From Aliidiomarina taiwanensis (GTDB taxonomy: Bacteria > Pseudomonadota > Gammaproteobacteria > Enterobacterales > Alteromonadaceae), in the NCBI RefSeq assembly GCF_003987015.1, contig NZ_PIPQ01000002.1, positions 372,001 to 436,000 on the forward strand: 64,000 nucleotides of DNA, read 5' to 3'. The notes below the pieces were generated by a model. It was not told the origin of the DNA and made no database searches. It saw only the letters and a list, made by a program, of their open reading frames with translations. Shown here piece after piece: positions 1 to 64,000 of this stretch (position 1 is its first letter; each line of letters starts with the position of its first letter). Both the position numbers and the translations under genes were made by a program.

Positions 1-1079
1 CTGGTGATATTTTACGTGCCGCACGAGAAGCGAAAGGATTATCAACCGCAGATGTGGCTGCAAGCCTGTGTCTGCGGCAGCAGCTTATTGAAGAGCTTGA
101 AGCGAACAAGTTCGACCCGAAAGTGGCGGTTACCTTTACCCGAGGTTACTTAAGGTCTTATGCCAAGCATGTGGAAGCGTCGGAAGAATATGTACTGAAT
201 GCGTACCATGACCTAATTGACGAAAAACCGCAGCCAAAAGATATGCGTAGCTTTTCACGCAAAAAAACCATGGAAACCCATGACAACCGTTTGATGCTGA
301 TTACCTACGTTATTGTGGCCATATTAATTGCTTCCGTGGTGCTCTTCTTCTGGCAGCAGTCCGCCACAACCAACGACTTGGAAACAACGGACATGCCGGC
401 TACGTCAGAGCAGCAGACGGAGCAGCAAATGGAGCCGGAAGCAAGCCAAGCGATGCCGTCTGAAACACAAGACGCGTCAGCGCAAGCTGCAAACGCTGTT
501 CCTTCCGATGCCTTCATAACGGCAGCATCGGAGCAAAGCGCAGAGCAGACGGCACAGCCGTTTGAAGACGGCGCAAATCGAGGCGGTGAAAGCCTAGCCT
601 TAGAAAACGAATTGAGCCAGCCACCGCAAGAGCTAACTTCTGAAAGCCGTGACCTGACAAGCCCGGCAGCTGGTGAAGAACAAACCCCGACCCCTCAGCA
701 AGCAGGTGCAGAACAAGCGGAAGAACCACTGAGTGAGCCGTTAATGAATAATGAAACAACAGCAGAAGCGACGGCCGAAAACACCCCAGTGACTCGCACT
801 GGCTCTTTTTTAGATGCAGCCGACCCGAATGCTGGCGAGCTCGTGCTGTACTTCAAGGGTGACAGCTGGGTTGAGGTGAGCGAGCATGGAAATAATGAAA
901 ACATTTTAGCAGTAGGTACAAAGCGAAAAGGTTATAATATGCCCCTCGGCGGCGTGAGTGCGTATAATGTTATTTTGGGCGCTCCAACCGCGGTTGAAGT
1001 ATATTATCAAGGTGAGCGTGTCGACTTAAGCGCACTGCCAACGAACCGAGTGGTTCCATTTCGCGTGCCAGAATTATAA
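1..1079 (+). CDS. rodZ: RodZ, cytoskeletal cell-shape protein (5' end outside window)
   Basis: RodZ links MreB filaments to the inner membrane and maintains rod shape. The frame is open from base 3, and an N-terminal helix-turn-helix of the RodZ/HTH_25 type (GDILRAAREAKGLS...) begins before the first internal ATG at 54, so the true start lies left of the window. After the HTH come a basic juxtamembrane stretch and one membrane segment (about bases 291-353). A long Glu/Gln/Ala/Thr-rich periplasmic linker follows, then a C-terminal beta domain of the DUF4115 type (SWVEVSEH, near base 865). The next genes are ispG and hisS, the usual gammaproteobacterial order. The linker is low-complexity, as is normal for this family. 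Confidence 0.93.
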   Translation, partial: GDILRAAREAKGLSTADVAASLCLRQQLIEELEANKFDPKVAVTFTRGYLRSYAKHVEASEEYVLNAYHDLIDEKPQPKDMRSFSRKKTMETHDNRLMLITYVIVAILIASVVLFFWQQSATTNDLETTDMPATSEQQTEQQMEPEASQAMPSETQDASAQAANAVPSDAFITAASEQSAEQTAQPFEDGANRGGESLALENELSQPPQELTSESRDLTSPAAGEEQTPTPQQAGAEQAEEPLSEPLMNNETTAEATAENTPVTRTGSFLDAADPNAGELVLYFKGDSWVEVSEHGNNENILAVGTKRKGYNMPLGGVSAYNVILGAPTAVEVYYQGERVDLSALPTNRVVPFRVPEL

Positions 1080-1103
1080 CCGGCCATTATTGAGTAGTTG
1101 TAC

Positions 1104-2231
1104 ATGAGTACCCCAGCGAACATTACAAGACGTAAGAGTCGCCGCATTTATGTAGGCGACGTCCCTATTGGTGACGGCGCACCCATTGCCGTACAGTCCA
1201 TGACAAATACTGAAACCACCGATGTGGCGGCAACCGTGGCGCAAATTAACGCTATTGCAGCTGCCGGTGCAGATATTGTGCGGGTGTCCGTACCCACCAT
1301 GGATGCCGCCGAAGCCTTTAAGCAAATTAAAGAGCAGACCCAAGTACCTTTGGTTGCCGACATTCACTTTGACTACCGTATAGCGCTTAAGGTTGCCGAA
1401 TATGGTGTGGACTGCTTGCGTATAAACCCAGGCAATATTGGCAATGAAACCCGTATTCGTGCGGTGGTTGATGCTGCTCGCGAGCGCAATATTCCGATTC
1501 GTATTGGCGTCAATGCTGGCTCCCTCGAGCGGGATATTCAAGAAAAATATGGCGAGCCCAATGGCGCAGCATTGGTGGAGTCGGCCATGCGCCATGTGAA
1601 TATTTTACGTGACCTCGACTTTCATGACTTCAAAGTCAGTGTCAAAGCTTCGGACGTATTTCTAGCGGTAGAAGCCTACCGCTTGCTGGCGAAAGAAATT
1701 GAACAGCCGTTGCACTTGGGCATTACCGAAGCAGGTGGCGCTCGTAGCGGTGCGGTGAAGTCTGCGGTTGGCCTTGGCATGTTATTAGCAGAAGGCATTG
1801 GCGACACCATGCGGGTGTCGTTAGCTGCGGATCCGGTGGAAGAAATTAAAGTCGCCTTTGATATTTTAAAGTCGCTGCGCATTCGTTCTCGTGGCATTAA
1901 CTTTATTGCTTGCCCGAGTTGTTCACGACAAGAGTTCGACGTCATTGGAACAGTGAACGCACTTGAGCAACGTCTCGAAGACATTACTACGTCCCTTGAC
2001 GTGTCCATTATTGGCTGTGTCGTGAATGGACCGGGTGAAGCAAATATTTCCAATATTGGCTTAGCAGGGGCAAAAACCCGCAGCGGTTTTTATATAGACG
2101 GCGAACGTCAACGGGAACGACTCCACAACGACGACTTAGTCGATCAGTTGGAGCAGCGTATTCGTGCCTATGTGGCGCGTGTTGACGAAACCAATAAAAT
2201 ACCTGTTGTTGACGCAACAGAGACCAATTAA
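1104..2231 (+). CDS. ispG: 4-hydroxy-3-methylbut-2-enyl diphosphate synthase
   Basis: IspG (GcpE) is the Fe-S enzyme of the MEP isoprenoid pathway that converts methylerythritol cyclodiphosphate to HMBPP. The 375-aa product matches the usual length (about 372). It is collinear with the family throughout, for example [19 protein letters not shown] near the start and the C-terminal cluster-binding region [10 protein letters not shown] plus [10 protein letters not shown], which supplies the three Cys ligands and a Glu. I chose the ATG at 1104 over an in-frame TTG at 1098 because the family begins a few residues before RRKS. The Shine-Dalgarno sequence is weak. It sits 24 bases after rodZ, probably in the same operon. 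Confidence 0.97.
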
Positions 2232-2246
2232 TCGTGGGCGTAACGT

Positions 2247-2275
2247 TTTACCTACCTGTGTAAACTCCCTATAAT
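2247..2275 (+). promoter_or_regulatory. Candidate sigma-70 promoter for hisS
   Basis: A -35-like TTTACC at 2247-2252 is followed after 17 bases by a consensus -10 TATAAT at 2270-2275, about 32 bases before the hisS start. It would give hisS-yfgM-bamB-der expression independent of ispG. Assigned by eye from spacing and hexamer match only. Confidence 0.6.
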
Positions 2276-2307
2276 GCCGACACTTTACTATTAGGAAGGC
2301 TGTTGCA

Positions 2308-3585
2308 GTGGCAAAGCAAATTCAAGCAATTCGTGGAATGAATGACATACTGCCGGACCAAACCGGTCGCTGGCAGGCAATTGAGCAGGTTATTCGCCAG
2401 CTCGTTGCACGTTATGGCTACAGTGAAATACGTATGCCTATTGTGGAGCATACGGAGTTATTCAAACGCTCTATCGGTGAAGTCACCGATATTGTGGAAA
2501 AAGAAATGTATACCTTCGACGACAGGAATGGCGAGAGCCTCACCTTACGTCCAGAAGGTACGGCAAGCTGTGTGCGCGCAGGTAACCAGCACGGGTTGCT
2601 GTATAACCAGCAACAACGCTTATGGTATATGGGGCCCATGTTCCGTTACGAGCGTCCACAAAAAGGACGTTACCGCCAATTCCACCAAGTGGGCGTTGAA
2701 ACCTTTGGTATTGCTAGTCCCGACATTGACGCTGAACTTATTATTATGACAGCCCGTTTGTGGCGTGACCTTGGCATTGCTGAGCACTTAACGTTGGAGT
2801 TGAACTCGCTGGCTTCGAACGAGGCGCGTGCGAACTATCGGGACGCACTGACAGCCTATTTGCGCGAGCACATGGACCAACTCGACGAAGACAGTGTTCG
2901 CCGTTTAGAAACCAACCCTTTGCGTATTCTGGACTCAAAAAATCCAGCCATGGCGGATATGTTGAGCCAAGCGCCTAAGCTGTCCGACTATTGGGACCAA
3001 GAGTCGCGCGAGCACTTTGAAAGTGTGTGTGCGCGGTTAGACGCAGCGGGCGTTGCTTATACGCTGAACGAACGTTTAGTGCGTGGTCTCGACTACTACA
3101 ACCGAACGGTGTTCGAATGGGTCACCGACAGTTTAGGTGCGCAAGGAACTGTGTGTGCCGGTGGCCGCTACGACGGTTTAGTGGGTCAATTAGGTGGCAA
3201 AGACACCCCTGCTGTTGGGTTTGCCATGGGGCTTGAACGCTTGGTACTGATGTTGGAAGCCGCCGACACCCTGCGGGTGCCGAAACCTGTGGATGTCTTT
3301 ATTGTGGTTGGCGGCGCGCAAGCGGAACTTCCAGCGCAAGCTGTTGCCGAAAAGCTACGAGACGCCTTTCCTACATTGCGTGTACACCAGCACTGTGGTG
3401 GTGGAAAGTTTGGTAATCAATTAAAACGTGCGGATAGGTCAGGCGCTGATATTGCAATCCTACTTGGAGAAAGTGAAGTAGCGGACAATACCTATACGGT
3501 GAAATTTTTACGAGGCCAAGGCGAGCAAACGACACTCGACTGGAACGGCCTGCAAGCGCTTATCAGCGGCTTAGAATTAAAATAA
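2308..3585 (+). CDS. hisS: Histidyl-tRNA synthetase
   Basis: Class II aminoacyl-tRNA synthetase that charges tRNA-His in the cytoplasm. The 425-aa length is typical. Visible signatures are the start [13 protein letters not shown], motif 2 ([15 protein letters not shown]), the histidine-specific [14 protein letters not shown] and motif 3 (GFAMGLERL), then a C-terminal anticodon-binding domain. The start is a GTG at 2308 preceded by AGGAAGG about 9 bases upstream. yfgM follows after 16 bases and bamB after that, the standard gammaproteobacterial arrangement. Confidence 0.97.
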
Positions 3586-3601
3586 TAAAGGGGAATAGCA
3601 C

Positions 3602-4210
3602 GTGGCTAACAACGATGAACAAGAAGTAGAATTAGTAAAGAATTTTATTCGCGAATACGGACCTTGGATTGTTGCCGGTTTGGTGATTGGCCTTGGTTCT
3701 ATGTTTGGTTGGCGCAGTTACCAAAGTGCACAGCAAGAATCAGCGCAAGCACAAACGGCGGCTTACGAACAAGCATTGGAACAAATACAGTCGCCCGAAA
3801 CGGCATTTTCTGATGAACTGCTCAATACTTTAGAAGGTAGTTCACAGGCAGCCTTAACCCGCTTGCACTTAGCCAGCGCAGCAGTCGAAGAGGGCGACCT
3901 AGAAGCAGCAGCTGAACACTTACGCAAGGCGTTAGCTGAAACGTCTCGCGCTGAATTACAAGGCGTCATTGGTTTACGCCTAGCGCGCGTTGAGTTAGCG
4001 CGGGAAGAGTTCAGCGCAGCGACTTCAGCCCTAGCCCTTGTAACGGCACCAGGTTATGCGGCCTTGAAAGCGGAAGTTGAAGGCGACATTTTTGTTGCGC
4101 AAGGCCAGCTGACTGAGGCTAAAGCAGCCTATGAAAACGCAATTGCATTATCGCAGCAAGGCGCTCACCCGTTTTTACAAATGAAACTCGACAATTTGGC
4201 GGCGAACTAA
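3602..4210 (+). CDS. yfgM: YfgM, ancillary SecYEG translocon subunit
   Basis: YfgM is an inner-membrane protein with a periplasmic TPR-like domain. In E. coli it joins PpiD at the SecYEG translocon and hands secreted proteins to periplasmic chaperones. The 202-aa product has a short acidic cytoplasmic N-terminus, one membrane segment at about residues 21-36 (PWIVAGLVIGLGSMFG) and helical Ala/Glu-rich repeats, matching the family in length and layout. GTG start at 3602 with AAGGGG upstream. The stop overlaps the bamB ATG by one base, so translation is probably coupled. Confidence 0.9.
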   Translation: MANNDEQEVELVKNFIREYGPWIVAGLVIGLGSMFGWRSYQSAQQESAQAQTAAYEQALEQIQSPETAFSDELLNTLEGSSQAALTRLHLASAAVEEGDLEAAAEHLRKALAETSRAELQGVIGLRLARVELAREEFSAATSALALVTAPGYAALKAEVEGDIFVAQGQLTEAKAAYENAIALSQQGAHPFLQMKLDNLAAN

Positions 4211-5406
4211 TGAATAAAACCTTCAAGTCGATGCTCTCAGTTGCAGCTTTAGCCTTGGTATTGGCCGGCTGCTCCTCAAAAAGCAAGCCGAACTATGCAG
4301 CTCTCACAGCCTTTACGCCAAGCGTAGAAACTGAAGTTGTCTGGAAAACCCGGGTCGGCCTGGGTACTGAAGAACACTATACAGAACTACAGCCAGCGTA
4401 CGACAATGGCGTGGTGTATGCAGCAGACCGCTACGGTTTGTTGGTGGCGCATCATGCTGACACGGGAAAGCGCATATGGCAGCGCGACTTGAGTGGTGTT
4501 GAACGTTGGTTTGAGCACTTTCCACGAGGTGAGTCCGCTCGGCTTTCTGCCGGCCCAGTGATTGTTGGCGAGCGTATGTACGTGTCCTCAGAAAATGGCA
4601 TTGTCTTTGCGCTTGACAAAAACACAGGCGAAACCCTGTGGGAAGGCAAGGTGAAGGGTGAAGTGATGACCGCCCCAACCGTGGCCGAAGGCTTTGTGGT
4701 GGTGCATTTAAGCAATGGCTTTATTGTGGCACTGAACGAAGAAGACGGCAGCCAAGTATGGAGCTTTGAAGACGAAACAGGCTTGCTTTCATTACGTAGT
4801 GTGTCGCGTCCTGTTATTACCAGCGGTGGTGTTGTTGTGGGTACAGGCACAGGTAAGCTACAAGTTCTGCTACTAGAAAGTGGCCGCCTCGCTTGGGAAG
4901 CTCGCGTAGCAGCTCCGCAAGGCTCTTCTGACCTAGAGCGTATTACCGACGTGGATGGTACCCCTTTGGTTGTGGGCAGTACTGTATATATTTCCGGCTA
5001 TAATGGCCAAACGGTAGCGTTGGAGTTGCGCTCGGGTGAAGTGTTGTGGAAGCGCGATCAACCAAGCGCCAGTGCACCTAAGTTGGTTCGTAATCGATTG
5101 GTTTTGGTCACTCAAGAAAGCCATGTGGTGTCCCTAAACCGTGTGTCGGGTACTGAGCTGTGGCGCAACAGCGACCTTTACTTCCGAAGCCTGACCGACG
5201 TGACTGAGCATGCAGGCTACTTAGTTGTGGGCGACCGGTTTGGTTATGTTCATTGGCTGGACAGAAATTCAGGTGAATTGGTGGGTCGACTTCGTTTAGA
5301 AGAAGGCGACGCTATTCGCACGGCGCCTGTAGTAGCTGGCGAGCACTTACTCGTACAAAGCGCTGCGGGTCGTTTATATTCAATTAAATTGGTGGGTGCT
5401 GAGTAA
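4210..5406 (+). CDS. bamB: BamB, outer-membrane protein assembly lipoprotein
   Basis: BamB is the beta-propeller lipoprotein of the BAM complex that inserts beta-barrel proteins into the outer membrane. The 398-aa product starts with a lipoprotein signal ending in LAGC (Cys21), followed by SSKSKPN. Repeated blades of the type G.vyaad..G.l.ald..tG...W are visible throughout, for example GVVYAADRYGLLVAHHADTG and VYISGYNGQTVALELRSG, as in PQQ-like eight-bladed propellers. It overlaps yfgM by one base and precedes der by 26 bases. Confidence 0.96.
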   Translation: MNKTFKSMLSVAALALVLAGCSSKSKPNYAALTAFTPSVETEVVWKTRVGLGTEEHYTELQPAYDNGVVYAADRYGLLVAHHADTGKRIWQRDLSGVERWFEHFPRGESARLSAGPVIVGERMYVSSENGIVFALDKNTGETLWEGKVKGEVMTAPTVAEGFVVVHLSNGFIVALNEEDGSQVWSFEDETGLLSLRSVSRPVITSGGVVVGTGTGKLQVLLLESGRLAWEARVAAPQGSSDLERITDVDGTPLVVGSTVYISGYNGQTVALELRSGEVLWKRDQPSASAPKLVRNRLVLVTQESHVVSLNRVSGTELWRNSDLYFRSLTDVTEHAGYLVVGDRFGYVHWLDRNSGELVGRLRLEEGDAIRTAPVVAGEHLLVQSAAGRLYSIKLVGAE

Positions 5407-5432
5407 GCACCCCCTGAGCAAAAGGACGTTTC

Positions 5433-6875
5433 ATGTTGCCAGTTGTGGCCCTCGTCGGCCGCCCCAATGTGGGTAAATCCACATTATTTAACCGCTTAAC
5501 GAACAGCCGCGACGCACTCGTGGCTGACTTCCCGGGCTTAACGCGCGACCGCCAGTATGGCTCGGCGCGTTACGACGGTTACCAGTTTATTGTTGTGGAT
5601 ACAGGCGGTATTCAAGGCGATGAAGAAGGCATTGACCGCGCCATGGCTGAACAGTCATTGCAAGCGGTGCATGAAGCAGACTTAGTTTTGTTCTTGGTGG
5701 ACGCTCGGGACGGTTTAACCGCGTCGGACGAACACCTGGCCGACTATTTACGCCGCCAAGAGAAAGAAATTCGCTTGGTGGCCAACAAGGTAGACGGCAT
5801 TGACGGTGACTCGGCCAGCTCCGACTTCTATAAGCTTGGGCTTGGCCAGGTATGGCAAATTGCAGCGGCCCAAGGCCGTGGTGTGAGCAAGTTAATGAAG
5901 GAAGCCTTTAAGCCGCTGCTTGAAGACTTCCCCGATGTTATTGCCCCTGTGGCTGAAGAAGTCGATATTGACGAAGACACAGGCTTTGTTGCACCCGACC
6001 CAGCCACGCCCATTAAGCTTGCTATTGTGGGTCGCCCTAATGTGGGCAAATCAACCTTAACCAACCGTATTCTAGGTGAAGAGCGGGTGGTGGTGTACGA
6101 CGAGCCGGGTACCACCCGCGACAGCGTGTATATTCCCATGGTGCGTGACGGCCAAGCCTACACCCTGATCGACACAGCCGGAGTTCGGCGTCGTGGCCGT
6201 ATCGACGAGGCCATTGAAAAGTATTCTGTTATTAAAACCCTGCAAGCCATTGAAGACGCCAACGTGGTGATTATGGTCATAGATGCGCGGGAAAGTATTA
6301 GCGATCAAGACTTAAGCATTCTTGGCTTTGTCTTGAATGCGGGCCGCTCTTTGGTGGTGGCTATTAACAAATGGGACGGCCTCGAGTCGGATGCACGGGA
6401 GTGGATAAAGCAAGAGCTTGACCGCCGCTTAGGCTTTGTCGACTTTGCCCGTATCCATTTTATTTCGGCATTACACGGCACCAATGTGGGCCACTTGTTT
6501 GAGTCAGTACAAGAAGCTTATGCCAGTGCCACGAAACGTGTGGGTACGTCTCAGTTAACGCGTATTATGGAGTCGGCTATTGATGAACACCAGCCGCCAC
6601 TGGTACGTGGCCGCCGCGTAAAAATGAAGTATGCTCACGCTGGGGGATACAACCCACCCCTTATTGTTATTCATGGCAATCAGGTGAGTAATATGCCAGA
6701 CAGCTACAAGCGCTACCTGATGAACTACTTTCGTCGGTCTTTGCAGCTTATGGGTACCCCAGTGAAGATAGAGTTTCGTTCTGGCGATAACCCCTTCTCA
6801 GGCCGCCGCAACAAGCTTAGCTTGTCGCAGCAGCGCAAACGTAAGCGCATGCTACGCCACGTGAAGAAGAAGTAA
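5433..6875 (+). CDS. der: Ribosome-assembly GTPase Der (EngA)
   Basis: Der is an essential double-GTPase needed for maturation of the 50S subunit. The 480-aa product shows two P-loops, GRPNVGKST near residue 9 and again near residue 200, each followed by DTGG/DTAG and NKVD/NKWD guanine-specificity motifs. A C-terminal KH-like domain with a very basic tail ([13 protein letters not shown]) follows. The start ATG at 5433 has AAAGGA upstream. Its stop is one base from the stop of convergent hslO, leaving no room for a separate terminator. Confidence 0.97.
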
Positions 6876-6876
6876 T

Positions 6877-7794
6877 TTACTGCGTCTGTGTAGGAGCCTC
6901 TGGACTGTCGAGGGCTTCTACATCGATGGCGTCGTAACTGTACTCGGTTAAGCAGTAGTCACAAGACAGCACCAAACGCCCTTCGGTTTCTAATATTTCT
7001 CGTAACTCACTGCGCTCTACCGAGCGTAACGCATTTGCGGTGCGCTCCCGCGAACAACCACAATAAAAAGCGACTTCTTGCTCAGGGTATAAACGAATAT
7101 CGTCTTCGTGAAATAACCGATGCAGAATGTCTTCCACCGGCAAGGTGAAAATTTCTTCCTGCGTTAAAGTACTGGCAAGGGTCGTAAAATGCTCAAAGCT
7201 TTCCTGCTGCTTTTCTTTGGCCGTGCTAGGCGCATTTTGTGCAACCGGTAGTACTTGCAGCATAAAGCCCGCAGCTTGGTGACGCTCTGGGTCTGCATGC
7301 AGCCAAATACGTGTGGACAACTGCTCAGACTGGTCAAAGTAAGTTTCTAAAGCCTTGGCCAAACTATTCCCTTCAATTTTTACCATGCCCTGGTAACGCT
7401 CACCTTGTTCAGGCGTTAGCGTTAAAATTAATAGTGCGTCGTCACCTAACATGCCTAGCAAGCTGTCGTCGGTGAGCTCAGCGCGAGTGCGAGCTAAACC
7501 GCGTAACTTTTGGTCGTGACGGCCATTCACTGTGGCAAAGTTAAGCGGACCACTCCCTTGCACCTGCACATTAATATGGCCTTCAAACTTTAATGTTGCA
7601 GTGAGTAAGCTGGTCACTGCAAGCAATTCACCAAGCAACTTGGCAACGGGGGCCGGGTAATGATGCTTGTCACATAAAGCAGCATAACTGGAGTTAAGCT
7701 GGACAAGTTCGCCGCGCACGTCGTGTTCAGCAAAAGTGAACCGATAAATGCTGTTGTGTTGTGCTGACGAAGGTGACGTTGTTGATTCAGACAT
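6877..7794 (-). CDS. hslO: Hsp33, redox-regulated chaperone
   Basis: Hsp33 is a cytoplasmic holdase activated when its zinc site is oxidised and the protein is heat-unfolded. The 305-aa product carries the two-part zinc centre near the C-terminus: CxC (FYCGCSRER), then CxxC about 28 residues later (LSCDYCLTEY). I chose the ATG at 7794, which has AGG 9 bases upstream; an in-frame TTG at 7803 lacks a ribosome site. It lies 10 bases downstream of hslR on the same strand, the conserved hslR-hslO stress pair. An acidic tail follows the zinc domain. Confidence 0.95.
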   Translation of the reverse strand: MSESTTSPSSAQHNSIYRFTFAEHDVRGELVQLNSSYAALCDKHHYPAPVAKLLGELLAVTSLLTATLKFEGHINVQVQGSGPLNFATVNGRHDQKLRGLARTRAELTDDSLLGMLGDDALLILTLTPEQGERYQGMVKIEGNSLAKALETYFDQSEQLSTRIWLHADPERHQAAGFMLQVLPVAQNAPSTAKEKQQESFEHFTTLASTLTQEEIFTLPVEDILHRLFHEDDIRLYPEQEVAFYCGCSRERTANALRSVERSELREILETEGRLVLSCDYCLTEYSYDAIDVEALDSPEAPTQTQ

Positions 7795-7804
7795 AAGAGA
7801 CAAC

Positions 7805-8203
7805 CTATTGCTGCTTAAATTTAATTAAATCACGCCGCTGTTTACTGTTCGGGCGCTTCTCTGGGTGTGGATTATACAGTGCATTCGCCTTACGAGCGGC
7901 CGCATTGGCTTCCCGTTTGGCGAGGCTTTCTGGTGTTTCTTCATATAAGGTGGCTGCCTGAGTTGCATTACCGCGTTGACCGCTAATGGCTTTGACAACC
8001 ACTGTCATTCGGTCGTAGCCGCGGGGTAATTCAATAGTGGCACCCACTTCAACCAGCTTGGCTGGTTTGGTACGTTGCCCATTGTAATGCACTTTGCCAG
8101 CCTGTACATGGGTACGTGCTAAGCTGCGCTGTTTAAAAAAGCGAGCGGCCCATAACCATTTATCGAGCCGTACAGAGGTTTCTGAAACATTTTGTTTCGA
8201 CAT
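7805..8203 (-). CDS. hslR: Hsp15, ribosome-associated heat-shock protein
   Basis: Hsp15 is an S4-domain RNA-binding protein that rescues 50S subunits carrying stalled nascent chains after heat shock. From the ATG at 8203 the product is 132 aa, essentially the E. coli length. The S4 domain (VRLDKWLWAARFFKQRSLA...GKVHYNGQ) is at the N-terminus and a basic tail ends PNSKQRRDLIKFKQQ. The frame stays open upstream to 8260, but those residues match nothing expected; AGGGG lies about 12 bases before the chosen ATG. Probably co-transcribed with hslO. Confidence 0.93.
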   Translation of the reverse strand: MSKQNVSETSVRLDKWLWAARFFKQRSLARTHVQAGKVHYNGQRTKPAKLVEVGATIELPRGYDRMTVVVKAISGQRGNATQAATLYEETPESLAKREANAAARKANALYNPHPEKRPNSKQRRDLIKFKQQ

Positions 8204-8232
8204 AAAGTGAACGAACCCCTCATTTAATAACC

Positions 8233-8247
8233 TAATACAGCGTATTA
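8233..8247. repeat. Short palindrome upstream of hslR
   Basis: TAATAC-AGC-GTATTA is a perfect 6-bp inverted repeat with a 3-base centre, about 30 bases before the hslR start, in the 216-bp divergent region between hslR and gspC. Its position would suit an operator on the hslR side. No known regulator is recognised. Confidence 0.3.
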
Positions 8248-8419
8248 TGCGTGCAAGCAAAGAAAAAGTGTATCACAGTCACAGAAAAGGGAATTGAAAC
8301 TGCAGAAAAACTAAGCGACTAACCAAAAATTGATGTTAATGGTATGTTGACCGGTTGTTGCTATAAGCTGTGCAGTATAGAATGAGATTCCATTGACAAG
8401 GAATATAATAATAAACGTG

Positions 8420-9280
8420 ATGTACCTCCATAGGCTCCTTGAGTGGCTGCGCTCTCCGCGGCTGATGCAATTTGTTTTTACCAGCGTAAGCCTGGTGCTT
8501 TTGGTGTTTGCCGCATGGACGTTGGCACAGCTCACCTGGCGTTTAGCCGTGCCTGACAGCCCAGCCCCTTTAACACCCCTCAGTGCTATTGCTGTTCCTA
8601 CTGTAAGCCAGCCTGTGCTTGACACACGCCGGATTAAGTCGTTGCATTTATTTGGTGAACAAGGCGCCATACAACAAGCGGCGCCCGTGCAAGACGCCCC
8701 AGTCACCCAATTAAACATTCGTCTGGTGGGGGTGACCGCCAGTACTAACCCAAACTTGTCCGCGGCCATCGTACAACAAGGCAGTACACAAACCACGTAT
8801 ATTCCCGGTGACATCATTGCCAATAGCCGAGCCGTGGTGAAACAAATTTTAAGCGACCGGGTGTTACTGGAAAATAACAACAGATTAGAGACTCTTTGGT
8901 TAGAAGGGCGTGATGGTGGCGAAGCCCCATTAACCCTAGTGACAGAGCCGGACACGGCTGCGCAAGAAAGCGAGGAGGCGGTTGAGCCAGAACTGACTTC
9001 GCAGCAAATGGAAATTTTAGAGCTAATAAGTATTACCCCACAGCAAAGTGAACAGGGGCTTATTGGTTACCGTTTAGCCCCCAAAGGGGACAGCACATTA
9101 TTCCGTGAACTTGGCTTACGGCCGGGCGACTTAGCGGTTGCTATGAATGGTTATGACTTAACCAATATGGCCGACGCAATCGCCCTTATAAGTCAGTTAG
9201 AAGGGGCAACTCAAGCGCAAATCCGCGTTTTACGAGATGGTGAGTATGTAGATATCGATGTCTACATACCGGAAGAATAG
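8420..9280 (+). CDS. gspC: Type II secretion protein GspC (inner-membrane connector)
   Basis: GspC couples the inner-membrane platform of the type II secretion system to the outer-membrane secretin. The 286-aa product has a short cytoplasmic end, one membrane segment at about residues 16-37, a homology-region domain (LNIRLVGVTASTNPNLSAAIVQ) and a C-terminal PDZ domain (GYRLAPKGDSTLFRELGLRPGD). The reading frame opens at a TTG (8393), but the ATG at 8420 fits the normal short N-terminus; AAGGAA lies 16 bases upstream, so the start is not certain. First gene of the gspC-N operon, divergent from hslR. Confidence 0.93.
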   Translation: MYLHRLLEWLRSPRLMQFVFTSVSLVLLVFAAWTLAQLTWRLAVPDSPAPLTPLSAIAVPTVSQPVLDTRRIKSLHLFGEQGAIQQAAPVQDAPVTQLNIRLVGVTASTNPNLSAAIVQQGSTQTTYIPGDIIANSRAVVKQILSDRVLLENNNRLETLWLEGRDGGEAPLTLVTEPDTAAQESEEAVEPELTSQQMEILELISITPQQSEQGLIGYRLAPKGDSTLFRELGLRPGDLAVAMNGYDLTNMADAIALISQLEGATQAQIRVLRDGEYVDIDVYIPEE

Positions 9281-9288
9281 GTGAACCG

Positions 9289-11355
9289 ATGCAAGTATTA
9301 AAAAAGCTTTCTTGGATAACGCTAGCTGCGGCCCTTGTGGTGCTGCCAGTGCAGGCGCAAAGCGACGAGTTTTCAGCCAGTTTCCGTAACACAGACATGA
9401 ACGAGTTCATTCAAGTGGTGAGCCGGAACCTGGAGCGCACTATTATTGTCGACCCAGAAGTGCGGGGCCGCGTGAATGTGCGCAGTTACGATGTGATGTC
9501 GCGGGAAGAATACTATCAGTTCTTTTTAAATGTGTTGTCCGTGTATGGCTATGCGGTCATTGAAATGGACTCGGGCACCTTGAAGATCATTCGCGACAGA
9601 GACGCTAAGAACGCCCCCTCGCAAGTCACAGAAGGCGACGAACATAGCGGCGATGAGTGGGTAACCCGCGTGGTGCCTGTTAGTAATGTGTCGGTGCGTG
9701 AATTGGCCCCCTTGTTACGTCAGCTGAACGACCAAACCGCTGGCGGCGCTGTCATGAACTATGACGTGTCCAATGTCATTATGATCACCGGGCGGGCGGC
9801 GAACGTGAACCGCTTGGCTGAAATTATTCGCCGGGTCGACAGAGTTGGCAATAAGGACGTGGACATAGTCACCCTGAAGTATGCTTCAGCAAGCGAAATG
9901 GTCCGCATAGCACAAAGTGTTTTTGTCCAGTCGGGTGGCAGTACGCCGGAAATGCTCGTGCCGCGATTAGTGGCCGACGAGCGCACCAACCGTGTGTTGG
10001 TTAGTGGCGAAGAGCGCGCGCGGGAACGCGTGGTGCGCCTAATAAAACAACTCGACCAAGAAATGGAGACCAGCGGCAATACTCGAGTGTTTTACCTGCG
10101 CTATGCCAAAGCTGAAGAAATGGTGGAGCTATTGCGTGGCATGACAGCAACCCTGATTGCTGAAGAAGGACGTGCGGCAGGTGGCACCACGGGCAGCCAA
10201 ACTCGCAGCCGTCGCAGTGGAGCAGAAATTAGTATAGAAGCCCATGAGCCAACCAATGCCTTAGTGGTCACCGCACAGCCAGACATGCTCAGTGCCATTG
10301 CCGATGTGGTCGGTCAGCTCGACATTCGCCGTGCACAAGTATTGGTGGAAGCCATTATTGTGGAAGTGTTTGAAGGCGACGGTAACCAGTTTGGAATTCA
10401 GTGGATTAGCGAAGAATACGGCATGACTCAGTACTCGGGTAATGGCATGGTACCGCTTGGCCAGCTTGCGGTTGCTGCGGAACAAGCCCGTACCCAGAAA
10501 GGCTCTGAAGTAACCCGAGTGGATAACGCAGGCAATGAGTACACCACCCGCGAGCCGGACAAGCCAGGTGACTACTCACTATTAGCAAACTTACTTGGCT
10601 CAGCGAATGGACTATTGTTTGGGACAGTAAAAGACAACTGGGCCGCCGTGGTGCAAGCAGTGGCCACGAATACCAACTCCAATATTCTTTCGGCACCGAG
10701 TATTACCACCTTAGACAACCAAGAAGCGGTGTTTTTGGTGGGGCAAGAAGTGCCCATCATTACCGGTGGCACGGCCAGCTCGAATAATTCAAACCCTTTC
10801 CAAACCGTGGATAGACAAGAAGTGGGTATTCGCTTACGGGTAACGCCGCAAGTGAACGAAGGCGACTCGGTGCAGTTAATGATAGAGCAAGAAGTGTCCA
10901 GCGTTGCCGGTACCACCAGTGTGGACGTTATTTTCAATAAGCGTGAACTGAAAACCACAGTACTTGCCAACGACGGTGACACCATAGTGCTTGGCGGTTT
11001 AATTGACGAAGATGTACAAGAAAGCTTGTCACGGGTACCTGTGCTGAGCCGCATTCCAATTCTAGGGCACTTATTCAAGTCGACGAATGTGACCACGCGT
11101 AAGCGAAACCTGATGGTATTTATTCGCCCAACCATTATTCGAGACGACAACACCATGGCGGGTTTGAGCCGTCAAAAGTACAGCTATATTCGTGCACAAC
11201 AGTTGGTGCAACAAGAGCGTGGCGTGTCACTGCGTAGCTCCGATGTACTTCCTGTGCTGCCAGAGTGGCCAGAAGGAACCCCCCTGCCAGAACGCTTTGA
11301 AGAGTTATTACGTGAACGTCAGCATGAATCGGTAGATGAGCGCAATGACAACTAA
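9289..11355 (+). CDS. gspD: Type II secretion secretin GspD
   Basis: GspD forms the outer-membrane channel through which folded exoproteins leave the cell. The 688-aa product has a signal peptide of about 24 residues (ending VQAQ), an N0 domain ([19 protein letters not shown]), then N1-N3 repeats of the form VV.VS...A..L...l. A glycine-rich Q/S/R insert lies in N3 near base 10190. The conserved secretin domain contains [31 protein letters not shown] and [16 protein letters not shown]. It starts 8 bases after gspC; gspE begins inside its 3' end. Confidence 0.97.
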
Positions 11356-12895
11356 ACCTACACAGGAAGAAATAAGCCCAGACCTTGCGGCGGAATTGGA
11401 GCCGCAATTGGAAGCCCAGCCGGTGCGCATTCCCTTTGCTTTTGCCAAGCGGTTTGGTGTGGTGTTGGTATGGGAAAACGAACAGCCGGTACTGCATATT
11501 CGTGAGCAGGCAAGTGCGCAAACCTTGCATGAAGTACGGCGGTTTTTGGGGCATGGCTTTCAAGTCCAAGCGCACCCCAGTGCCGAGTTCGACAGTATTC
11601 TAGGCTTGGCCTATCAGCGCGACTCGTCGGAAGCCAAACAACTCATGGAAGACATAGGCAATGAGGTGAACTTGTTTTCCTTAGCCGAAGAGCTGCCGAA
11701 AACAGAAGACCTGTTAGCCAGTGAAGACGACGCGCCTATTATCAAGCTCATCAACGCCATGCTGAGCGAAGCCATTAAAGAAGGCTCGTCCGATATACAC
11801 ATTGAAACCTTCGAAAAAGACCTGATTATTCGTTTTCGTATTGACGGTGTGCTGCGGGAAATTTTACGGCCCCATCGGAAACTCGCTTCGCTGCTGGTAA
11901 GCCGTATTAAAGTGATGGCTCAGTTAGATATAGCCGAAAAGCGAATTCCTCAAGATGGCCGGATTTCCCTGTTAATTGCCGGCCGAGCCGTAGACGTGCG
12001 CGTGTCCACCATGCCTTCGAACCATGGCGAGCGCGTGGTCCTGCGTTTGCTCGACAAAAACAATGCCCGCCTCGACTTGGTGCAACTGGGCATGGCAGAA
12101 AAAATACGGGCCACATTCAGTGAACTTATTCATAAGCCACACGGCATTATTTTGGTCACAGGGCCAACGGGCTCGGGGAAAAGTACGACCTTGTATGCGG
12201 GCCTTTCGGAAATAAACACCAAAGACCGCAATATACTTACCGTGGAAGACCCCATTGAATATGCTTTAGAAGGTATTGGCCAAACCCAGGTAAACCCGCG
12301 GGTGGATATGACCTTTGCTCGGGGATTACGGGCTATTTTGCGACAAGACCCCGACGTGGTCATGATAGGTGAAATACGCGACAGTGAAACGGCGCAAATT
12401 GCGGTGCAGGCCAGTTTAACCGGGCACTTGGTGCTTTCTACCTTGCATACCAACACGGCCGCGGGTGCACTGACCCGTTTGGAAGATATGGGCATAGAAC
12501 CTTTCTTACTGTCGTCGAGTTTATTAGCCGTGTTAGCGCAGCGTTTAGTGCGAACTCTCTGCCAAGAGTGTCGGGCGGCCCATATGCCAACCGACGAAGA
12601 GCTGGCTCTGCTGGATTTGCCTGTACCAGCACAAGAACAAGACCGGCCAACCATTTACCGGGCGGTAGGGTGCGCACATTGTAATCAGACAGGCTACCGC
12701 GGTCGTACCGGTATTCATGAATTACTGGTGGTGGACGAACGGGTGCGCGAGCTGGTGCATAATGGACAAGGTGAGCAAGACATTGAACGTTATGCCAGAA
12801 CCAAGTTCCCCAGTATTCGCCAAGATGGGCGCGATAAAATTCTGCTAGGCCAAACCAGCTTAGAAGAAGTTATGCGGGTTACGCGGGAGGAATAA
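11336..12895 (+). CDS. gspE: Type II secretion ATPase GspE
   Basis: GspE is the cytoplasmic hexameric ATPase that powers pseudopilus assembly. The 519-aa product has an N-terminal GspE/MshE-type domain and a Walker A GPTGSGKS at residues 276-283. It also has an Asp box (VEDPIEY), a Walker B/His box ([12 protein letters not shown]...[13 protein letters not shown]-type) and the family's tetracysteine zinc element (CQEC...CAHC). The start is either ATG 11336 or ATG 11345; both overlap gspD, by 20 or 11 bases, and neither has a clear Shine-Dalgarno. The stop overlaps the gspF ATG by one base. Confidence 0.97.
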
Positions 12896-14115
12896 TGCCA
12901 GCCTTCTCATACCAAGCCCTCGATGCCGCAGGCAAAAAGAAAACAGGCGTGCTCGAAGCAGACACAGAGCGGCAAATACGCCAGCAGCTTCGCCAACAAG
13001 GGTTATTTCCTATTGAGGTAGAGCGAGCCGCTGCCGAGCCGCAAACAAACCAACGCAAACGCCCTTTGTTTCAGCGAGGTATTAGCACGCCCGACTTGGC
13101 CCTGATTACCCGGCAGCTAGCCACCTTGATTACAGCGGCATTGCCCATTGAACAAGCCTTGTTGGCGGTTGCCGATCAAACGGAAAAACCCCGTTTACAA
13201 AAAATGCTGATGGCAGTACGCAGCCGAGTCGTGGAAGGCTACAGCTTGGCGGAAGGGCTGGGCGACTTTCCAGCGGTGTTCGATGACTTATATTGCGCCA
13301 TGGTGGCTGCGGGTGAAAAGTCAGGTCATTTAGACGAAGTACTCGAACGTTTAGCTGACTACACAGAGCAGCGACAAATGATGAAAAGTCAGGTGTTGCA
13401 GGCGGCCGTGTATCCGATCGTCCTGACCCTTGTTGCCTTAGGGGTGGTGAGCTTCTTACTTGCTGTGGTGGTGCCTGAAATAGTTGAGCAGTTTACTGAT
13501 ATGGGGGCGGAACTGCCCCTGGTGACCCGGGTGTTAATTCATATCAGTGAATGGATGCAGGCCTATGGCTTGTACACTTTGTTGGCACTTGCTATTGGAC
13601 TGGTGGTGTGGGGCCGGCTTATGCAAAACGAACGGTTTCGTTACCGGGTGCATTGTCGGTTATTGCACTTACCCTTTGTGGGGAAACTGGTGCGTGGCAT
13701 TAACACCGCGCGTTTTGCCCGGACCTTAAGCATTTTAACGGCGTCGGCCATTCCGCTGCTGGACGGGCTTTTAATAACAGCGCAAGTGATGGGCAATAAG
13801 CGCATGCGAGAAGTGGTTGAGGAAGCGGCCGACGATGTGCGCGAAGGCTCGAGCCTGCGCGCTGCGTTAGGAAAAAGTAAGCTGTTTCCACCCATGATGC
13901 TGCATATGATAGCGTCTGGCGAGCGCAGTGGTGAGCTAGAACAAATGCTACGGCGCTTAGCCGACAACCAAGACAACGAATTTTCGACCATTGTCAGTGT
14001 TAGCTTGAAAGTGTTTGAGCCGGTACTGATTATTACCATGTCGAGCATAGTACTTTTTATCGTGTTGGCGATTATTACGCCAATAATGAACTTGAACCAA
14101 CAAATAGGATTGTAG
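12895..14115 (+). CDS. gspF: Type II secretion inner-membrane platform protein GspF
   Basis: GspF is the polytopic platform protein contacting GspE and GspL. The 406-aa product begins with the typical AFSYQALDAAGKKKTGVLEAD and contains two related T2SSF cytoplasmic domains (FARTLSILTASAIPLLDGL is the start of the second). Three membrane segments are visible, near residues 170-195, 225-245 and 375-400. It overlaps gspE by one base; gspG follows after 2 bases. Confidence 0.97.
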   Translation: MPAFSYQALDAAGKKKTGVLEADTERQIRQQLRQQGLFPIEVERAAAEPQTNQRKRPLFQRGISTPDLALITRQLATLITAALPIEQALLAVADQTEKPRLQKMLMAVRSRVVEGYSLAEGLGDFPAVFDDLYCAMVAAGEKSGHLDEVLERLADYTEQRQMMKSQVLQAAVYPIVLTLVALGVVSFLLAVVVPEIVEQFTDMGAELPLVTRVLIHISEWMQAYGLYTLLALAIGLVVWGRLMQNERFRYRVHCRLLHLPFVGKLVRGINTARFARTLSILTASAIPLLDGLLITAQVMGNKRMREVVEEAADDVREGSSLRAALGKSKLFPPMMLHMIASGERSGELEQMLRRLADNQDNEFSTIVSVSLKVFEPVLIITMSSIVLFIVLAIITPIMNLNQQIGL

Positions 14116-14117
14116 TT

Positions 14118-14555
14118 ATGGGAAGAAGTAAGCAGTCAGGATTCTCGCTGTTAGAACTTATGGTGGTGATAGTGATTCTAGGCATTCTCGCCACTATGGT
14201 GATTCCGAATGTGTTTAGTAATAGAGACAAAGCGGAGCGGCAAAAAGTTGTGTCCGACTTAACGGCACTGGAAAACGCCATGGAAATGTACCGCTTAGAT
14301 AACGGCGTATACCCAACCACAGAGCAGGGCTTAGAAGCCCTCGTGCAAGAAAGTCAGCTCGACCCCAAGCCACGTAGCTTCCCTGAAGCTGGCTATATAC
14401 GCCGCTTGCCTGCAGACCCATGGGGCAACCCATACCAGCTATTAAGCCCGGGCCAATACAATCGCTACGATATTTTCACCATGGGCTTTGACGGTCAACC
14501 AGGCACTGAAGACGACATAGGGACCTGGAACATGCATGACGAAGGCAACCCATAA
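14118..14555 (+). CDS. gspG: Major pseudopilin GspG
   Basis: GspG is the main subunit of the type II secretion pseudopilus. The 145-aa precursor has a short basic leader and a prepilin peptidase site after Gly8 (SG|FSLLE, with Glu at +5), followed by the hydrophobic helix. The C-terminus carries the major-pseudopilin pattern of YPTTEQGLEAL and DPWGNPY, plus the calcium-loop-like GFDGQPGTEDDIGTW. These features separate it from the minor pseudopilins downstream. No gspO peptidase is in this operon, so a PilD-type enzyme elsewhere must process it. Confidence 0.97.
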   Translation: MGRSKQSGFSLLELMVVIVILGILATMVIPNVFSNRDKAERQKVVSDLTALENAMEMYRLDNGVYPTTEQGLEALVQESQLDPKPRSFPEAGYIRRLPADPWGNPYQLLSPGQYNRYDIFTMGFDGQPGTEDDIGTWNMHDEGNP

Positions 14556-14564
14556 GGAAGCCTT

Positions 14565-15137
14565 ATGCCGCTGCTGAGTGAGAACCGCTTGCAGCCACAA
14601 CAACAGGGGTTCACCTTAATTGAGCTGCTGTTGGTGGTGGCTATTATTGGCGTTGCAGCCCTTACCATAGTGCTGCAATTGCCGAGCCGTTCCCATGGAG
14701 AAAGCAGTGAAGACCTGCGCCAACAATTTGAACTTAAGTTTCATTATGCACGGGAACAGGCGTTATTACGCCATTGGGTGATAGGGGTTGAATTTAGCGA
14801 GCAAGAATACCGTTTTTACCGCTGGCAACAAGACCGCTGGCAAGCCTTTACGGAAAAGCCACTGTTGCCGGTTAGCATGCCCGAACAGGTAGACATGACG
14901 TTTCTGCCAGGCGAATTTCGTTTATTGGACAACCGCCAACAAGACGACAGCTTTTTGCAGTCGGAGCAAACGGAAAGGGACGAAGACGAGGCAGCACCCC
15001 AGCCGCAAGTTATTATATTTGAAAGCACCGAGTTTATTCCTTTTCGGCTGCAATGGGACGACCTGCATAGCCCCATAATGCAGTTAGATGCCAGCGACGG
15101 GGTACAACTAAAACGGGTTGAGGGGGCACTATGGTAA
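14565..15137 (+). CDS. gspH: Minor pseudopilin GspH
   Basis: A minor pseudopilin of the pseudopilus tip or shaft. The 190-aa product has a 15-residue leader ending QG|FTLIELLLVV, the prepilin peptidase site with Glu5, then a GspH-type beta domain with an acidic, Gln-rich insertion (residues about 128-145, EQTERDEDEAAPQ). AAGGAAG precedes the ATG by 4 bases. Its 3' end overlaps gspI by 7 bases. Confidence 0.92.
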   Translation: MPLLSENRLQPQQQGFTLIELLLVVAIIGVAALTIVLQLPSRSHGESSEDLRQQFELKFHYAREQALLRHWVIGVEFSEQEYRFYRWQQDRWQAFTEKPLLPVSMPEQVDMTFLPGEFRLLDNRQQDDSFLQSEQTERDEDEAAPQPQVIIFESTEFIPFRLQWDDLHSPIMQLDASDGVQLKRVEGALW

Positions 15138-15523
15138 AAGCATTCACAGTCAAAAAAGCTCGTGGCTTTACTTTAGTGGAAGTGATGTTTGCTTTGGCCG
15201 TGTTTGGCTTGGCTGCACTGGCAGCGCTAATGGTAGCCACACAGCAAATCCATAGCACCCAATACCTACAAGAAAGATATTTTGCGCAGCTGGTAGCCAG
15301 CAACCAGCTGGCCGAAGCAGCGGCGCCAAGCCAGCTTAGCAAAAAATGGCCTCCGCAAAACAATGACAGCGGGAGTGTCGAGCTAGCGGGCCAAACCTGG
15401 TACTGGCAACAGCGGGTTTTAGAAACCGTCACCGACGACTTGCGAGAAGTAACCATTTCTGTTCGCACCGAAGAAAATGGCCCTGTGGTGGCTGAGCTTA
15501 GTACTTTTGTGGGGCGGCGTTAA
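15131..15523 (+). CDS. gspI: Minor pseudopilin GspI
   Basis: GspI starts assembly of the pseudopilus tip together with GspJ and GspK. The 130-aa product has the leader MVKAFTVKKARG followed by FTLVEVMFALAVFGLAALA, i.e. cleavage after Gly12 and Glu at +5. A short C-terminal domain contains the family-typical GQTWYWQQRV near residue 90. It overlaps gspH by 7 bases and shares its stop/start bases with gspJ. Confidence 0.93.
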   Translation: MVKAFTVKKARGFTLVEVMFALAVFGLAALAALMVATQQIHSTQYLQERYFAQLVASNQLAEAAAPSQLSKKWPPQNNDSGSVELAGQTWYWQQRVLETVTDDLREVTISVRTEENGPVVAELSTFVGRR

Positions 15524-16170
15524 TGAAACGAGGCACAGACTGCATACAGCTGAAAGCACGAGGCTTCACCCTTATTGAAGTAATGTTGGCCATGGCCGTG
15601 TTGGCTATTATTGGCATGGCCAGCGCTTCTGTTTTTCAGCAAATGACACAGGCAGAAAGCCGCTCAAGCGAGCGCCATGCATTATTAGCCGAGTTGCAGT
15701 TTGCCTTACTGATTATCGACCGGGACGTGCGGCAACTGGTAGCTCGCAACCGTCGCGCAGAGGGACAGCAAGAATCGTTTTATATTAGTAATGATAGCCG
15801 CTTATTGGAAAGCGACAGCGGTGGCCTAGCTTTTGTCCGTGCGGGGTGGGTGAACCCGCAACAGGCCTTGCCTCGTTCAGAGCTTCAGCCTGTGGTGTAC
15901 CGGGTGCGAGATCAGGTGTTGCAACGGCTGTCGCTGCCTTTTGTCGACTCTGTCAGCGGGCAACCCCAAGTGCAAGCCTTGCTTACGGGGGTGGAAAACT
16001 TTGAAGTGCAATTTACCACACCAGGCACAGGCACTCAGGTAAGTCGTTGGCAACAGGCGGAACAATTGCCGGAACAAGTGCGTATTCGTATTGAGCATGC
16101 ACAACTGGGGGTGATTGAACGGGTGTTGTTAACCAGTGGTGCGCAGCCCTTGGAGCTTGTCAATGAGTAG
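15523..16170 (+). CDS. gspJ: Minor pseudopilin GspJ
   Basis: Tip pseudopilin that forms the GspI-J-K complex. The 215-aa product has cleavage after Gly14 (ARG|FTLIEVMLAMAVL) and the GspJ body with the family pattern of a DRDVRQLV segment, GGLAFVRAGW and a late VRIRIEHAQLG strand. Start overlaps the gspI stop by one base; the stop overlaps the gspK start by 8 bases. Confidence 0.94.
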   Translation: MKRGTDCIQLKARGFTLIEVMLAMAVLAIIGMASASVFQQMTQAESRSSERHALLAELQFALLIIDRDVRQLVARNRRAEGQQESFYISNDSRLLESDSGGLAFVRAGWVNPQQALPRSELQPVVYRVRDQVLQRLSLPFVDSVSGQPQVQALLTGVENFEVQFTTPGTGTQVSRWQQAEQLPEQVRIRIEHAQLGVIERVLLTSGAQPLELVNE

Positions 16171-17161
16171 CCAGCAGCGCAGCCAGGGGGTGGCCATTAT
16201 CAGTGTGTTGCTTATTGTCGCGGTGGTGACCGTATTAGCCACCCGCATGAGTGGCCACTTACGCATGCAGATAGCCCGAGTCAGCGGCAGCGAACATGCG
16301 GAACAAGCCTATTGGCATTGGCTTAGTGCGGAGGCATTGCTACGGCAAGTGCTGTTGCGCGAGCATGAAGCGTCGGAAGGACGCACGCACTTGCAGCAAG
16401 CGTGGGCGTCGCGGCAAGGACCTTTCCCTGTGCGCGGCGGGGCCATTGGTGGCCGCGTCCGCGACTTGCACAGCTGCTTTAACTTGAACAGTCTGCACAA
16501 AGACCCAAACAATACAGCGGCGTTTGCGACCGCTGTGGAGCGTTACCAAAGTTTGCTTTCGGCCCTAGAGCTCGACGAGTACACAGCGCAAAGACTCACG
16601 GCCACGCTCGTAGACTGGCTAGATGCAGACCGAGAGTTGCACGACAGTATGGGAGCAGAGGACGCAGACTATGAGTCCTTGGCGCAACCCTATGTGGCGG
16701 CAAACAGCTTATTGGTGCACCGCTCTGAATTGCGGCAGGTGGCAGGGTACAGCCAGGCGGTGTATCAGCGGATAGAGCCGTTTGTGTGCGTCATTCCGGG
16801 CGTTACAGACTGGCCTTTAAATTTAAATACGGTCGATGCAGACCAGCCCGAAATTGTAATGGCTTATTTTCGTGGGCGGCTTGACAGGCATGCAGCTGAA
16901 GACCTACTCAGCGGTCGGCCAAGCAACGGGTATGAAACTTTAGAAAGTATAAATGCGGAGCCAGCCATTCAAGGGTTTGGCGAAGAAGGGCAATTAAATA
17001 GCGACGTGGAAGGCTTGACTTTGAACAGCCAATATTTTGAGTTGAATGCTCAAGTCAAGTATGGTGATTTAGAGTTGTATGGCACTTCGCAATTACACAT
17101 TAAAGACGGTAAGGCGTGGGTACTCCACCGCTCCCGTGGAGGCTATGAGCGAGATGAGTGA
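16163..17161 (+). CDS. gspK: Minor pseudopilin GspK
   Basis: GspK is the large tip pseudopilin that caps the pseudopilus. From the ATG at 16163 the product is 332 aa. The N-terminus is MSSQQRSQG|VAIISVLLIVAVV, a prepilin site lacking Glu at +5, which is characteristic of GspK. The body has FNLNSL, a conserved LVDWLDAD and two helix-hairpin-type stretches (PLNLNTVDA, LLSGRPSNGYETLE). The open frame extends upstream to 16136, but that would bury the signal; the 8-base overlap (ATGAGTAG) with gspJ supports this start. Confidence 0.94.
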   Translation: MSSQQRSQGVAIISVLLIVAVVTVLATRMSGHLRMQIARVSGSEHAEQAYWHWLSAEALLRQVLLREHEASEGRTHLQQAWASRQGPFPVRGGAIGGRVRDLHSCFNLNSLHKDPNNTAAFATAVERYQSLLSALELDEYTAQRLTATLVDWLDADRELHDSMGAEDADYESLAQPYVAANSLLVHRSELRQVAGYSQAVYQRIEPFVCVIPGVTDWPLNLNTVDADQPEIVMAYFRGRLDRHAAEDLLSGRPSNGYETLESINAEPAIQGFGEEGQLNSDVEGLTLNSQYFELNAQVKYGDLELYGTSQLHIKDGKAWVLHRSRGGYERDE

Positions 17162-18359
17162 AAAACTAATAATACGGCTACCAACCACCAGGGACGCACA
17201 AGTACACTGGTTGATAGCAGACGCCACAGCAGAAGAGGTGATAGCCAGTGGCGTGCTGCCAAGCCTAGAGCATTTATCAGAACTAACGGAGAAGGCCAGC
17301 AACCGCAGCTTGTATGTCACTGTAGCCAGTAACGGCATAAGCTTGCTAGAAGCTGCTGTACCTGCGAAGTCACGTCGTCACCTGCAAAACATAATACCTT
17401 TCACGCTGGAAGACGACGTTGCACAGGATATAGACGAGCTGCACTTTGCTTGGCCGAGTCACACGCCTGCGAATCAGCCCATACCTGTTGCTGTGGTAGC
17501 AAAATCACGCATGTCCTTTTGGCTCGATGCGTTGCAAGAAGCAGGGCTGCAAGTAAGCCGCTTAATCCCCGATGTGCTCTTACTCCCCTATGAGCAAGAC
17601 CGCTGGACGGTGGCTGCATTTGACAGCCACTGGCTGATTCGCCAAGGGGCCTGGCAAGGGGTGCAGCTAGACCCTGAATGGCTTGAGCACCTGGCGTACC
17701 CAGAAGACGAGCTACCTGCAGAGTTACTTACCTTAGGTGAAGTACATTGGCCAGAGCACGTGCCTGTACCGGCCCCCACACGGGCTTTGGCTCAGGACTT
17801 GCCCTTACTCGCACTATTAAAGCAATGGGACACAGCCACCCTTAACTTATGCCAAGGCGCTTTTACGCAAGAGCAGCGGCAGTCTATGGACTGGGACATG
17901 CTGCGTTGGCCAGCCGCTGCTGCAGCACTCTTCATGCTGGCTTACATAAGCAACCTAGGTGTGACCTGGATGCAACTAAACCAGCAAACGGCACACATCC
18001 AACAAGCCATTGAAAGCCGTTATTTGGAACTATTCCCTGAGCAGCACCGTGTGCCCCCAGATGTGCGCCGCCGCATGGAGCAATTGGCCAGTGGCCATAC
18101 CGGCGAGGGCGGCGCCTTGTTGTTAAGTATGCTAAACGACCTGGTACCGGCCTTTGAAGAAGCAGCATTGGAAGTGAGCTTATTACAGTTCGATGGCAAC
18201 CGTGGCGAACTGCGAATACAAGCAACAGGCAAAAATTTTAATACTTTTGAACGTTTCCAGCGGGAAGCACGAAAACAAGCATTGGACATAGAGCAAGGGC
18301 AGTTGGTGAGCCGCAGCGGTCAAATAGCGGGGCGACTCACGGTAAGGAAACCATCATGA
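17154..18359 (+). CDS. gspL: Type II secretion protein GspL
   Basis: GspL is the bitopic inner-membrane protein that anchors GspE. The 401-aa product starts MSEKLIIRLP, typical of the family. It has the actin-like cytoplasmic domain (FTLEDDVAQDIDELHFA, VAVVAKSRMSFWLDAL), one membrane segment after WPAAAAALFMLAYIS (base about 17910-17960) and a periplasmic ferredoxin-like domain. The frame opens at 17079, inside gspK; I chose ATG 17154 because it overlaps gspK by 8 bases just as gspK overlaps gspJ and has GGAGG 11 bases upstream. ATG 17145 is the alternative. Confidence 0.93.
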   Translation: MSEKLIIRLPTTRDAQVHWLIADATAEEVIASGVLPSLEHLSELTEKASNRSLYVTVASNGISLLEAAVPAKSRRHLQNIIPFTLEDDVAQDIDELHFAWPSHTPANQPIPVAVVAKSRMSFWLDALQEAGLQVSRLIPDVLLLPYEQDRWTVAAFDSHWLIRQGAWQGVQLDPEWLEHLAYPEDELPAELLTLGEVHWPEHVPVPAPTRALAQDLPLLALLKQWDTATLNLCQGAFTQEQRQSMDWDMLRWPAAAAALFMLAYISNLGVTWMQLNQQTAHIQQAIESRYLELFPEQHRVPPDVRRRMEQLASGHTGEGGALLLSMLNDLVPAFEEAALEVSLLQFDGNRGELRIQATGKNFNTFERFQREARKQALDIEQGQLVSRSGQIAGRLTVRKPS

Positions 18360-18883
18360 AAAAATTGAGACAACGTTTGCAACCTCACCTGCAGCCTTTC
18401 ATCGCGCGCTGGCAAGGGCTGCAACAACGTGAGCAACGTTTACTGTTAGGCCTTGCGGCCTTGCTGGTCTTTACCACGCTTTGGCTTGGCGTCTGGAAGC
18501 CTTTGCATGAAGGGGTGGAACGGGCAGAGCAGCAGCTGCGTTCTCAGCAAAGCTATCAGGCGTGGTTTGAGCGACAAGCAGCACGTATTTACCAACAGCA
18601 AGCTGATAGCACGCATCAAGCAGGGGTACAGCCTTTGCAACAGCAGGAGCTGTCGGCTTTTTTAAGCCGTACCACGGCAGAGCTGGAATTAAACATCACC
18701 CGAATTCAGCCACAGAACGACGCGCAAGTGCTGGTGTTTGACGAAGCACACTTTACGACCCTGCTGACTCTCATAGAGCGCTTGGTCGCTCGGGGCGTTG
18801 CGATTGAAAGCCTTGATGTGTCGGAAACTAATACACCGGGTGTGGTGCGTGTCCGTCGCTTACAAGTAAGGGTTGAAGCTTAA
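18356..18883 (+). CDS. gspM: Type II secretion protein GspM
   Basis: GspM is a small bitopic partner of GspL in the inner-membrane platform. The 175-aa product has a cytoplasmic N-terminus rich in Gln/Arg, one membrane segment near residues 33-47 (LLLGLAALLVFTTLWLGVW) and a periplasmic ferredoxin-like domain with coiled-coil character. Assignment rests on size, topology and position between gspL (4-base overlap) and gspN; sequence is weakly conserved in this family. Confidence 0.9.
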   Translation: MKKLRQRLQPHLQPFIARWQGLQQREQRLLLGLAALLVFTTLWLGVWKPLHEGVERAEQQLRSQQSYQAWFERQAARIYQQQADSTHQAGVQPLQQQELSAFLSRTTAELELNITRIQPQNDAQVLVFDEAHFTTLLTLIERLVARGVAIESLDVSETNTPGVVRVRRLQVRVEA

Positions 18884-18884
18884 C

Positions 18885-19652
18885 ATGGTGAAGCAAAACA
18901 AGAGAAAAAATCGGATCGGCCTAGCCTTGGTGATCAGTGTTTACTTGGTGGGGCTGCTGGTGTTTTTACCGGCTCGTCTGGTCATGGCGCTGGCGCCCTT
19001 GCCGGAGCATGTGCAATTGCAAGGTGTGCAAGGCACTTTGTGGAAAGGGCAGGCACAGCAAATACGCATCCAGCATCAGTATATGGAGCAGGTTTCATGG
19101 GATGTGTTTCCGCTCGCACTGCTTGCCGGGCAGCTAGCAGCAGATATCCAGATAGGGCAAAGCCCGGTCAACCCGGTGCGGGGGCAAGCCCACGTGGTTA
19201 TGTCCCTTTCCGGTCAGCAGCTAACGCTCACCGATGCACGCTTTCAAGGTGAATTAGGGCATTTAGCCCGTTGGCTGGACATACCCGACCTCGTTCCTTT
19301 GCAAGGCGAGGTGGTTCTCGGAGTAACCGAGTTTGCGCTCGGCCAACCGATATGTTCTCATTTAAATGCGCGGCTAGCCGCTTATGAGGTGGAAACCCTT
19401 ATGGGAACTCGTTGGCAAGCGCTGGGTGACTATTCAATGCAGCTGGCGTGTAGCAATGGCTTAGTACAAGTAGACATGGACCCAAGCAATTATCTTGGCC
19501 TGCGTGTGCAAGGTGACTTTGCACCAGGTAATGTGGATTTGGCTGTCACCATGCAGCCTACAGCCATGGCACCTACCGCCATTCACGACTTGTTGCAGCT
19601 GGTGGGTCGACCAAACCAACAAGGGCAATACAGTTTTAGGTTTCAACTTTAG
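18885..19652 (+). CDS. gspN: Type II secretion protein GspN
   Basis: GspN is an accessory inner-membrane protein found in some type II systems. The 255-aa product has a basic N-terminus (MVKQNKRKNRIG), a membrane segment at about residues 13-35 and the GspN-type pattern GVQGTLWKGQAQQIRI at the start of the periplasmic part, ending QGQYSFRFQL. The ATG at 18885 lies just after the gspM stop; an in-frame TTG at 18873 seems unlikely. Last gene of the operon; mscS follows after 46 bases with no obvious terminator between. Confidence 0.9.
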   Translation: MVKQNKRKNRIGLALVISVYLVGLLVFLPARLVMALAPLPEHVQLQGVQGTLWKGQAQQIRIQHQYMEQVSWDVFPLALLAGQLAADIQIGQSPVNPVRGQAHVVMSLSGQQLTLTDARFQGELGHLARWLDIPDLVPLQGEVVLGVTEFALGQPICSHLNARLAAYEVETLMGTRWQALGDYSMQLACSNGLVQVDMDPSNYLGLRVQGDFAPGNVDLAVTMQPTAMAPTAIHDLLQLVGRPNQQGQYSFRFQL

Positions 19653-19698
19653 GCTTACCCTTACACACTTAGGTTCATAACAAAAAGGTGAACAAACC

Positions 19699-20535
19699 AT
19701 GAAAGAAATACTAACCTGGTTCAGCGAAAACCAAGACATGCTTATCGCGTTTGGTATTAAAGCCTGTGTGGCTGTGCTCATTGTTATCGGTGGCTTTATT
19801 CTAGCCCGCGTCATTTCGGGCAGTATGATCAAACGCTTAGACAAAACCAGCATTGACAATATGGTGGTGTCCTTTCTGGCAGGTATTGTGCGAACCCTAA
19901 TTATTATTGCGGCGCTGCTTATGGCGCTGTCCCATGTGGGTGTGCAAACTACGTCCTTTATTGCCATTTTAGGTGCCGCTGGTTTAGCCATAGGTTTAGC
20001 CCTGCAAGGCTCCCTTTCGAACTTTGCTTCCGGTGTAATGATTATGATTTATCGCCCCTTTAAGTCCGGCGACTATGTGGACGCGGGCGGCATTGCCGGA
20101 ACCGTTCAGCGCATCGAATTGTTCACCACCATTCTAAAAACACCGGACAATAAAAAAGTCGTCGTACCGAACGCCCGTATTACTTCAGCGGCTATTACTA
20201 ACTTTTCGCACAACCCAACGCGCCGCGTCGACATGGTGTTTGGGGTGTCTTACGACGCTAATTTGCAAGAAACGAAGCAGCTGTTTCACGACCTGCTGAT
20301 GGCGGATGATCGGGTACTAAAAGACCCAGCACCCACGATTGCAGTGTCTGAGTTGGCGGACTCGTCGGTGAACTTTATTGTGCGCCCGTGGGTAAACAGT
20401 GCGGACTACTGGGGCGTGTACTGGGACTCGATGGAAAAATTCAAAGACGCGCTCGACAAGGCGGGCATTGGTATTCCATACCCGCAAATGGATGTTCATA
20501 TGCATCACAGTAGTGCAGAAAGCGAAGAAAAATAA
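19699..20535 (+). CDS. mscS: Small-conductance mechanosensitive channel MscS
   Basis: MscS opens under membrane tension to release osmolytes during hypo-osmotic shock. The 278-aa size fits the short E. coli-type channel. There are three membrane segments at about residues 15-38, 55-78 and 86-118. The pore helix has the Gly/Ala-rich pattern GAAGLAIGLALQGSLSNFASG, followed by RPFKSGDYVDAGG and the cytoplasmic vestibule (VVVPNARITSAAITNFS). AAAGGTGAA precedes the ATG. It may be read through from the gsp operon; its stop is 3 bases from convergent xseA. Confidence 0.95.
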   Translation: MKEILTWFSENQDMLIAFGIKACVAVLIVIGGFILARVISGSMIKRLDKTSIDNMVVSFLAGIVRTLIIIAALLMALSHVGVQTTSFIAILGAAGLAIGLALQGSLSNFASGVMIMIYRPFKSGDYVDAGGIAGTVQRIELFTTILKTPDNKKVVVPNARITSAAITNFSHNPTRRVDMVFGVSYDANLQETKQLFHDLLMADDRVLKDPAPTIAVSELADSSVNFIVRPWVNSADYWGVYWDSMEKFKDALDKAGIGIPYPQMDVHMHHSSAESEEK

Positions 20536-20538
20536 GCT

Positions 20539-21897
20539 TTAGTCTTTATGTGTCTGCTCCACTCGGCTGACCAAATGCCCTTGGCCCAGCCGAGTGGTAA
20601 TGAGCTGACCTGGTTTCACTTCGGTCGCGTCACGTACAAGTTGCTGCTGCTCGTCGAATGTCATCGAATAACCGCGGGCTAAGGTGTTGAGCGGGCTAAC
20701 AATATGCAAGGCTTGCTGCTGGGCCACAAAGTGCTTTTGTTTGTTTCGGACAAAGGCCCGCATGGCGTGCTGTAAGCGGTTTTGCAGTTGGCTTAAATTG
20801 CTCTTTAAACTTTGAATGTCCCGCTCAGGGTGTTGTTGCTGCAAACGGTGCAACAAACTGAGGTGCTGTTGGGTTTGCTGGCGTAGGCGTTGTTGCATAC
20901 TGCGCAGTAAGCGTTCATTCAGGCCGTCGAGCTGCTGCGACTGCTGTTCTATCCGGCGTTGCGGGTTTAAGGGCTGTAAACGCGCGTGTAAGTGCCGAAC
21001 CAAGGTTTGCTTCCCCTGAAACTGAGTATGCCAAGCTCTGACACTCCGCTGCTCAAGCTGTTGTAAATGGCGAGCATAGTGCTGCATATCTTGGCTTAAT
21101 AGCTCGGCTGCGGCAGAAGGAGTGGCCGCGCGTAAGTCTGCTACAAAGTCGGCTATGGTAAAGTCCACTTCATGGCCCACGGCACTGACTGTCGGTAAAG
21201 GACAGGCGGCAATATCCCGGGCTAAGCCTTCGTCATTAAAAGCCCACAAGTCTTCCAACGAACCGCCGCCACGGGTAATCAGCAGTGCGTCTACTTCGTT
21301 GCGCTGCACCGCCCGTGATAAGGCGTAGCGTAAAGCGCCAGGGGCTTCCTGCCCTTGAACTTGGGCCGGGTATACAATGACGTGCAAGCTCGGGTCGCGG
21401 CGCTGAAGCACCGACAGCACATCATGCAAAGCTGCTCCGGAAGGCGAGGTAATAACACCTAGTCTGCGGACGCGCTCAGGCAACGGCTTTTTTCGCTCTG
21501 GGGCGAACAGGCCTTCTGCCGCTAAAGCACGTTTTAATGCTTCAAACTGTTGTTGCAGTAAGCCTTCACCGGCGGGCTCTAAGTGTTCTACAATCAGCTG
21601 ATAATTGCCGCGGGGCTCGTACAAACTAATGCGACCCCGCACCATGACTTGCATGCCGGCATTAACAGGTACACGCACTCGCTGATTATTCCCCCGGAAC
21701 ATGGCACAGCTAATTTGCGCGTCATTGTCTTTTAAGCTGAAGTACCAATGGCCAGAGCCTGGGCGAGAAAAGTTGGATACTTCGCCCACCAACCAAACCT
21801 GACCCCATTGTTGCTCAAGCAAATGGCGCACCTCACGGTTTAACCGCGTGACCGTGTATATGTCGCGCTGTGCAGCAGCGGGGGGAGTGGTTATCAT
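20539..21897 (-). CDS. xseA: Exodeoxyribonuclease VII large subunit
   Basis: XseA is the catalytic subunit of ExoVII, a single-strand DNA nuclease in repair. The 452-aa product has the N-terminal OB fold (VWLVGEVSNFSRPGSGHWYFSLKD) and the central nuclease domain (LGVITSPSGAALHDV, ALLITRGGGSLEDLWAFNDE, VSAVGHEVDFTIADFVADLRA). A long Gln-rich coiled coil and a C-terminal ARGYSMTFD strand complete it. The ATG at 21897 has AAGGG 10 bases upstream; the frame is open to 21993, but those residues are not family-like. It diverges from guaB, as in many gammaproteobacteria. Confidence 0.96.
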   Translation of the reverse strand: MITTPPAAAQRDIYTVTRLNREVRHLLEQQWGQVWLVGEVSNFSRPGSGHWYFSLKDNDAQISCAMFRGNNQRVRVPVNAGMQVMVRGRISLYEPRGNYQLIVEHLEPAGEGLLQQQFEALKRALAAEGLFAPERKKPLPERVRRLGVITSPSGAALHDVLSVLQRRDPSLHVIVYPAQVQGQEAPGALRYALSRAVQRNEVDALLITRGGGSLEDLWAFNDEGLARDIAACPLPTVSAVGHEVDFTIADFVADLRAATPSAAAELLSQDMQHYARHLQQLEQRSVRAWHTQFQGKQTLVRHLHARLQPLNPQRRIEQQSQQLDGLNERLLRSMQQRLRQQTQQHLSLLHRLQQQHPERDIQSLKSNLSQLQNRLQHAMRAFVRNKQKHFVAQQQALHIVSPLNTLARGYSMTFDEQQQLVRDATEVKPGQLITTRLGQGHLVSRVEQTHKD

Positions 21898-21936
21898 GGT
21901 GTTACGACCCTTATACGAAGAATTTTCAAATTTTAG

Positions 21937-21965
21937 TTTACTGTATGCGTCGGAGTGAGTAAAAT
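21937..21965 (+). promoter_or_regulatory. Candidate sigma-70 promoter for guaBA
   Basis: TTTACT (21937-21942), a 17-base spacer and TAAAAT (21960-21965) lie 65 bases before the guaB ATG. Between them and the gene a short hairpin, CCACCT (21984-21989) with AGGTGG (22002-22007), could fold in the leader. I see no clear PurR box. Confidence 0.55.
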
Positions 21966-22003
21966 ACCGCCGCAACATTGTACCCACCTGCAATGCCCTC
22001 TAG

Positions 22004-23497
<1,494 letters not shown>

Positions 23498-23506
23498 TTG
23501 TTATCT

Positions 23507-23525
23507 GCGGCCAGTTTCTGGCCGC
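23507..23525. promoter_or_regulatory. Perfect hairpin between guaB and guaA
   Basis: GCGGCCAG, a 3-base TTT loop and CTGGCCGC form a GC-rich 8-bp stem in the 49-base gap between guaB and guaA. No T-run follows, so it is not a standard terminator. It could be an mRNA stability or processing element that sets the guaB:guaA ratio. Confidence 0.6.
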
Positions 23526-23546
23526 GCTTACTTTAAAGTGGACACC

Positions 23547-25124
23547 ATGACACAAGACATTCATCAGCATCGTATTCTCATTCTCGACTTTGGCTCTCAA
23601 TTTACGCAGCTTATTGCCCGCCGTGTGCGCGAAATTGGTGTGTACTGTGAGCTTTGGGACTGGGAAACCAACGAAGAAGAAATACGCAGCTTCAACCCTG
23701 ACGGAATAATCTTGTCGGGTGGCCCTGAAAGTGTCACAGAAGCAGGCTCGCCGCGCGCGCCGCAGTACGTATTCAACGCCGGCGTACCGCTTCTAGGCGT
23801 GTGCTACGGCATGCAAACCATGTCGGTACAACTAGGCGGAAAAGTGGAAGGCTCCACCGAGCGTGAATTTGGCCATGCCCGCGTAGAGCGTATGGGCGAA
23901 AGCGCATTTTTTGCCAACATTGAAGACGCCATAAGCGAGTCGGGTGCGCCATTACTCGACGTATGGATGAGCCATGGCGACAAAGTCATTGAAATTCCGG
24001 AAGGTTTTACCACCATTGCGAAAACTGAGCATTGCCCCCATGCGGCAATAGCCAATGAAGAAAAGCGTTTTTACGGCGTGCAGTTCCATCCAGAAGTAAC
24101 GCACACCAAGCAGGGCTTGCGTATGCTAGAGCACTTCGTTGTAGACATTTGTGGCTGTGAAAAGCATTGGACTCCGGCTTCCATTATTGACGACGCTATT
24201 GCCCGCATTAAAGAGCAAGTGGGCGACGGTAAAGTCATTCTTGGCTTATCGGGTGGGGTAGACTCCTCGGTTACCGCCATGTTGCTTCACCGTGCCATTG
24301 GCAAGCAGCTTACCTGTGTATTTGTGGACAATGGCTTGCTGCGCCTGAATGAGGGCCAACAGGTTATGGACATGTTTGGTGACCACTTCGGTTTAAACAT
24401 TATTAAAGTCGACGCAGAAGAGCGCTTCTTGTCGGCCCTTGCTGGCACCAGCGAGCCAGAAGCCAAACGTAAAATTATTGGCCGTGTGTTTATCGAAGTA
24501 TTCGACGAGCAAGCCAAAGAGCTCACAGACGTGAATTGGCTGGCGCAAGGAACCATTTACCCCGACGTGATCGAGTCAGCAGGCTCGAAAACAGGGAAAG
24601 CGCAAGTGATTAAGTCGCATCACAATGTGGGCGGCCTTCCAGAAGACATGAAAATGGGCTTGGTAGAGCCACTGCGCGAGCTATTTAAAGACGAAGTGCG
24701 CAAAATTGGACTTGAACTCGGCTTACCTTACGACATGCTGTACCGCCACCCTTTCCCAGGGCCAGGTTTAGGTGTACGGGTATTAGGGGAAGTAAAGAAA
24801 GAGTACTGCGACCTATTACGCCGTGCCGACGCCATTTTCATTGAAGAACTATACAAAGCCGACCTATACCACAAAGTCAGCCAGGCTTTCGCTGTGTTCT
24901 TGCCAGTGAAAAGTGTGGGCGTTATGGGCGATGCCCGAAAATACGACTGGGTTATTGCCGTGCGCGCGGTTGAAACCATCGACTTTATGACAGCACGTTG
25001 GGCCCACTTACCGTACGAGCTATTAGAGCGCGTTTCTAACCGCATTATCAATGAAATCGACGGCATTTCACGGGTGGTGTACGACATTTCAGGCAAGCCA
25101 CCTGCCACCATTGAGTGGGAGTAA
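23547..25124 (+). CDS. guaA: GMP synthase (glutamine-hydrolysing)
   Basis: GuaA converts XMP to GMP using ATP and glutamine. The ATG at 23547 gives 525 aa, the E. coli length. The N-terminal class I glutaminase has GVCYGMQTM (nucleophile Cys) and the FHPEVTHT His/Glu pair. The PP-loop ATP pyrophosphatase motif [11 protein letters not shown] follows, and the C-terminal dimerisation domain ends [12 protein letters not shown]. An in-frame GTG at 23538 is less likely. Second gene of guaBA. Confidence 0.98.
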
Positions 25125-25133
25125 GTGACCCAT

Positions 25134-25177
25134 AGGAACTGCTTGCCAAGAACACTGTTATCTTGCATGCAGTTCCT
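25134..25177. terminator. Long imperfect hairpin downstream of guaA
   Basis: AGGAACTGC (25134-25142) pairs perfectly with GCAGTTCCT (25169-25177). Inside, TGC/GCA and AAGA/TCTT continue the stem past a T-T mismatch and a bulged C, giving about 16 bp around a 9-base loop. No T-tract follows on the plus strand, so its role as a guaA terminator or 3'-end stabiliser is inferred. Confidence 0.45.
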
Positions 25178-25219
25178 GTACTTTATTAGGTAACTTACTA
25201 TTAATTGAGAGAAATGCAG

Positions 25220-26632
25220 ATGAATGCAGAGCTAGGTTGGCTTAGCTTATTGCCTTCTTTATTGGCCATTTTAGTGGCTATTATAAGCCGGCGTGTTATT
25301 TGGGCCTTACTAGGCGGTGTTATTTTTGCGTATGGCTTACTATATAGCCCAGACCTAAGCACAGCCGCACTAGCTGCGGGTGAAGGCTTATACGGTACCT
25401 TGGTGGACCCAGGTAACCTCATGCTGTGGGGGTTTACTTTAGCGATTGGCGCCCTGTTTGGGGTGCTAGAGCAAGGCGGCACCTTCGGTAGCTTTGTGCA
25501 GGCGCTGGAAAATAAACAATGGGTGCATAGTCGCAAGCGCGCTCGTTTGTTTACTTGGGTATTGGGGGTGATTGTATTTATCGAATCCAACGTGTCCATT
25601 ATGACCTCGGGCACCACGTCTCGCCCTGTGTACGACCGCTTGGGTATTTCCCGGCAAAAACTTGCCTACATTATCGACTCCACTTGTGCGCCTGTCTGTA
25701 TTCTGATTCCGCTTAATGCTTGGGGCGCGTTTAACCTCGGCCTCATTGGCCAGCAGGAAGTAGAGCAGCCGCTTATGGTGTTTGCGGGCTCTGTACTCCT
25801 AAATGCTTATGCTATTTTTGCCTTATTCTTAGCCCTGTGGGTGGCGTGGACCGGCTGGACCATAGGCCCCATGAAAGCCTACGAATTAACCGCACAAGAC
25901 GACTATGCTAAGCGTCAAAGTACCACCAAAGCAGCGCCTGATGCAGTGAATAAAGGGGCTGTCGCCACCGTTATTCTAAGCCTTGTCAGTATGGTTGTGC
26001 TGGTGCCGGCCATGTTGGTGTATACGGGCGACGGCAAATTGGTGGCAGGCAGCGGCATGTTCAGTGTGTTTGTGGCTATTTATGCTGCGCTTTTTATAGC
26101 CATCGTGGGCACCCTAGTGTCGATTCCAAATTCTGTGGGAAATGTCGTGCGAGGCATAGTACGCGGAGCGCGAGACATTTTGCCGCTGGCTGTTATTCTT
26201 TGGCTAGCGATTGCGCTTGGCGATGTTACGAAAAGCCTCGGCACGGGCGACTATTTAACAGGCCTGCTAAACACATCCGTGCCCTTTATGCTTATCCCTG
26301 TTTTAGTGTTTATTCTCTCGGGTATAACGGCTTTTGCCATTGGCTCGAGCTGGGGCACCTTTGCTTTAATGATTCCGTTGGCCGTCCCTTTGGCGTTAGG
26401 ATTAGGCATTCCGGTGCCTTTACTGATTGGTGCGGCACTTGCTGGGGGAATTTTTGGCGACCATGCTTCGCCAATTAGTGACACCACTATCATGGCGTCC
26501 TTGGCCTCAGGCTCTGACCATATTGCCCATGTGCGCACACAGCTACCCTATGCGCTGCTGGCCGCCGCAGCGACCATAGTGTTTTACTTGCTGGCAGGTA
26601 TGTTTGTTGAAGTGACCCGTGTGGCAAGCTAG
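25220..26632 (+). CDS. NhaC-family Na+/H+ antiporter
   Basis: A polytopic inner-membrane antiporter, probably exporting Na+ in exchange for H+, as expected for a marine bacterium. The 470-aa product has about 11-12 hydrophobic segments. NhaC/YfkN-like features are VFIESNVSIMTSGTTSRPVYD near residue 120, IDSTCAPVCILIPLNAWGAF, and a late GSSWGTFALMIPLAVPLA with GDHASPISDTTIMASLAS. The ATG at 25220 has GAGAGA 7 bases upstream; an upstream TTG (25205) and ATG (25214) are weaker. The substrate ion is inferred from the family, not proven. Confidence 0.85.
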   Translation: MNAELGWLSLLPSLLAILVAIISRRVIWALLGGVIFAYGLLYSPDLSTAALAAGEGLYGTLVDPGNLMLWGFTLAIGALFGVLEQGGTFGSFVQALENKQWVHSRKRARLFTWVLGVIVFIESNVSIMTSGTTSRPVYDRLGISRQKLAYIIDSTCAPVCILIPLNAWGAFNLGLIGQQEVEQPLMVFAGSVLLNAYAIFALFLALWVAWTGWTIGPMKAYELTAQDDYAKRQSTTKAAPDAVNKGAVATVILSLVSMVVLVPAMLVYTGDGKLVAGSGMFSVFVAIYAALFIAIVGTLVSIPNSVGNVVRGIVRGARDILPLAVILWLAIALGDVTKSLGTGDYLTGLLNTSVPFMLIPVLVFILSGITAFAIGSSWGTFALMIPLAVPLALGLGIPVPLLIGAALAGGIFGDHASPISDTTIMASLASGSDHIAHVRTQLPYALLAAAATIVFYLLAGMFVEVTRVAS

Positions 26633-26644
26633 GAACATCAGGGA

Positions 26645-27157
26645 ATGAACAGCAAACAGACAACAGACAGCCTAGCGCAAGCGGACGCATACTTTATGCA
26701 ACAAGCCATGGCGGAAGCACAAGCAGCAGAAGCCATTGGCGAGGTGCCGGTTGGGGCTGTGGCTGTGTATCAAGGGGAGATTATTGCGCGGGGGCATAAC
26801 CGAGTTATTACCGACCTCGACCCGTCTGCTCATGCGGAAATGGTGACCCTACGTGCTGCGGCGAAAGCTTTGGGTAATTACCGGCTAGGTGACGTCACTT
26901 TGTATGTCACCTTAGAGCCCTGCTCTATGTGTGCCGGGTTGTTAGTGCATAGTCGCATTCAGCGATTAGTGTTTGCCGCGCGGGACCCGAAAGCAGGGGC
27001 AGCGGGCAGTGTGCTCAGTATTACCCAACACCCAAAGCTAAACCATCAGGTAGACATAACCGAAGGGTTGTTTGCAGAGGAATGCTCCAACATGCTGAGC
27101 GAGTTTTTCCGGCTACGGCGTGCTGCTAAGAAGCGTCTTCGTCAACAGCAAAGTTAA
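26645..27157 (+). CDS. tadA: tRNA-specific adenosine deaminase
   Basis: TadA converts A34 to inosine in tRNA-Arg(ACG), an essential wobble modification. The 170-aa product has the cytidine-deaminase zinc site HAE (SAHAEMVTLRAAAK) plus PCSMC about 30 residues later, and the tRNA-specific GEVPVGAV and ARDPKAGAAGS motifs. AGGA lies 9 bases before the ATG. Its last 32 bases overlap a possible small convergent gene (27126-27329). Confidence 0.96.
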   Translation: MNSKQTTDSLAQADAYFMQQAMAEAQAAEAIGEVPVGAVAVYQGEIIARGHNRVITDLDPSAHAEMVTLRAAAKALGNYRLGDVTLYVTLEPCSMCAGLLVHSRIQRLVFAARDPKAGAAGSVLSITQHPKLNHQVDITEGLFAEECSNMLSEFFRLRRAAKKRLRQQQS

Positions 27158-27329
27158 TGTAGTCTGGGTCTAAACATACATTACCCGTGTGGCTTCTTTC
27201 GTGCACTTCATTCAAGTAAAACCACTTCCGCTTTCGCTCCATAACCCGGTGACTTAAAGCGCGAAGTTTTTGGTGGCGACGCTCATTCCGCTTTTGCTTA
27301 TACAAAGGCCGATGTCCTGCTTTAGGCAT
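27126..27329 (-). CDS. Possible 67-aa basic protein, unknown
   Basis: I do not recognise this product. The N-terminal two thirds are very basic and aromatic (KQKRNERRHQKLRALSHR, KRKWFYLNE), and the end is acidic (YINFAVDEDAS), a composition seen in small nucleic-acid-binding proteins. In favour of a real gene are an ATG with AGG 8 bases upstream, its position downstream of mltF on the same strand, and the lack of another gene in the 258-base tadA-mltF gap. Against it are its small size and the 32-base overlap with tadA. Confidence 0.45.
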   Translation of the reverse strand: MPKAGHRPLYKQKRNERRHQKLRALSHRVMERKRKWFYLNEVHERSHTGNVCLDPDYINFAVDEDAS

Positions 27330-27389
27330 GAAAGGTACCTATTTGCCGCATGTTGTATGTGTAGTTCTAGCAAGTCTTTCCGCAATTTG

Positions 27390-27408
27390 CCAGCACAAAA
27401 AGTGCTGG
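27390..27408 (-). terminator. Hairpin just downstream of mltF
   Basis: CCAGCAC-AAAAA-GTGCTGG forms a 7-bp stem (loop TTTTT on the minus strand) about 6 bases after the mltF stop. No T-run follows on the minus strand, so termination would be weak and read-through into the small downstream gene is possible. Confidence 0.4.
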
Positions 27409-27414
27409 TGAAGC

Positions 27415-28881
27415 TTAATCGGCTAACACACCAGAGGCAGCCTCAGGGTAAGGAATACGCCCCTGTTCATCGAGCCACTTTAAGGTGTCGTAATAGCGGC
27501 GAATATTCCCTACATAACGAACTGGTTCGTCGCCGCGTGCATAGCCGTATTGAGTGGTGCGGTAAAACTGCTTTTGTCGCAGTAACGGCAAGCGTTCGCG
27601 CACGTCTATCCAGTAGTCGGGGTTGCCGCCTTGGCGTTCGGTAATAATACGGGCGTCGTTTAAATGACCCATGCCCACGTTATAGGCAGCAAGGGCAAAC
27701 CAGGTGCGATCTGGCTCGGTAATGCGGGCCGGAATACGCTGGTGCAAAAGCGCCAAGTAGCGGGCACCACCACGAATACTTTCCTCCGGGTCTAGGCGGC
27801 TACGCACACCCATAGCATGGGCAGTAGGGAGGGTGAGCATCATTAATCCTCGTACGCCGGTTGGCGAGCGTGCCCAAGGGTCCCACAGAGACTCCTGATA
27901 GCTCACCGCGGCGAGTAAACGCCAGTCGAGGCCACCTGCATAGCGTTGAAACATGTCCAAATACTTAGGCAAGGTGTGTTCTACCGCAGCAATAAAAAGC
28001 TGCGTGTCTACATAGTTAAACTCTTGCACATGGCCAAAGTAGCGGTCGGTCAGTTTGGCGATATGGCCCGTGTTATGTTGGCTACCAATGTACTCAATGG
28101 CCGAAGCATAGAGGCTGTCGTCACTTTCGTTTGGGAACACCCAGGCCAGAGGCACCTTGTCGCGGACTGTAAAGGCAATACTTAAGTCGGGATAATACCT
28201 GCGCCTAATATTTAAATGGTGCGAGTCCACAATGGCAAAATCTATTTCTTCGGCCATCACTTGGTCGAGTAACTCGTCGGCGTCATATAAATGTGTGCTG
28301 GACCAGTTTAAATGAGGGTGTAGGGTGCTAATACGACGTAACAATTCTTCGTGACTGCTGTCGCTCACCACCCGAATACGGCCTTGTACCTGGCTCCAGT
28401 CGCGGGGGCGGTCGCGGGTGCCTTGTTTATATACCAGCTTTTGTTCAATAAAGTTGTACGGAGGGCTGAAGCGTAAGTTGTCACGACGCATGGCGGTGAC
28501 ATCGAGCCCTGCCGCTAAAAAGTCCACTTGCTTGTGTTCTAACAAGGTCCAAAGTTGGCGTATGTCCAGCACCTGCGTAACTTCTAGTTGTACGCCCAGC
28601 TGCTTTGCCAAGCCGTTGGCTAAATCATATTCAAAGCCACCGCGCAGACCATTACGCTCTTGGAAGTTGGTTGGGGTCATCAGGGTGCCAATGCGGAGTT
28701 CACCGCGCTCAAGCACGTGGCGCAAGCGGCTGTGCTCAATGGGCTCAGGCGCGAAAATATTGAGCCACAAAGGAATGATCATGACCAAGCCAAGCACGGT
28801 AGCAGCGCGAAGAATTCTAAATAAAACAACGCGATGCGCTGGTTGTAGACCTTGCTTAGTAGGTGAAGAATCAGATGCCAT
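27415..28881 (-). CDS. mltF: Membrane-bound lytic murein transglycosylase F
   Basis: MltF cleaves peptidoglycan glycan strands to 1,6-anhydro ends and is attached to the envelope. The 488-aa product has an N-terminal membrane anchor at about residues 24-43. A solute-binding-like domain follows (LRIGTLMTPTNF, GFEYDLANGLAKQLGV), then a C-terminal SLT domain with the catalytic Glu in SYQESLWDP and the GVRGLMMLT and FALAAYNVGMGH motifs. I chose ATG 28881 over an in-frame GTG at 28887. Diverges from purL across 170 bases, a common arrangement. Confidence 0.95.
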   Translation of the reverse strand: MASDSSPTKQGLQPAHRVVLFRILRAATVLGLVMIIPLWLNIFAPEPIEHSRLRHVLERGELRIGTLMTPTNFQERNGLRGGFEYDLANGLAKQLGVQLEVTQVLDIRQLWTLLEHKQVDFLAAGLDVTAMRRDNLRFSPPYNFIEQKLVYKQGTRDRPRDWSQVQGRIRVVSDSSHEELLRRISTLHPHLNWSSTHLYDADELLDQVMAEEIDFAIVDSHHLNIRRRYYPDLSIAFTVRDKVPLAWVFPNESDDSLYASAIEYIGSQHNTGHIAKLTDRYFGHVQEFNYVDTQLFIAAVEHTLPKYLDMFQRYAGGLDWRLLAAVSYQESLWDPWARSPTGVRGLMMLTLPTAHAMGVRSRLDPEESIRGGARYLALLHQRIPARITEPDRTWFALAAYNVGMGHLNDARIITERQGGNPDYWIDVRERLPLLRQKQFYRTTQYGYARGDEPVRYVGNIRRYYDTLKWLDEQGRIPYPEAASGVLAD

Positions 28882-29051
28882 ACACACTCAGTTAATCATT
28901 TCATTTACAATATTTATACCATTTAAGCGAAAGAAGTGCAGGCTTATCTGCTTGCATATTTGCCACAATGTTTGTTGTCGCAAAGTGTTGGAGAAATCAG
29001 TATACTATTGCGCCATCTAAAGTATCCCAGAATTTACCTGGAGCCGGACCT

Positions 29052-32000
29052 GTGATTATACTTCAAGGTGCTTCTGCACTCTCAAACTTTCGCGCTGAAA
29101 AGCGCTTGCAACAACTACGTAGCGCGGGCATTCAAGCCACAGGCATTGAAGCCCATTACTTTCATTTTGCTGAACTCAGCGCAAACTTAACAGATGCAGA
29201 GCAAGCTCAACTTGCCAAGTTGATTGGCGGGCACGTTGTGCCGACGCCGAGCTTACATGGGCAAGAGTTTGTAGTCGTACCCCGCTTAGGCACCATTTCA
29301 CCTTGGTCTTCAAAGGCTACTGATATTGCCCATAACTGCGGTTTGCAGGCGGTAAAGCGCCTTGAGCGTGGAGTTTTATGGCATGTGGAAGGCGACCTCA
29401 GTGCCGACGATATGCAGCAAGCAGCGGCGCTACTTCATGACCGTATGACCGAAAGTGTCTTGCAGGACATGGCAGCAGCTACGCAGTTATTTGCAGAGCA
29501 ACAGCCGGCGCCCCTGATTAGCATCGATATATTAGGTGCAGGCAAAACAGCCCTTGAGCAAGCCAACGAAGAAATGGGCTTAGCTTTAGCCGAAGACGAA
29601 ATTGATTACTTATTCGAAAACTTCAGTGCCATGCAGCGCAATCCCACCGATGTGGAGTTGTACATGTTTGCGCAGGCCAACTCGGAACACTGCCGCCATA
29701 AAATATTTAATGCGGACTGGACCATCGATGGGGTGAAGCAGCCTAAGTCCTTGTTCAAAATGATCAAGAACACCAACGAAGTGACGCCAGACTATGTGTT
29801 GTCAGCTTATAAAGACAACGCGGCGGTCATGGAAGGCAGCGAAGCGGGACGATTCTTCCCGAACGAAAATTACGAATACAATTACCATCACGAGCCCATT
29901 CATATTTTAATGAAGGTGGAAACTCACAACCATCCAACGGCTATCTCTCCTTACGCAGGTGCGGCTACAGGGTCTGGCGGTGAAATTCGTGATGAAGGCG
30001 CTACCGGCATTGGCTCGAAACCAAAAGCAGGCTTAACGGGCTTTACCGTGTCGAACTTACGTATTCCAGGGTTTGAACAGCCTTGGGAGCAAAACTTTGG
30101 TCGTCCAGGCCGTATTGTCAGCGCCCTCGATATTATGGTGGAAGGCCCCTTAGGCGGCGCCGCCTTTAACAATGAATTTGGCCGTCCGAACTTACTGGGT
30201 TATTTCCGCACTTACGAAGAAGAAGTGGTGAGCTTTAACGGGAAAGAAGTCCGTGGTTTCCACAAGCCCGTCATGATAGCCGGTGGTTTAGGAAACATCC
30301 GTGAGAATCACGTACAAAAGCGTGACATTCCAGTGGGTGCACCCTTGGTTGTGTTGGGTGGCCCCGCCATGAATATCGGCTTAGGCGGAGGCGCCGCGTC
30401 GTCCATGGCGTCGGGCGAGTCGGCAGAAGACCTCGACTTTGCTTCCGTACAGCGGGAAAACCCTGAAATGGAACGCCGTTGCCAAGAAGTGATTGACCGC
30501 TGTTGGCAGCTAGGAGAAGACAACCCCATCGCCTTTATTCACGATGTGGGCGCAGGTGGTCTTTCGAACGCCTTACCAGAGCTTGTGAACGACGGTGAGC
30601 GCGGTGGTGAGTTTAAATTACGCGCTATTCCAAACGACGAACCGGGTATGCCGCCTGTGGCTGTATGGTGTAATGAGTCACAAGAGCGTTACGTACTGGC
30701 TGTGGTGCCGGAGCGTATGGCCACCTTTGAAGCCTTATGTAAGCGTGAGCGCGCACCGTTTGCGGTGGTAGGTGAAGCTACAGAAGAGCGCCACTTACGT
30801 TTATACGACGAAGTATTTGATAATAATCCAGTGGATATGCCGCTGGATGTACTGCTTGGCAAAACCCCAAAAATGCACCGCATTGCCGAACGCCTAGAAG
30901 CCAAAGGCGACGACTTTGCAGTGGAAGGGGTGGACGTGACCGACGCAGTAGAGCGCTTGTTGCGTTTACCGGCCATTGCCGAAAAAACCTTCTTAATTAC
31001 CATTGGGGACCGTTCAGTAACGGGCCTTGTGGCCCGCGACCAAATGGTTGGCCCGTGGCAAATACCTGTAGCCAACTGTGCCGTGACAGCAGCTTCCTAC
31101 GACAGCTACGCAGGCGAAGCCATGGCCATGGGTGAACGTAGCAACACCGCCTTGTTAAATCACGGTGCCTCGGCACGCATGGCAGTGGCGGAAGCCATTA
31201 CCAATATTGCAGCCACGGCTATTGGTGACATGAAGCGGATCAAACTGTCTGCTAACTGGATGTCAGCCGCCAGCCACCCGGGCGAAGAAGCCGGCTTGTA
31301 CGAAGCGGTTAAAGCCGTAGGTGAAGAGCTGTGTCCTGCGCTGGGTATTACGATACCTGTGGGTAAAGACTCCATGTCAATGAAAACCCAGTGGCAAGAA
31401 AACGGTGAAGAAAAAGCGGTTACCTCGCCCATGACCTTGGTGATTACCGCCTTTGCCCGGGTAACAGACATACGTCAAACGGTTACGCCACAGTTGCGCC
31501 CGGAACAAGGTGGTAAGCTTGTTCTTATCGACTTAGGGCGTGGTCAAAACCGCATGGGTGCTTCGGCACTTGCACAAGTGTATCGTAGCCTAGGGCAAAC
31601 GCCCGCAGACCTTGACGCACCAGAGCATTTAGCGTTTTTCTTTGAGCAAATACAAGCGCTGGTAGCCAAAGAAGAGCTGATTGCTTACCACGACCGTTCC
31701 GACGGTGGCTTATTTGTCACCTTGGCGGAAATGGCCTTTGCGGGTCACTGTGGCGTGTCCGTAGCCTTGCCAGAAGGTGTGGATGCAAAAGCAGCTTTAT
31801 TTAGTGAAGAGCTAGGTGCCGTTATTCAGGTGTCGGAGCAGACAGCTGAAAGGCTCACACAAGTCTTTGCGGACGCGGGCTACAGTGACATGTTGGTTGA
31901 ACTTGGTCAGGTAACTTCTGCAGACGAAGTGACGATTAGCCAAGGCGCCGAAACAATTTATCAAGCACAGCGTTCACGTTTACGCACTGTGTGGGCTGAA

Positions 32001-32927
32001 ACCACAGACCAAATGCAGCGTTTACGCGACAACCCAGCCTGTGTGGACGAAGAAAAGGCCATAAAAGCCGACGTGAATAACCCAGGCTTACACGCAGAGC
32101 TTAGCTTTGATAGCAGCGACGACGTTGCTGCACCGTATATTTTAAAAGGCGCAGCACCGCAAGTGGCTATTCTGCGTGAGCAAGGCGTAAACAGCCATTA
32201 TGAAATGGCAGCCGCCTTTGATCGTGCTGGTTTTAAAGCCATCGACGTGCACATGAGCGACATTCTATCGGGCCGCCAAGACCTCTCCGACATGCAGGTG
32301 CTCGCTGCCTGTGGTGGGTTCTCCTATGGTGACGTGCTAGGTGCTGGAGGCGGCTGGGCGCGGTCTATCCTGTATAACCCGCGGGCACGGGACGCATTTA
32401 GCGCCTTCTTTAACCGGGCGGATACCTTAAGCTTAGGTGTTTGTAATGGTTGCCAAATGCTGTCCACCTTGAATGAGCTTATTCCAGGTACGGAAGACTG
32501 GCCGAACTTTGTCACCAACCGCTCCGAGCGCTTTGAAGCTCGTGTGGCTATGGTGGAAGTGCAAGAAACCAACTCACCTTGGTTCCAAGGAATGGCAGGC
32601 TCACGTATGCCTATCGCTGTGTCCCATGGTGAAGGTCGTGCTCAGTTCCGCCAAACCGAAGACGCCATGGCCCTTAATGAGCGTGCGGGTGTTGCGTTAC
32701 GGTATGTAGATAACTATGGCCAGGTAACGGAACAGTACCCTGCGAACCCGAACGGCTCAGCCCAAGGGGTGACCAGTGTCACCAGTGCCGACGGCCGTGT
32801 TGCCATTATGATGCCTCACCCAGAGCGGGTGTTCCGAAGTGTCGCGAATTCCTGGTACCCAGAAACCTGGGGCGAAGACGGTGCTTGGATGCGCTTATTT
32901 AGAAATGCACGCGTTACCCTCGGGTAA
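29052..32927 (+). CDS. purL: Phosphoribosylformylglycinamidine synthase
   Basis: PurL performs the fourth step of purine synthesis (FGAR to FGAM) with ATP and glutamine. From a GTG at 29052 the product is 1291 aa, close to the 1295 of E. coli, starting [14 protein letters not shown]. The synthetase part shows [27 protein letters not shown] and two related AIRS-type halves. The C-terminal glutaminase has [16 protein letters not shown], the nucleophile in [10 protein letters not shown] and HPERVFRS. The frame opens at 28968, but GGAG 8 bases before the GTG decides the start. A -10-like TATACT is at 29001. Confidence 0.97.
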
Positions 32928-32944
32928 CGCGAGTGTATGAAAGG

Positions 32945-32971
32945 AAGCCCACCTTAGTTGTGGGCTTTTTT
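32945..32971. terminator. Terminator between purL and the phosphatase gene
   Basis: AAGCCCAC (32945-32952) pairs with GTGGGCTT (32960-32967) around a 7-base loop and runs into six Ts on the plus strand. It terminates purL. On the minus strand the following bases are only partly T-rich. The phosphatase stop codon (32954-32956) lies inside the loop, so this hairpin serves the 3' ends of both convergent genes. Confidence 0.85.
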
Positions 32972-34297
32972 GATCCAGTCAATATATTGTTTGGCAATAT
33001 CCGTGTGGTCTTGCTGGCCTTGAAAGTGGCTGGCCCATGGACCAATGGCAATGACAGGAACGTCTTCCCCGGTGTGACCACCCGTGGTAAAGCCGCTGCC
33101 CGTATGAAAGCGCACAATGTCCACAAGGATCTTGTTAATTTCACGCCATTTGTCACTACTGGTTAGCGCCGCGACCGTATTCAATTGGCTTTGTTGTTCG
33201 GTGCTTAGTGGAAACGGAATGTGCTGACTAATAAAGTCTTGCCAGTCCACCAGAGGCATATCTGCGAGCTCGGTAGCAATAGAGCGTAAGCTTCGGTTAA
33301 TACGGTTTACTTTAGCTGCGCGCCACTGGTATTGACCGTCAGCACCGAGTGTTAAACCACCGGTAGAATGGTCGGCGGTGAGTACGAGTGCCGTATCACC
33401 ACGCTCATCCACATAGTCGGCTAAAAAGGCTAAAGCCAGCTCTAGCTCTTTCATTTCGTGCATAGCACAGGCAATGTCATTGCCATGGCCGCACCAGTCA
33501 ATCATGGACGCTTCAATCATCAGCACATAAGGCTTGTCTTGGGTGGCTAATAGGCGCAGCGACTCTTGCACCATTTGCGCTAAGCGTGGCTTATCGTCAA
33601 TCACATACGGGAAATTATTTTCGTGCATGAACGCAGCGACCGGCAATTGACGCTGTTGTGTTAGCTCAGCGAAGCTTTCCACGACATTCACACCACCGGC
33701 TTGCATATCGCTTAGGTAGTCCACGTGTTCGCCGTCGTCATTGGTAAAACGAAACTTGTTACTCCCACTGCCCACAATCAGGTCGAATACATACTCGCCC
33801 TTGGTATTCGGTGTGGCGAACTGGCGGGCAATGTCATGTTCCATGCGGCGGCTCGGCACATGGGTGAAAAAGCCTGCAGGGGTAGCATGGGTTAAACGCG
33901 TGGTGGCCACGGTTGCGGCTAAGTAACCGTTGTCTTTTGCAATTTCCATCATGGTGGTCAACGGCTTGTGGTCGGCATCCACGCTAATGGCACCGTTGTA
34001 AGTTTTAATGCCTGTGGCTAAAGCAGTTGCACCGGCTGCAGAGTCCGTAACCCAGGTGTCGTCGGCAGGGTAGGTGCTGGCGGTACCCACAAAGTAACGG
34101 TCAAACAGGGTACGCTCAACGTCTGCCACATCCGTATGGGCGCGGCCGTCTTTAAAATAACGGTAAGCCGACAGGTAGGGCATACCCATGCCGTCGCCTA
34201 TAATTAAAATAAGATTCTCAGGAGTTTCTTCAGCCTGACTGAAGGGGCTGAACATCAAGCTTGCTGCAGTAAGCAGCGTTACGAGCCATATACGCAT
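32954..34297 (-). CDS. Periplasmic alkaline phosphatase
   Basis: Hydrolyses phosphate monoesters in the periplasm. The 447-aa product has a signal peptide of 22 residues (SPFSQA|EE). The alkaline phosphatase core shows the metal-binding IIGDGMG, the nucleophile Ser in VTDSAAGATALATG, TTRLTHATPAGF, the metal site MIDWCGHGND, LTADHSTGG and the late HTGEDVPV His. It is related to PhoA, but the exact subfamily and substrate cannot be set by eye. ATG 34297 has GAGG 9 bases upstream. It follows smrA by 22 bases on the same strand, probably co-transcribed. I see no obvious Pho box. Confidence 0.92.
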   Translation of the reverse strand: MRIWLVTLLTAASLMFSPFSQAEETPENLILIIGDGMGMPYLSAYRYFKDGRAHTDVADVERTLFDRYFVGTASTYPADDTWVTDSAAGATALATGIKTYNGAISVDADHKPLTTMMEIAKDNGYLAATVATTRLTHATPAGFFTHVPSRRMEHDIARQFATPNTKGEYVFDLIVGSGSNKFRFTNDDGEHVDYLSDMQAGGVNVVESFAELTQQRQLPVAAFMHENNFPYVIDDKPRLAQMVQESLRLLATQDKPYVLMIEASMIDWCGHGNDIACAMHEMKELELALAFLADYVDERGDTALVLTADHSTGGLTLGADGQYQWRAAKVNRINRSLRSIATELADMPLVDWQDFISQHIPFPLSTEQQSQLNTVAALTSSDKWREINKILVDIVRFHTGSGFTTGGHTGEDVPVIAIGPWASHFQGQQDHTDIAKQYIDWIKKAHN

Positions 34298-34319
34298 AGT
34301 TTAAAGCCTCAATAAAAAA

Positions 34320-34925
34320 TTAACGACGTCGGTTTTGTTCTCGGTTTTCTATCTTACTGGCATCACTTTTCCGAATCATGACATAGGTGGCACCTGCACC
34401 GCCGTCACTTTTCTGAGCTGTGTGAAAGGCTAATACCAAAGGTAAGTCTATTAACCATTGGTAACATAAGCTTTTGAGGAGGGCGGGGCGGTCTTTGCTG
34501 CGGCTGCCTTTACCATGAATAATTAAGGCGGTCCGCACATCGCGGCGGTGACATTGCTCAATAAAGTGAGCAATTTCAACACGTGCTTTGGCCACACGCA
34601 TTTTGTGCAAGTCGATGGATGCGTCGTAGCCATACTTGCCGAGTTTGAAGTTTCTAAAAACGGCTTTTTGAATGCCTGCGTCGCACCACTCCAGAATACC
34701 TTCAGGTTCAACCCACTCGCGCACTTCGTCCGTCAGGCCTGCGCCTGGGTCTGTTTGCGCTAGCGAAGTCGCCGCTTTTCGCCGCAGCGCATGGGCTAAA
34801 CCTTTTTCCGAACCAAAGCTTTGTATGGCTACAGGATCATTTTTTATAGGCTTCACTTCTGCCATAAAGTCAGGCATTAGTTCACCTAAGAGTTCATTAA
34901 ACCCGGGTTGGTTTTTATTGGCCAT
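34320..34925 (-). CDS. smrA: SmrA, Smr-domain endonuclease-like protein
   Basis: Smr-domain proteins have nucleic-acid nicking or RNA-cleaving activity; SmrA's role in gammaproteobacteria is poorly defined. The 201-aa product has a C-terminal Smr domain with DLHKMRV, the catalytic-loop-like LIIHGKGSRSK and HTAQKSDGGAGATYVMIRK. A clear GGAGGTGAACA Shine-Dalgarno precedes the ATG. It lies between flgT (68 bases upstream) and the phosphatase on the minus strand. Confidence 0.9.
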   Translation of the reverse strand: MANKNQPGFNELLGELMPDFMAEVKPIKNDPVAIQSFGSEKGLAHALRRKAATSLAQTDPGAGLTDEVREWVEPEGILEWCDAGIQKAVFRNFKLGKYGYDASIDLHKMRVAKARVEIAHFIEQCHRRDVRTALIIHGKGSRSKDRPALLKSLCYQWLIDLPLVLAFHTAQKSDGGAGATYVMIRKSDASKIENREQNRRR

Positions 34926-34993
34926 TGTTCACCTCCACCGCCAGCTTGCCTAGTCTAGCAAATATTACCGAGTGTGGGAGCAATGGCGAAGTG

Positions 34994-36160
34994 TTATTGC
35001 AGAATGACCATGTCCCTGGCTTGAATGCCTACTAACGGCTCGCCCGAGACACTGCGTAGCTCACTGGAGCTTGCATATACTTGGGTGACTTCAAGTTCAG
35101 TGGGGTTTAGAACCCACTGCTCACGGTATTGGCCAAGCTCATCTAAAAATCCGCCTCGGTGTAAAATACGGGCACGAGTGCCAATACTAAGCTGCTGACG
35201 TTCGCCTAAATTACTGTGAATAGCCCCGTCGCTGGCGCGGACCACCAACCCTTTCACCGGCGTGCACTGCACTTTTTGCTCTAAGCCATACACCAAGTCT
35301 CGCATCTTCGCTTCTAGCTCCTGGCCAAACCCTTGGCGCCAGAATAGCTCGCTATGTACATCTACTGCGGCATTATAAGGGTAGTCCCAGTCCGCCTCAC
35401 CGGTAATACTGGCGGTGGTAATCCGCTCGCCACTATACCCGTCCAGCAGGTATAAGCTTAATTCAAATTGGCGGTTGTATTTGGGGTGGCGCCAAAAAAG
35501 CAGGCGAGGTCCTGGCTGCGGTGTGGCACTGATGTCGTGAAACACCCCAGCAATAATGTATTGACTATTGAATTCGCGGGCTTGTCGGCGGGTAAAGTCG
35601 GCAAGCTGTTCCGTATGGTTTCCAGTCAGGTAGCGGGTAAGCCCAGGGTCGCTTGGCAGCGTTTGGCTGACTATAAGTGACTGGCTGTGTTGGCCCACAA
35701 GGCGGCTAAAGCGGAAGGAGCTGGCCGCATCGAGTTCATACACTTGCCCGTGAGCTAAGTGCTCCCGTTGTGCTACAGCAAAGGGAGTAATCAGCACACT
35801 GCGTTTCACACCATGGTCTTCACAGGCGTTCACATTGGGCCGAACAAGGGTACGCAAGGTGACTTCATGACGTTGGCCGTTTGTGCGCTCGCGTACTAAG
35901 GAAGCGTGTTCAATCGCGCCGTTGCTGCGCCACTGAAGGCGTTGGCCAGTTAATACGCCATTTACGACGTCTTCCACGCTATGCACGGTTCCACCTGCAA
36001 GGTCTAGGCTTTCTCTGAGCGCATTTTCAATGGCACGCTCTCGGGCCGCCTCCACATTTCCATTGATAATAGGAGCCCAGCCACGGGTTTCATACCAGTC
36101 AGCGGTATAGCCTGTGCCTGCATATACAAGCGCAAGAAGGAATAGGGTAAGTCGCCACAT
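34994..36160 (-). CDS. flgT: FlgT, flagellar H-ring protein
   Basis: FlgT builds the H ring around the LP ring of sodium-driven polar flagella (known in Vibrio) and helps assemble FlgO/FlgP and the T ring. The 388-aa product has a 20-residue signal peptide (GYTA|DWYETRG). The FlgT N domain follows (GNVEAARERAIENALRESL, typical of flagellar assembly T proteins), with middle and C-terminal domains behind it. ATG 36160 has AAAGG 8 bases upstream; the GTG at 36169 is an alternative. It diverges from flgP. A candidate sigma-54 promoter lies at 36205-36220. Confidence 0.93.
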   Translation of the reverse strand: MWRLTLFLLALVYAGTGYTADWYETRGWAPIINGNVEAARERAIENALRESLDLAGGTVHSVEDVVNGVLTGQRLQWRSNGAIEHASLVRERTNGQRHEVTLRTLVRPNVNACEDHGVKRSVLITPFAVAQREHLAHGQVYELDAASSFRFSRLVGQHSQSLIVSQTLPSDPGLTRYLTGNHTEQLADFTRRQAREFNSQYIIAGVFHDISATPQPGPRLLFWRHPKYNRQFELSLYLLDGYSGERITTASITGEADWDYPYNAAVDVHSELFWRQGFGQELEAKMRDLVYGLEQKVQCTPVKGLVVRASDGAIHSNLGERQQLSIGTRARILHRGGFLDELGQYREQWVLNPTELEVTQVYASSSELRSVSGEPLVGIQARDMVILQ

Positions 36161-36196
36161 TTTTGACACCTTTGCTGATGAAAACTATTTTCACCC

Positions 36197-36223
36197 TTAA
36201 CTATGCAGAATACGTGCCGATAC
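36197..36223 (+). promoter_or_regulatory. Candidate sigma-28 promoter for flgP
   Basis: TTAACTAT (36197-36204), an 11-base spacer and GCCGATAC (36216-36223), about 34 bases before the flgP ATG. The -10 is near-perfect and the -35 matches 5 of 8 of TAAAGTTT. It overlaps the oppositely directed sigma-54 promoter of flgT. Confidence 0.6.
36205..36220 (-). promoter_or_regulatory. Candidate sigma-54 promoter for flgT
   Basis: On the minus strand the sequence reads TCGGCACG-TATTC-TGC, a GG-N10-GC element matching the -24/-12 consensus TGGCACG-N4-TTGC well. It is 45 bases from the flgT start and directed towards it. The -24 element shares bases with the -10 of the flgP promoter on the other strand. 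Confidence 0.65.
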
Positions 36224-36257
36224 AGATAGCAAGAGAAAAAGAGAAAGGACAGAGTAC

Positions 36258-36734
36258 ATGGCAAAGTTATTTGTTCGCCACCCGTTACAGGGTATCGCTT
36301 GTGCGGCTTTCCTGCTAGGCGCAGTGGGTTGTACAAGTATGGAGCGTCACATTGAGTACCAAACCATTGCACCCGATGAGTACCCTGTTATTACAGCGAC
36401 AGGGTATGCGCCAGTTGCCAGCCAGCAGGGCGACACGGAGGCGACACGCATTCTGCAAGCCATGCGTGCTTCACGGCTGGAAGCTTATCGAGAGCTAGCC
36501 GAGCAGGTGCAAGGGGCTTACTTAACGGGTGAAACTAGAGTGGCCGACATGATGCTACAAAGCGATCAGTTCCGAAGTGAAGTAACGGGCCTTATTCGTG
36601 GTGCGGAAGTGGTTCGTAGCTACCCTGTGGGTGAGTATTATGCGACTGAGTTAAAGGTAGACTTTGAGCGCTTGCATAACGTGTACATAAGTACTGCACA
36701 GCCAACGAAATTGAAAAGCATTCACTTTTACTAA
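36258..36734 (+). CDS. flgP: FlgP, flagellar basal-body lipoprotein
   Basis: FlgP is an outer-membrane lipoprotein of the LPP20 family that forms a basal disk or ring around polar flagella in Vibrio and Campylobacter and is needed for motility. The 158-aa product has a lipoprotein signal ending GAVGC (Cys25), then GYAPVASQQGDTEATRILQAMRAS and RLEAYRELAEQVQGA, a pattern typical of FlgP. AAAGGA precedes the ATG. In Vibrio flgO lies between flgT and flgP; here no flgO is present in the gap. Confidence 0.93.
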   Translation: MAKLFVRHPLQGIACAAFLLGAVGCTSMERHIEYQTIAPDEYPVITATGYAPVASQQGDTEATRILQAMRASRLEAYRELAEQVQGAYLTGETRVADMMLQSDQFRSEVTGLIRGAEVVRSYPVGEYYATELKVDFERLHNVYISTAQPTKLKSIHFY

Positions 36735-36745
36735 GTGGGGGTTGT

Positions 36746-37171
36746 TTAAGCTTTAATACCTTTACCAGAAAGGCCGCTACGCGTGTGGCCTTTTTCGTTA
36801 TAGGTCATGCTGTTTTCGCCGTGCATGTTTTGCAGGCTTTGCTTGAGGGTTTGTATGCGGCCTAGGGTAAGACGAAGAACTTGGCCGTTGACTTGGTTTT
36901 GCTCGTGAACTTGTTGCAGAAGTTGCTCTATACGCTCACGCTTCTCTAAAAACTCGGGTTGAGAAAGCTGCTGGGCTTGTGGATGCTGTGCCAGGCTGTT
37001 GTCGGTTTGTTCAATGGCAGAAAGCAAAGAACCCTTGCGCTCGGTTAACTCTTCTAGCGTTGGGGCATTACGCTGTTCAAGAGCCTGGAGTTCAAGGGCT
37101 TGGGTGTCGTATAGCGACTGTAACTGGGCTAACTGCTGATCCAGCAGCTGGTTTAAGCTTTCGCTCTTCAT
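36746..37171 (-). CDS. flgN: FlgN, export chaperone for FlgK and FlgL
   Basis: FlgN is the cytoplasmic chaperone for the hook-filament junction proteins. The 141-aa product from ATG 37171 is almost wholly helical and Gln/Leu/Glu-rich with heptad character (LNQLLDQQLAQLQSLY), as in the FlgN family, and ends in a short flexible tail (TYNEKGHTRSGLSGKG). The frame is open to a TTG at 37189, next to the flgM stop. Position directly behind flgM supports the call. Confidence 0.88.
   Translation of the reverse strand: MKSESLNQLLDQQLAQLQSLYDTQALELQALEQRNAPTLEELTERKGSLLSAIEQTDNSLAQHPQAQQLSQPEFLEKRERIEQLLQQVHEQNQVNGQVLRLTLGRIQTLKQSLQNMHGENSMTYNEKGHTRSGLSGKGIKA
36769..36795 (+). terminator. Terminator for flgP inside the flgN 3' end
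   Basis: AAAGGCC (36769-36775) pairs with GGCCTTT (36787-36793) around an 11-base loop and runs into TTTTT (36791-36795). It lies 35 bases after the flgP stop, within the last codons of convergent flgN, so coding sequence doubles as a terminator. Confidence 0.6.
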
Positions 37172-37189
37172 AGAGTGGTGACGCACCAA

Positions 37190-37525
37190 TTAACTACGAC
37201 CGCTGCCTGAAATGTTTCCAAACATGTCGCTTTCAAAGTGTGCGATTTTCGCCGCTAAGCGCTCTGCATCGACGGAATACGACCCATCTGCAATGGCTTT
37301 TTTAATACGAGCCACTTTTTCAGCGTCAACGCCCGAGTCTTGCTCTGCACGGCGATGTAATTTATTAAGCTGCTGAGCCTGTTGCGTGAGTGACACGGCG
37401 TCTTGACGTGGAGCAGCCGCTGTATTGGCCACCTGGGTTTGTGACGCAGGTGCTTGTTGCTCGGTACGTGCCGTGCGGTTGTTTAACGCTTGGTTCATTG
37501 TTGAATTTAACTTATCAATACTCAT
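37190..37525 (-). CDS. flgM: FlgM, anti-sigma-28 factor
   Basis: FlgM binds FliA (sigma-28) until the hook is finished and is then exported. The 111-aa product is disordered and Gln/Ala-rich at the N-terminus ([16 protein letters not shown]) and has the conserved sigma-binding C-terminal region: [29 protein letters not shown]. It has its own sigma-28 promoter at 37561-37587, the expected feedback loop. flgN follows with no gap. Confidence 0.96.
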
Positions 37526-37560
37526 GGTTTTGCCCCTACAAAATATCCTCTACAATCACA

Positions 37561-37587
37561 GTATCGGCCACAAAAGTAAATACTTTA
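37561..37587 (-). promoter_or_regulatory. Sigma-28 promoter for flgMN
   Basis: On the minus strand: TAAAGTAT (37587-37580), 11 bases, GCCGATAC (37568-37561). This is a near-consensus FliA promoter 36 bases before the flgM start, in the flgA-flgM gap. Confidence 0.85.
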
Positions 37588-37608
37588 ATGGAATTATGCA
37601 TTAGTGTA

Positions 37609-38295
37609 CTACTGACTGACGGTGACTTCACCTATTGCGCTAATCACCCCTTGTACGTCTTTGTTGCTGCGAGCATTCGTCACCACAATACGCTCACCTA
37701 ACAGGCCGTCGCTGCGGGCTATGCCCGTGGCTTGAATATGCAAATTCCCGACTTTGGTAATAATGGTGATATTTTCACCACGACAGACAAAACAGGTGTG
37801 CCGTGCCTGTATTGCTTGTAGTGCGCCAACGCGTCGTTTAATTCTAGCACCAATTAAGGCGTCTGGCTGACTAAACACCGAGTCGCGAACTTGCTGTACG
37901 TCGACTTTATTAACACTTAAGTCGCTGGCACTAATAACATGCCCTGCAGGTAAATTGTGAGCCGCTACCACCACATTTTGCATGCGTTGAATACGGACGG
38001 GTACAAATAAACGCCACGGCGCCTCCGCGTCAGAGCATTCTATTTGCACGGTTGCCTGCCGGTCAGGCGTTTGGCTTCCCGCTAAGGAAAATTGCAACGG
38101 CTGTTGGCACTGGCGAGCAGGCATACGAGCATCTAAGCTACTAGCAGTAAGTTGTATATCACCATCTAAGTGACCTAGCTGATTTGCTAGAAAGGTTTCT
38201 GCTTGTTCAGAAAGTTGGCTGTGAGTATAGTTTGCTGCATCAATAGGGCTTGCAAATAATACAAGGGCAGCGCATAGCGTGCGGAAATAGTGCAT
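37609..38295 (-). CDS. flgA: FlgA, P-ring assembly chaperone
   Basis: FlgA is a periplasmic chaperone that helps FlgI assemble into the P ring. The 228-aa product has a 20-residue signal peptide (SPIDA|ANYTHSQL) and an SAF-type C-terminal domain (NLPAGHVISASDLSVNKVDV, AIQARHTCFVCRGENITI). ATG 38295 has GAGG 6 bases upstream. It diverges from cheV; I found no convincing promoter of its own. Confidence 0.95.
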   Translation of the reverse strand: MHYFRTLCAALVLFASPIDAANYTHSQLSEQAETFLANQLGHLDGDIQLTASSLDARMPARQCQQPLQFSLAGSQTPDRQATVQIECSDAEAPWRLFVPVRIQRMQNVVVAAHNLPAGHVISASDLSVNKVDVQQVRDSVFSQPDALIGARIKRRVGALQAIQARHTCFVCRGENITIITKVGNLHIQATGIARSDGLLGERIVVTNARSNKDVQGVISAIGEVTVSQ

Positions 38296-38377
38296 AATAA
38301 ACCTCAATATTCTAGCAACCGAAACAAATAAACTCGTAAGCTTTTTAAAGTATCTTCAGTATACTGTTATAAGAGCG

Positions 38378-38404
38378 TCAAGTTTTCGTCGTGACAGCCG
38401 AAAT
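38378..38404 (+). promoter_or_regulatory. Sigma-28 promoter for cheV-cheR
   Basis: TCAAGTTT (38378-38385), 11 bases, GCCGAAAT (38397-38404), 61 bases before the cheV ATG. It matches FliA promoters at 7 of 8 positions in both elements. Confidence 0.75.
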
Positions 38405-38465
38405 AAGTATAAGCATGAGTTATGCAAGGCTTGTGCCGTATTACAAAATGAATGATGGAGCATGT

Positions 38466-39395
38466 ATGGCTGGTATTTTAGATTCCGTGAATCAGCGCAC
38501 AGACCTTGTGGGACAAAACCGACTCGAGCTTTTATTGTTTCGGCTCAATGGCCGTCAACGATTCGGCATTAACGTGTTCAAAGTACGGGAAGTGTTGCAA
38601 TGCCCTAAGCTCACCACTATGCCCCATAGTAATAAGTATATACGCGGAGTGGCACATATTCGTGGCCAAGCTATTTCCATTATCGACTTAAGCTTGGCTA
38701 CTGGAGGTCGTCCAATCCAGAACATTCACGAACACTTTGTGCTTATTACGGAATACAACCGCAGTATCCAAGGCTTCTTGGTGGACGGGGTCGAGCGCAT
38801 TATTAACCTGAACTGGGAAAATGTCATGCCGCCCCCCAAAGGAGCAGGCCGAAGTAGCTACTTAACAGCGGTAGCACAAGTCGATGACGAACTGATTGAA
38901 ATTATTGATGTGGAGAAAATCTTAGAAGAAATCTCCCCAGCCAATACGCAGGTCAGTGCCGAGTTACATGGCGCACCCGACCACCGCGACTGGTCAGACT
39001 GTACCTTACTGATTGCCGACGACTCGACCGTGGCGCGCAATCAAATTAAGCGGGCACTTACGCCCTTGAATATTCCATTAGTGACCGTCAAAGATGGGCG
39101 TGAAGCTCTCAACTGGCTAAAAGACAAAGCAGACGAAGTGGGCGATGATATTAGCCGGACGGTTCCTTTAATGGTGTCCGATATTGAAATGCCAGAAATG
39201 GACGGCTACACCCTGACAGCAGAGGTTAAAGCCGACCCGCGCTTACAAAATATGGTGATTGTTTTGCATACATCATTAAGTGGTGTGTTTAACCAAGCCA
39301 TGATCAAAAAAGTAGGGGCAGACGACTTTATTGCAAAGTTTCACCCAGACGAGCTGGCGGGTGCTGTACGCAAGTGGCTGCAAGCAGACGCTTAA
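38466..39395 (+). CDS. cheV: Chemotaxis coupling protein CheV
   Basis: CheV couples receptors to CheA through a CheW-like domain and carries a receiver domain for adaptation. From ATG 38466 (GGAG 5 bases upstream) the product is 309 aa. The CheW domain spans about residues 20-165 (FGINVFKVREVLQ, VAHIRGQAISIIDL). The receiver spans 180-305 with the acidic pair D185-D186 (LIADDSTVAR), phospho-acceptor D239 (VSDIEMPEMDGY) and a conserved Lys near 291. The frame opens upstream at 38391, but that would place the start inside the promoter. cheR follows. Confidence 0.95.
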   Translation: MAGILDSVNQRTDLVGQNRLELLLFRLNGRQRFGINVFKVREVLQCPKLTTMPHSNKYIRGVAHIRGQAISIIDLSLATGGRPIQNIHEHFVLITEYNRSIQGFLVDGVERIINLNWENVMPPPKGAGRSSYLTAVAQVDDELIEIIDVEKILEEISPANTQVSAELHGAPDHRDWSDCTLLIADDSTVARNQIKRALTPLNIPLVTVKDGREALNWLKDKADEVGDDISRTVPLMVSDIEMPEMDGYTLTAEVKADPRLQNMVIVLHTSLSGVFNQAMIKKVGADDFIAKFHPDELAGAVRKWLQADA

Positions 39396-39432
39396 GCTCA
39401 TTCTTCATATGGATAAGGTTGGTTTTTAGTTC

Positions 39433-40269
39433 GTGACAAATAGAGAGTTAGGGCGTGCAGAATACGATGCGTTCTGCCTGTTTTTAGAACAGCAAAGCGG
39501 CATTGTGCTGGGCGACAACAAGCTATATCTGGTGAAAAGTCGATTAGCTCCGCTGATGCGGCAGTTTAACATCGACTCGCTTACCGATCTTGTTTCACGG
39601 TCCATGCAAGTGCGAGAGCGTGCTTTACGCTCTGCCGTACTTGACGCCATGACAACGAATGAAACCTTGTGGTTTCGTGACACCTACCCATTTGAAGTAT
39701 TAAAAAACCAGCTATTGCCTGAACACAGGAATTTGCAACGGCCGTTACGTATTTGGTCAGCTGCTTCCTCAACAGGGCAAGAGGCCTATTCAATTGCTAT
39801 GAGTTATTTAGAGTGGCGGGCACGAAATCCAGGTGCATTACCTCATGGCATTGAAATAGTAGGGACCGATATTTCTAACCGGGTGCTCGAGCAAGCGCAA
39901 CAAGCCGAGTACGACGGACTTTCCCTCGCCCGTGGGCTGAGTGAGGAGCGTAAGCAGCGCTTTTTTGAAGCCTTGCCAAATAACCGCACTATGCGGTTAA
40001 AGGAAGAAGTGCGGTCATTGGTCAAATTCCGCCATTTAAACTTGCTCGACAGCTACACCTTGCTTGGCAAGTTCGACATTATTTATTGTCGAAATGTACT
40101 TATTTACTTCTCACCGGAAGTGAAACGGAAAATTCTTGCCCAAGTGCGTATGGCCCTTCAACCAGAAGGCTACTTACTGTTGGGTGCGTCTGAATCTATA
40201 TCGGGCCTCACGAATGACTTTCAAATGGTCCGCTGCAACCCAGGCATTGTCTACCAGCGTAAAAACTAA
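39433..40269 (+). CDS. cheR: Chemotaxis protein methyltransferase CheR
   Basis: CheR methylates glutamates of chemoreceptors using S-adenosylmethionine. The 278-aa product has the helical N-terminal domain (FCLFLEQQSGIVLGDNKLYLVKSR), TTNETLWFRD, and the SAM motif IWSAASSTGQEAYSIAM. It also has VGTDISNRVLEQA and CRNVLIYFSPEVKRKI. In the SAM loop the usual GC is replaced by AS. The start is a GTG at 39433 with only a distant AAGG. It follows cheV by 37 bases and precedes the sigma-54 promoter of flgB. Confidence 0.95.
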   Translation: MTNRELGRAEYDAFCLFLEQQSGIVLGDNKLYLVKSRLAPLMRQFNIDSLTDLVSRSMQVRERALRSAVLDAMTTNETLWFRDTYPFEVLKNQLLPEHRNLQRPLRIWSAASSTGQEAYSIAMSYLEWRARNPGALPHGIEIVGTDISNRVLEQAQQAEYDGLSLARGLSEERKQRFFEALPNNRTMRLKEEVRSLVKFRHLNLLDSYTLLGKFDIIYCRNVLIYFSPEVKRKILAQVRMALQPEGYLLLGASESISGLTNDFQMVRCNPGIVYQRKN

Positions 40270-40309
40270 ACTTCCTGCTTTCCTCTGCTAAACCCTTGCC
40301 GATAATTAA

Positions 40310-40325
40310 TGGCACATAATTTGCT
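40310..40325 (+). promoter_or_regulatory. Sigma-54 promoter for the flgBCDE operon
   Basis: TGGCAC-ATAAT-TTGCT is an almost perfect -24/-12 element (GG-N10-GC), 35 bases before the flgB ATG. It fits control by sigma-54 and a FlrC-type activator. Confidence 0.85.
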
Positions 40326-40359
40326 TTGTCTCTTGTAAGACTTTATAGGAGACAAAATT

Positions 40360-40758
40360 ATGTCGTCAATTAGCATCGAGAATGGCTTGGGCATTCATCC
40401 CTATGCGCTACTAGCCCGAGAGCGGCGCGCAGAAGTGCTTGCAAGTAATATCGCCAATGCCGACACACCCGGCTACAAAGCCCGTGATCTTGACTTCCGT
40501 GCGGCCCTTAACAGTGTGCAAAAGCGGCAAAACTTTTCCCTTGAAGCGACCAATAAAGACCACTTCAGCGTAACTCTGAAGGGGGCTGAAGGTGAAAAAT
40601 ATCGCAATGTAAATCAACCAGATACAGGTGACGGTAACACAGTGGATGTGGATGTGGAACGGAACTTGTATCTACGAAATGCATTAGAGTATCAAGCAAG
40701 CCTGACATTTTTGAATAGTCGTATTTCAGGCATGAAAAAAGCACTGAAAGGACAATAA
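40360..40758 (+). CDS. flgB: Flagellar proximal rod protein FlgB
   Basis: FlgB is a rod subunit in the basal body. The 132-aa product has the rod/hook N-terminal signature ANIANADTPGYKARDLDF and a C-terminal helix (LRNALEYQASLTFLNSRISGMKKALKGQ). TAGGAGA lies 9 bases before the ATG. First gene of the sigma-54-driven hook-basal-body operon; flgC follows after 2 bases. Confidence 0.97.
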   Translation: MSSISIENGLGIHPYALLARERRAEVLASNIANADTPGYKARDLDFRAALNSVQKRQNFSLEATNKDHFSVTLKGAEGEKYRNVNQPDTGDGNTVDVDVERNLYLRNALEYQASLTFLNSRISGMKKALKGQ

Positions 40759-40760
40759 TA

Positions 40761-41207
40761 ATGAGCCTCTATACAGTAATGGATATCGCCGGTAGTGCCA
40801 TGAGTGCACAAAACGTGCGCTTAAATACGACGGCCAGTAACTTGGCGAACGCCAACTCCGTGAGCAGCTCGTCGGGGGAAACCTACCGAGCCAGGCATCC
40901 AGTATTTGCCGCTCAGTTACAAACGGCGCTGCATGGTGGCCCAGGGCAAGCCAGTATTCAGCAAAATGCCGGCATGGGCGTGAAAGTGTTAGGCATTGTC
41001 GAAAGCGACAAGCCGCTGGTCATGGAATACGCACCAAACCACCCCATGGCCGATGACAATGGCTACATTTACAAGCCCAATGTCAATGTTATGGAAGAAA
41101 TGGCCAATATGATGTCGGCTTCACGCTCGTACCAAACCAACGTGCAACTGGCCGACACCAGTAAACAGTTACTAAGCCGAACCTTGCGTATGGGGCAAGG
41201 TACTTAA
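40761..41207 (+). CDS. flgC: Flagellar proximal rod protein FlgC
   Basis: FlgC is a proximal rod subunit. The 148-aa product has the N-terminal SAMSAQNVRLNTTASNLANANSV motif of the family. It also has MEYAPNHPMADDNGYIYKPNVN, diagnostic for FlgC, and the rod-type C-terminal helix (MEEMANMMSASRSYQTNVQL). AAAGGA is 9 bases upstream of the ATG. Confidence 0.97.
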   Translation: MSLYTVMDIAGSAMSAQNVRLNTTASNLANANSVSSSSGETYRARHPVFAAQLQTALHGGPGQASIQQNAGMGVKVLGIVESDKPLVMEYAPNHPMADDNGYIYKPNVNVMEEMANMMSASRSYQTNVQLADTSKQLLSRTLRMGQGT

Positions 41208-41229
41208 TGATTAAGCGGGAGAGTTTCCG

Positions 41230-41916
41230 ATGGAACATGTAACCAACTCACTTACAGAACAACTGTATTGGGGTGATAAAAAGCAAGTCGGCAAGGATCA
41301 AGGCGACGGCAAGTTAGGGCAGGAAGACTTTTTCCGCTTACTGACCCAGCAAATGAGTATGCAAGATCCCACCAAGCCCATGGACAACGATCAAATGATC
41401 GCACAGATGACCAACTTCACCATGGCGGAAGGTATCAGCGACTTGTCAAATGAATTTAAGCAGTTTGCTGCCAATATGACGTCGAACCAAGCTTTGCAGG
41501 CTTCGTCCATGGTGGGGCAAAAGGTACTTATCCCATCGGATGTTTCCTACTTTAACGGCACACGACCTGTCGACGGCATTGTGTCGTTGCCACAAAGTGG
41601 CGACAACGTGCAAGTACGAATAAAAAATGAAGCGGGCGAAATTGTCCACACCATTGACATGGGAACCCTACCGCAAGGCCAACATAACTTTAGTTGGGAC
41701 GGCACGCTTGCCGATGGCAGTAAAGCGCCAAACGGTGACTATGTTATTGAAGCCACCGGTAGCATGGGTACACAAACTGAAGCCTTACCGGCACTTACCT
41801 ATGGCTTTGTGGAAAGTGTCAGTATGGGCGGACAGGGCGGTATTGTACTGAACCTTGAATCGATTGGCCGCGTCGACTTACGCGACGTTATTCAAATTAC
41901 GAGCGGCGGCGCTTAA
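41230..41916 (+). CDS. flgD: Hook-capping protein FlgD
   Basis: FlgD caps the growing hook and is then replaced. The 228-aa product has the FlgD N-terminal motif (LGQEDFFRLLTQQMSMQDPTKPMDN), then a MAEGISDLSNEF helix. The C-terminal Tudor/Fn-like region contains the FLGD_Ig-type FSWDGTLADGSKAPNGDYVIEA and ends LRDVIQITSGGA. Cytoplasmic until exported through the flagellar type III system. Confidence 0.96.
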   Translation: MEHVTNSLTEQLYWGDKKQVGKDQGDGKLGQEDFFRLLTQQMSMQDPTKPMDNDQMIAQMTNFTMAEGISDLSNEFKQFAANMTSNQALQASSMVGQKVLIPSDVSYFNGTRPVDGIVSLPQSGDNVQVRIKNEAGEIVHTIDMGTLPQGQHNFSWDGTLADGSKAPNGDYVIEATGSMGTQTEALPALTYGFVESVSMGGQGGIVLNLESIGRVDLRDVIQITSGGA

Positions 41917-41948
41917 GCCCCGTAAACGACTACAACAAGAGGTGACTT

Positions 41949-43280
41949 ATGTCTTTTAATATTGCACTAAGTGGCTTAGCAGCGTCGCAAAAAGATCTCG
42001 ATGTGACAGCCAACAATATAGCCAACGTAAAAACCACAGGGTTTAAGCAGTCCCGGGTTGAATTTGCCGATGTGTATGCATCTTCTATTTTCTCCAACAA
42101 CCGCACTAAAACCGGTGACGGTGCGCTTACCTCTATGGTGGCCCAGCAGTTTTCACAAGGTACTCTCGACTTTACTGAGAACTCCTTGGATATGGCCATT
42201 AAAGGCGGTGGCTTCTTCACCACAGCACCTTCTATTGGCTCGCAAGACTTGTCGTATACCCGGGCGGGTAACTTCAAGTTAAACCGTCAAAACTTTATTG
42301 TCGACAATGAAGGAAACTACTTACAGTCGTTCCCAGTCGACCGTAACTCGGGTACTACGTCGTCGGTGGCGCTTAGCACCATGCAACCTATTCGTATTCC
42401 AGATGTAGCGGGTGCACCTAGCCCAACCAGCAACGTGTTTGCGTCTTTTAACGTGGATGCGCGCGTAACGCCAATTATTGAAACAGCACCGGGTGCGTCA
42501 AACTTTGACCCAGCATCCCCGTCCACTTACCATTCGTCTACATCCACGACCGTGTACGACTCGTTAGGTGAATCACACATTGTAAATATGTACTTTGTAA
42601 AACGTGCGCCAAATGAATGGGACATGTACGCCACCTTTGATGGTCAAGAAGTGAGTTTGAACACAGCAAACGCAGGGGCTACAAGTGCTGCGGGTTCAAC
42701 CAGTACGCGTGTCACCTTCGACGCCAGTGGTAACCCAAACGTGGTGGCGCCCAACTTAACCTTCCCACCCGTCGACTTCAGTTTAACGCCAGCCTTGTTA
42801 GGGAATGGTGCGGACGCAACACAGAATATCCAGTTGAACTTCCAAAATGAAGCGGGTACCAATATCCCAACCCAATATGCGTCAAACTTTGAAATTACCA
42901 ACTTAAACCAAGACGGTACAACCGTTGGTCGGTTAACGCGGGTCGAAGTGGACTCGTCGGGCTTAGTGGCGGCGTCTTATTCGAATGGCGACACTCAGTT
43001 CCTAGGCCGCGTTGCCTTAGTCAGCTTTGCCAATGAACAGGGCTTGCAGCAAGTAGGCAGCACCCAATGGCAGCAAACCATTGACTCCGGTGAAGCCATT
43101 GCCGGCGAAGCAAACAGTGGTGTGTTCGGTGCTATCGAGTCGTCAGCTCTTGAAAACTCGAACGTGAACCTCACCCAAGAGTTGGTGGACATGATAGTGG
43201 CGCAGAAAAACTTCCAAGCAAACTCCCGAGCGCTGGAAGTGAACTCGACATTACAACAAACAATTCTACAGGTTCGATAA
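41949..43280 (+). CDS. flgE: Flagellar hook protein FlgE
   Basis: FlgE forms the flexible hook. The 443-aa product has the N-terminal ALSGLAASQKDLDVTANNIANVKTTGFKQ motif, the internal AIKGGGFF and YTRAGNF strands and a Ser/Thr/Ala-rich variable middle. The C-terminus ALENSNVNLTQELVDMIVAQKNFQANSRALE is shared with rod and hook proteins. AAGAGGTGA precedes the ATG. A strong terminator follows, ending this sub-operon. Confidence 0.97.
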   Translation: MSFNIALSGLAASQKDLDVTANNIANVKTTGFKQSRVEFADVYASSIFSNNRTKTGDGALTSMVAQQFSQGTLDFTENSLDMAIKGGGFFTTAPSIGSQDLSYTRAGNFKLNRQNFIVDNEGNYLQSFPVDRNSGTTSSVALSTMQPIRIPDVAGAPSPTSNVFASFNVDARVTPIIETAPGASNFDPASPSTYHSSTSTTVYDSLGESHIVNMYFVKRAPNEWDMYATFDGQEVSLNTANAGATSAAGSTSTRVTFDASGNPNVVAPNLTFPPVDFSLTPALLGNGADATQNIQLNFQNEAGTNIPTQYASNFEITNLNQDGTTVGRLTRVEVDSSGLVAASYSNGDTQFLGRVALVSFANEQGLQQVGSTQWQQTIDSGEAIAGEANSGVFGAIESSALENSNVNLTQELVDMIVAQKNFQANSRALEVNSTLQQTILQVR

Positions 43281-43301
43281 CCCCTGCGGGTTTGTGACTT
43301 G

Positions 43302-43327
43302 GCGCGGCTTCGGTCGCGCTTTTTTTT
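43302..43327 (+). terminator. Rho-independent terminator after flgE
   Basis: GCGCGGC and GTCGCGC form a 7-bp stem closed by a stable TTCG tetraloop and followed by eight Ts (43320-43327). It ends flgBCDE transcripts before the separate flgF promoter. Confidence 0.92.
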
Positions 43328-43362
43328 ACCTTCTTACCCTTCACCGTTCACTTTTCAAGCTT

Positions 43363-43378
43363 TGGCATACTTCATGCA
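43363..43378 (+). promoter_or_regulatory. Sigma-54 promoter for the flgF operon
   Basis: TGGCATACTTCATGCA has GG at 43364-43365 and GC at 43376-43377 with exactly 10 bases between. It lies 53 bases before flgF, just after the flgE terminator, so flgFGHIJ has its own sigma-54 start. Confidence 0.75.
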
Positions 43379-43430
43379 TTAGTTCAGGTAGAGATCCTGT
43401 ATGTGACAATTTTTTGTCGAGGAGCAAAGC

Positions 43431-44174
43431 ATGGATAATTTACTGTTTATTGCTATGAGCGGCGCGAAAGAAAGCATGAACGCCATGGCGGTACGGGCAA
43501 ATAACTTGGCGAACGCCAATACCACGGGCTTTAAAGCCGACCTGCAGCAGGCGCGCGCCATGCAAGCCTATAACGAAGGTTTGCCAACGCGCGTGTTTGC
43601 CATGACGGAAACACCGGGGCAAAACTATGCCGATGGGGCTTTCCGCACGACAGGTCGCGACCTAGACGTTGCCGTGCGCGGCCCAGGTTGGATAGCGGTT
43701 ACCGATGCGGATGGCAACGAAGCTTACACTCGCAATGGTAACTTACAAATGGACGCAAACGGTATGTTGCAAACCAGCAGTGGGCAGCCGGTGCTGGGCA
43801 ATAACGGACCCATTTTCTTACCCGTTCCCATTACTAATATGTTTATCGGTGCAGATGGCACCGTGTCGGTCCGTCCTGAAGGAGCCCAAGCGAATGTGAT
43901 TGAAACCGTCGACCGCATCAAGCTTGTGAACCCTGTGAACCGTGACATGACACGTCGCGAAGACGGTTTATTCCGTATGAAAGACAACAGCTTAGCGCCA
44001 ATCGACGGATTAGTGCGTATTGAGCAGGGGGCCTTAGAAGGCAGCAACGTGAACCCTGTGGAAGAAATGACGCAAATGATTGCCCTACAACGCAATTATG
44101 AAATGAACGTGAAAATGATGAAGACAGCGCAAGAAAACGATCAGCGCTCAGAACGCTTATTAAGCATTGTTTAA
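43431..44174 (+). CDS. flgF: Flagellar proximal rod protein FlgF
   Basis: FlgF is a rod subunit. The 247-aa product has the N-terminal MDNLLFIAMSGAKESMNAMAV region with ANNLANANTTGFKADL, the DVAVRGPGWIAV strand and YTRNGNLQMDANGML. The C-terminus ALEGSNVNPVEEMTQMIALQRNYEMNVKMM follows. GAGGAG is 6 bases before the ATG. flgG follows after 36 bases. Confidence 0.96.
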   Translation: MDNLLFIAMSGAKESMNAMAVRANNLANANTTGFKADLQQARAMQAYNEGLPTRVFAMTETPGQNYADGAFRTTGRDLDVAVRGPGWIAVTDADGNEAYTRNGNLQMDANGMLQTSSGQPVLGNNGPIFLPVPITNMFIGADGTVSVRPEGAQANVIETVDRIKLVNPVNRDMTRREDGLFRMKDNSLAPIDGLVRIEQGALEGSNVNPVEEMTQMIALQRNYEMNVKMMKTAQENDQRSERLLSIV

Positions 44175-44210
44175 TAAAACACCATCAACACACAGTGAAT
44201 GAGGTGATGT

Positions 44211-44999
44211 ATGCATCCCGCTCTATGGATAAGTAAAACCGGCCTTGACGCCCAGCAACGCGACATTGCGGTGACGTCGAACAACTTAGCAAACGCCAGC
44301 ACCATTGGCTTTAAAAAAAGCCGAGCTATTTTTGAAGACTTGCTGTACCAAAACATTAACCAACCAGGTGGCCAGTCAACGCAAGAAACGGAATTGCCTT
44401 CTGGGTTAATGCTAGGGGCAGGTACGCGTGTGGTCGCGACCCAAAAGAACTTTTCGCAGGGTAACTTAATTACCACAGAAAACTCCCTAGACATCATGAT
44501 CAGCGGGAAAGGCTTTTTCGAAATACTTATGCCCGACGGCTCTGTTTCCTATACCCGAAACGGACAATTCACCCTAGACCGCGACGGCCAAATTGTTACA
44601 CCTGGGGCAGGTCATCCTTTGCAGCCAGCCATTAACATACCTGATGACGCCTTGTCGGTGACGGTCAGTCAAGACGGTGAAGTGGCCGTGACCATGCCAG
44701 GTCAAGCGGGCAACCAAGTGGTGGGGCAAATTAACTTAGCTTCCTTTATTAACCCAGCGGGCCTTGAACCTATTGGCGAAAACTTATTTAAGGAAAGTGC
44801 CTCGAGCGGAGCGCCATTACAAGGTATTCCAGGGGTTGATGGCATGGGGAGTTTGCACCAAGGGGCTTTAGAAACCTCGAACGTGAATGTAACCGAAGAA
44901 TTGGTGAACCTGATTGAGTCGCAACGGGTGTATGAAATGAACTCGAAGGTTATTTCGTCCGTCGACCAAATGCTTGGTTTTGCCATTCAGCAACTTTAA
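44211..44999 (+). CDS. flgG: Flagellar distal rod protein FlgG
   Basis: FlgG is the main distal rod subunit, whose length defines the drive shaft through the LP ring. The 262-aa product is typical in size and starts MHPALWISKTGLDAQQRDIAV. It has the NNLANASTIGFKKSRAIFEDLLYQ region specific to FlgG and a C-terminal EELVNLIESQRVYEMNSKVIS helix. TGAGGTGATGT lies upstream of the ATG. Confidence 0.97.
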   Translation: MHPALWISKTGLDAQQRDIAVTSNNLANASTIGFKKSRAIFEDLLYQNINQPGGQSTQETELPSGLMLGAGTRVVATQKNFSQGNLITTENSLDIMISGKGFFEILMPDGSVSYTRNGQFTLDRDGQIVTPGAGHPLQPAINIPDDALSVTVSQDGEVAVTMPGQAGNQVVGQINLASFINPAGLEPIGENLFKESASSGAPLQGIPGVDGMGSLHQGALETSNVNVTEELVNLIESQRVYEMNSKVISSVDQMLGFAIQQL

Positions 45000-45013
45000 G
45001 TTGGGGTAACCTT

Positions 45014-45697
45014 ATGCGTACTTTAAAACACGGCGTGTCTTTTGTTCTCGCACTGAGCTTAACAGCATGCGCGGCACAGCCTGCGCCACGGCCCGTGCCA
45101 GACGACCCTTATTACGCCCCGGCCATACCCGAACAACCCACACAGCAAGCAACCCCAAATGGTTCCTTGTTTAATGGTGAAATTAACGGTTTGTATTCGG
45201 ATATTCGGGCGCGCAGCTTAGGTGACATCATTACTGTACGCTTACAAGAAAATACCTCGGCCTCGAAAAGTGCTACCACAGGGACTTCCCGAGGCACCAG
45301 TGTTAACTTGCCCACACCCACGGTGCTGGGGCGCGACTTAAGTTTCCGAGGCTACTCCTTGTCGGCAAACTTAGAAGGCAGCACCGAGTTTTCTGGCGAT
45401 GCCTCGGCCGACCAAAGCAACCGATTAAGTGGTGAAATCAGCGTAACAGTTATACGTGTGTTACCGAACGGCAACCTCATTGTTCGGGGTGAGAAATGGT
45501 TAACCCTTAATAACGGCGAAGAATATGTACGTTTAACTGGCATGATCCGACCGCGGGATGTCTCTTCTGACAACACGGTGTTGTCGAACCGAGTAGCGAA
45601 CGCACGCATTGAGTATTCAGGTACGGGCAGCTTGGCGGATACCCAACGCCAAGGCTGGCTGACGCGATTCTTTAACGGCCCTATTTGGCCTTTCTAA
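45014..45697 (+). CDS. flgH: Flagellar L-ring lipoprotein FlgH
   Basis: FlgH forms the L ring in the outer membrane. The 227-aa product has a lipoprotein signal ending LTAC (Cys19) and a Pro-rich linker. The FlgH core shows [25 protein letters not shown], the N/T-rich [13 protein letters not shown], and the C-terminal [16 protein letters not shown] and [14 protein letters not shown]. flgI begins 20 bases after its stop. Confidence 0.97.
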
Positions 45698-45717
45698 GAG
45701 CCGCAAAGGAGAGAAAG

Positions 45718-46824
45718 ATGAAAAGCAAACTGATTGGACTCCTAGGTGTTCTGGTACTGTTGTCGGCTTGGTCGATCCCGGTGGCAGAAGCACAGCGAAT
45801 TAAAGATGTGGCTTCGGTAGCGGGCATTCGCTCGAACCAGTTAATTGGTTACGGTCTAGTGGTGGGCTTGCCAGGAACAGGTGAACGTACACCTTTTACC
45901 GACCAAACCTTCCGCACCATGTTGGGTAATTTTGGTATTAACTTACCCGACAACCAACGCCCCCAAATTAATAACGTGGCGGCGGTTGCTGTGCATGCAG
46001 AACTCCCCGCCTTTGCTAAGCCGGGGCAACAAATAGATGTGACCGTCAGTTCAGTCGGCGACGCCAAAAGCCTGGTGGGCGGCACCTTAATGCAAACCTA
46101 CTTACGCGGTGCCGACGGTGAAATTTATGCCGTTGCACAAGGCAGCTTAGCTGTAGGCGGGTTAGGCGCTGAAGGGCAAGACGGCTCTAGCATTGTTATT
46201 AATACACCCACCGTAGGCCGTATTCCCAATGGTGCTATGGTCGAACGAGAAGTAGAAACCGGCTTTGCTCACAGTGAATTTATTACTTTCCTTCTAAACC
46301 GTCCGGACTTCACGACGGCGCGCCATATGGCGGAAGCCATTAATAACTTAATTGGCCCAGGCTCTGCCGTGCCAGTAGACGCCGCGTCCGTGCGAGTCAT
46401 TGCGCCCCGCGACCCGGGCCAACGGGTTAGTTACTTATCCACGCTGGAAAATATTCACGTACAGCAAGGGCAAGCAGCGGCACGCATTATTATTAATAGC
46501 CGTACCGGCACTATTGTGGTCGGGCAAAATGTGCGCTTGCATCCGGCGGCAGTGGCCCACGGAAACTTGCAGGTCACCATTTCTGAAAACTTTAATGTGT
46601 CTCAACCAAACCCTTTTGGTGAAGGCGAAACTGTGGTGACCCCAGACTCTGGTATTGAAGTGCGGCAAGAGAATGCACGCATGTTCCATTTTGACCCAGG
46701 CGTGTCCATGAACGACTTGATTAACGCGATTAATCAAATTGGGGCAGGCCCCGGTGACATTATCGCGGTACTCGAAGCGCTAAAACATGCGGGTGCTATC
46801 GACGGCGAGCTCGTCATTATTTAA
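45718..46824 (+). CDS. flgI: Flagellar P-ring protein FlgI
   Basis: FlgI forms the P ring in the peptidoglycan layer. The 368-aa product has a 25-residue signal peptide ([11 protein letters not shown]), then [23 protein letters not shown], the family hallmark, and a C-terminal [29 protein letters not shown] 45718 has AAAGGAGAG just upstream; the open frame back to 45685 overlaps flgH and is not used. flgJ follows after 31 bases. Confidence 0.97.
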
Positions 46825-46855
46825 CTGGGTAGGCAATAGCAACGAAGGGAAGGCC

Positions 46856-47854
46856 ATGGACAATAACTACGGACATCAAATGCTGCAGCATGCACAGTCA
46901 ACGTCTGTGTTGGACTTGCAGTCGCTGGACGCACTACGTCGTCAGGGGATGCAAGGGAAAGAAGCGGAGCAAAAAGCCCTACGCCAAGCGGCCGAGCATT
47001 TTGAGTCTATTTTTATGAGCCAACTATTGTCGAGCATGCGTAAAGCCAACGAAATCTTTGGTGCCGACAATCCGTTGAATACCCAGTACACCAAGTTTTA
47101 TGAAGACATGCACGACCAACAGCTTAGCTCGGAATTAGCGAAAAACGGCAGCTTAGGTTTGGCGGACTTGATTGTGCAGCAATTAAGTCCTGCGGGGACG
47201 TCGAATTATACGCCGGCCAGTTTATTGCCGGTTGCGAACTTAGACACCAGCATGGCGCAGCGCGGCATTCGTGTGGTGCGCGAAGAAACACCAAAGGAAC
47301 AAGCACCCGCTGGCATTCTTGAACGCATCCCAGCCCTTCGTATGGCCACGGACGATCAGGACTGGCGCCCAGCTAGCCCATTAGAGTTTTTACAACGGTT
47401 GGCACCTTATGCGCAGAAAGCAGCAGAGCAAGCCAGTGTGTCACCTGCCACAGTGCTTGCACAAGCCGCTCTTGAAACCGGTTGGGGGCAGCATGTTATT
47501 CGTACACCAGAAGGGCAATCTAGTAATAATGTTTTCAACATTAAGGCCGATACAAGATGGACAGGGGCCACAGTAAGTACGCAAACTCACGAGTTTGAAG
47601 ACGGTCAGCGCAAGCAAGAGCAGGCTCACTTCAGGGCTTATCGTTCGGTGGCAGAAAGCTTCCATGACTATGTAAGCTTTTTGCAGTCAAATCCGCGCTA
47701 TCAGCAGGCGTTAGAGGTAGGTCGCGACGCCATCCAGTTTGCGGAGCAACTTCAGCAAGCTGGCTATGCAACAGACCCTGAATACGCAAACAAACTAAAA
47801 CGTATTTTAAGTGGTGACGCTATGCAAGCAATACGTCAACAGTTTGGGTTTTAA
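46856..47854 (+). CDS. flgJ: FlgJ, rod cap and peptidoglycan hydrolase
   Basis: FlgJ caps the rod and cuts peptidoglycan so the rod can pass. The 332-aa product is the two-domain form. The N-terminal rod-binding part has AAEHFESIFMSQLLSSMRKAN. The C-terminal glucosaminidase domain has its catalytic Glu near residue 207 (AALETGWG) and NNVFNIKAD. GAAGGGAAGG precedes ATG 46856. A near-consensus sigma-28 promoter lies inside the gene (47527-47553) and may serve flgKL. Confidence 0.95.
   Translation: MDNNYGHQMLQHAQSTSVLDLQSLDALRRQGMQGKEAEQKALRQAAEHFESIFMSQLLSSMRKANEIFGADNPLNTQYTKFYEDMHDQQLSSELAKNGSLGLADLIVQQLSPAGTSNYTPASLLPVANLDTSMAQRGIRVVREETPKEQAPAGILERIPALRMATDDQDWRPASPLEFLQRLAPYAQKAAEQASVSPATVLAQAALETGWGQHVIRTPEGQSSNNVFNIKADTRWTGATVSTQTHEFEDGQRKQEQAHFRAYRSVAESFHDYVSFLQSNPRYQQALEVGRDAIQFAEQLQQAGYATDPEYANKLKRILSGDAMQAIRQQFGF
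47527..47553 (+). promoter_or_regulatory. Possible internal sigma-28 promoter for flgKL
   Basis: TAATGTTT (47527-47534), 11 bases, GCCGATAC (47546-47553) match FliA consensus at 7 of 8 positions in each element. It is inside flgJ, 313 bases before flgK. The same bases encode the conserved NVFNIKAD motif, so the match could be accidental. Confidence 0.4.
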
Positions 47855-47866
47855 TAAGGTGACTTT

Positions 47867-49876
47867 ATGACATTCGATTTACTCCGAGTAGGAAGCCAGG
47901 CTGCCCAAGGGCACCAGCGCTCTTTGCAAGTCACAGGGAATAATATTACCAATATTAATACCCCAGGCTATGTACGCCAACGCAGCAGCTACACGGAAGC
48001 GCCTTACGGGGCAGGAATTTCCCGTGTGGAAGTTGAACGCTTGCTAGACAAGTTTACGCAGCGCCAATATTGGACCGACACCTCACGGCATGGCTACACC
48101 ACGGCCTTCTTAAATGAGTCGTCAAAAATCGACTCCATGTTTGGCAGTGGCGACTCGAGCATTAACAGTGCTATCACGAAGTTTTTTGGCATGATGCAGG
48201 ACTTGAACGACGACCCTGCTTCCATCACTCAGCGTGAGTTGGTGCTGGGGCAAGCCAATGCAACCATTGCCCAAATGAAAGACTCGGCGAACTTTTTAAG
48301 CAACCAAGAGCGGCTGTTAAACGAACAGTTGCACCTCACTGTCGATACCGCCAACAGCATTGTACAGAGCATTAGCGACATTAATAGTCAGCTCGACCTG
48401 ATGCCACAAAGCGATGCCTCGGGTGAGCGTCACACTTTGTTAAACCAGCGAGACGAAAAAATTCGCGAGTTGTCTGAGTACATGACCATTTCTACCATTG
48501 AAGACGCGAACGGTCGGGTGCGTGTGAACCTATCGAGTGGTCAAGCTTTGGTGCTAGAAGACGGTACCTATAACCTGATGCGTATGCAGGGTGACCCAGA
48601 CCCAGACCGCCCGCAGCTGGTTGCTATAACTCAAAGTGCCGGACAAAGTATTAGCCAAGGCATAGACGAGCTAAAAGTTGGCGGGCGTTTAGGTGGTTTA
48701 TTAGCCTACCGTTCCGAGGTGCTCGAACCCACGCAAATGCGCATGGGGCAGCTTGCTTTAGCATTTGCTGACGGAGTGAATAAACAACAGCAGCAGGGGC
48801 TCGACTTAGACGACGAGCTAGGGCAACCCATTTTTAGTTTCTCAGGCTCTATGGTGAATGGTTTGCCGGCATCATCAAACCAGGGCACAAACCAACGCAT
48901 TGAAGCTCGTTTAGTCCCTGGCGAAATGAACCGTATGGTAGCCAATAACTTTGAAGTGGAAGTGTTGTCTGCTAATACCTACCGGATTATGCCCCTCGAT
49001 GCGTCAGGACAAGTGATTGGGAACGCCAACGACTACCCGGTATACGACATCAGCCCGCCCAACGGCGGTGGCGAAGACTATGGGCTGACACTGAGCTTTG
49101 CTTCCGGCACGTTTGTAGCCGGAGACCGGTTTATATTAAAGCCAACGAAAAATGCAGCCGATAATATTCAGGTGGCCATGCAGCGGCCAGAAGACTTGGC
49201 CCTTGCCAGCCCGGTACGCGTAGGGAATAACGGCAACAACCAAGGGCAAGGGGACTTGCAGCTTCAAGGGGTTTCAGGCTTAGGCAACTACTTTAATGGC
49301 AACGCACTCAGTAACAATGCCCCCGTTCAAGTAACCTACCAAGGATTTAGTGCAGGCCAGCATAACTTAGAAATTACCCTGAACGACGGCACTGTGTTGA
49401 ACCACAGTACGTCGGACATGAACAATGTGTTTAGCCAAATCCCTGCGTTAGACCCAGCCGACTATGACGTCAGCTTGACAGGAAAGCCGGCCGCGGGTGA
49501 TGTCTTTAGTGTGGAATACAACGCTGGCGCTATTAATGACAACAAAAATGGCTTAGCTATTGCCGAGTTGCAACGCCAGCAAATGTTGCGTCGCAATACG
49601 GACGCACCTTCCGACGCAAACACCCTCACCTTTACAGAAGGGTATGGCCGCATGGTGTCGGATGTGGGGAACAAAGTGTCGCAAGCTCGTACCGCCGAAC
49701 AAGTATCCGACGCCATGCTAAAACAGTCGGAAGAGTTTTATAACTCTGTATCTGGCGTTAGCCTAGATGAAGAAGCAGCAAACTTAATTCAATATGAGCA
49801 GGCCTATAATGCAGCGGCCCGTTTAATTAGTACGGCACAACAGGTGTTCGACACCTTGTTTAATGCCACAAGGTAA
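47867..49876 (+). CDS. flgK: Hook-filament junction protein FlgK
   Basis: FlgK (HAP1) is the first junction protein between hook and filament. The 669-aa product has the N-terminal rod/hook-like motif (LQVTGNNITNINTPGYVRQRSSYTE), a long variable middle with Asn/Gly-rich stretches, and the C-terminal helix SLDEEAANLIQYEQAYNAAARLIS...FDTLFN. It starts 12 bases after flgJ with AAGGTGA upstream. FlgN is the expected chaperone. Confidence 0.96.
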   Translation: MTFDLLRVGSQAAQGHQRSLQVTGNNITNINTPGYVRQRSSYTEAPYGAGISRVEVERLLDKFTQRQYWTDTSRHGYTTAFLNESSKIDSMFGSGDSSINSAITKFFGMMQDLNDDPASITQRELVLGQANATIAQMKDSANFLSNQERLLNEQLHLTVDTANSIVQSISDINSQLDLMPQSDASGERHTLLNQRDEKIRELSEYMTISTIEDANGRVRVNLSSGQALVLEDGTYNLMRMQGDPDPDRPQLVAITQSAGQSISQGIDELKVGGRLGGLLAYRSEVLEPTQMRMGQLALAFADGVNKQQQQGLDLDDELGQPIFSFSGSMVNGLPASSNQGTNQRIEARLVPGEMNRMVANNFEVEVLSANTYRIMPLDASGQVIGNANDYPVYDISPPNGGGEDYGLTLSFASGTFVAGDRFILKPTKNAADNIQVAMQRPEDLALASPVRVGNNGNNQGQGDLQLQGVSGLGNYFNGNALSNNAPVQVTYQGFSAGQHNLEITLNDGTVLNHSTSDMNNVFSQIPALDPADYDVSLTGKPAAGDVFSVEYNAGAINDNKNGLAIAELQRQQMLRRNTDAPSDANTLTFTEGYGRMVSDVGNKVSQARTAEQVSDAMLKQSEEFYNSVSGVSLDEEAANLIQYEQAYNAAARLISTAQQVFDTLFNATR

Positions 49877-49886
49877 GGTGTAAGCC

Positions 49887-51122
49887 ATGCGTATACCAAC
49901 AAACCAAATATATAGCCGCGGCTTAAATGCTGTGCTAGACGCGCAAAAGCGGCTACTCAAAGTGCAGAACCAAATTGCCAGTGAAACCAAAATACTGACA
50001 CCCGCAGACGACCCTGTAGGTAAAGCGCAGGTACTCGGATTAGACGACAAAATTAGTCAGAACGAGCAGTTTCAACGCAACGCCACCCTATTAAAAAACC
50101 GTCTGCAGCGCACCGACTCCGTGTTGTCGAATATGACCACAGGGTTAGACCGAGCGCGGGTCCTTATGGTGCAGTCGGGCAATGGTATTATGTCAGCGCA
50201 AGACAAAAAGTCATTGGCGGCAGAGCTTGCCGGTATTCGCGACGAAATGCTGAATATGATGAACTCGCAAGACGAAAACGGCGACTATCTATTTGCAGGG
50301 TTTCAAAAGCGTACGCAGCCTTTTAGCAAAGACCCAGTAACCGGCCACTACAATTACAATGGTGACGACGGCCGTAACCAAGTGCAATTGTCACCTTCCT
50401 TGCAGGTGACCAGTGTGGAGCCGGGCAGTGCCGCATTTCAAAATGTGGCCGCCAACCGTACCTTGAAATTCGCTGACAGCACAGGTGGCGTTTCAGGAGC
50501 CTATGCGCGAGTAACAGACAGAGCCACTTTTGATGCGTTTCACAGTGCCCAGTTTAATAAAGTGCAAGCGCCAGAGCTCAATAGCCTCCGGTTTGACTTT
50601 GACGGAACCAATATCAATGTCCATAGGCTGAATGAAGCGGGGGAGCCATTAGTTGCAGGGCCTATCCCTTATACCCCCGGCCAGCCTTTTAGTTTTAATG
50701 GCATAGAAATAGAGTTTGAAGGCACCTTTGGAGCTGGGGAAAGTGTGGAGCTTCGTTTAAATGAACCCACCCAAAACCTCGTCACCACCATTGACAATTT
50801 TGTCACTGCATTGGAAGACGGCTCCATGCCGCCTGAGATGTTTTCAGAGCAGCTGACCAATGCGCTTGAACAAATCACCCGTTCGCAAGACACCTTGTCT
50901 TCCGTGCGGGCGCAAACTGGTGGTCGCTTGAATGTTCTTGATCATGCGTTTAATAGTAATGTTGACTTGGAAATTGCTAACCGAGAAACGCGATCGCATA
51001 TTTCCGACGTGGACTATTCGGAAGCCATGACAGAACTCACCAAGCAAGACGTGATGTTGCAAGCTGCACAAGCAACGTTTACACGCATTACTCGACTGAG
51101 CTTATTTGACTTTATTCGATAA
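49887..51122 (+). CDS. flgL: Hook-filament junction protein FlgL
   Basis: FlgL (HAP3) connects FlgK to flagellin. The 411-aa product begins MRIPTNQIYSRGLNAVLDAQ, has the flagellin-like VQNQIASETKILTPADDPVGKAQVL, ENGDYLFAGFQKRTQPF, and the flagellin-like C-terminus (YSEAMTELTKQDVMLQAAQATFTRI). It starts 10 bases after flgK. A strong terminator follows. Confidence 0.96.
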   Translation: MRIPTNQIYSRGLNAVLDAQKRLLKVQNQIASETKILTPADDPVGKAQVLGLDDKISQNEQFQRNATLLKNRLQRTDSVLSNMTTGLDRARVLMVQSGNGIMSAQDKKSLAAELAGIRDEMLNMMNSQDENGDYLFAGFQKRTQPFSKDPVTGHYNYNGDDGRNQVQLSPSLQVTSVEPGSAAFQNVAANRTLKFADSTGGVSGAYARVTDRATFDAFHSAQFNKVQAPELNSLRFDFDGTNINVHRLNEAGEPLVAGPIPYTPGQPFSFNGIEIEFEGTFGAGESVELRLNEPTQNLVTTIDNFVTALEDGSMPPEMFSEQLTNALEQITRSQDTLSSVRAQTGGRLNVLDHAFNSNVDLEIANRETRSHISDVDYSEAMTELTKQDVMLQAAQATFTRITRLSLFDFIR

Positions 51123-51145
51123 ACGCAGGGAAGTATTGAAGAAAG

Positions 51146-51174
51146 GCTAACGACATATTCGTTAGCTTTTTTTT
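51146..51174 (+). terminator. Rho-independent terminator after flgL
   Basis: GCTAACG (51146-51152), 7-base loop, CGTTAGC (51160-51166), then eight Ts. It closes the flgF-flgL operon before the flagellin genes. Confidence 0.92.
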
Positions 51175-51209
51175 ATGGCCGAAACAAATAAAAAAATCTT
51201 AAATTAGGC

Positions 51210-51236
51210 TAAAGAAAACAGACTCCGCTCCGATAC
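51210..51236 (+). promoter_or_regulatory. Sigma-28 promoter of flagellin gene 1
   Basis: TAAAGAAA (51210-51217), 11 bases, TCCGATAC (51229-51236), 83 bases before the ATG. The leader has no GGGGGA-type ribosome site; AGGAGAG precedes the start instead. Confidence 0.82.
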
Positions 51237-51319
51237 ATTTAATAGAAGATGTCACAGATTGATAATAAAAGGCCGGTAAGAGCCATCACTCTGACAAATA
51301 TTTATCAGGAGAGAGAACA

Positions 51320-52144
51320 ATGAGCTTATATGTAAACACAAATATTTCATCATTGAATGGCCAGCGCCAACTTATGAACTCATCAAATGCGCTGAATACA
51401 TCCTTTGAGCGCTTGTCATCGGGCTTCCGCATTAACAGTGCGGCAGACGATGCGGCCGGTCTGCAAATTACCAATCGTATGACCTCACAAATTCAAGGTC
51501 TAAACCAAGCAGTACGAAATGCCCAAGACGGTATTTCCGTAGCCCAGGTTGCTGAAGGTGCGATGCAAGAGGTGACCACGTCACTACAGCGTATGCGCCA
51601 GCTCGCAATACAGTCGCAAAACGGTATCAATACAACAGCTGACCGCGCAGCACTACAAAAAGAAGTGTCTGCCCTGCGTGTTGAAATTGACCGTATTGCA
51701 ACCACGACGCAGTTTGCAGGTCAAAACCTGTTAAGTGGCAGCTATGAAAATAAAAATTTCCTAGTAGGTGCAAACGCCGACCAAAATATCTCTATTACAT
51801 TGAACAGTGTAGCAACAAGCGACTTAAACATTACTGTCAGTGATGTGAGTGTCGATACTGCAGCAAAGGCTTCAGCGGCACTGACAAAAATTGATGCTGC
51901 AATTTCAGCGATTGGAGCGTCCCGTGCAGACCTAGGTGCTATTCAAAACCGTTTCCAGTCTACTATTCGCAACCTCACGAATATTGCTGAAAACGTAACA
52001 GGCGCCCGCTCACGTATTATGGACACAGACTTTGCCAAAGAAACAGCAGAGCTAACCCGTAACCAAATTATTCAACAGGCGAGTACGACCATTTTAGGTC
52101 AGGCCAACCAACGACCACAAGCAGCGCTTTCACTGCTAGGTTAA
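51320..52144 (+). CDS. Flagellin 1
   Basis: Filament subunit exported by the flagellar type III system. The 274-aa product has the conserved D0/D1 ends (MSLYVNTNISSLNGQRQLMN; ERLSSGFRINSAADDAAGLQ; C-terminus QASTTILGQANQRPQAALSLLG). Only a short hinge around residues 155-200 lies between them, so there is no D2/D3 surface domain. The last 73 residues are identical to flagellin 2, although the DNA differs at many third codon positions. The hinge sequence (SDLNITVSDVSVDTAAK) is distinct from the other two. Own sigma-28 promoter and terminator. Confidence 0.96.
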   Translation: MSLYVNTNISSLNGQRQLMNSSNALNTSFERLSSGFRINSAADDAAGLQITNRMTSQIQGLNQAVRNAQDGISVAQVAEGAMQEVTTSLQRMRQLAIQSQNGINTTADRAALQKEVSALRVEIDRIATTTQFAGQNLLSGSYENKNFLVGANADQNISITLNSVATSDLNITVSDVSVDTAAKASAALTKIDAAISAIGASRADLGAIQNRFQSTIRNLTNIAENVTGARSRIMDTDFAKETAELTRNQIIQQASTTILGQANQRPQAALSLLG

Positions 52145-52150
52145 GACTCT

Positions 52151-52196
52151 CTCTTGTTTTGGCAAGAGTTGCCGGGCCCTCGGGTCCGGCATTTTT
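52151..52196 (+). terminator. Tandem hairpins and terminator after flagellin 1
   Basis: A first stem CTCTTG/CAAGAG (52151-52168) is followed by a longer one, TGCCGGGCC (52170-52178) with GGTCCGGCA (52183-52191), one G-T pair, then TTTTT. The second is a standard intrinsic terminator; the first may protect the 3' end. Confidence 0.85.
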
Positions 52197-52252
52197 GTTA
52201 AAGCTAGCGACTGGTTGCTATCGTTCTATGAACGCCATAAACTAGCTTTAAC
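52197..52252. repeat. Nested inverted repeat upstream of the unknown gene
   Basis: GTTAAAGCTAG (52197-52207) and CTAGCTTTAAC (52242-52252) are perfect 11-bp inverted arms around 34 bases. Inside is a second hairpin, CGTTC-TAT-GAACG (52222-52234). The element starts directly after the flagellin 1 terminator T-run and ends 22 bases before the 139-aa gene. It may be a structured leader or a small mobile repeat; I see no second copy in the window. Confidence 0.6.
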
Positions 52253-52274
52253 TCACTTATAAAAAGGGCAGCGT

Positions 52275-52694
52275 ATGTCAGTTTCAGGCTCAGAACTAAA
52301 ACAACTCATGATAGATACAGCAGCCGATGCCAGTGCCTATGCGGCGGAAGAGTTTGCTGCGACCCTCGACCAAAGCGTGGAGAGTCTAGAAACCGTCGAC
52401 CAACTTATTTTGCAAGCCCGGGAAAAATACGGCCAAGACATCCACAATAGCGAAATTATTTTTACCCTGTGCAATATGTTTGGTGCTTATGTGGGAGAAA
52501 TATTCAGGAACCAATATGGTGGTACCTGGGTGTATGATGCGTCAGATAACCAAGCGCCCTCAGTCTTTTTGCAAAAGGGTGAATATACGTTTGCTTTTGC
52601 AGGTATTATCTACCAGCGCTTAATCAATGACCAAACCTTAAGTGTGCGTCGATATTACGAAGAAGCGGTCACTAACGCAGTACCGAAGCAATAA
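52275..52694 (+). CDS. Uncharacterised 139-aa protein between flagellin genes
   Basis: I do not recognise this protein with confidence. It has no signal peptide or membrane segment. An acidic helical N-terminal half (LKQLMIDTAADASAYAAEEF, VDQLILQAREKYG) is followed by a more structured part: FTLCNMFGAYVGEIF, NQYGGTWVYD, and an end rich in Tyr/Arg (RRYYEEAVTNAVPKQ). The GAYVGE...GGTW pattern recalls small cytoplasmic domains of unknown function, but that is only an impression. AAGGG precedes the ATG. It has its own downstream terminator and no clear sigma-28 promoter, so it is probably not simply a flagellar class gene. Confidence 0.8.
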   Translation: MSVSGSELKQLMIDTAADASAYAAEEFAATLDQSVESLETVDQLILQAREKYGQDIHNSEIIFTLCNMFGAYVGEIFRNQYGGTWVYDASDNQAPSVFLQKGEYTFAFAGIIYQRLINDQTLSVRRYYEEAVTNAVPKQ

Positions 52695-52735
52695 ACTTTC
52701 GTAGAATAAACAATTGCTTGTATCAAACTCAAACA

Positions 52736-52761
52736 AAAACCGACAAACTTGTCGGTTTTTT
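52736..52761 (+). terminator. Terminator after the 139-aa gene
   Basis: A stem of about 10 bp (AAAACCGACA with TGTCGGTTTT) closes a short AACT loop and ends in a T-run. It is only 3 bases upstream of the -35 of the next flagellin promoter. Confidence 0.9.
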
Positions 52762-52763
52762 GC

Positions 52764-52790
52764 TCAAGAATTCCCCAAGGTGTCCGATAA
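52764..52790 (+). promoter_or_regulatory. Sigma-28 promoter of flagellin gene 2
   Basis: TCAAGAAT (52764-52771), 11 bases, TCCGATAA (52783-52790). The leader of about 85 bases contains hairpins ACACAG-TCATG-CTGTGT (52800-52816) and CTTCC-AAAGC-GGAAG, then an AGGGGGA ribosome site. Confidence 0.8.
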
Positions 52791-52878
52791 GGTAATTAGA
52801 CACAGTCATGCTGTGTAGGATTAATCAGTTACTCATAAACTTCCAAAGCGGAAGCCGGACTAAACAGAAGGGGGACTT

Positions 52879-53697
52879 ATGTCTCTATATGTAAACACAA
52901 ACATCTCATCAATTAATGGCCAACGCCAACTTATGAACTCTTCGAATGCGTTGAGTACGTCGTTTGAGCGTTTGTCGTCTGGCTTTCGTATTAACAGTGC
53001 GGCAGACGATGCAGCAGGCCTACAAATTACCAACCGCATGACCTCGCAAATTCAAGGTCTAAACCAAGCGGTGCGAAATGCCCAAGACGGTATTTCCGTG
53101 GCCCAGGTAGCCGAAGGTGCCATGCAAGAGGTCACCACTTCTTTGCAGCGCATGCGTCAACTGGCTATTCAGTCGCAAAATGGCATTAACACCACGGCCG
53201 ACCGTGCTGCACTACAAAAAGAAGTGTCTGCACTGAAAACAGAAATCACGCGAATTTCTCAAACCACTGAGTTTGCTGGACAAGTACTATTGAGTGGTGG
53301 TTATCAAGGAAAGAACTTCCTAGTGGGTGCGAATGCAGATCAAAATATCTCTATTACACTTGGCAGTGTTGCCTTAGGAACCTTAGGAATTGCCTCATTG
53401 TCTGTTTCAAGTGCGGCAGGTGCCGCGACAGCATTAAAAAGCTTAGATGGTGCTATTTCCACTATCGGAGCGCAGCGTGCCGACTTAGGTGCAATCCAAA
53501 ACCGCTTCCAGTCAACCATTCGTAACTTAACGAATATAGCTGAAAACGTAACGGGAGCTCGCTCACGTATTATGGATACAGACTTTGCGAAAGAAACAGC
53601 CGAGTTAACACGTAACCAAATAATTCAGCAGGCCAGTACAACAATCTTGGGTCAGGCCAACCAAAGACCACAAGCAGCCCTTTCACTGCTAGGTTAA
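52879..53697 (+). CDS. Flagellin 2
   Basis: Filament subunit of 272 aa with conserved D0/D1 ends and only a short hinge (about residues 150-195, LGSVALGTLGIASLSVSSAAGAA). A 98-bp stretch of that hinge and the following helix (53395-53492) is identical in DNA to flagellin 3, while flanking codons differ, which suggests recent gene conversion. The C-terminal 73 residues equal those of flagellin 1. The ribosome site AGGGGGACTT is shared with flagellin 3. Own sigma-28 promoter and terminator. Confidence 0.96.
   Translation: MSLYVNTNISSINGQRQLMNSSNALSTSFERLSSGFRINSAADDAAGLQITNRMTSQIQGLNQAVRNAQDGISVAQVAEGAMQEVTTSLQRMRQLAIQSQNGINTTADRAALQKEVSALKTEITRISQTTEFAGQVLLSGGYQGKNFLVGANADQNISITLGSVALGTLGIASLSVSSAAGAATALKSLDGAISTIGAQRADLGAIQNRFQSTIRNLTNIAENVTGARSRIMDTDFAKETAELTRNQIIQQASTTILGQANQRPQAALSLLG
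53395..53492 (+). repeat. 98-bp tract identical to one in flagellin 3 (copy 1)
   Basis: Read base by base, 53395-53492 equals 54427-54524 with no difference; the first mismatches lie at 53394 and 53493. The surrounding homologous coding sequence differs every few codons, so this is a local homogenised patch. Confidence 0.9.
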
Positions 53698-53719
53698 TTA
53701 GTAAGCAGCAAAATAAGGG

Positions 53720-53747
53720 AAACCGGCTCAATTTGAGCCGGTTTTTT
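53720..53747 (+). terminator. Terminator after flagellin 2
   Basis: AAACCGGCTC (53720-53729) and GAGCCGGTTT (53735-53744) form a 10-bp perfect stem with a 5-base loop, followed by Ts. Confidence 0.93.
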
Positions 53748-53774
53748 ATTGTCTGGTGGTTTTTTTCATCAGGT

Positions 53775-53788
53775 GGCAAATAATTGCC
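53775..53788. promoter_or_regulatory. GGCAA-N4-TTGCC inverted repeat before the flagellin 3 promoter
   Basis: GGCAA-ATAA-TTGCC lies 9 bases upstream of the sigma-28 -35. With flanks it reads GGTGGCAA-N4-TTGCCGRT, repeated at 54809-54822 before a second sigma-28 promoter. An operator is possible. It also resembles a sigma-54 element with a spacer one base too short (GG-N9-GC). Confidence 0.6.
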
Positions 53789-53797
53789 GATCCCCCC

Positions 53798-53824
53798 TAA
53801 AGGTTTGCCGCTTTCATCCGATAA
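53798..53824 (+). promoter_or_regulatory. Sigma-28 promoter of flagellin gene 3
   Basis: TAAAGGTT (53798-53805), 11 bases, TCCGATAA (53817-53824), 86 bases before the ATG. The leader has a CACCT-AAAA-AGGTG hairpin (53834-53847) and the TGTCAAAATAGC / CACTGAAA block that recurs near 54964. Confidence 0.85.
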
Positions 53825-53910
53825 GGATCTGAGCACCTAAAAAGGTGTCAAAATAGCAAACACTGAAATACGTTTCCTGTTGAGGATTCGGAATATAAAA
53901 GGGGGGACTT

Positions 53911-54729
53911 ATGTCTCTATATGTAAATACAAACGTGTCGTCATTGAATGGACAACGTCAATTGCTGAACTCAGGCAATGCCTTAAATACTTCTTTCGAG
54001 CGTTTATCATCTGGTTTCCGCATTAACAGTGCGGCAGATGATGCTGCGGGCTTGCAAATCACCAACCGCATGACCTCGCAAATTCAAGGTCTAAATCAAG
54101 CGGTACGTAATGCGCAAGACGGCATCTCTGTAGCACAGGTAGCGGAAGGTGCCATGCAAGAAGTAACTAATTCACTTCAGCGTATGCGTCAGCTTGCGGT
54201 ACAATCACAGAACGGCATTAACACCACAGCCGACCGTGCTGCGCTACAAAAAGAAGTATCAGCCCTTAAAACAGAAATCACGCGTATTTCTGAAACGACT
54301 GAATTTGCAGGCCAAAACTTATTAAGTGGTAGCTACAAAGGGATAAACTTCCTAGTGGGTGCAAATGCGGATCAAAACATTTCCATCTCGCTCAAAAGTG
54401 TTGCGCTAGGAAGCTTAGGAATTGCTTCATTGTCTGTTTCAAGTGCGGCAGGTGCCGCGACAGCATTAAAAAGCTTAGATGGTGCTATTTCCACTATCGG
54501 AGCGCAGCGTGCCGACTTAGGTGCTATCCAAAACCGTTTTCAGTCAACCATTCGTAACTTAACGAACATCTCTGAAAACGTTTCGGGCGCGCGCTCACGC
54601 ATCATGGACACAGACTTTGCAAAAGAAACAGCTGAATTGACACGTAACCAAATTATTCAGCAAGCAAGTACCTCTATCTTAGGACAGGCCAACCAACGTC
54701 CACAAGCGGCACTATCGCTTTTACGTTAA
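53911..54729 (+). CDS. Flagellin 3
   Basis: Filament subunit of 272 aa, same domain plan as flagellin 2. Differences are scattered in the N-terminal part (NVSSLNGQRQLLNSGNALN) and near the C-terminus (NISENVSGARS, QASTSILG, ending LLR instead of LLG). It carries the second copy of the 98-bp tract shared with flagellin 2. GGGGGGACTT precedes the ATG. Own sigma-28 promoter and terminator. Which of the three dominates the filament cannot be told from sequence. Confidence 0.96.
   Translation: MSLYVNTNVSSLNGQRQLLNSGNALNTSFERLSSGFRINSAADDAAGLQITNRMTSQIQGLNQAVRNAQDGISVAQVAEGAMQEVTNSLQRMRQLAVQSQNGINTTADRAALQKEVSALKTEITRISETTEFAGQNLLSGSYKGINFLVGANADQNISISLKSVALGSLGIASLSVSSAAGAATALKSLDGAISTIGAQRADLGAIQNRFQSTIRNLTNISENVSGARSRIMDTDFAKETAELTRNQIIQQASTSILGQANQRPQAALSLLR
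54427..54524 (+). repeat. 98-bp tract identical to one in flagellin 2 (copy 2)
   Basis: Partner of 53395-53492, offset exactly 1032 bases. It encodes the C-terminal half of the hinge and the start of the conserved RADLGA helix. Confidence 0.9.
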
Positions 54730-54751
54730 TAATCGGCAAGCCAAAGACTTC

Positions 54752-54782
54752 AAAATACCGAGCAGCTGCTCGGTATTTTTTT
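54752..54782 (+). terminator. Terminator after flagellin 3
   Basis: An almost perfect palindrome centred at 54765/54766 (AATACCGAGCAG with CTGCTCGGTATT) followed by seven Ts. It separates flagellin 3 from the downstream orphan promoter. Confidence 0.93.
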
Positions 54783-54808
54783 ATGCATCAATAAAAACTG
54801 GGTGGGGT

Positions 54809-54822
54809 GGCAATTTTTTGCC
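54809..54822. promoter_or_regulatory. GGCAA-N4-TTGCC inverted repeat before the orphan promoter
   Basis: GGCAA-TTTT-TTGCC, 8 bases before the -35 at 54831, is the second copy of the element at 53775-53788. Shared flanks (GGTGGCAA and TTGCCGRT) and matching distance to the promoter suggest a common function or a duplicated promoter region. Confidence 0.6.
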
Positions 54823-54830
54823 GGTGTGGC

Positions 54831-54857
54831 TAAAGTTTAACCAGTTGGGTCCGATAC
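54831..54857 (+). promoter_or_regulatory. Orphan sigma-28 promoter
   Basis: TAAAGTTT (54831-54838, a perfect -35), 11 bases, TCCGATAC (54850-54857). No gene of normal size follows: flaG starts 333 bases later and has its own sigma-28 promoter at 55074-55100. Confidence 0.85.
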
Positions 54858-54863
54858 AGAAAA

Positions 54864-55073
54864 TAAGTAAGAGTATATTGTAGTTTGTAGGAAAGACTGG
54901 CTAACCCGAGTAAGAGGTTGTAGGGGGGCACCCGGGTTAGCCAGCAGACAAACGTCAAAAAGTTGTCAAAATAGCGTGTTCACTGAAACACAGTATTAGC
55001 AAAGCAGGTATCATGCCAACACTTTACAAGTGGATAAAATTGCAATACCAAATAAACTTGCCACAATAAAATC
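54864..55073 (+). ncRNA. Putative sigma-28-transcribed non-coding RNA or flagellin leader remnant
   Basis: This is the main part of the 461-base gene-free stretch 54730-55190. After the orphan promoter comes a perfect 12-bp stem (54897-54908 with 54933-54944, CTGGCTAACCCG/CGGGTTAGCCAG) whose 24-base loop holds GGGGGG. Then comes the TGTCAAAATAGC (54964-54975) / CACTGAAA block also found in the flagellin 3 leader. An 18-codon ORF starts at 55013. I see no terminator before flaG, so the transcript could run on. It could be a small RNA, a long flaG leader or a relic of a lost fourth flagellin gene. Boundaries are inferred. Confidence 0.45.
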
Positions 55074-55100
55074 TAAAGTAATGAAGTATGGTGCCGATAC
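55074..55100 (+). promoter_or_regulatory. Sigma-28 promoter for flaG-fliDST
   Basis: TAAAGTAA (55074-55081), 11 bases, GCCGATAC (55093-55100), 90 bases before the flaG ATG. The leader has a TGCGAG/CTCGCA hairpin (55121-55140). Confidence 0.8.
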
Positions 55101-55190
55101 AGCTACATGTAGGGGTAGCTTGCGAGGGTTGTAGCTCGCAGGTAAATGAGCAAGCAAGTTCGCTTGTTGAAGAGGTGGGAGTTTATTGGT

Positions 55191-55613
55191 ATGAAAGTTG
55201 AATCCACAAACTTGTCCATGGGGGCGGAGCGCAACCAGCAGGCTGAACGTCAAGCACAGGACGTTGCCAAAGAGGATGCTGTTTCGATTTCTGTCGCAAC
55301 GGTTTCGTTGCCACGGCAAGATACCAAAAGCGTAACGCAACCGGAAAAAGCTCAACCGAAAGAGCAACCGCTGAGTGCGTTAGCTGATATTATTCAAGAA
55401 CTAAATGAAGCAATACCATTAGAAGCACGGCAATTGAAGTTCACGGTTGACGAAGCTGCGAATCGCACCGTTGTATCTGTCATCGACCAGGACTCAGGTG
55501 AAGTTATTCGTCAGCTTCCAAGTGAAGAAGCGCTTGAGTTAGCGAAGCGGTTGCGAGAGCAACAAGAAGGCGCAGAAAAGGCCATTGGTGTGCTTGTAAA
55601 CAGTATGGTATAG
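55191..55613 (+). CDS. flaG: FlaG, filament-length regulator
   Basis: FlaG proteins are small and affect filament length in polar-flagellated bacteria; the mechanism is not settled. The 140-aa product has a disordered Gln/Glu/Lys-rich first half. The FlaG domain has AIPLEARQLKFTVDEAANRTVVSVIDQDSGEVIRQLPSEEALELAKRL as its hallmark, here spread over about residues 74-121. I chose ATG 55191 with GGGAG 9 bases upstream; the frame is open to 55146. First gene of flaG-fliD-fliS-fliT. Confidence 0.93.
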   Translation: MKVESTNLSMGAERNQQAERQAQDVAKEDAVSISVATVSLPRQDTKSVTQPEKAQPKEQPLSALADIIQELNEAIPLEARQLKFTVDEAANRTVVSVIDQDSGEVIRQLPSEEALELAKRLREQQEGAEKAIGVLVNSMV

Positions 55614-55624
55614 CAGGAGGACGT

Positions 55625-57058
55625 ATGGGTATTTCATCACTTGGAATAGGCTCTGGCCTAGACTTAGACAGTTTAGTGAAGCAGCTTGTTCAAGCGGAGC
55701 GTGGGCCGCGCATGGCTGTTCTTGATAAACGAGAAGAACAAACCAAGGTGCAAATTTCTGCGCTTGGTTCATTGCGCTCAGCTATTAATGAGTTAAAAGA
55801 CCCACTTCGTACTCTCTCCGACACAGACCGTATGCAAGCCCGAGCAGCCACTGTAAATAACCCAGAAGACGGTGAGCCTTTCTTTACCATGGAGTCATCC
55901 CGGAGTGCTGCCAAAGGCAACTACATGGTGGAAGTGCTGGCACTTGCACGAGGCACTCGGGCTCAATCAGAAGCTTTTACCAGCGCTAAAGACACAGTCA
56001 CAACCACAGCTGGTAACTTGAACTTTGCTACAGCTGACGGCGAACACGCTTTTTCTATTTCCGTAGACGCAAATGCCAGTTTAGAAGACATTGCTCGTCA
56101 AGTGAATGAGTCTAAAGATAACTTCGGTGTTAGCGCCAGTATTATTAACACGGGTGGTAGTTCTCCAGAAACACGCTTAGTGTTTACATCGGATATTACC
56201 GGTGCCAATAGCGAGCTGTCTGTGACCAACGACAATGCTGAACTCGACTCGGTGTCAACGGTTGCCACAGGAGTTGGCCCAGCGGGTATGACCATAAAGC
56301 TTGAAGACCAAGCCGCTGACGCCCATATCAATATTGATGGAATTGATGCCTACAGCAGCACCAACACCTTTGAGAATGTGATTCAAAACTCGAGTATTAC
56401 CGTATTGCGAGAAACAGAGGCTAATACGCCCATTAAAGCCAGTGTCGACTTCGACACAAAAGGTGTTGAAGAAGCAATTGAAGCCTTTGTTAAAGCTTAT
56501 AATGGAATGGTCGATAAGATAAATAGCTCGACCCAATACAAGCCCGCAGACGAAGACGGTAAAAGTAAAAGCGGCCCTTTAATTGGCGACGGTATGGTGC
56601 GTTCAATTCAGGGCTCTTTCTCTAACATTGTTGCTGGGAGTGCCGGCACCGGCGAAATCAATAACCTATTCCAATTAGGGTTAACCTTCGATAAAGACGG
56701 TAAACTTGAGTGGAGTAAAGGAACCAGTGGTGAGCTTGATGCAGGTAAAGAGCGGCTAAAAGAAACCCTGGCATCTAATTTCGACGCTGTAAGCGAAATG
56801 TTTGCAGGTGAAAACGGCATAGCCACACGTTTGAGCTCGCTGGTGGATGAATATGGTCAATCCGGTGGCTTGCTGCAGTCGCGCACAAAAGCGGTCGAGA
56901 GTCAGCAAACATTGATACGTGATGAGCGCGAAGCATTTGAACGCTACTTAGAGTCCTATGAAGAAACACAGCGCATGCGTTTTGCAGGGTTAGATAAAAC
57001 CATATCAAGCCTTCAAAACGGCGCAAACCTGATGTTTGCACAGTTAGGATACGGTTAA
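55625..57058 (+). CDS. fliD: Filament cap protein FliD
   Basis: FliD (HAP2) forms the cap under which flagellin polymerises. The 477-aa product begins MGISSLGIGSGLDLDSLVKQLV, characteristic of FliD_N, and ends with the FliD_C helices (RDEREAFERYLESYEETQRMRFAGLDKTISSLQ). AGGAGG is directly upstream of the ATG, 11 bases after flaG. FliT-type chaperone and FliS follow in the same operon. Confidence 0.97.
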   Translation: MGISSLGIGSGLDLDSLVKQLVQAERGPRMAVLDKREEQTKVQISALGSLRSAINELKDPLRTLSDTDRMQARAATVNNPEDGEPFFTMESSRSAAKGNYMVEVLALARGTRAQSEAFTSAKDTVTTTAGNLNFATADGEHAFSISVDANASLEDIARQVNESKDNFGVSASIINTGGSSPETRLVFTSDITGANSELSVTNDNAELDSVSTVATGVGPAGMTIKLEDQAADAHINIDGIDAYSSTNTFENVIQNSSITVLRETEANTPIKASVDFDTKGVEEAIEAFVKAYNGMVDKINSSTQYKPADEDGKSKSGPLIGDGMVRSIQGSFSNIVAGSAGTGEINNLFQLGLTFDKDGKLEWSKGTSGELDAGKERLKETLASNFDAVSEMFAGENGIATRLSSLVDEYGQSGGLLQSRTKAVESQQTLIRDEREAFERYLESYEETQRMRFAGLDKTISSLQNGANLMFAQLGYG

Positions 57059-57086
57059 TAAAGAACTAATAGATAAAGGTGATTCC

Positions 57087-57518
57087 ATGTACAACAAAGG
57101 TTTAAAAGCTTACGCATCAGTGGGGGTGAGTAACCAAGTGGTCACCGCCGACCCATACCGTGTGATCCAAATGTTGCTGCAAGGGGCGCTCGATAAAATG
57201 GCCTATGCAAAAGGCGCCATTGAACGGAAAGACTTTGCTGCAAAAGCAGAAAACCTCACCAAGTCCGTAGCCATTGTCAATGCACTGCAAGACGCACTGG
57301 ATATGGACGTGAAAGCAGAAGTAACCAATAATTTATTTGACCTGTATAGCTTTATTATTGACCAGTTAACAGACGTCAGTGTTGATAACGACATTACCAA
57401 GCTGGAAGAAACCATGTTTGTGTTGCGCCAAATTAAAGAAGGCTGGGACGCTATTCCAGTGTCTGCTCGTGAAGAAGGCCTACGCATGCAGGCGGAACGT
57501 CAGGCAGCTGGCGCATAA
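57087..57518 (+). CDS. fliS: Flagellin export chaperone FliS
   Basis: FliS binds the flagellin C-terminus in the cytoplasm and prevents early polymerisation. The 143-aa product has the family patterns YNKGLKAYASVGVSNQVVTADPYRVIQMLLQGALDKMAYAKGAIE and LWDLYSF-like LFDLYSFIIDQLT. AAAGGTGA precedes the ATG. Its stop shares one base with the next ATG. Confidence 0.96.
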   Translation: MYNKGLKAYASVGVSNQVVTADPYRVIQMLLQGALDKMAYAKGAIERKDFAAKAENLTKSVAIVNALQDALDMDVKAEVTNNLFDLYSFIIDQLTDVSVDNDITKLEETMFVLRQIKEGWDAIPVSAREEGLRMQAERQAAGA

Positions 57519-57832
57519 TGACCGAAATACTTCATTCCTTTATCAATGATCTCCGCGCTTTGCAGGCGGAGATCGACGCCCTTCTCGCAGACTCAGACAA
57601 CCCACTTGACACCTTGCCAGCCAAGGTCGACCAACACAATGATGTGCTTTCACGGTTGTTTGCCCACTTTGAAGAATTGAACCAAGAAATAGACCCAGAG
57701 ACGCTTACTTTTTTAAGAGCTACGCAAAGTAAAATTGCCAACTGGACCACGCAAGCCATTGAAGCGCGTGACGAAACACGGCAGAATTTACTTAAGCTGG
57801 CACAAGGCCGTAAGGCGAGGCGCCAATATTAG
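57518..57832 (+). CDS. FliT-like flagellar chaperone
   Basis: A small helical protein of 104 aa, acidic first, basic at the end (LKLAQGRKARRQY), in the exact place of fliT behind fliD and fliS and overlapping fliS by one base. FliT binds FliD in the cytoplasm. Sequence identity of FliT proteins is low, so the call rests on position, size and helical character. Confidence 0.65.
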   Translation: MTEILHSFINDLRALQAEIDALLADSDNPLDTLPAKVDQHNDVLSRLFAHFEELNQEIDPETLTFLRATQSKIANWTTQAIEARDETRQNLLKLAQGRKARRQY

Positions 57833-57852
57833 TTTACCGGGAAGTAATCCAC

Positions 57853-60738
57853 ATGATAAAAGCAATAAAGAAACATCTGGCCCCATGCTCCCTTACCCAA
57901 ACCGAACTTGAATCGCAACTCACAGAACCCCTTTCCCACAGAACCCAATTGAATCGAACGGCATTTCAGGCCTATATGCCGAACCTGGCCGTGGTGTTTG
58001 AAGAAAACATCATCGACGACTTAGGGTTGTTCTGTAATAAAAAAGGGCACCTGAATTTAGCGAGTCAGAACTCTGGCCAAGTCATTTATGGACTCGACCC
58101 AAAAGCTGAAAGTGAACAAGACATTGCCGACTTCCTCCAAGGCGCTGCCCATATAAAGCTCAACGGTACGCCTGTTAAACAGGTGCCTCTGCTACGCGCA
58201 TACCAAATGCCAGAGTCGAAAGGGTTTGTTCCCGCCTTGCCATTAAGCCCAGTACCGGCGCAAGCGGACACAGTCGTCATGCTCGGGTTAGGCTTAGGGC
58301 ATGCCCTAGAAGCCTTACTTCGCTCGCCACAAGTACAGCCACAAAATATTTTGGTATACGAGCCAACCCTCGACTTTTTCCGCGCCAGTGCGCAAGTAGC
58401 CGACTGGCACTTTATTTTAGAGACGGCTCAAGAGCGCGGTATTCGTTTGTTTTTACAAATAGGGCAAACCGGTGAACAAATAGGCCAAGACTTACTTGAG
58501 TTACAGCAAGCATTTAAAGCACAAGATGTTTATTTATATAAGCACTACCATGACCCTATTATGGACGCTGTATACGACACGCTGGTACAGCCAGGCTTCA
58601 ACTTAAAAGCCTTGGCTTATGGTGAGCAAAGTATTCAACCACTAAGCCATGTCACCCAATACCTGATTCCCCGAGCAGGGAAAGTACGCAGCAATATTAA
58701 GCGTGAACAAGCAGCATTGAGAATGGCTGAGCTAAAAAGCCTAAAAGAAAAGAATTTAGCTGCCTTTGCGCAAGAATTCCCAGACATATACGAGCAATTT
58801 AAAGACTATCAGCCAGTCCAGTGGCAGGCTTTTTTAGACGACCATGGCGAAGTGAATCTGTATCACGAGCAACGGCTTGGCGCTTTGTACCATGAACGGC
58901 CAAACGAGCTGTGCCAACAAACCCTCCAGTTATTTGCCGACGAGCCCAATAGAAACGATATGTTTACAGGTTATCGAGGCGGAAAACTGTGGAGCTACCT
59001 ACATTTTGCAAAAGCGCGGCAGTTTGGTGCCTTACTCACAGAGCTTGAAGAAAAAGGGCATTTTATACCAAAAACATTAAGCAGCCTTATTTGGTTTGGC
59101 TTAGAGCTTGGTTACCAGCTACAAGAGCTGGTCAGTCAGTACGACATCAAGTCATTATATATTTTTGAACCAAACCCTGACTTTTTTTATTGGTCACTCA
59201 TGACGGTGCCTTGGCATGAAATATTACCTGCGCAGCGTGAGGCAGGTTTACATTTGGCCATAAACATAGGCGACGACGGCACCTACTTGCATCAAGATAT
59301 GTTTGAAATGTATCAGTCTTCCGGTGGTTATTTAACGGCAAGCTCTTACTTTTATGTGCCACGCTTTACGCCCCACATGCAGCCTCATATCAACCAATTG
59401 AAACGAGACTTGCAAAGTTACTTAATGCTAGGTGATAACTTTGACCACAATCGATATGCGTTTCGGAATATCGAGCAAAATATTCAACGTGGCCGTATGC
59501 GCATTTTAAAATATGAAGGGCGTGTTGCTGAAGACTTAGCCCAGATGCCCGTGGTCTTGGTAGGGAACGGCCCCTCTTTAGATAGTAATTTGCAATTGCT
59601 AAAGCAGCGGCGAGATGAGTTTATTGTGGTGTCTTGTGGGACAGCACTTAAAGCATTGTACGTGGCAGGCATACAGCCAGACTTTCACGCTGAAGTCGAG
59701 CAAAACAGGGCAACTTATCACTGGATCACACAAGTAAATGACCTTGCTTGGCTAAAACAAATTACTTTACTGTCTCTAACCGCCACACATCCAGACAGTG
59801 TGGATTTATTTAAAGAGCACTTCGCTGTATTTAAACAAGGCGAAGCCAGTACCTCAGCTGTTCTACGGCGCAGTAAGCTTGAGCGTGAATTAGCCGCGGT
59901 CGACTTTTGCTATCCAACGGTGACCAACTTAGCCTTGAGCATCGCTGTTACCCTTGGCTTTAAAAACATTTATTTGTTGGGGGTCGACCTAGGCTTTAAA
60001 GACATGGACCACCATCACTCAAAAAGCTCTGCCTACTATAAAAAAGGTGAAGAAAAGAGCTGGCATAATTTCCGCAAATCAGCGGGGGAAGCTATTGCCG
60101 TTAGAGGAAACTTTAGCCCTGTGGTGCTCACCAAGTACGAATTTCAACTGTCTCGTCGAATAATGGAACAGTTATTATCCGAGCAGGCCCAGCGAGTACA
60201 AGCTGATGCGGGCATGCAGGCAAGCCAGGTGTTTAACTGCAGTGATGGTGCGTATATTCAAGGCACAGAACCGAGTCCGTTCGAACAAGTCTCCGCTTAC
60301 CCCAAAGCTGACCGTGAGGCGTTGCTGACACATTTACGGACACAACTATTTACGGACGAACATCGGGAGGCCATGTTAGAAGTATATCGTCGCGGCTTTG
60401 ACAATCAGCGTATGCAGGAAGAAGCGGAAAACATGTTGGCATTAGCTAAGCGACCGGTTCATTCTATCGATGAAGCCTTAACTCGCTTAGAAGATGAAAA
60501 AAACAATATACTGGCTCTCCATAAAGAGGGTAAAAGCCTTTGGTTTTATCTTATTTTTGGCAGCTCGCATTTTGCCAGTGCCTGTTTAGTGCGTTTCTTA
60601 TTTCTTGATGGAGATGAAGAAAAAGCCCTTGATAACTTCCGAAAAGCCAATGAAATTTGGATTTCTTATTTGCAAGAAGCTATCGACAGCTGGCTCGAAA
60701 ACCCGCACAAGTTAGACGAGATTTCAGTTAAATTTTAG
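57853..60738 (+). CDS. Maf-type flagellin glycosyltransferase (DUF115), copy 1
   Basis: Motility-associated factors transfer nonulosonic acids such as pseudaminic acid to flagellin Ser/Thr in the cytoplasm. The 961-aa product has a central DUF115/MptE-like domain with VLVGNGPSLDSN (residues 568-579), IVVSCGTALKAL and YLLGVDLGF. Upstream are two related modules of the form GLGLG...L...I.V.EP..DFF....W (residues 145-188 and 416-457). A helical C-terminal part follows from about residue 800. It starts 20 bases after fliT and its stop overlaps the convergent copy 2 by 11 bases. Confidence 0.85.
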   Translation: MIKAIKKHLAPCSLTQTELESQLTEPLSHRTQLNRTAFQAYMPNLAVVFEENIIDDLGLFCNKKGHLNLASQNSGQVIYGLDPKAESEQDIADFLQGAAHIKLNGTPVKQVPLLRAYQMPESKGFVPALPLSPVPAQADTVVMLGLGLGHALEALLRSPQVQPQNILVYEPTLDFFRASAQVADWHFILETAQERGIRLFLQIGQTGEQIGQDLLELQQAFKAQDVYLYKHYHDPIMDAVYDTLVQPGFNLKALAYGEQSIQPLSHVTQYLIPRAGKVRSNIKREQAALRMAELKSLKEKNLAAFAQEFPDIYEQFKDYQPVQWQAFLDDHGEVNLYHEQRLGALYHERPNELCQQTLQLFADEPNRNDMFTGYRGGKLWSYLHFAKARQFGALLTELEEKGHFIPKTLSSLIWFGLELGYQLQELVSQYDIKSLYIFEPNPDFFYWSLMTVPWHEILPAQREAGLHLAINIGDDGTYLHQDMFEMYQSSGGYLTASSYFYVPRFTPHMQPHINQLKRDLQSYLMLGDNFDHNRYAFRNIEQNIQRGRMRILKYEGRVAEDLAQMPVVLVGNGPSLDSNLQLLKQRRDEFIVVSCGTALKALYVAGIQPDFHAEVEQNRATYHWITQVNDLAWLKQITLLSLTATHPDSVDLFKEHFAVFKQGEASTSAVLRRSKLERELAAVDFCYPTVTNLALSIAVTLGFKNIYLLGVDLGFKDMDHHHSKSSAYYKKGEEKSWHNFRKSAGEAIAVRGNFSPVVLTKYEFQLSRRIMEQLLSEQAQRVQADAGMQASQVFNCSDGAYIQGTEPSPFEQVSAYPKADREALLTHLRTQLFTDEHREAMLEVYRRGFDNQRMQEEAENMLALAKRPVHSIDEALTRLEDEKNNILALHKEGKSLWFYLIFGSSHFASACLVRFLFLDGDEEKALDNFRKANEIWISYLQEAIDSWLENPHKLDEISVKF

Positions 60739-62902
60739 CTTCTGCTTGGATGAAGTCCTCAAGCATGAGCTGAAACGCTTCGTGGGCATCTTGCAGGTCA
60801 GTGAGGGGCCCCACTTGTAGCCGGAGTAACAAAGCCGCGATAGTACGGCGAAGGCTTAAGGACCAATAAACTGCAGGTTGGTGTTCTAGTTTAGCCAAGC
60901 TTAGTTTGAATGAGTGCTGCTCAAGAGCGGCTTCTAATTCCTCAGCTGTGGCAGTGGCTAAGGGGGCAAACAACTCGCTGCAGCGGTAAAAATGCTGTGG
61001 ACGCTGCCAGTTTACTTGGGCGCTAGATAAGGACCAGCGTTTAAGCGGCCATCGGACTGTCCCGCTGTAGGGCTCTATGCTTTCTCGATAGCGGGCACCT
61101 AAGTCCAATCCCGGAGATAGTTGATACGCCTGCATACGAGGGAAACGCGAAATAATAAGTCGTGCCTGCAAAGCAGAAAATTGAAACTCACGCTTCGTAT
61201 GCGCTTTCATATTATGAATCGTTGTTACTTCTAGAAGCTCCCCAGTCGCACGAAAATAATGCTGTGGATTTTGCTGATCATAGATAGATCCTATAGCGTG
61301 ATGCTGATCATGATTAACAAAGGCCAAGTCGAAACCAGCTATCCAAAGCTCTTTCGCCCCAAGCTGAGCAAATAACGCAAGACCCAAATTGAGTACGGTA
61401 GGGAATGCGTCGTGCACTTGTATCGTGTCATCCGGTAAACCGGGCACTAGCTCGTCAAAGGCATGCCCAGCCAATATAAAACTGCTATGAGAGCCAAACA
61501 GAGTACGAATACCATGTTGAAAGCCAAGAGGTGCGCATAAGTGGACTTTGGCTAGGTAGTCCTTATTTAGTTCTAGCAGTGCTTTTGAATGGAACTCAAG
61601 CTCCAAATGAATATGTGGCGTAATGCCGTGTGCATGCAAGGTAGCCAGAGTGGTTCCACACGACACCAACAGGTAGCCTTCCGCATGCCCGGCCTGAATG
61701 GCTTCTAAGGTGGCTGTTAAAGAAGGCCCATTGCCCAGTAGTAAAATGGGGTTGTTCGGTAGCTCAGTGCGGCGAGTTATTAAGTGTTGGGTTACAGCTG
61801 ACACTTGGTGGGCTGCATCTAAACAGCGCCGAACCCCCATGGCAGGCTGTACTATGTATCTAAGCTCTAGCTCGACATTTTGGCGTATTTGTTTGGCAGC
61901 GTTGTTTGAGTCGGCTTGGTACACACGACACTGCCATAACGCTTTACCTGGTAGTTGGTGAATCAATTGTACAAATTGCTCAATCACCTCTGAGGTTGTC
62001 CCCGTGCACATATACAGCTGCACCTTCTTGTCGAGAAGCTGACGAAGGAGCTGTTGAGGAACCGAGTGTGGGGTGAGCAAAATTACCCGCTTGAGGCCTT
62101 GAATTTCAGTCGCTTCACTTAAAATCTCTGGAGTATAACCACATAAAATCAGGGTGGTAAAACCATGTTTGGAAGGCATGGGGCGCTGGCGCAGTTTTTC
62201 AATTAAGAGGTTCTGCAGCCGAAACTCATGCTGCCATTTATACTTGTGGGTATGCAGGCGCAGCACAGGGTCGCAGTCGTGGTTGTATTGTAAGCACTGT
62301 TGGAAGTGCCACAGGCGCTCTGCAGCAAGCTGTTCAGGGTTTTCTTCCATGGCGGCAAAACAGGCCGGCTCCACCGCCACCCGATGCTCAGCTAAGGTTT
62401 GCAAGTCTTGGCTAAAGCGTTTTGCAGCAGGTACGTGTGACTCAAGCTGCACAACGAGCTGCGTATTGTGCAGCACGGGTAGCCAGTCCACAGCATGCAA
62501 GCTGGCATGAAACAGTTCCAAACTCGGGATATACAAAAGTGCAAAAGGAGTAGGGTGTTGACATAACTGCTTTACTAGCTGCTGACCTGAATAATGTAAC
62601 TCGGCGGCTATTAGTACGGGTTTTGCGCCTTCAAGAGAGCGAAAACCATAGGGAGGCTCGAAAGCAGCAGGCGGCCAAGCCATAGTAAAGGAATGCTGGT
62701 GCACGCAATTGCCGTGCCCTGAGCGGTCACATGTCAAAGTATACTGACTTGGTTGCAGCGCCCGTAATTGCTCGGCCAACTCGGGTAACTGCAGTTGCAA
62801 CAAACTTAAATTGGCGTAAAAACGCTCGCGGGCAGCCTGTAAAAAAAGCCGCTGCTTATCTTCGTCAGGTTCTATTTGGTGACGAAAGTCTCTAAAAAAC
62901 AT
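60728..62902 (-). CDS. Maf-type flagellin glycosyltransferase (DUF115), copy 2
   Basis: Second Maf-family protein, 724 aa, about 240 residues shorter than copy 1 because the N-terminal part is reduced. The DUF115 core is present: ILLLGNGPSLTATLE (residues 386-400), YLLVSCGTTLATLHAHGI, ELWIAGFDLAFVNHDQHH. Its N-terminal region has only a weak version of the IYIPSLELFHASL module. It lies 1 base after pseC on the same strand, so it is transcribed with sugar-synthesis genes rather than with fliD. It may have a different acceptor or donor from copy 1. Confidence 0.82.
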   Translation of the reverse strand: MFFRDFRHQIEPDEDKQRLFLQAARERFYANLSLLQLQLPELAEQLRALQPSQYTLTCDRSGHGNCVHQHSFTMAWPPAAFEPPYGFRSLEGAKPVLIAAELHYSGQQLVKQLCQHPTPFALLYIPSLELFHASLHAVDWLPVLHNTQLVVQLESHVPAAKRFSQDLQTLAEHRVAVEPACFAAMEENPEQLAAERLWHFQQCLQYNHDCDPVLRLHTHKYKWQHEFRLQNLLIEKLRQRPMPSKHGFTTLILCGYTPEILSEATEIQGLKRVILLTPHSVPQQLLRQLLDKKVQLYMCTGTTSEVIEQFVQLIHQLPGKALWQCRVYQADSNNAAKQIRQNVELELRYIVQPAMGVRRCLDAAHQVSAVTQHLITRRTELPNNPILLLGNGPSLTATLEAIQAGHAEGYLLVSCGTTLATLHAHGITPHIHLELEFHSKALLELNKDYLAKVHLCAPLGFQHGIRTLFGSHSSFILAGHAFDELVPGLPDDTIQVHDAFPTVLNLGLALFAQLGAKELWIAGFDLAFVNHDQHHAIGSIYDQQNPQHYFRATGELLEVTTIHNMKAHTKREFQFSALQARLIISRFPRMQAYQLSPGLDLGARYRESIEPYSGTVRWPLKRWSLSSAQVNWQRPQHFYRCSELFAPLATATAEELEAALEQHSFKLSLAKLEHQPAVYWSLSLRRTIAALLLRLQVGPLTDLQDAHEAFQLMLEDFIQAEAKI

Positions 62903-62903
62903 A

Positions 62904-64000
62904 TTACGACCATTGACGCGCGAGCATAAGTACCTGCTGTATAATGAAGTCCTGTTCCGCCTCGGTTAATTCAACATACAAGGGCAACGTAATGGCTTGG
63001 CTGTAATAATACTCGGCGGCAGGGAATTGGCCGCGCTGAAAGCCAAGGGTGGCAAAGTCAGGTTGCCAGTGCACAGGAATATAATGCACATGCACGCCAA
63101 TGCCCGCCTCCCGTAATGCATTAAAGGTAGCCAGTCGGTGTGCCGCAGGTACTTGAATAACAAACAAGTGGTAACTTGAGTACATATCGGCAGGCACCTG
63201 TAAGGTGCTTACCGGGCTATCAGCAAACGCATCATGGTAGCGTTTCGCTAGCGTGTTGCGCACCTGTGTAAAGCGGTCCAGTTGACTTAGTTGGCTTAAG
63301 CCTAACGCTGCTTGTATATCTGTCATGCGGTAATTAAAGCCCAAGGCGTGTTGTTCGTAGTACCAGGGCTCTGGGTTGTCTGCGTGCATATGCGCAGGGT
63401 CTCGGGTAATGCCGTGGCTGCGTAAGGTCGCTACCTTCTCAGCAAGCTCGGCATTTTGCGTGGTGAGCACGCCGCCTTCTCCACAGGTAATCATTTTTAC
63501 TGGGTGAAAACTAAACACACTGCAGTCCGAGTAGGCACAATTGCCTATGGGCTGTTCTTGGTATTGGCCACCAATGGCGTGGCTTGCGTCTTCAATAATA
63601 TGAATGCCCAAAGGCTTGGTTAATGCAGCAATGCCCGCCATATCACAGCTAGCCCCAGCAAAGTGCACAGGAATAATGACCTTCGGCAAGTGCCCACTTG
63701 CTTGGGCTTCGGTCAGTTTGGTGGCAAGGGCAGTGATCGACATATTTCCAGTGTTTGGGTCTATATCAACAAAATCGACGTCTGCGCCACAATAGCGAGC
63801 GCAGTTAGCTGAAGCCACAAAGGTGTTGGGCACGGTCCAAACCCTATCGCCAGGGCCCACACCCAGCGCCAAACAGGCCAAATGCAAGGCTGCGGTGGCC
63901 GACGACATAGCCACGCCATAAGGGGCACCGCAATAGTCAGCTATGGCTTGTTCAAAGTTTGAAACACGCGGCCCTTGCGTAATTAAAGGACTTTGCAGTG
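62904..64000 (-). CDS. pseC: PseC, UDP-4-amino-4,6-dideoxy-AltNAc transaminase (5' end outside window)
   Basis: PseC is the PLP-dependent aminotransferase of pseudaminic acid synthesis. It belongs to the DegT/DnrJ/EryC1 family. The frame runs off the right edge. From the visible part: LITQGPRVSNFEQAIADYCGA, SSATAALHLACLALG, a DxxHAIGG-like EDASHAIGG, and the PLP Lys in FSFHPVKMITCGEGG. The C-terminus has LFVIQVP, IGVHVHYIPVH and a late LPLYVELTEAEQDFI, which favour PseC over other family members. It feeds the adjacent Maf transferase. Confidence 0.85.
   Translation of the reverse strand, partial: LQSPLITQGPRVSNFEQAIADYCGAPYGVAMSSATAALHLACLALGVGPGDRVWTVPNTFVASANCARYCGADVDFVDIDPNTGNMSITALATKLTEAQASGHLPKVIIPVHFAGASCDMAGIAALTKPLGIHIIEDASHAIGGQYQEQPIGNCAYSDCSVFSFHPVKMITCGEGGVLTTQNAELAEKVATLRSHGITRDPAHMHADNPEPWYYEQHALGFNYRMTDIQAALGLSQLSQLDRFTQVRNTLAKRYHDAFADSPVSTLQVPADMYSSYHLFVIQVPAAHRLATFNALREAGIGVHVHYIPVHWQPDFATLGFQRGQFPAAEYYYSQAITLPLYVELTEAEQDFIIQQVLMLARQWS

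Follow-up and report, generated by a model that had tools for sequence, protein, structure and literature searches.

Organization of the flagellin-flaG interval

The window analyzed here is a 64,000-nt stretch of the Aliidiomarina taiwanensis genome (contig NZ_PIPQ01000002.1, positions 372,001 to 436,000, forward strand), in which an array of flagellin genes is followed by flaG. Between the last gene of the array and flaG, the annotated elements are as follows:

53911..54729, plus strand: flagellin 3 (PF00669 and PF00700)
About 54762-54786: terminator-like hairpin 3' of flagellin 3
54831..54857, plus strand: orphan sigma-28-type promoter (14/16), facing the putative RNA gene described below
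55074..55100, plus strand: sigma-28-type promoter of flaG (13/16)
55194..55613, plus strand: flaG (PF03646, 72.0 bits)

No plus-strand open reading frame (ORF) of at least 40 amino acids starts between the flagellin-3 stop codon (54729) and the flaG ORF, in agreement with an earlier, sequence-only reading of this DNA that had noted the lack of a normal gene after the first promoter. The other elements that it pointed out are also present, including a -35/-10 pair with 11-base spacing beyond the flagellin-3 terminator (TAAAGTTT-N11-TCCGATAC), a perfect 12-bp stem (54897-54908/54933-54944) with GGGGGG in its loop (54923-54928), and a separate sigma-28-like site for flaG. Within 44-64 kb, the plus strand has four sites scoring at least 14/16 against the sigma-28 pattern, as compared to none in each of 20 dinucleotide shuffles; because one of the four (56491) lies inside fliD, a score of 14/16 is not in itself proof of a promoter.

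Other features of the neighborhood were recorded as well. A 139-aa ORF (window 52275-52694, plus strand) lies between flagellins 1 and 2, with its counterpart in the same slot in three relatives (G007, G012 and G013), and its sole Pfam match, to DUF6278, is below threshold. The sigma-28-like site between fliD and fliS is a near-perfect palindrome, TAAAGTATCGGCG...CGCCGATAC, in G006, G009, G011 and G014, so that promoter and hairpin coincide (oriented coordinates L054 10403; L056 and L057 9556/9661; L061 9914). Runs of five or six C are located within the sigma-28 promoter spacer of one flagellin each in G007, G012 and G013 (oriented coordinates L055 4593; L058 3022; L059 3847).

The conserved minus-strand hairpin

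The 12-bp stem is part of a longer structure, given here with its associated elements as read on the minus strand:

54896..54945, minus strand: 15-bp hairpin (class 1), with arms 54931-54945 and 54896-54910 and a 20-nt loop, 54911-54930
54915..54930, minus strand: loop core UGCCCCCCUACAACCU, the likely pairing site, invariant in the nine rows of alignment A1
55003..55019, minus strand: sigma-54-like -24/-12 site TTGGCATGATACCTGCT (GG-N10-GC), with an equivalent 5' of the hairpin in 9/9 genomes
54884..54992, minus strand: predicted small RNA of about 109 nt, with a start placed 12 nt after the -12 GC and an end placed after the UCUUUCC run

A covariance model (R1) of the hairpin (54897-54944) gives strong matches (E <= 3.1e-19) in nine of the 17 genomes of the genus, always within the flagellin-flaG interval, 3' of a flagellin gene and 5' of the last flagellin or flaG. 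The model was built from eight copies, and G014, which was left out of the building, is recovered at E 3e-19; the exact loop core GGTTGTAGGGGGGCA is present in 8/17. In G009 and G011, the hairpin is found in tandem, as two copies 70 nt apart with both loops intact. The nine hairpin-bearing genomes are those with flagellins closest to the window's. The flagellins of the other eight are of about 50% identity, and these genomes have no strong R1 match, the weak ones being confined to G003 (E 0.27) and G004 (E 0.62).

When 395 genomes are searched with R1 at E <= 0.01, 10 have a match, namely the nine of the genus and G095, in which the match is a loopless hairpin and was judged spurious. A second model, R2, gives weak matches in G057 and G194, and a gene-order search of 394 genomes returns only the organism's own. 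The R1 family and gene-order searches used stricter filters, and weak relatives may therefore be missed. The exact 15-mer also occurs once in G174, in a stretch with no recognized flagellin-type ORF, and was judged a chance match there. A scan for related loci with FlaG gave a single locus, from a Ramlibacter record, which was left out of the comparison. A REP-like dispersed repeat was also rejected: there is one match in the organism's own genome, and in relatives there is one locus (doubled in G009 and G011) and one copy of the class 2 hairpin discussed below. Rfam 15 at the gathering threshold has no matches in the window or in seven relative loci, and the six sub-threshold matches from a permissive scan of 54700-55200 all end at or before 54823, with none on the hairpin. 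A search of the open-licence literature found no report of this RNA.

Comparison of the copies establishes that the structure is conserved, and on which strand. Compensatory changes in the stem among relatives had been set beforehand as a test by the sequence-only reading, and they are found: the 15-pair structure forms on the minus strand in 135/135 cells of the nine aligned copies, with double-sided changes in 10 of the 15 pairs (9/15 by RNAalifold). The covariation score is 0.733 vs 0.380 in shuffles, with 0/500 shuffles as high and slid controls at or below 0.183. On the minus strand, the 117 cells for 13 stem pairs of A1 comprise 103 Watson-Crick pairs, 14 G·U pairs and no mismatches, although two of the nine rows, those of G009b and G011b, are almost the same and the cells are not independent events; read on the plus strand, the same 14 non-Watson-Crick cells become A·C. 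From this pattern, 14 G·U and no A·C, it follows that the conserved RNA is that of the minus strand. On these comparisons, a conserved structured non-coding element is present between flagellin 3 and flaG. Its loop is consequently C-rich and complements G-rich leaders, and the GGGGGG previously taken to echo the GGGGGGA ribosome sites of flagellins 2 and 3 is on the opposite strand. The loop core of G014, a genome not included in A1, has one extra C.

The strand result bears directly on the earlier proposal of a FliA-dependent plus-strand RNA that starts near 54865 and acts via a G-rich loop on flagellin mRNA or an RNA-binding protein. The window itself is compatible with such a transcript, since the sigma-28 match is good (14/16, with none as good in 20 shuffles), its stem is nearly all Watson-Crick, and a plus-strand fold is also possible (z -2.85 for 111 nt). 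However, the promoter is missing from 8/8 hairpin-bearing relatives, where the best sites score only 8 to 11/16, and the stem changes track minus-strand pairing, with 14 A·C mismatches if read as plus-strand RNA. Strand-specific pairing and the absence of the promoter from the eight relatives together rule out this RNA as the conserved product, and the proposal as formulated is very unlikely. A small RNA that acts on flagellin or flaG mRNA is still plausible, but the strand and the sigma factor had been misassigned.

A short peptide encoded by the loop on the minus strand, RTG-CCC-CCC-TAC-AAC-CTC-CTT (M/V-P-P-Y-N-L-L), was also considered. All 11 copies have the RTG, and several reading frames are open for at least 20 codons. 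Nevertheless, the loop is invariant even at third codon positions, the residues past it track stem pairing and not a protein, no ribosome site precedes the RTG, and loop length changes by one base in two copies (G014 +1, window -1). The peptide was rejected on these grounds and is extremely improbable.

The sigma-54-like site provides a second conserved feature. TTGGCAY-N6-(T/G)GCW occurs on the minus strand 46-99 nt before the loop in all nine hairpin genomes (the one-base loosening, T/G, was needed solely for G012, and the GG-N10-GC spacing is kept), so that a -24/-12 element is in the right place for a sigma-54-dependent small RNA in 9/9. The strict form, TTGGCAYN6TGCW, has 15 matches in the organism's whole genome, as compared to 3 for the reversed control. 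Another strict match in the window (43362-43378, plus strand) is 5' of an ORF at 43431, presumably flgF-like, and serves as an internal control for the pattern.

Transcription from this site would begin, in G006 and G014, one base before a conserved GUCUG block. The hairpin looks as though it doubles as the terminator of the predicted RNA. The tails 3' of the GC-rich stem (UUCUUUUC, CUCUUUUUU, UCUUUCC and, in G007, CUCCUUACC) contain short or interrupted U-runs, and this weakness makes the predicted end uncertain; the RNA could alternatively run on to the flagellin-3 terminator, for a length of about 238 nt. Its C-rich loop is closed by a conserved stem, as in RepG/sX13-like RNAs. The hairpin is probably a small regulatory RNA, encoded on the DNA strand opposite to the one originally suggested.

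Complements of the loop in flagellin and flaG transcripts

Several stretches on the plus strand are complementary to the predicted RNA:

55108..55115, plus strand: UGUAGGGG near the predicted 5' end of the flaG mRNA, complementary to the loop (CCCCUACA)
55122..55139, plus strand: predicted flaG leader hairpin, with a loop that holds GGUUGUAG and is complementary to the RNA loop
53839..53857, plus strand: flagellin-3 leader stretch, complementary at 18/19 positions to the 5' part of the RNA (54957-54975)
53901..53906, plus strand: GGGGGG of the flagellin-3 ribosome site, a possible pairing site, included in the best predicted duplex (-19.2 kcal/mol)

The leader complementarity is itself established by comparison. 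The invariant loop core is complementary to UGUAGGGG, and every one of the nine genomes has this 8-mer in at least one flagellin or flaG mRNA, close to the predicted 5' end. It follows the sigma-28 -10 box at a near-constant distance and should therefore sit near the mRNA 5' end. The shorter GTAGGGG is found in 15 of 47 flagellin/flaG leaders (130 nt before the start), with at least one in each of the nine genomes. Outside the RNA gene it occurs 21 times in 326,016 strand-bases, and 15 of these occurrences are within 6,110 leader bases; it is absent from the 12 flagellin loci of the eight genomes that lack the RNA. Among the flagellin/flaG leaders of the window, only that of flaG has it. The nine genomes belong to one clade, so a single event may account for the RNA and the leader motif occurring together; in addition, the leaders are paralogues. 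The extended pattern CCGANA-N4-14-GTAGGGG is no commoner genome-wide than its reversed control (25 vs 29 in 16 genomes); in the nine RNA-bearing genomes, 14/18 matches are flagellin/flaG leaders.

Duplex energies are less selective. The best values in the window are -18.6 (flaG), -18.9 (fliD) and -19.2 kcal/mol (flagellin 3), and in G012 fliD reaches -21.4 vs -18.6 for the motif-bearing flagellin; by duplex energies alone, the proposed target leaders do not stand out. The flagellin-3 leader stretch at 53839..53857 is the best non-self match of the 109-nt RNA gene in the window (E 0.005, with the next best at 1.2). Because the start codon is about 80 nt further 3' than UGUAGGGG, direct blocking of the ribosome is unlikely. 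The flaG ribosome site of G005, TTGGGGGGCATG, has 9-base complementarity to the RNA loop (L053, oriented, flaG start).

A diverged copy of the hairpin, referred to here as class 2, is found in eight of the nine genomes, starting 6-63 nt after a flagellin stop codon. Five copies are detected by R1 at E <= 1.8e-7 and that of G013 at 0.024, and an unfiltered search of seven stretches gives 27.0 bits for the copy of G007 and 24.1 bits for that of G005. Pairing here is on the flagellin-sense (plus) strand (101 cells Watson-Crick, 14 G·U, none A·C and 21 otherwise mismatched), on which 95.9% of 98 cells are paired vs 83.7% on the other strand. These are sense-strand elements after a flagellin stop in eight genomes, a placement like that of the FliX/FlaX 3'-untranslated region (UTR) RNAs. 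The window has no class 2 copy, and its genome is the only one of the nine without it.

Class 2 loops hold AAAGGAGG or AAAGGGG, along with GGGGCA, which are complements of the class 1 CCUCCUUU and UGCCCC, although such complementarity is expected of any opposite-strand homologue and alone is no proof of pairing. Loop pairing is matched by none of 300 shuffled loops in G012, G013 and G007, and by 6, 15, 29 and 80 of 300 in G014, G006, G009 and G005, respectively. With the class 2 loops of G009 and G006 the window's altered loop pairs as well or better, and with that of G005 equally well. With results this mixed, the decay of the CCUCCUUU patch in the window alongside the loss of class 2 is only suggestive.

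It may be asked whether the G-rich leader motif and the flagellin 3'-UTR hairpins are instead sites for a CsrA-like protein, the minus-strand RNA being a mere terminator or incidental. The leaders contain GGGGA, several 3'-UTR loops contain GGA, and the leaders do not stand out by duplex energy. However, the loop of the window's predicted RNA is without GGA, which also led to the rejection of a CsrB-like CsrA sponge, with its repeated GGA in hairpin loops, and neither an invariant 16-nt loop nor a conserved sigma-54 site is expected of a bare terminator. A protein-site explanation is thus distinctly unlikely.

A possible place in the flagellar hierarchy

The model that appears reasonably likely is one in which a sigma-54-dependent small RNA, with its gene on the minus strand in the gap from the flagellin array to flaG, presents the C-rich loop of a terminator-like hairpin (UGCCCCCCUACAACCU). 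In certain mRNAs made with sigma-28, that of flaG in the window and those of flagellins and/or flaG in relatives, this loop would pair with UGUAGGGG close to the 5' end, and the bound mRNAs would be repressed until the end of the sigma-54 stage, during which the hook and basal body are made. We infer the transcription of the RNA, its ends, its pairing in the cell, and the direction and timing of its effect.

The orphan promoter may have a separate origin. A flagellin gene lies between the preceding flagellin and the hairpin, the slot of the orphan promoter, in G007 and G013, and G012 has in that slot, adjoining the RNA gene, a C-terminal flagellin match with three reported in-frame stops (G012:C1:128213-128635). 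This makes it likely that the promoter, which is unique to the window, is a relic, and the previous suggestion of a lost fourth flagellin is plausible to that extent. There is no flagellin coding remnant at window 54857 to 54896, and the G007 promoter region, compared by eye, is only weakly similar in sequence. The chances are about even that the promoter is only such a relic, with the hairpin belonging to a separate minus-strand RNA. If active, the promoter would produce an antisense of the RNA.

That possibility leads to a further model, which is on the unlikely side, in which sense and antisense hairpins derived from one ancestral element constitute a switch from sigma-54 to sigma-28. The sigma-54 RNA (C-rich loop, minus strand) would keep the late flagellin and flaG leaders off, and once sigma-28 is on, the flagellin 3'-UTR hairpin (G-rich loop, plus strand) would soak up the RNA and free the remaining leaders. 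In the window, the orphan sigma-28 promoter would stand in for the missing 3'-UTR copy by way of a full antisense of the RNA. The basis for this step is that the sole genome without class 2 is also the sole genome with an orphan sigma-28 promoter, a single coincidence (n = 1).

The proposed repressing sigma-54 RNA has partial parallels among known systems. The Qrr RNAs of Vibrio are sigma-54-dependent and about 110 nt long, and are thus similar in length and in predicted sigma-54 dependence; they differ in locus and loop, and the window has no Rfam match at the gathering score. RepG of Helicobacter pylori uses a C/U-rich terminator loop to pair with a run of G in the leader of an mRNA, at a relatively large distance 5' of the ribosome site, and its target, the chemotaxis receptor TlpB, is likewise motility-related (PMC8295292). 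In PMC8295292, RepG is described neither as sigma-54-dependent nor as encoded among flagellin genes, and what it targets is a G-repeat of variable length. In Xanthomonas, sX13 stem-loops with 4C/5C loops act on G-rich mRNA motifs, and the fliC mRNA level is altered in the mutant; sX13 has three hairpins and a different genomic place, and no sigma-54 site is claimed for it in that account (PMC3771888). The regulatory setting, as described, resembles that of the RpoN-class CJnc230 (FlmE) and FliA-class CJnc170 (FlmR) small RNAs of the Campylobacter jejuni flagellar hierarchy, but CJnc230 arises by processing of the flgE mRNA, and the targets that it represses are flgM and Cj1387c instead of flagellin leaders (PMC11187230). 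FliX of E. coli (PMC10578931) and FlaX of Vibrio cholerae (PMC12607845) are flagellin 3'-UTR small RNAs that lower flagellin expression. They resemble the plus-strand class 2 hairpin, known here from its sequence, in their placement; the main RNA differs in its opposite strand and its own predicted sigma-54 site. By analogy, its way of working would be most like that of RepG and sX13.

Many bacteria have several flagellin genes, and how these are ordered is poorly understood. More than one flagellin is present in about half of flagellated species, for reasons that are mostly unknown (PMC6299084). The RNA described here may help to time the building of the flagellum. If so, an RNA located among the flagellin genes, with complements confined to certain flagellin or flaG leaders, would provide a direct post-transcriptional link between the hook stage and the filament stage, and two homologous hairpins at work on opposite strands would illustrate the origin of an RNA and its antagonist from a single element.
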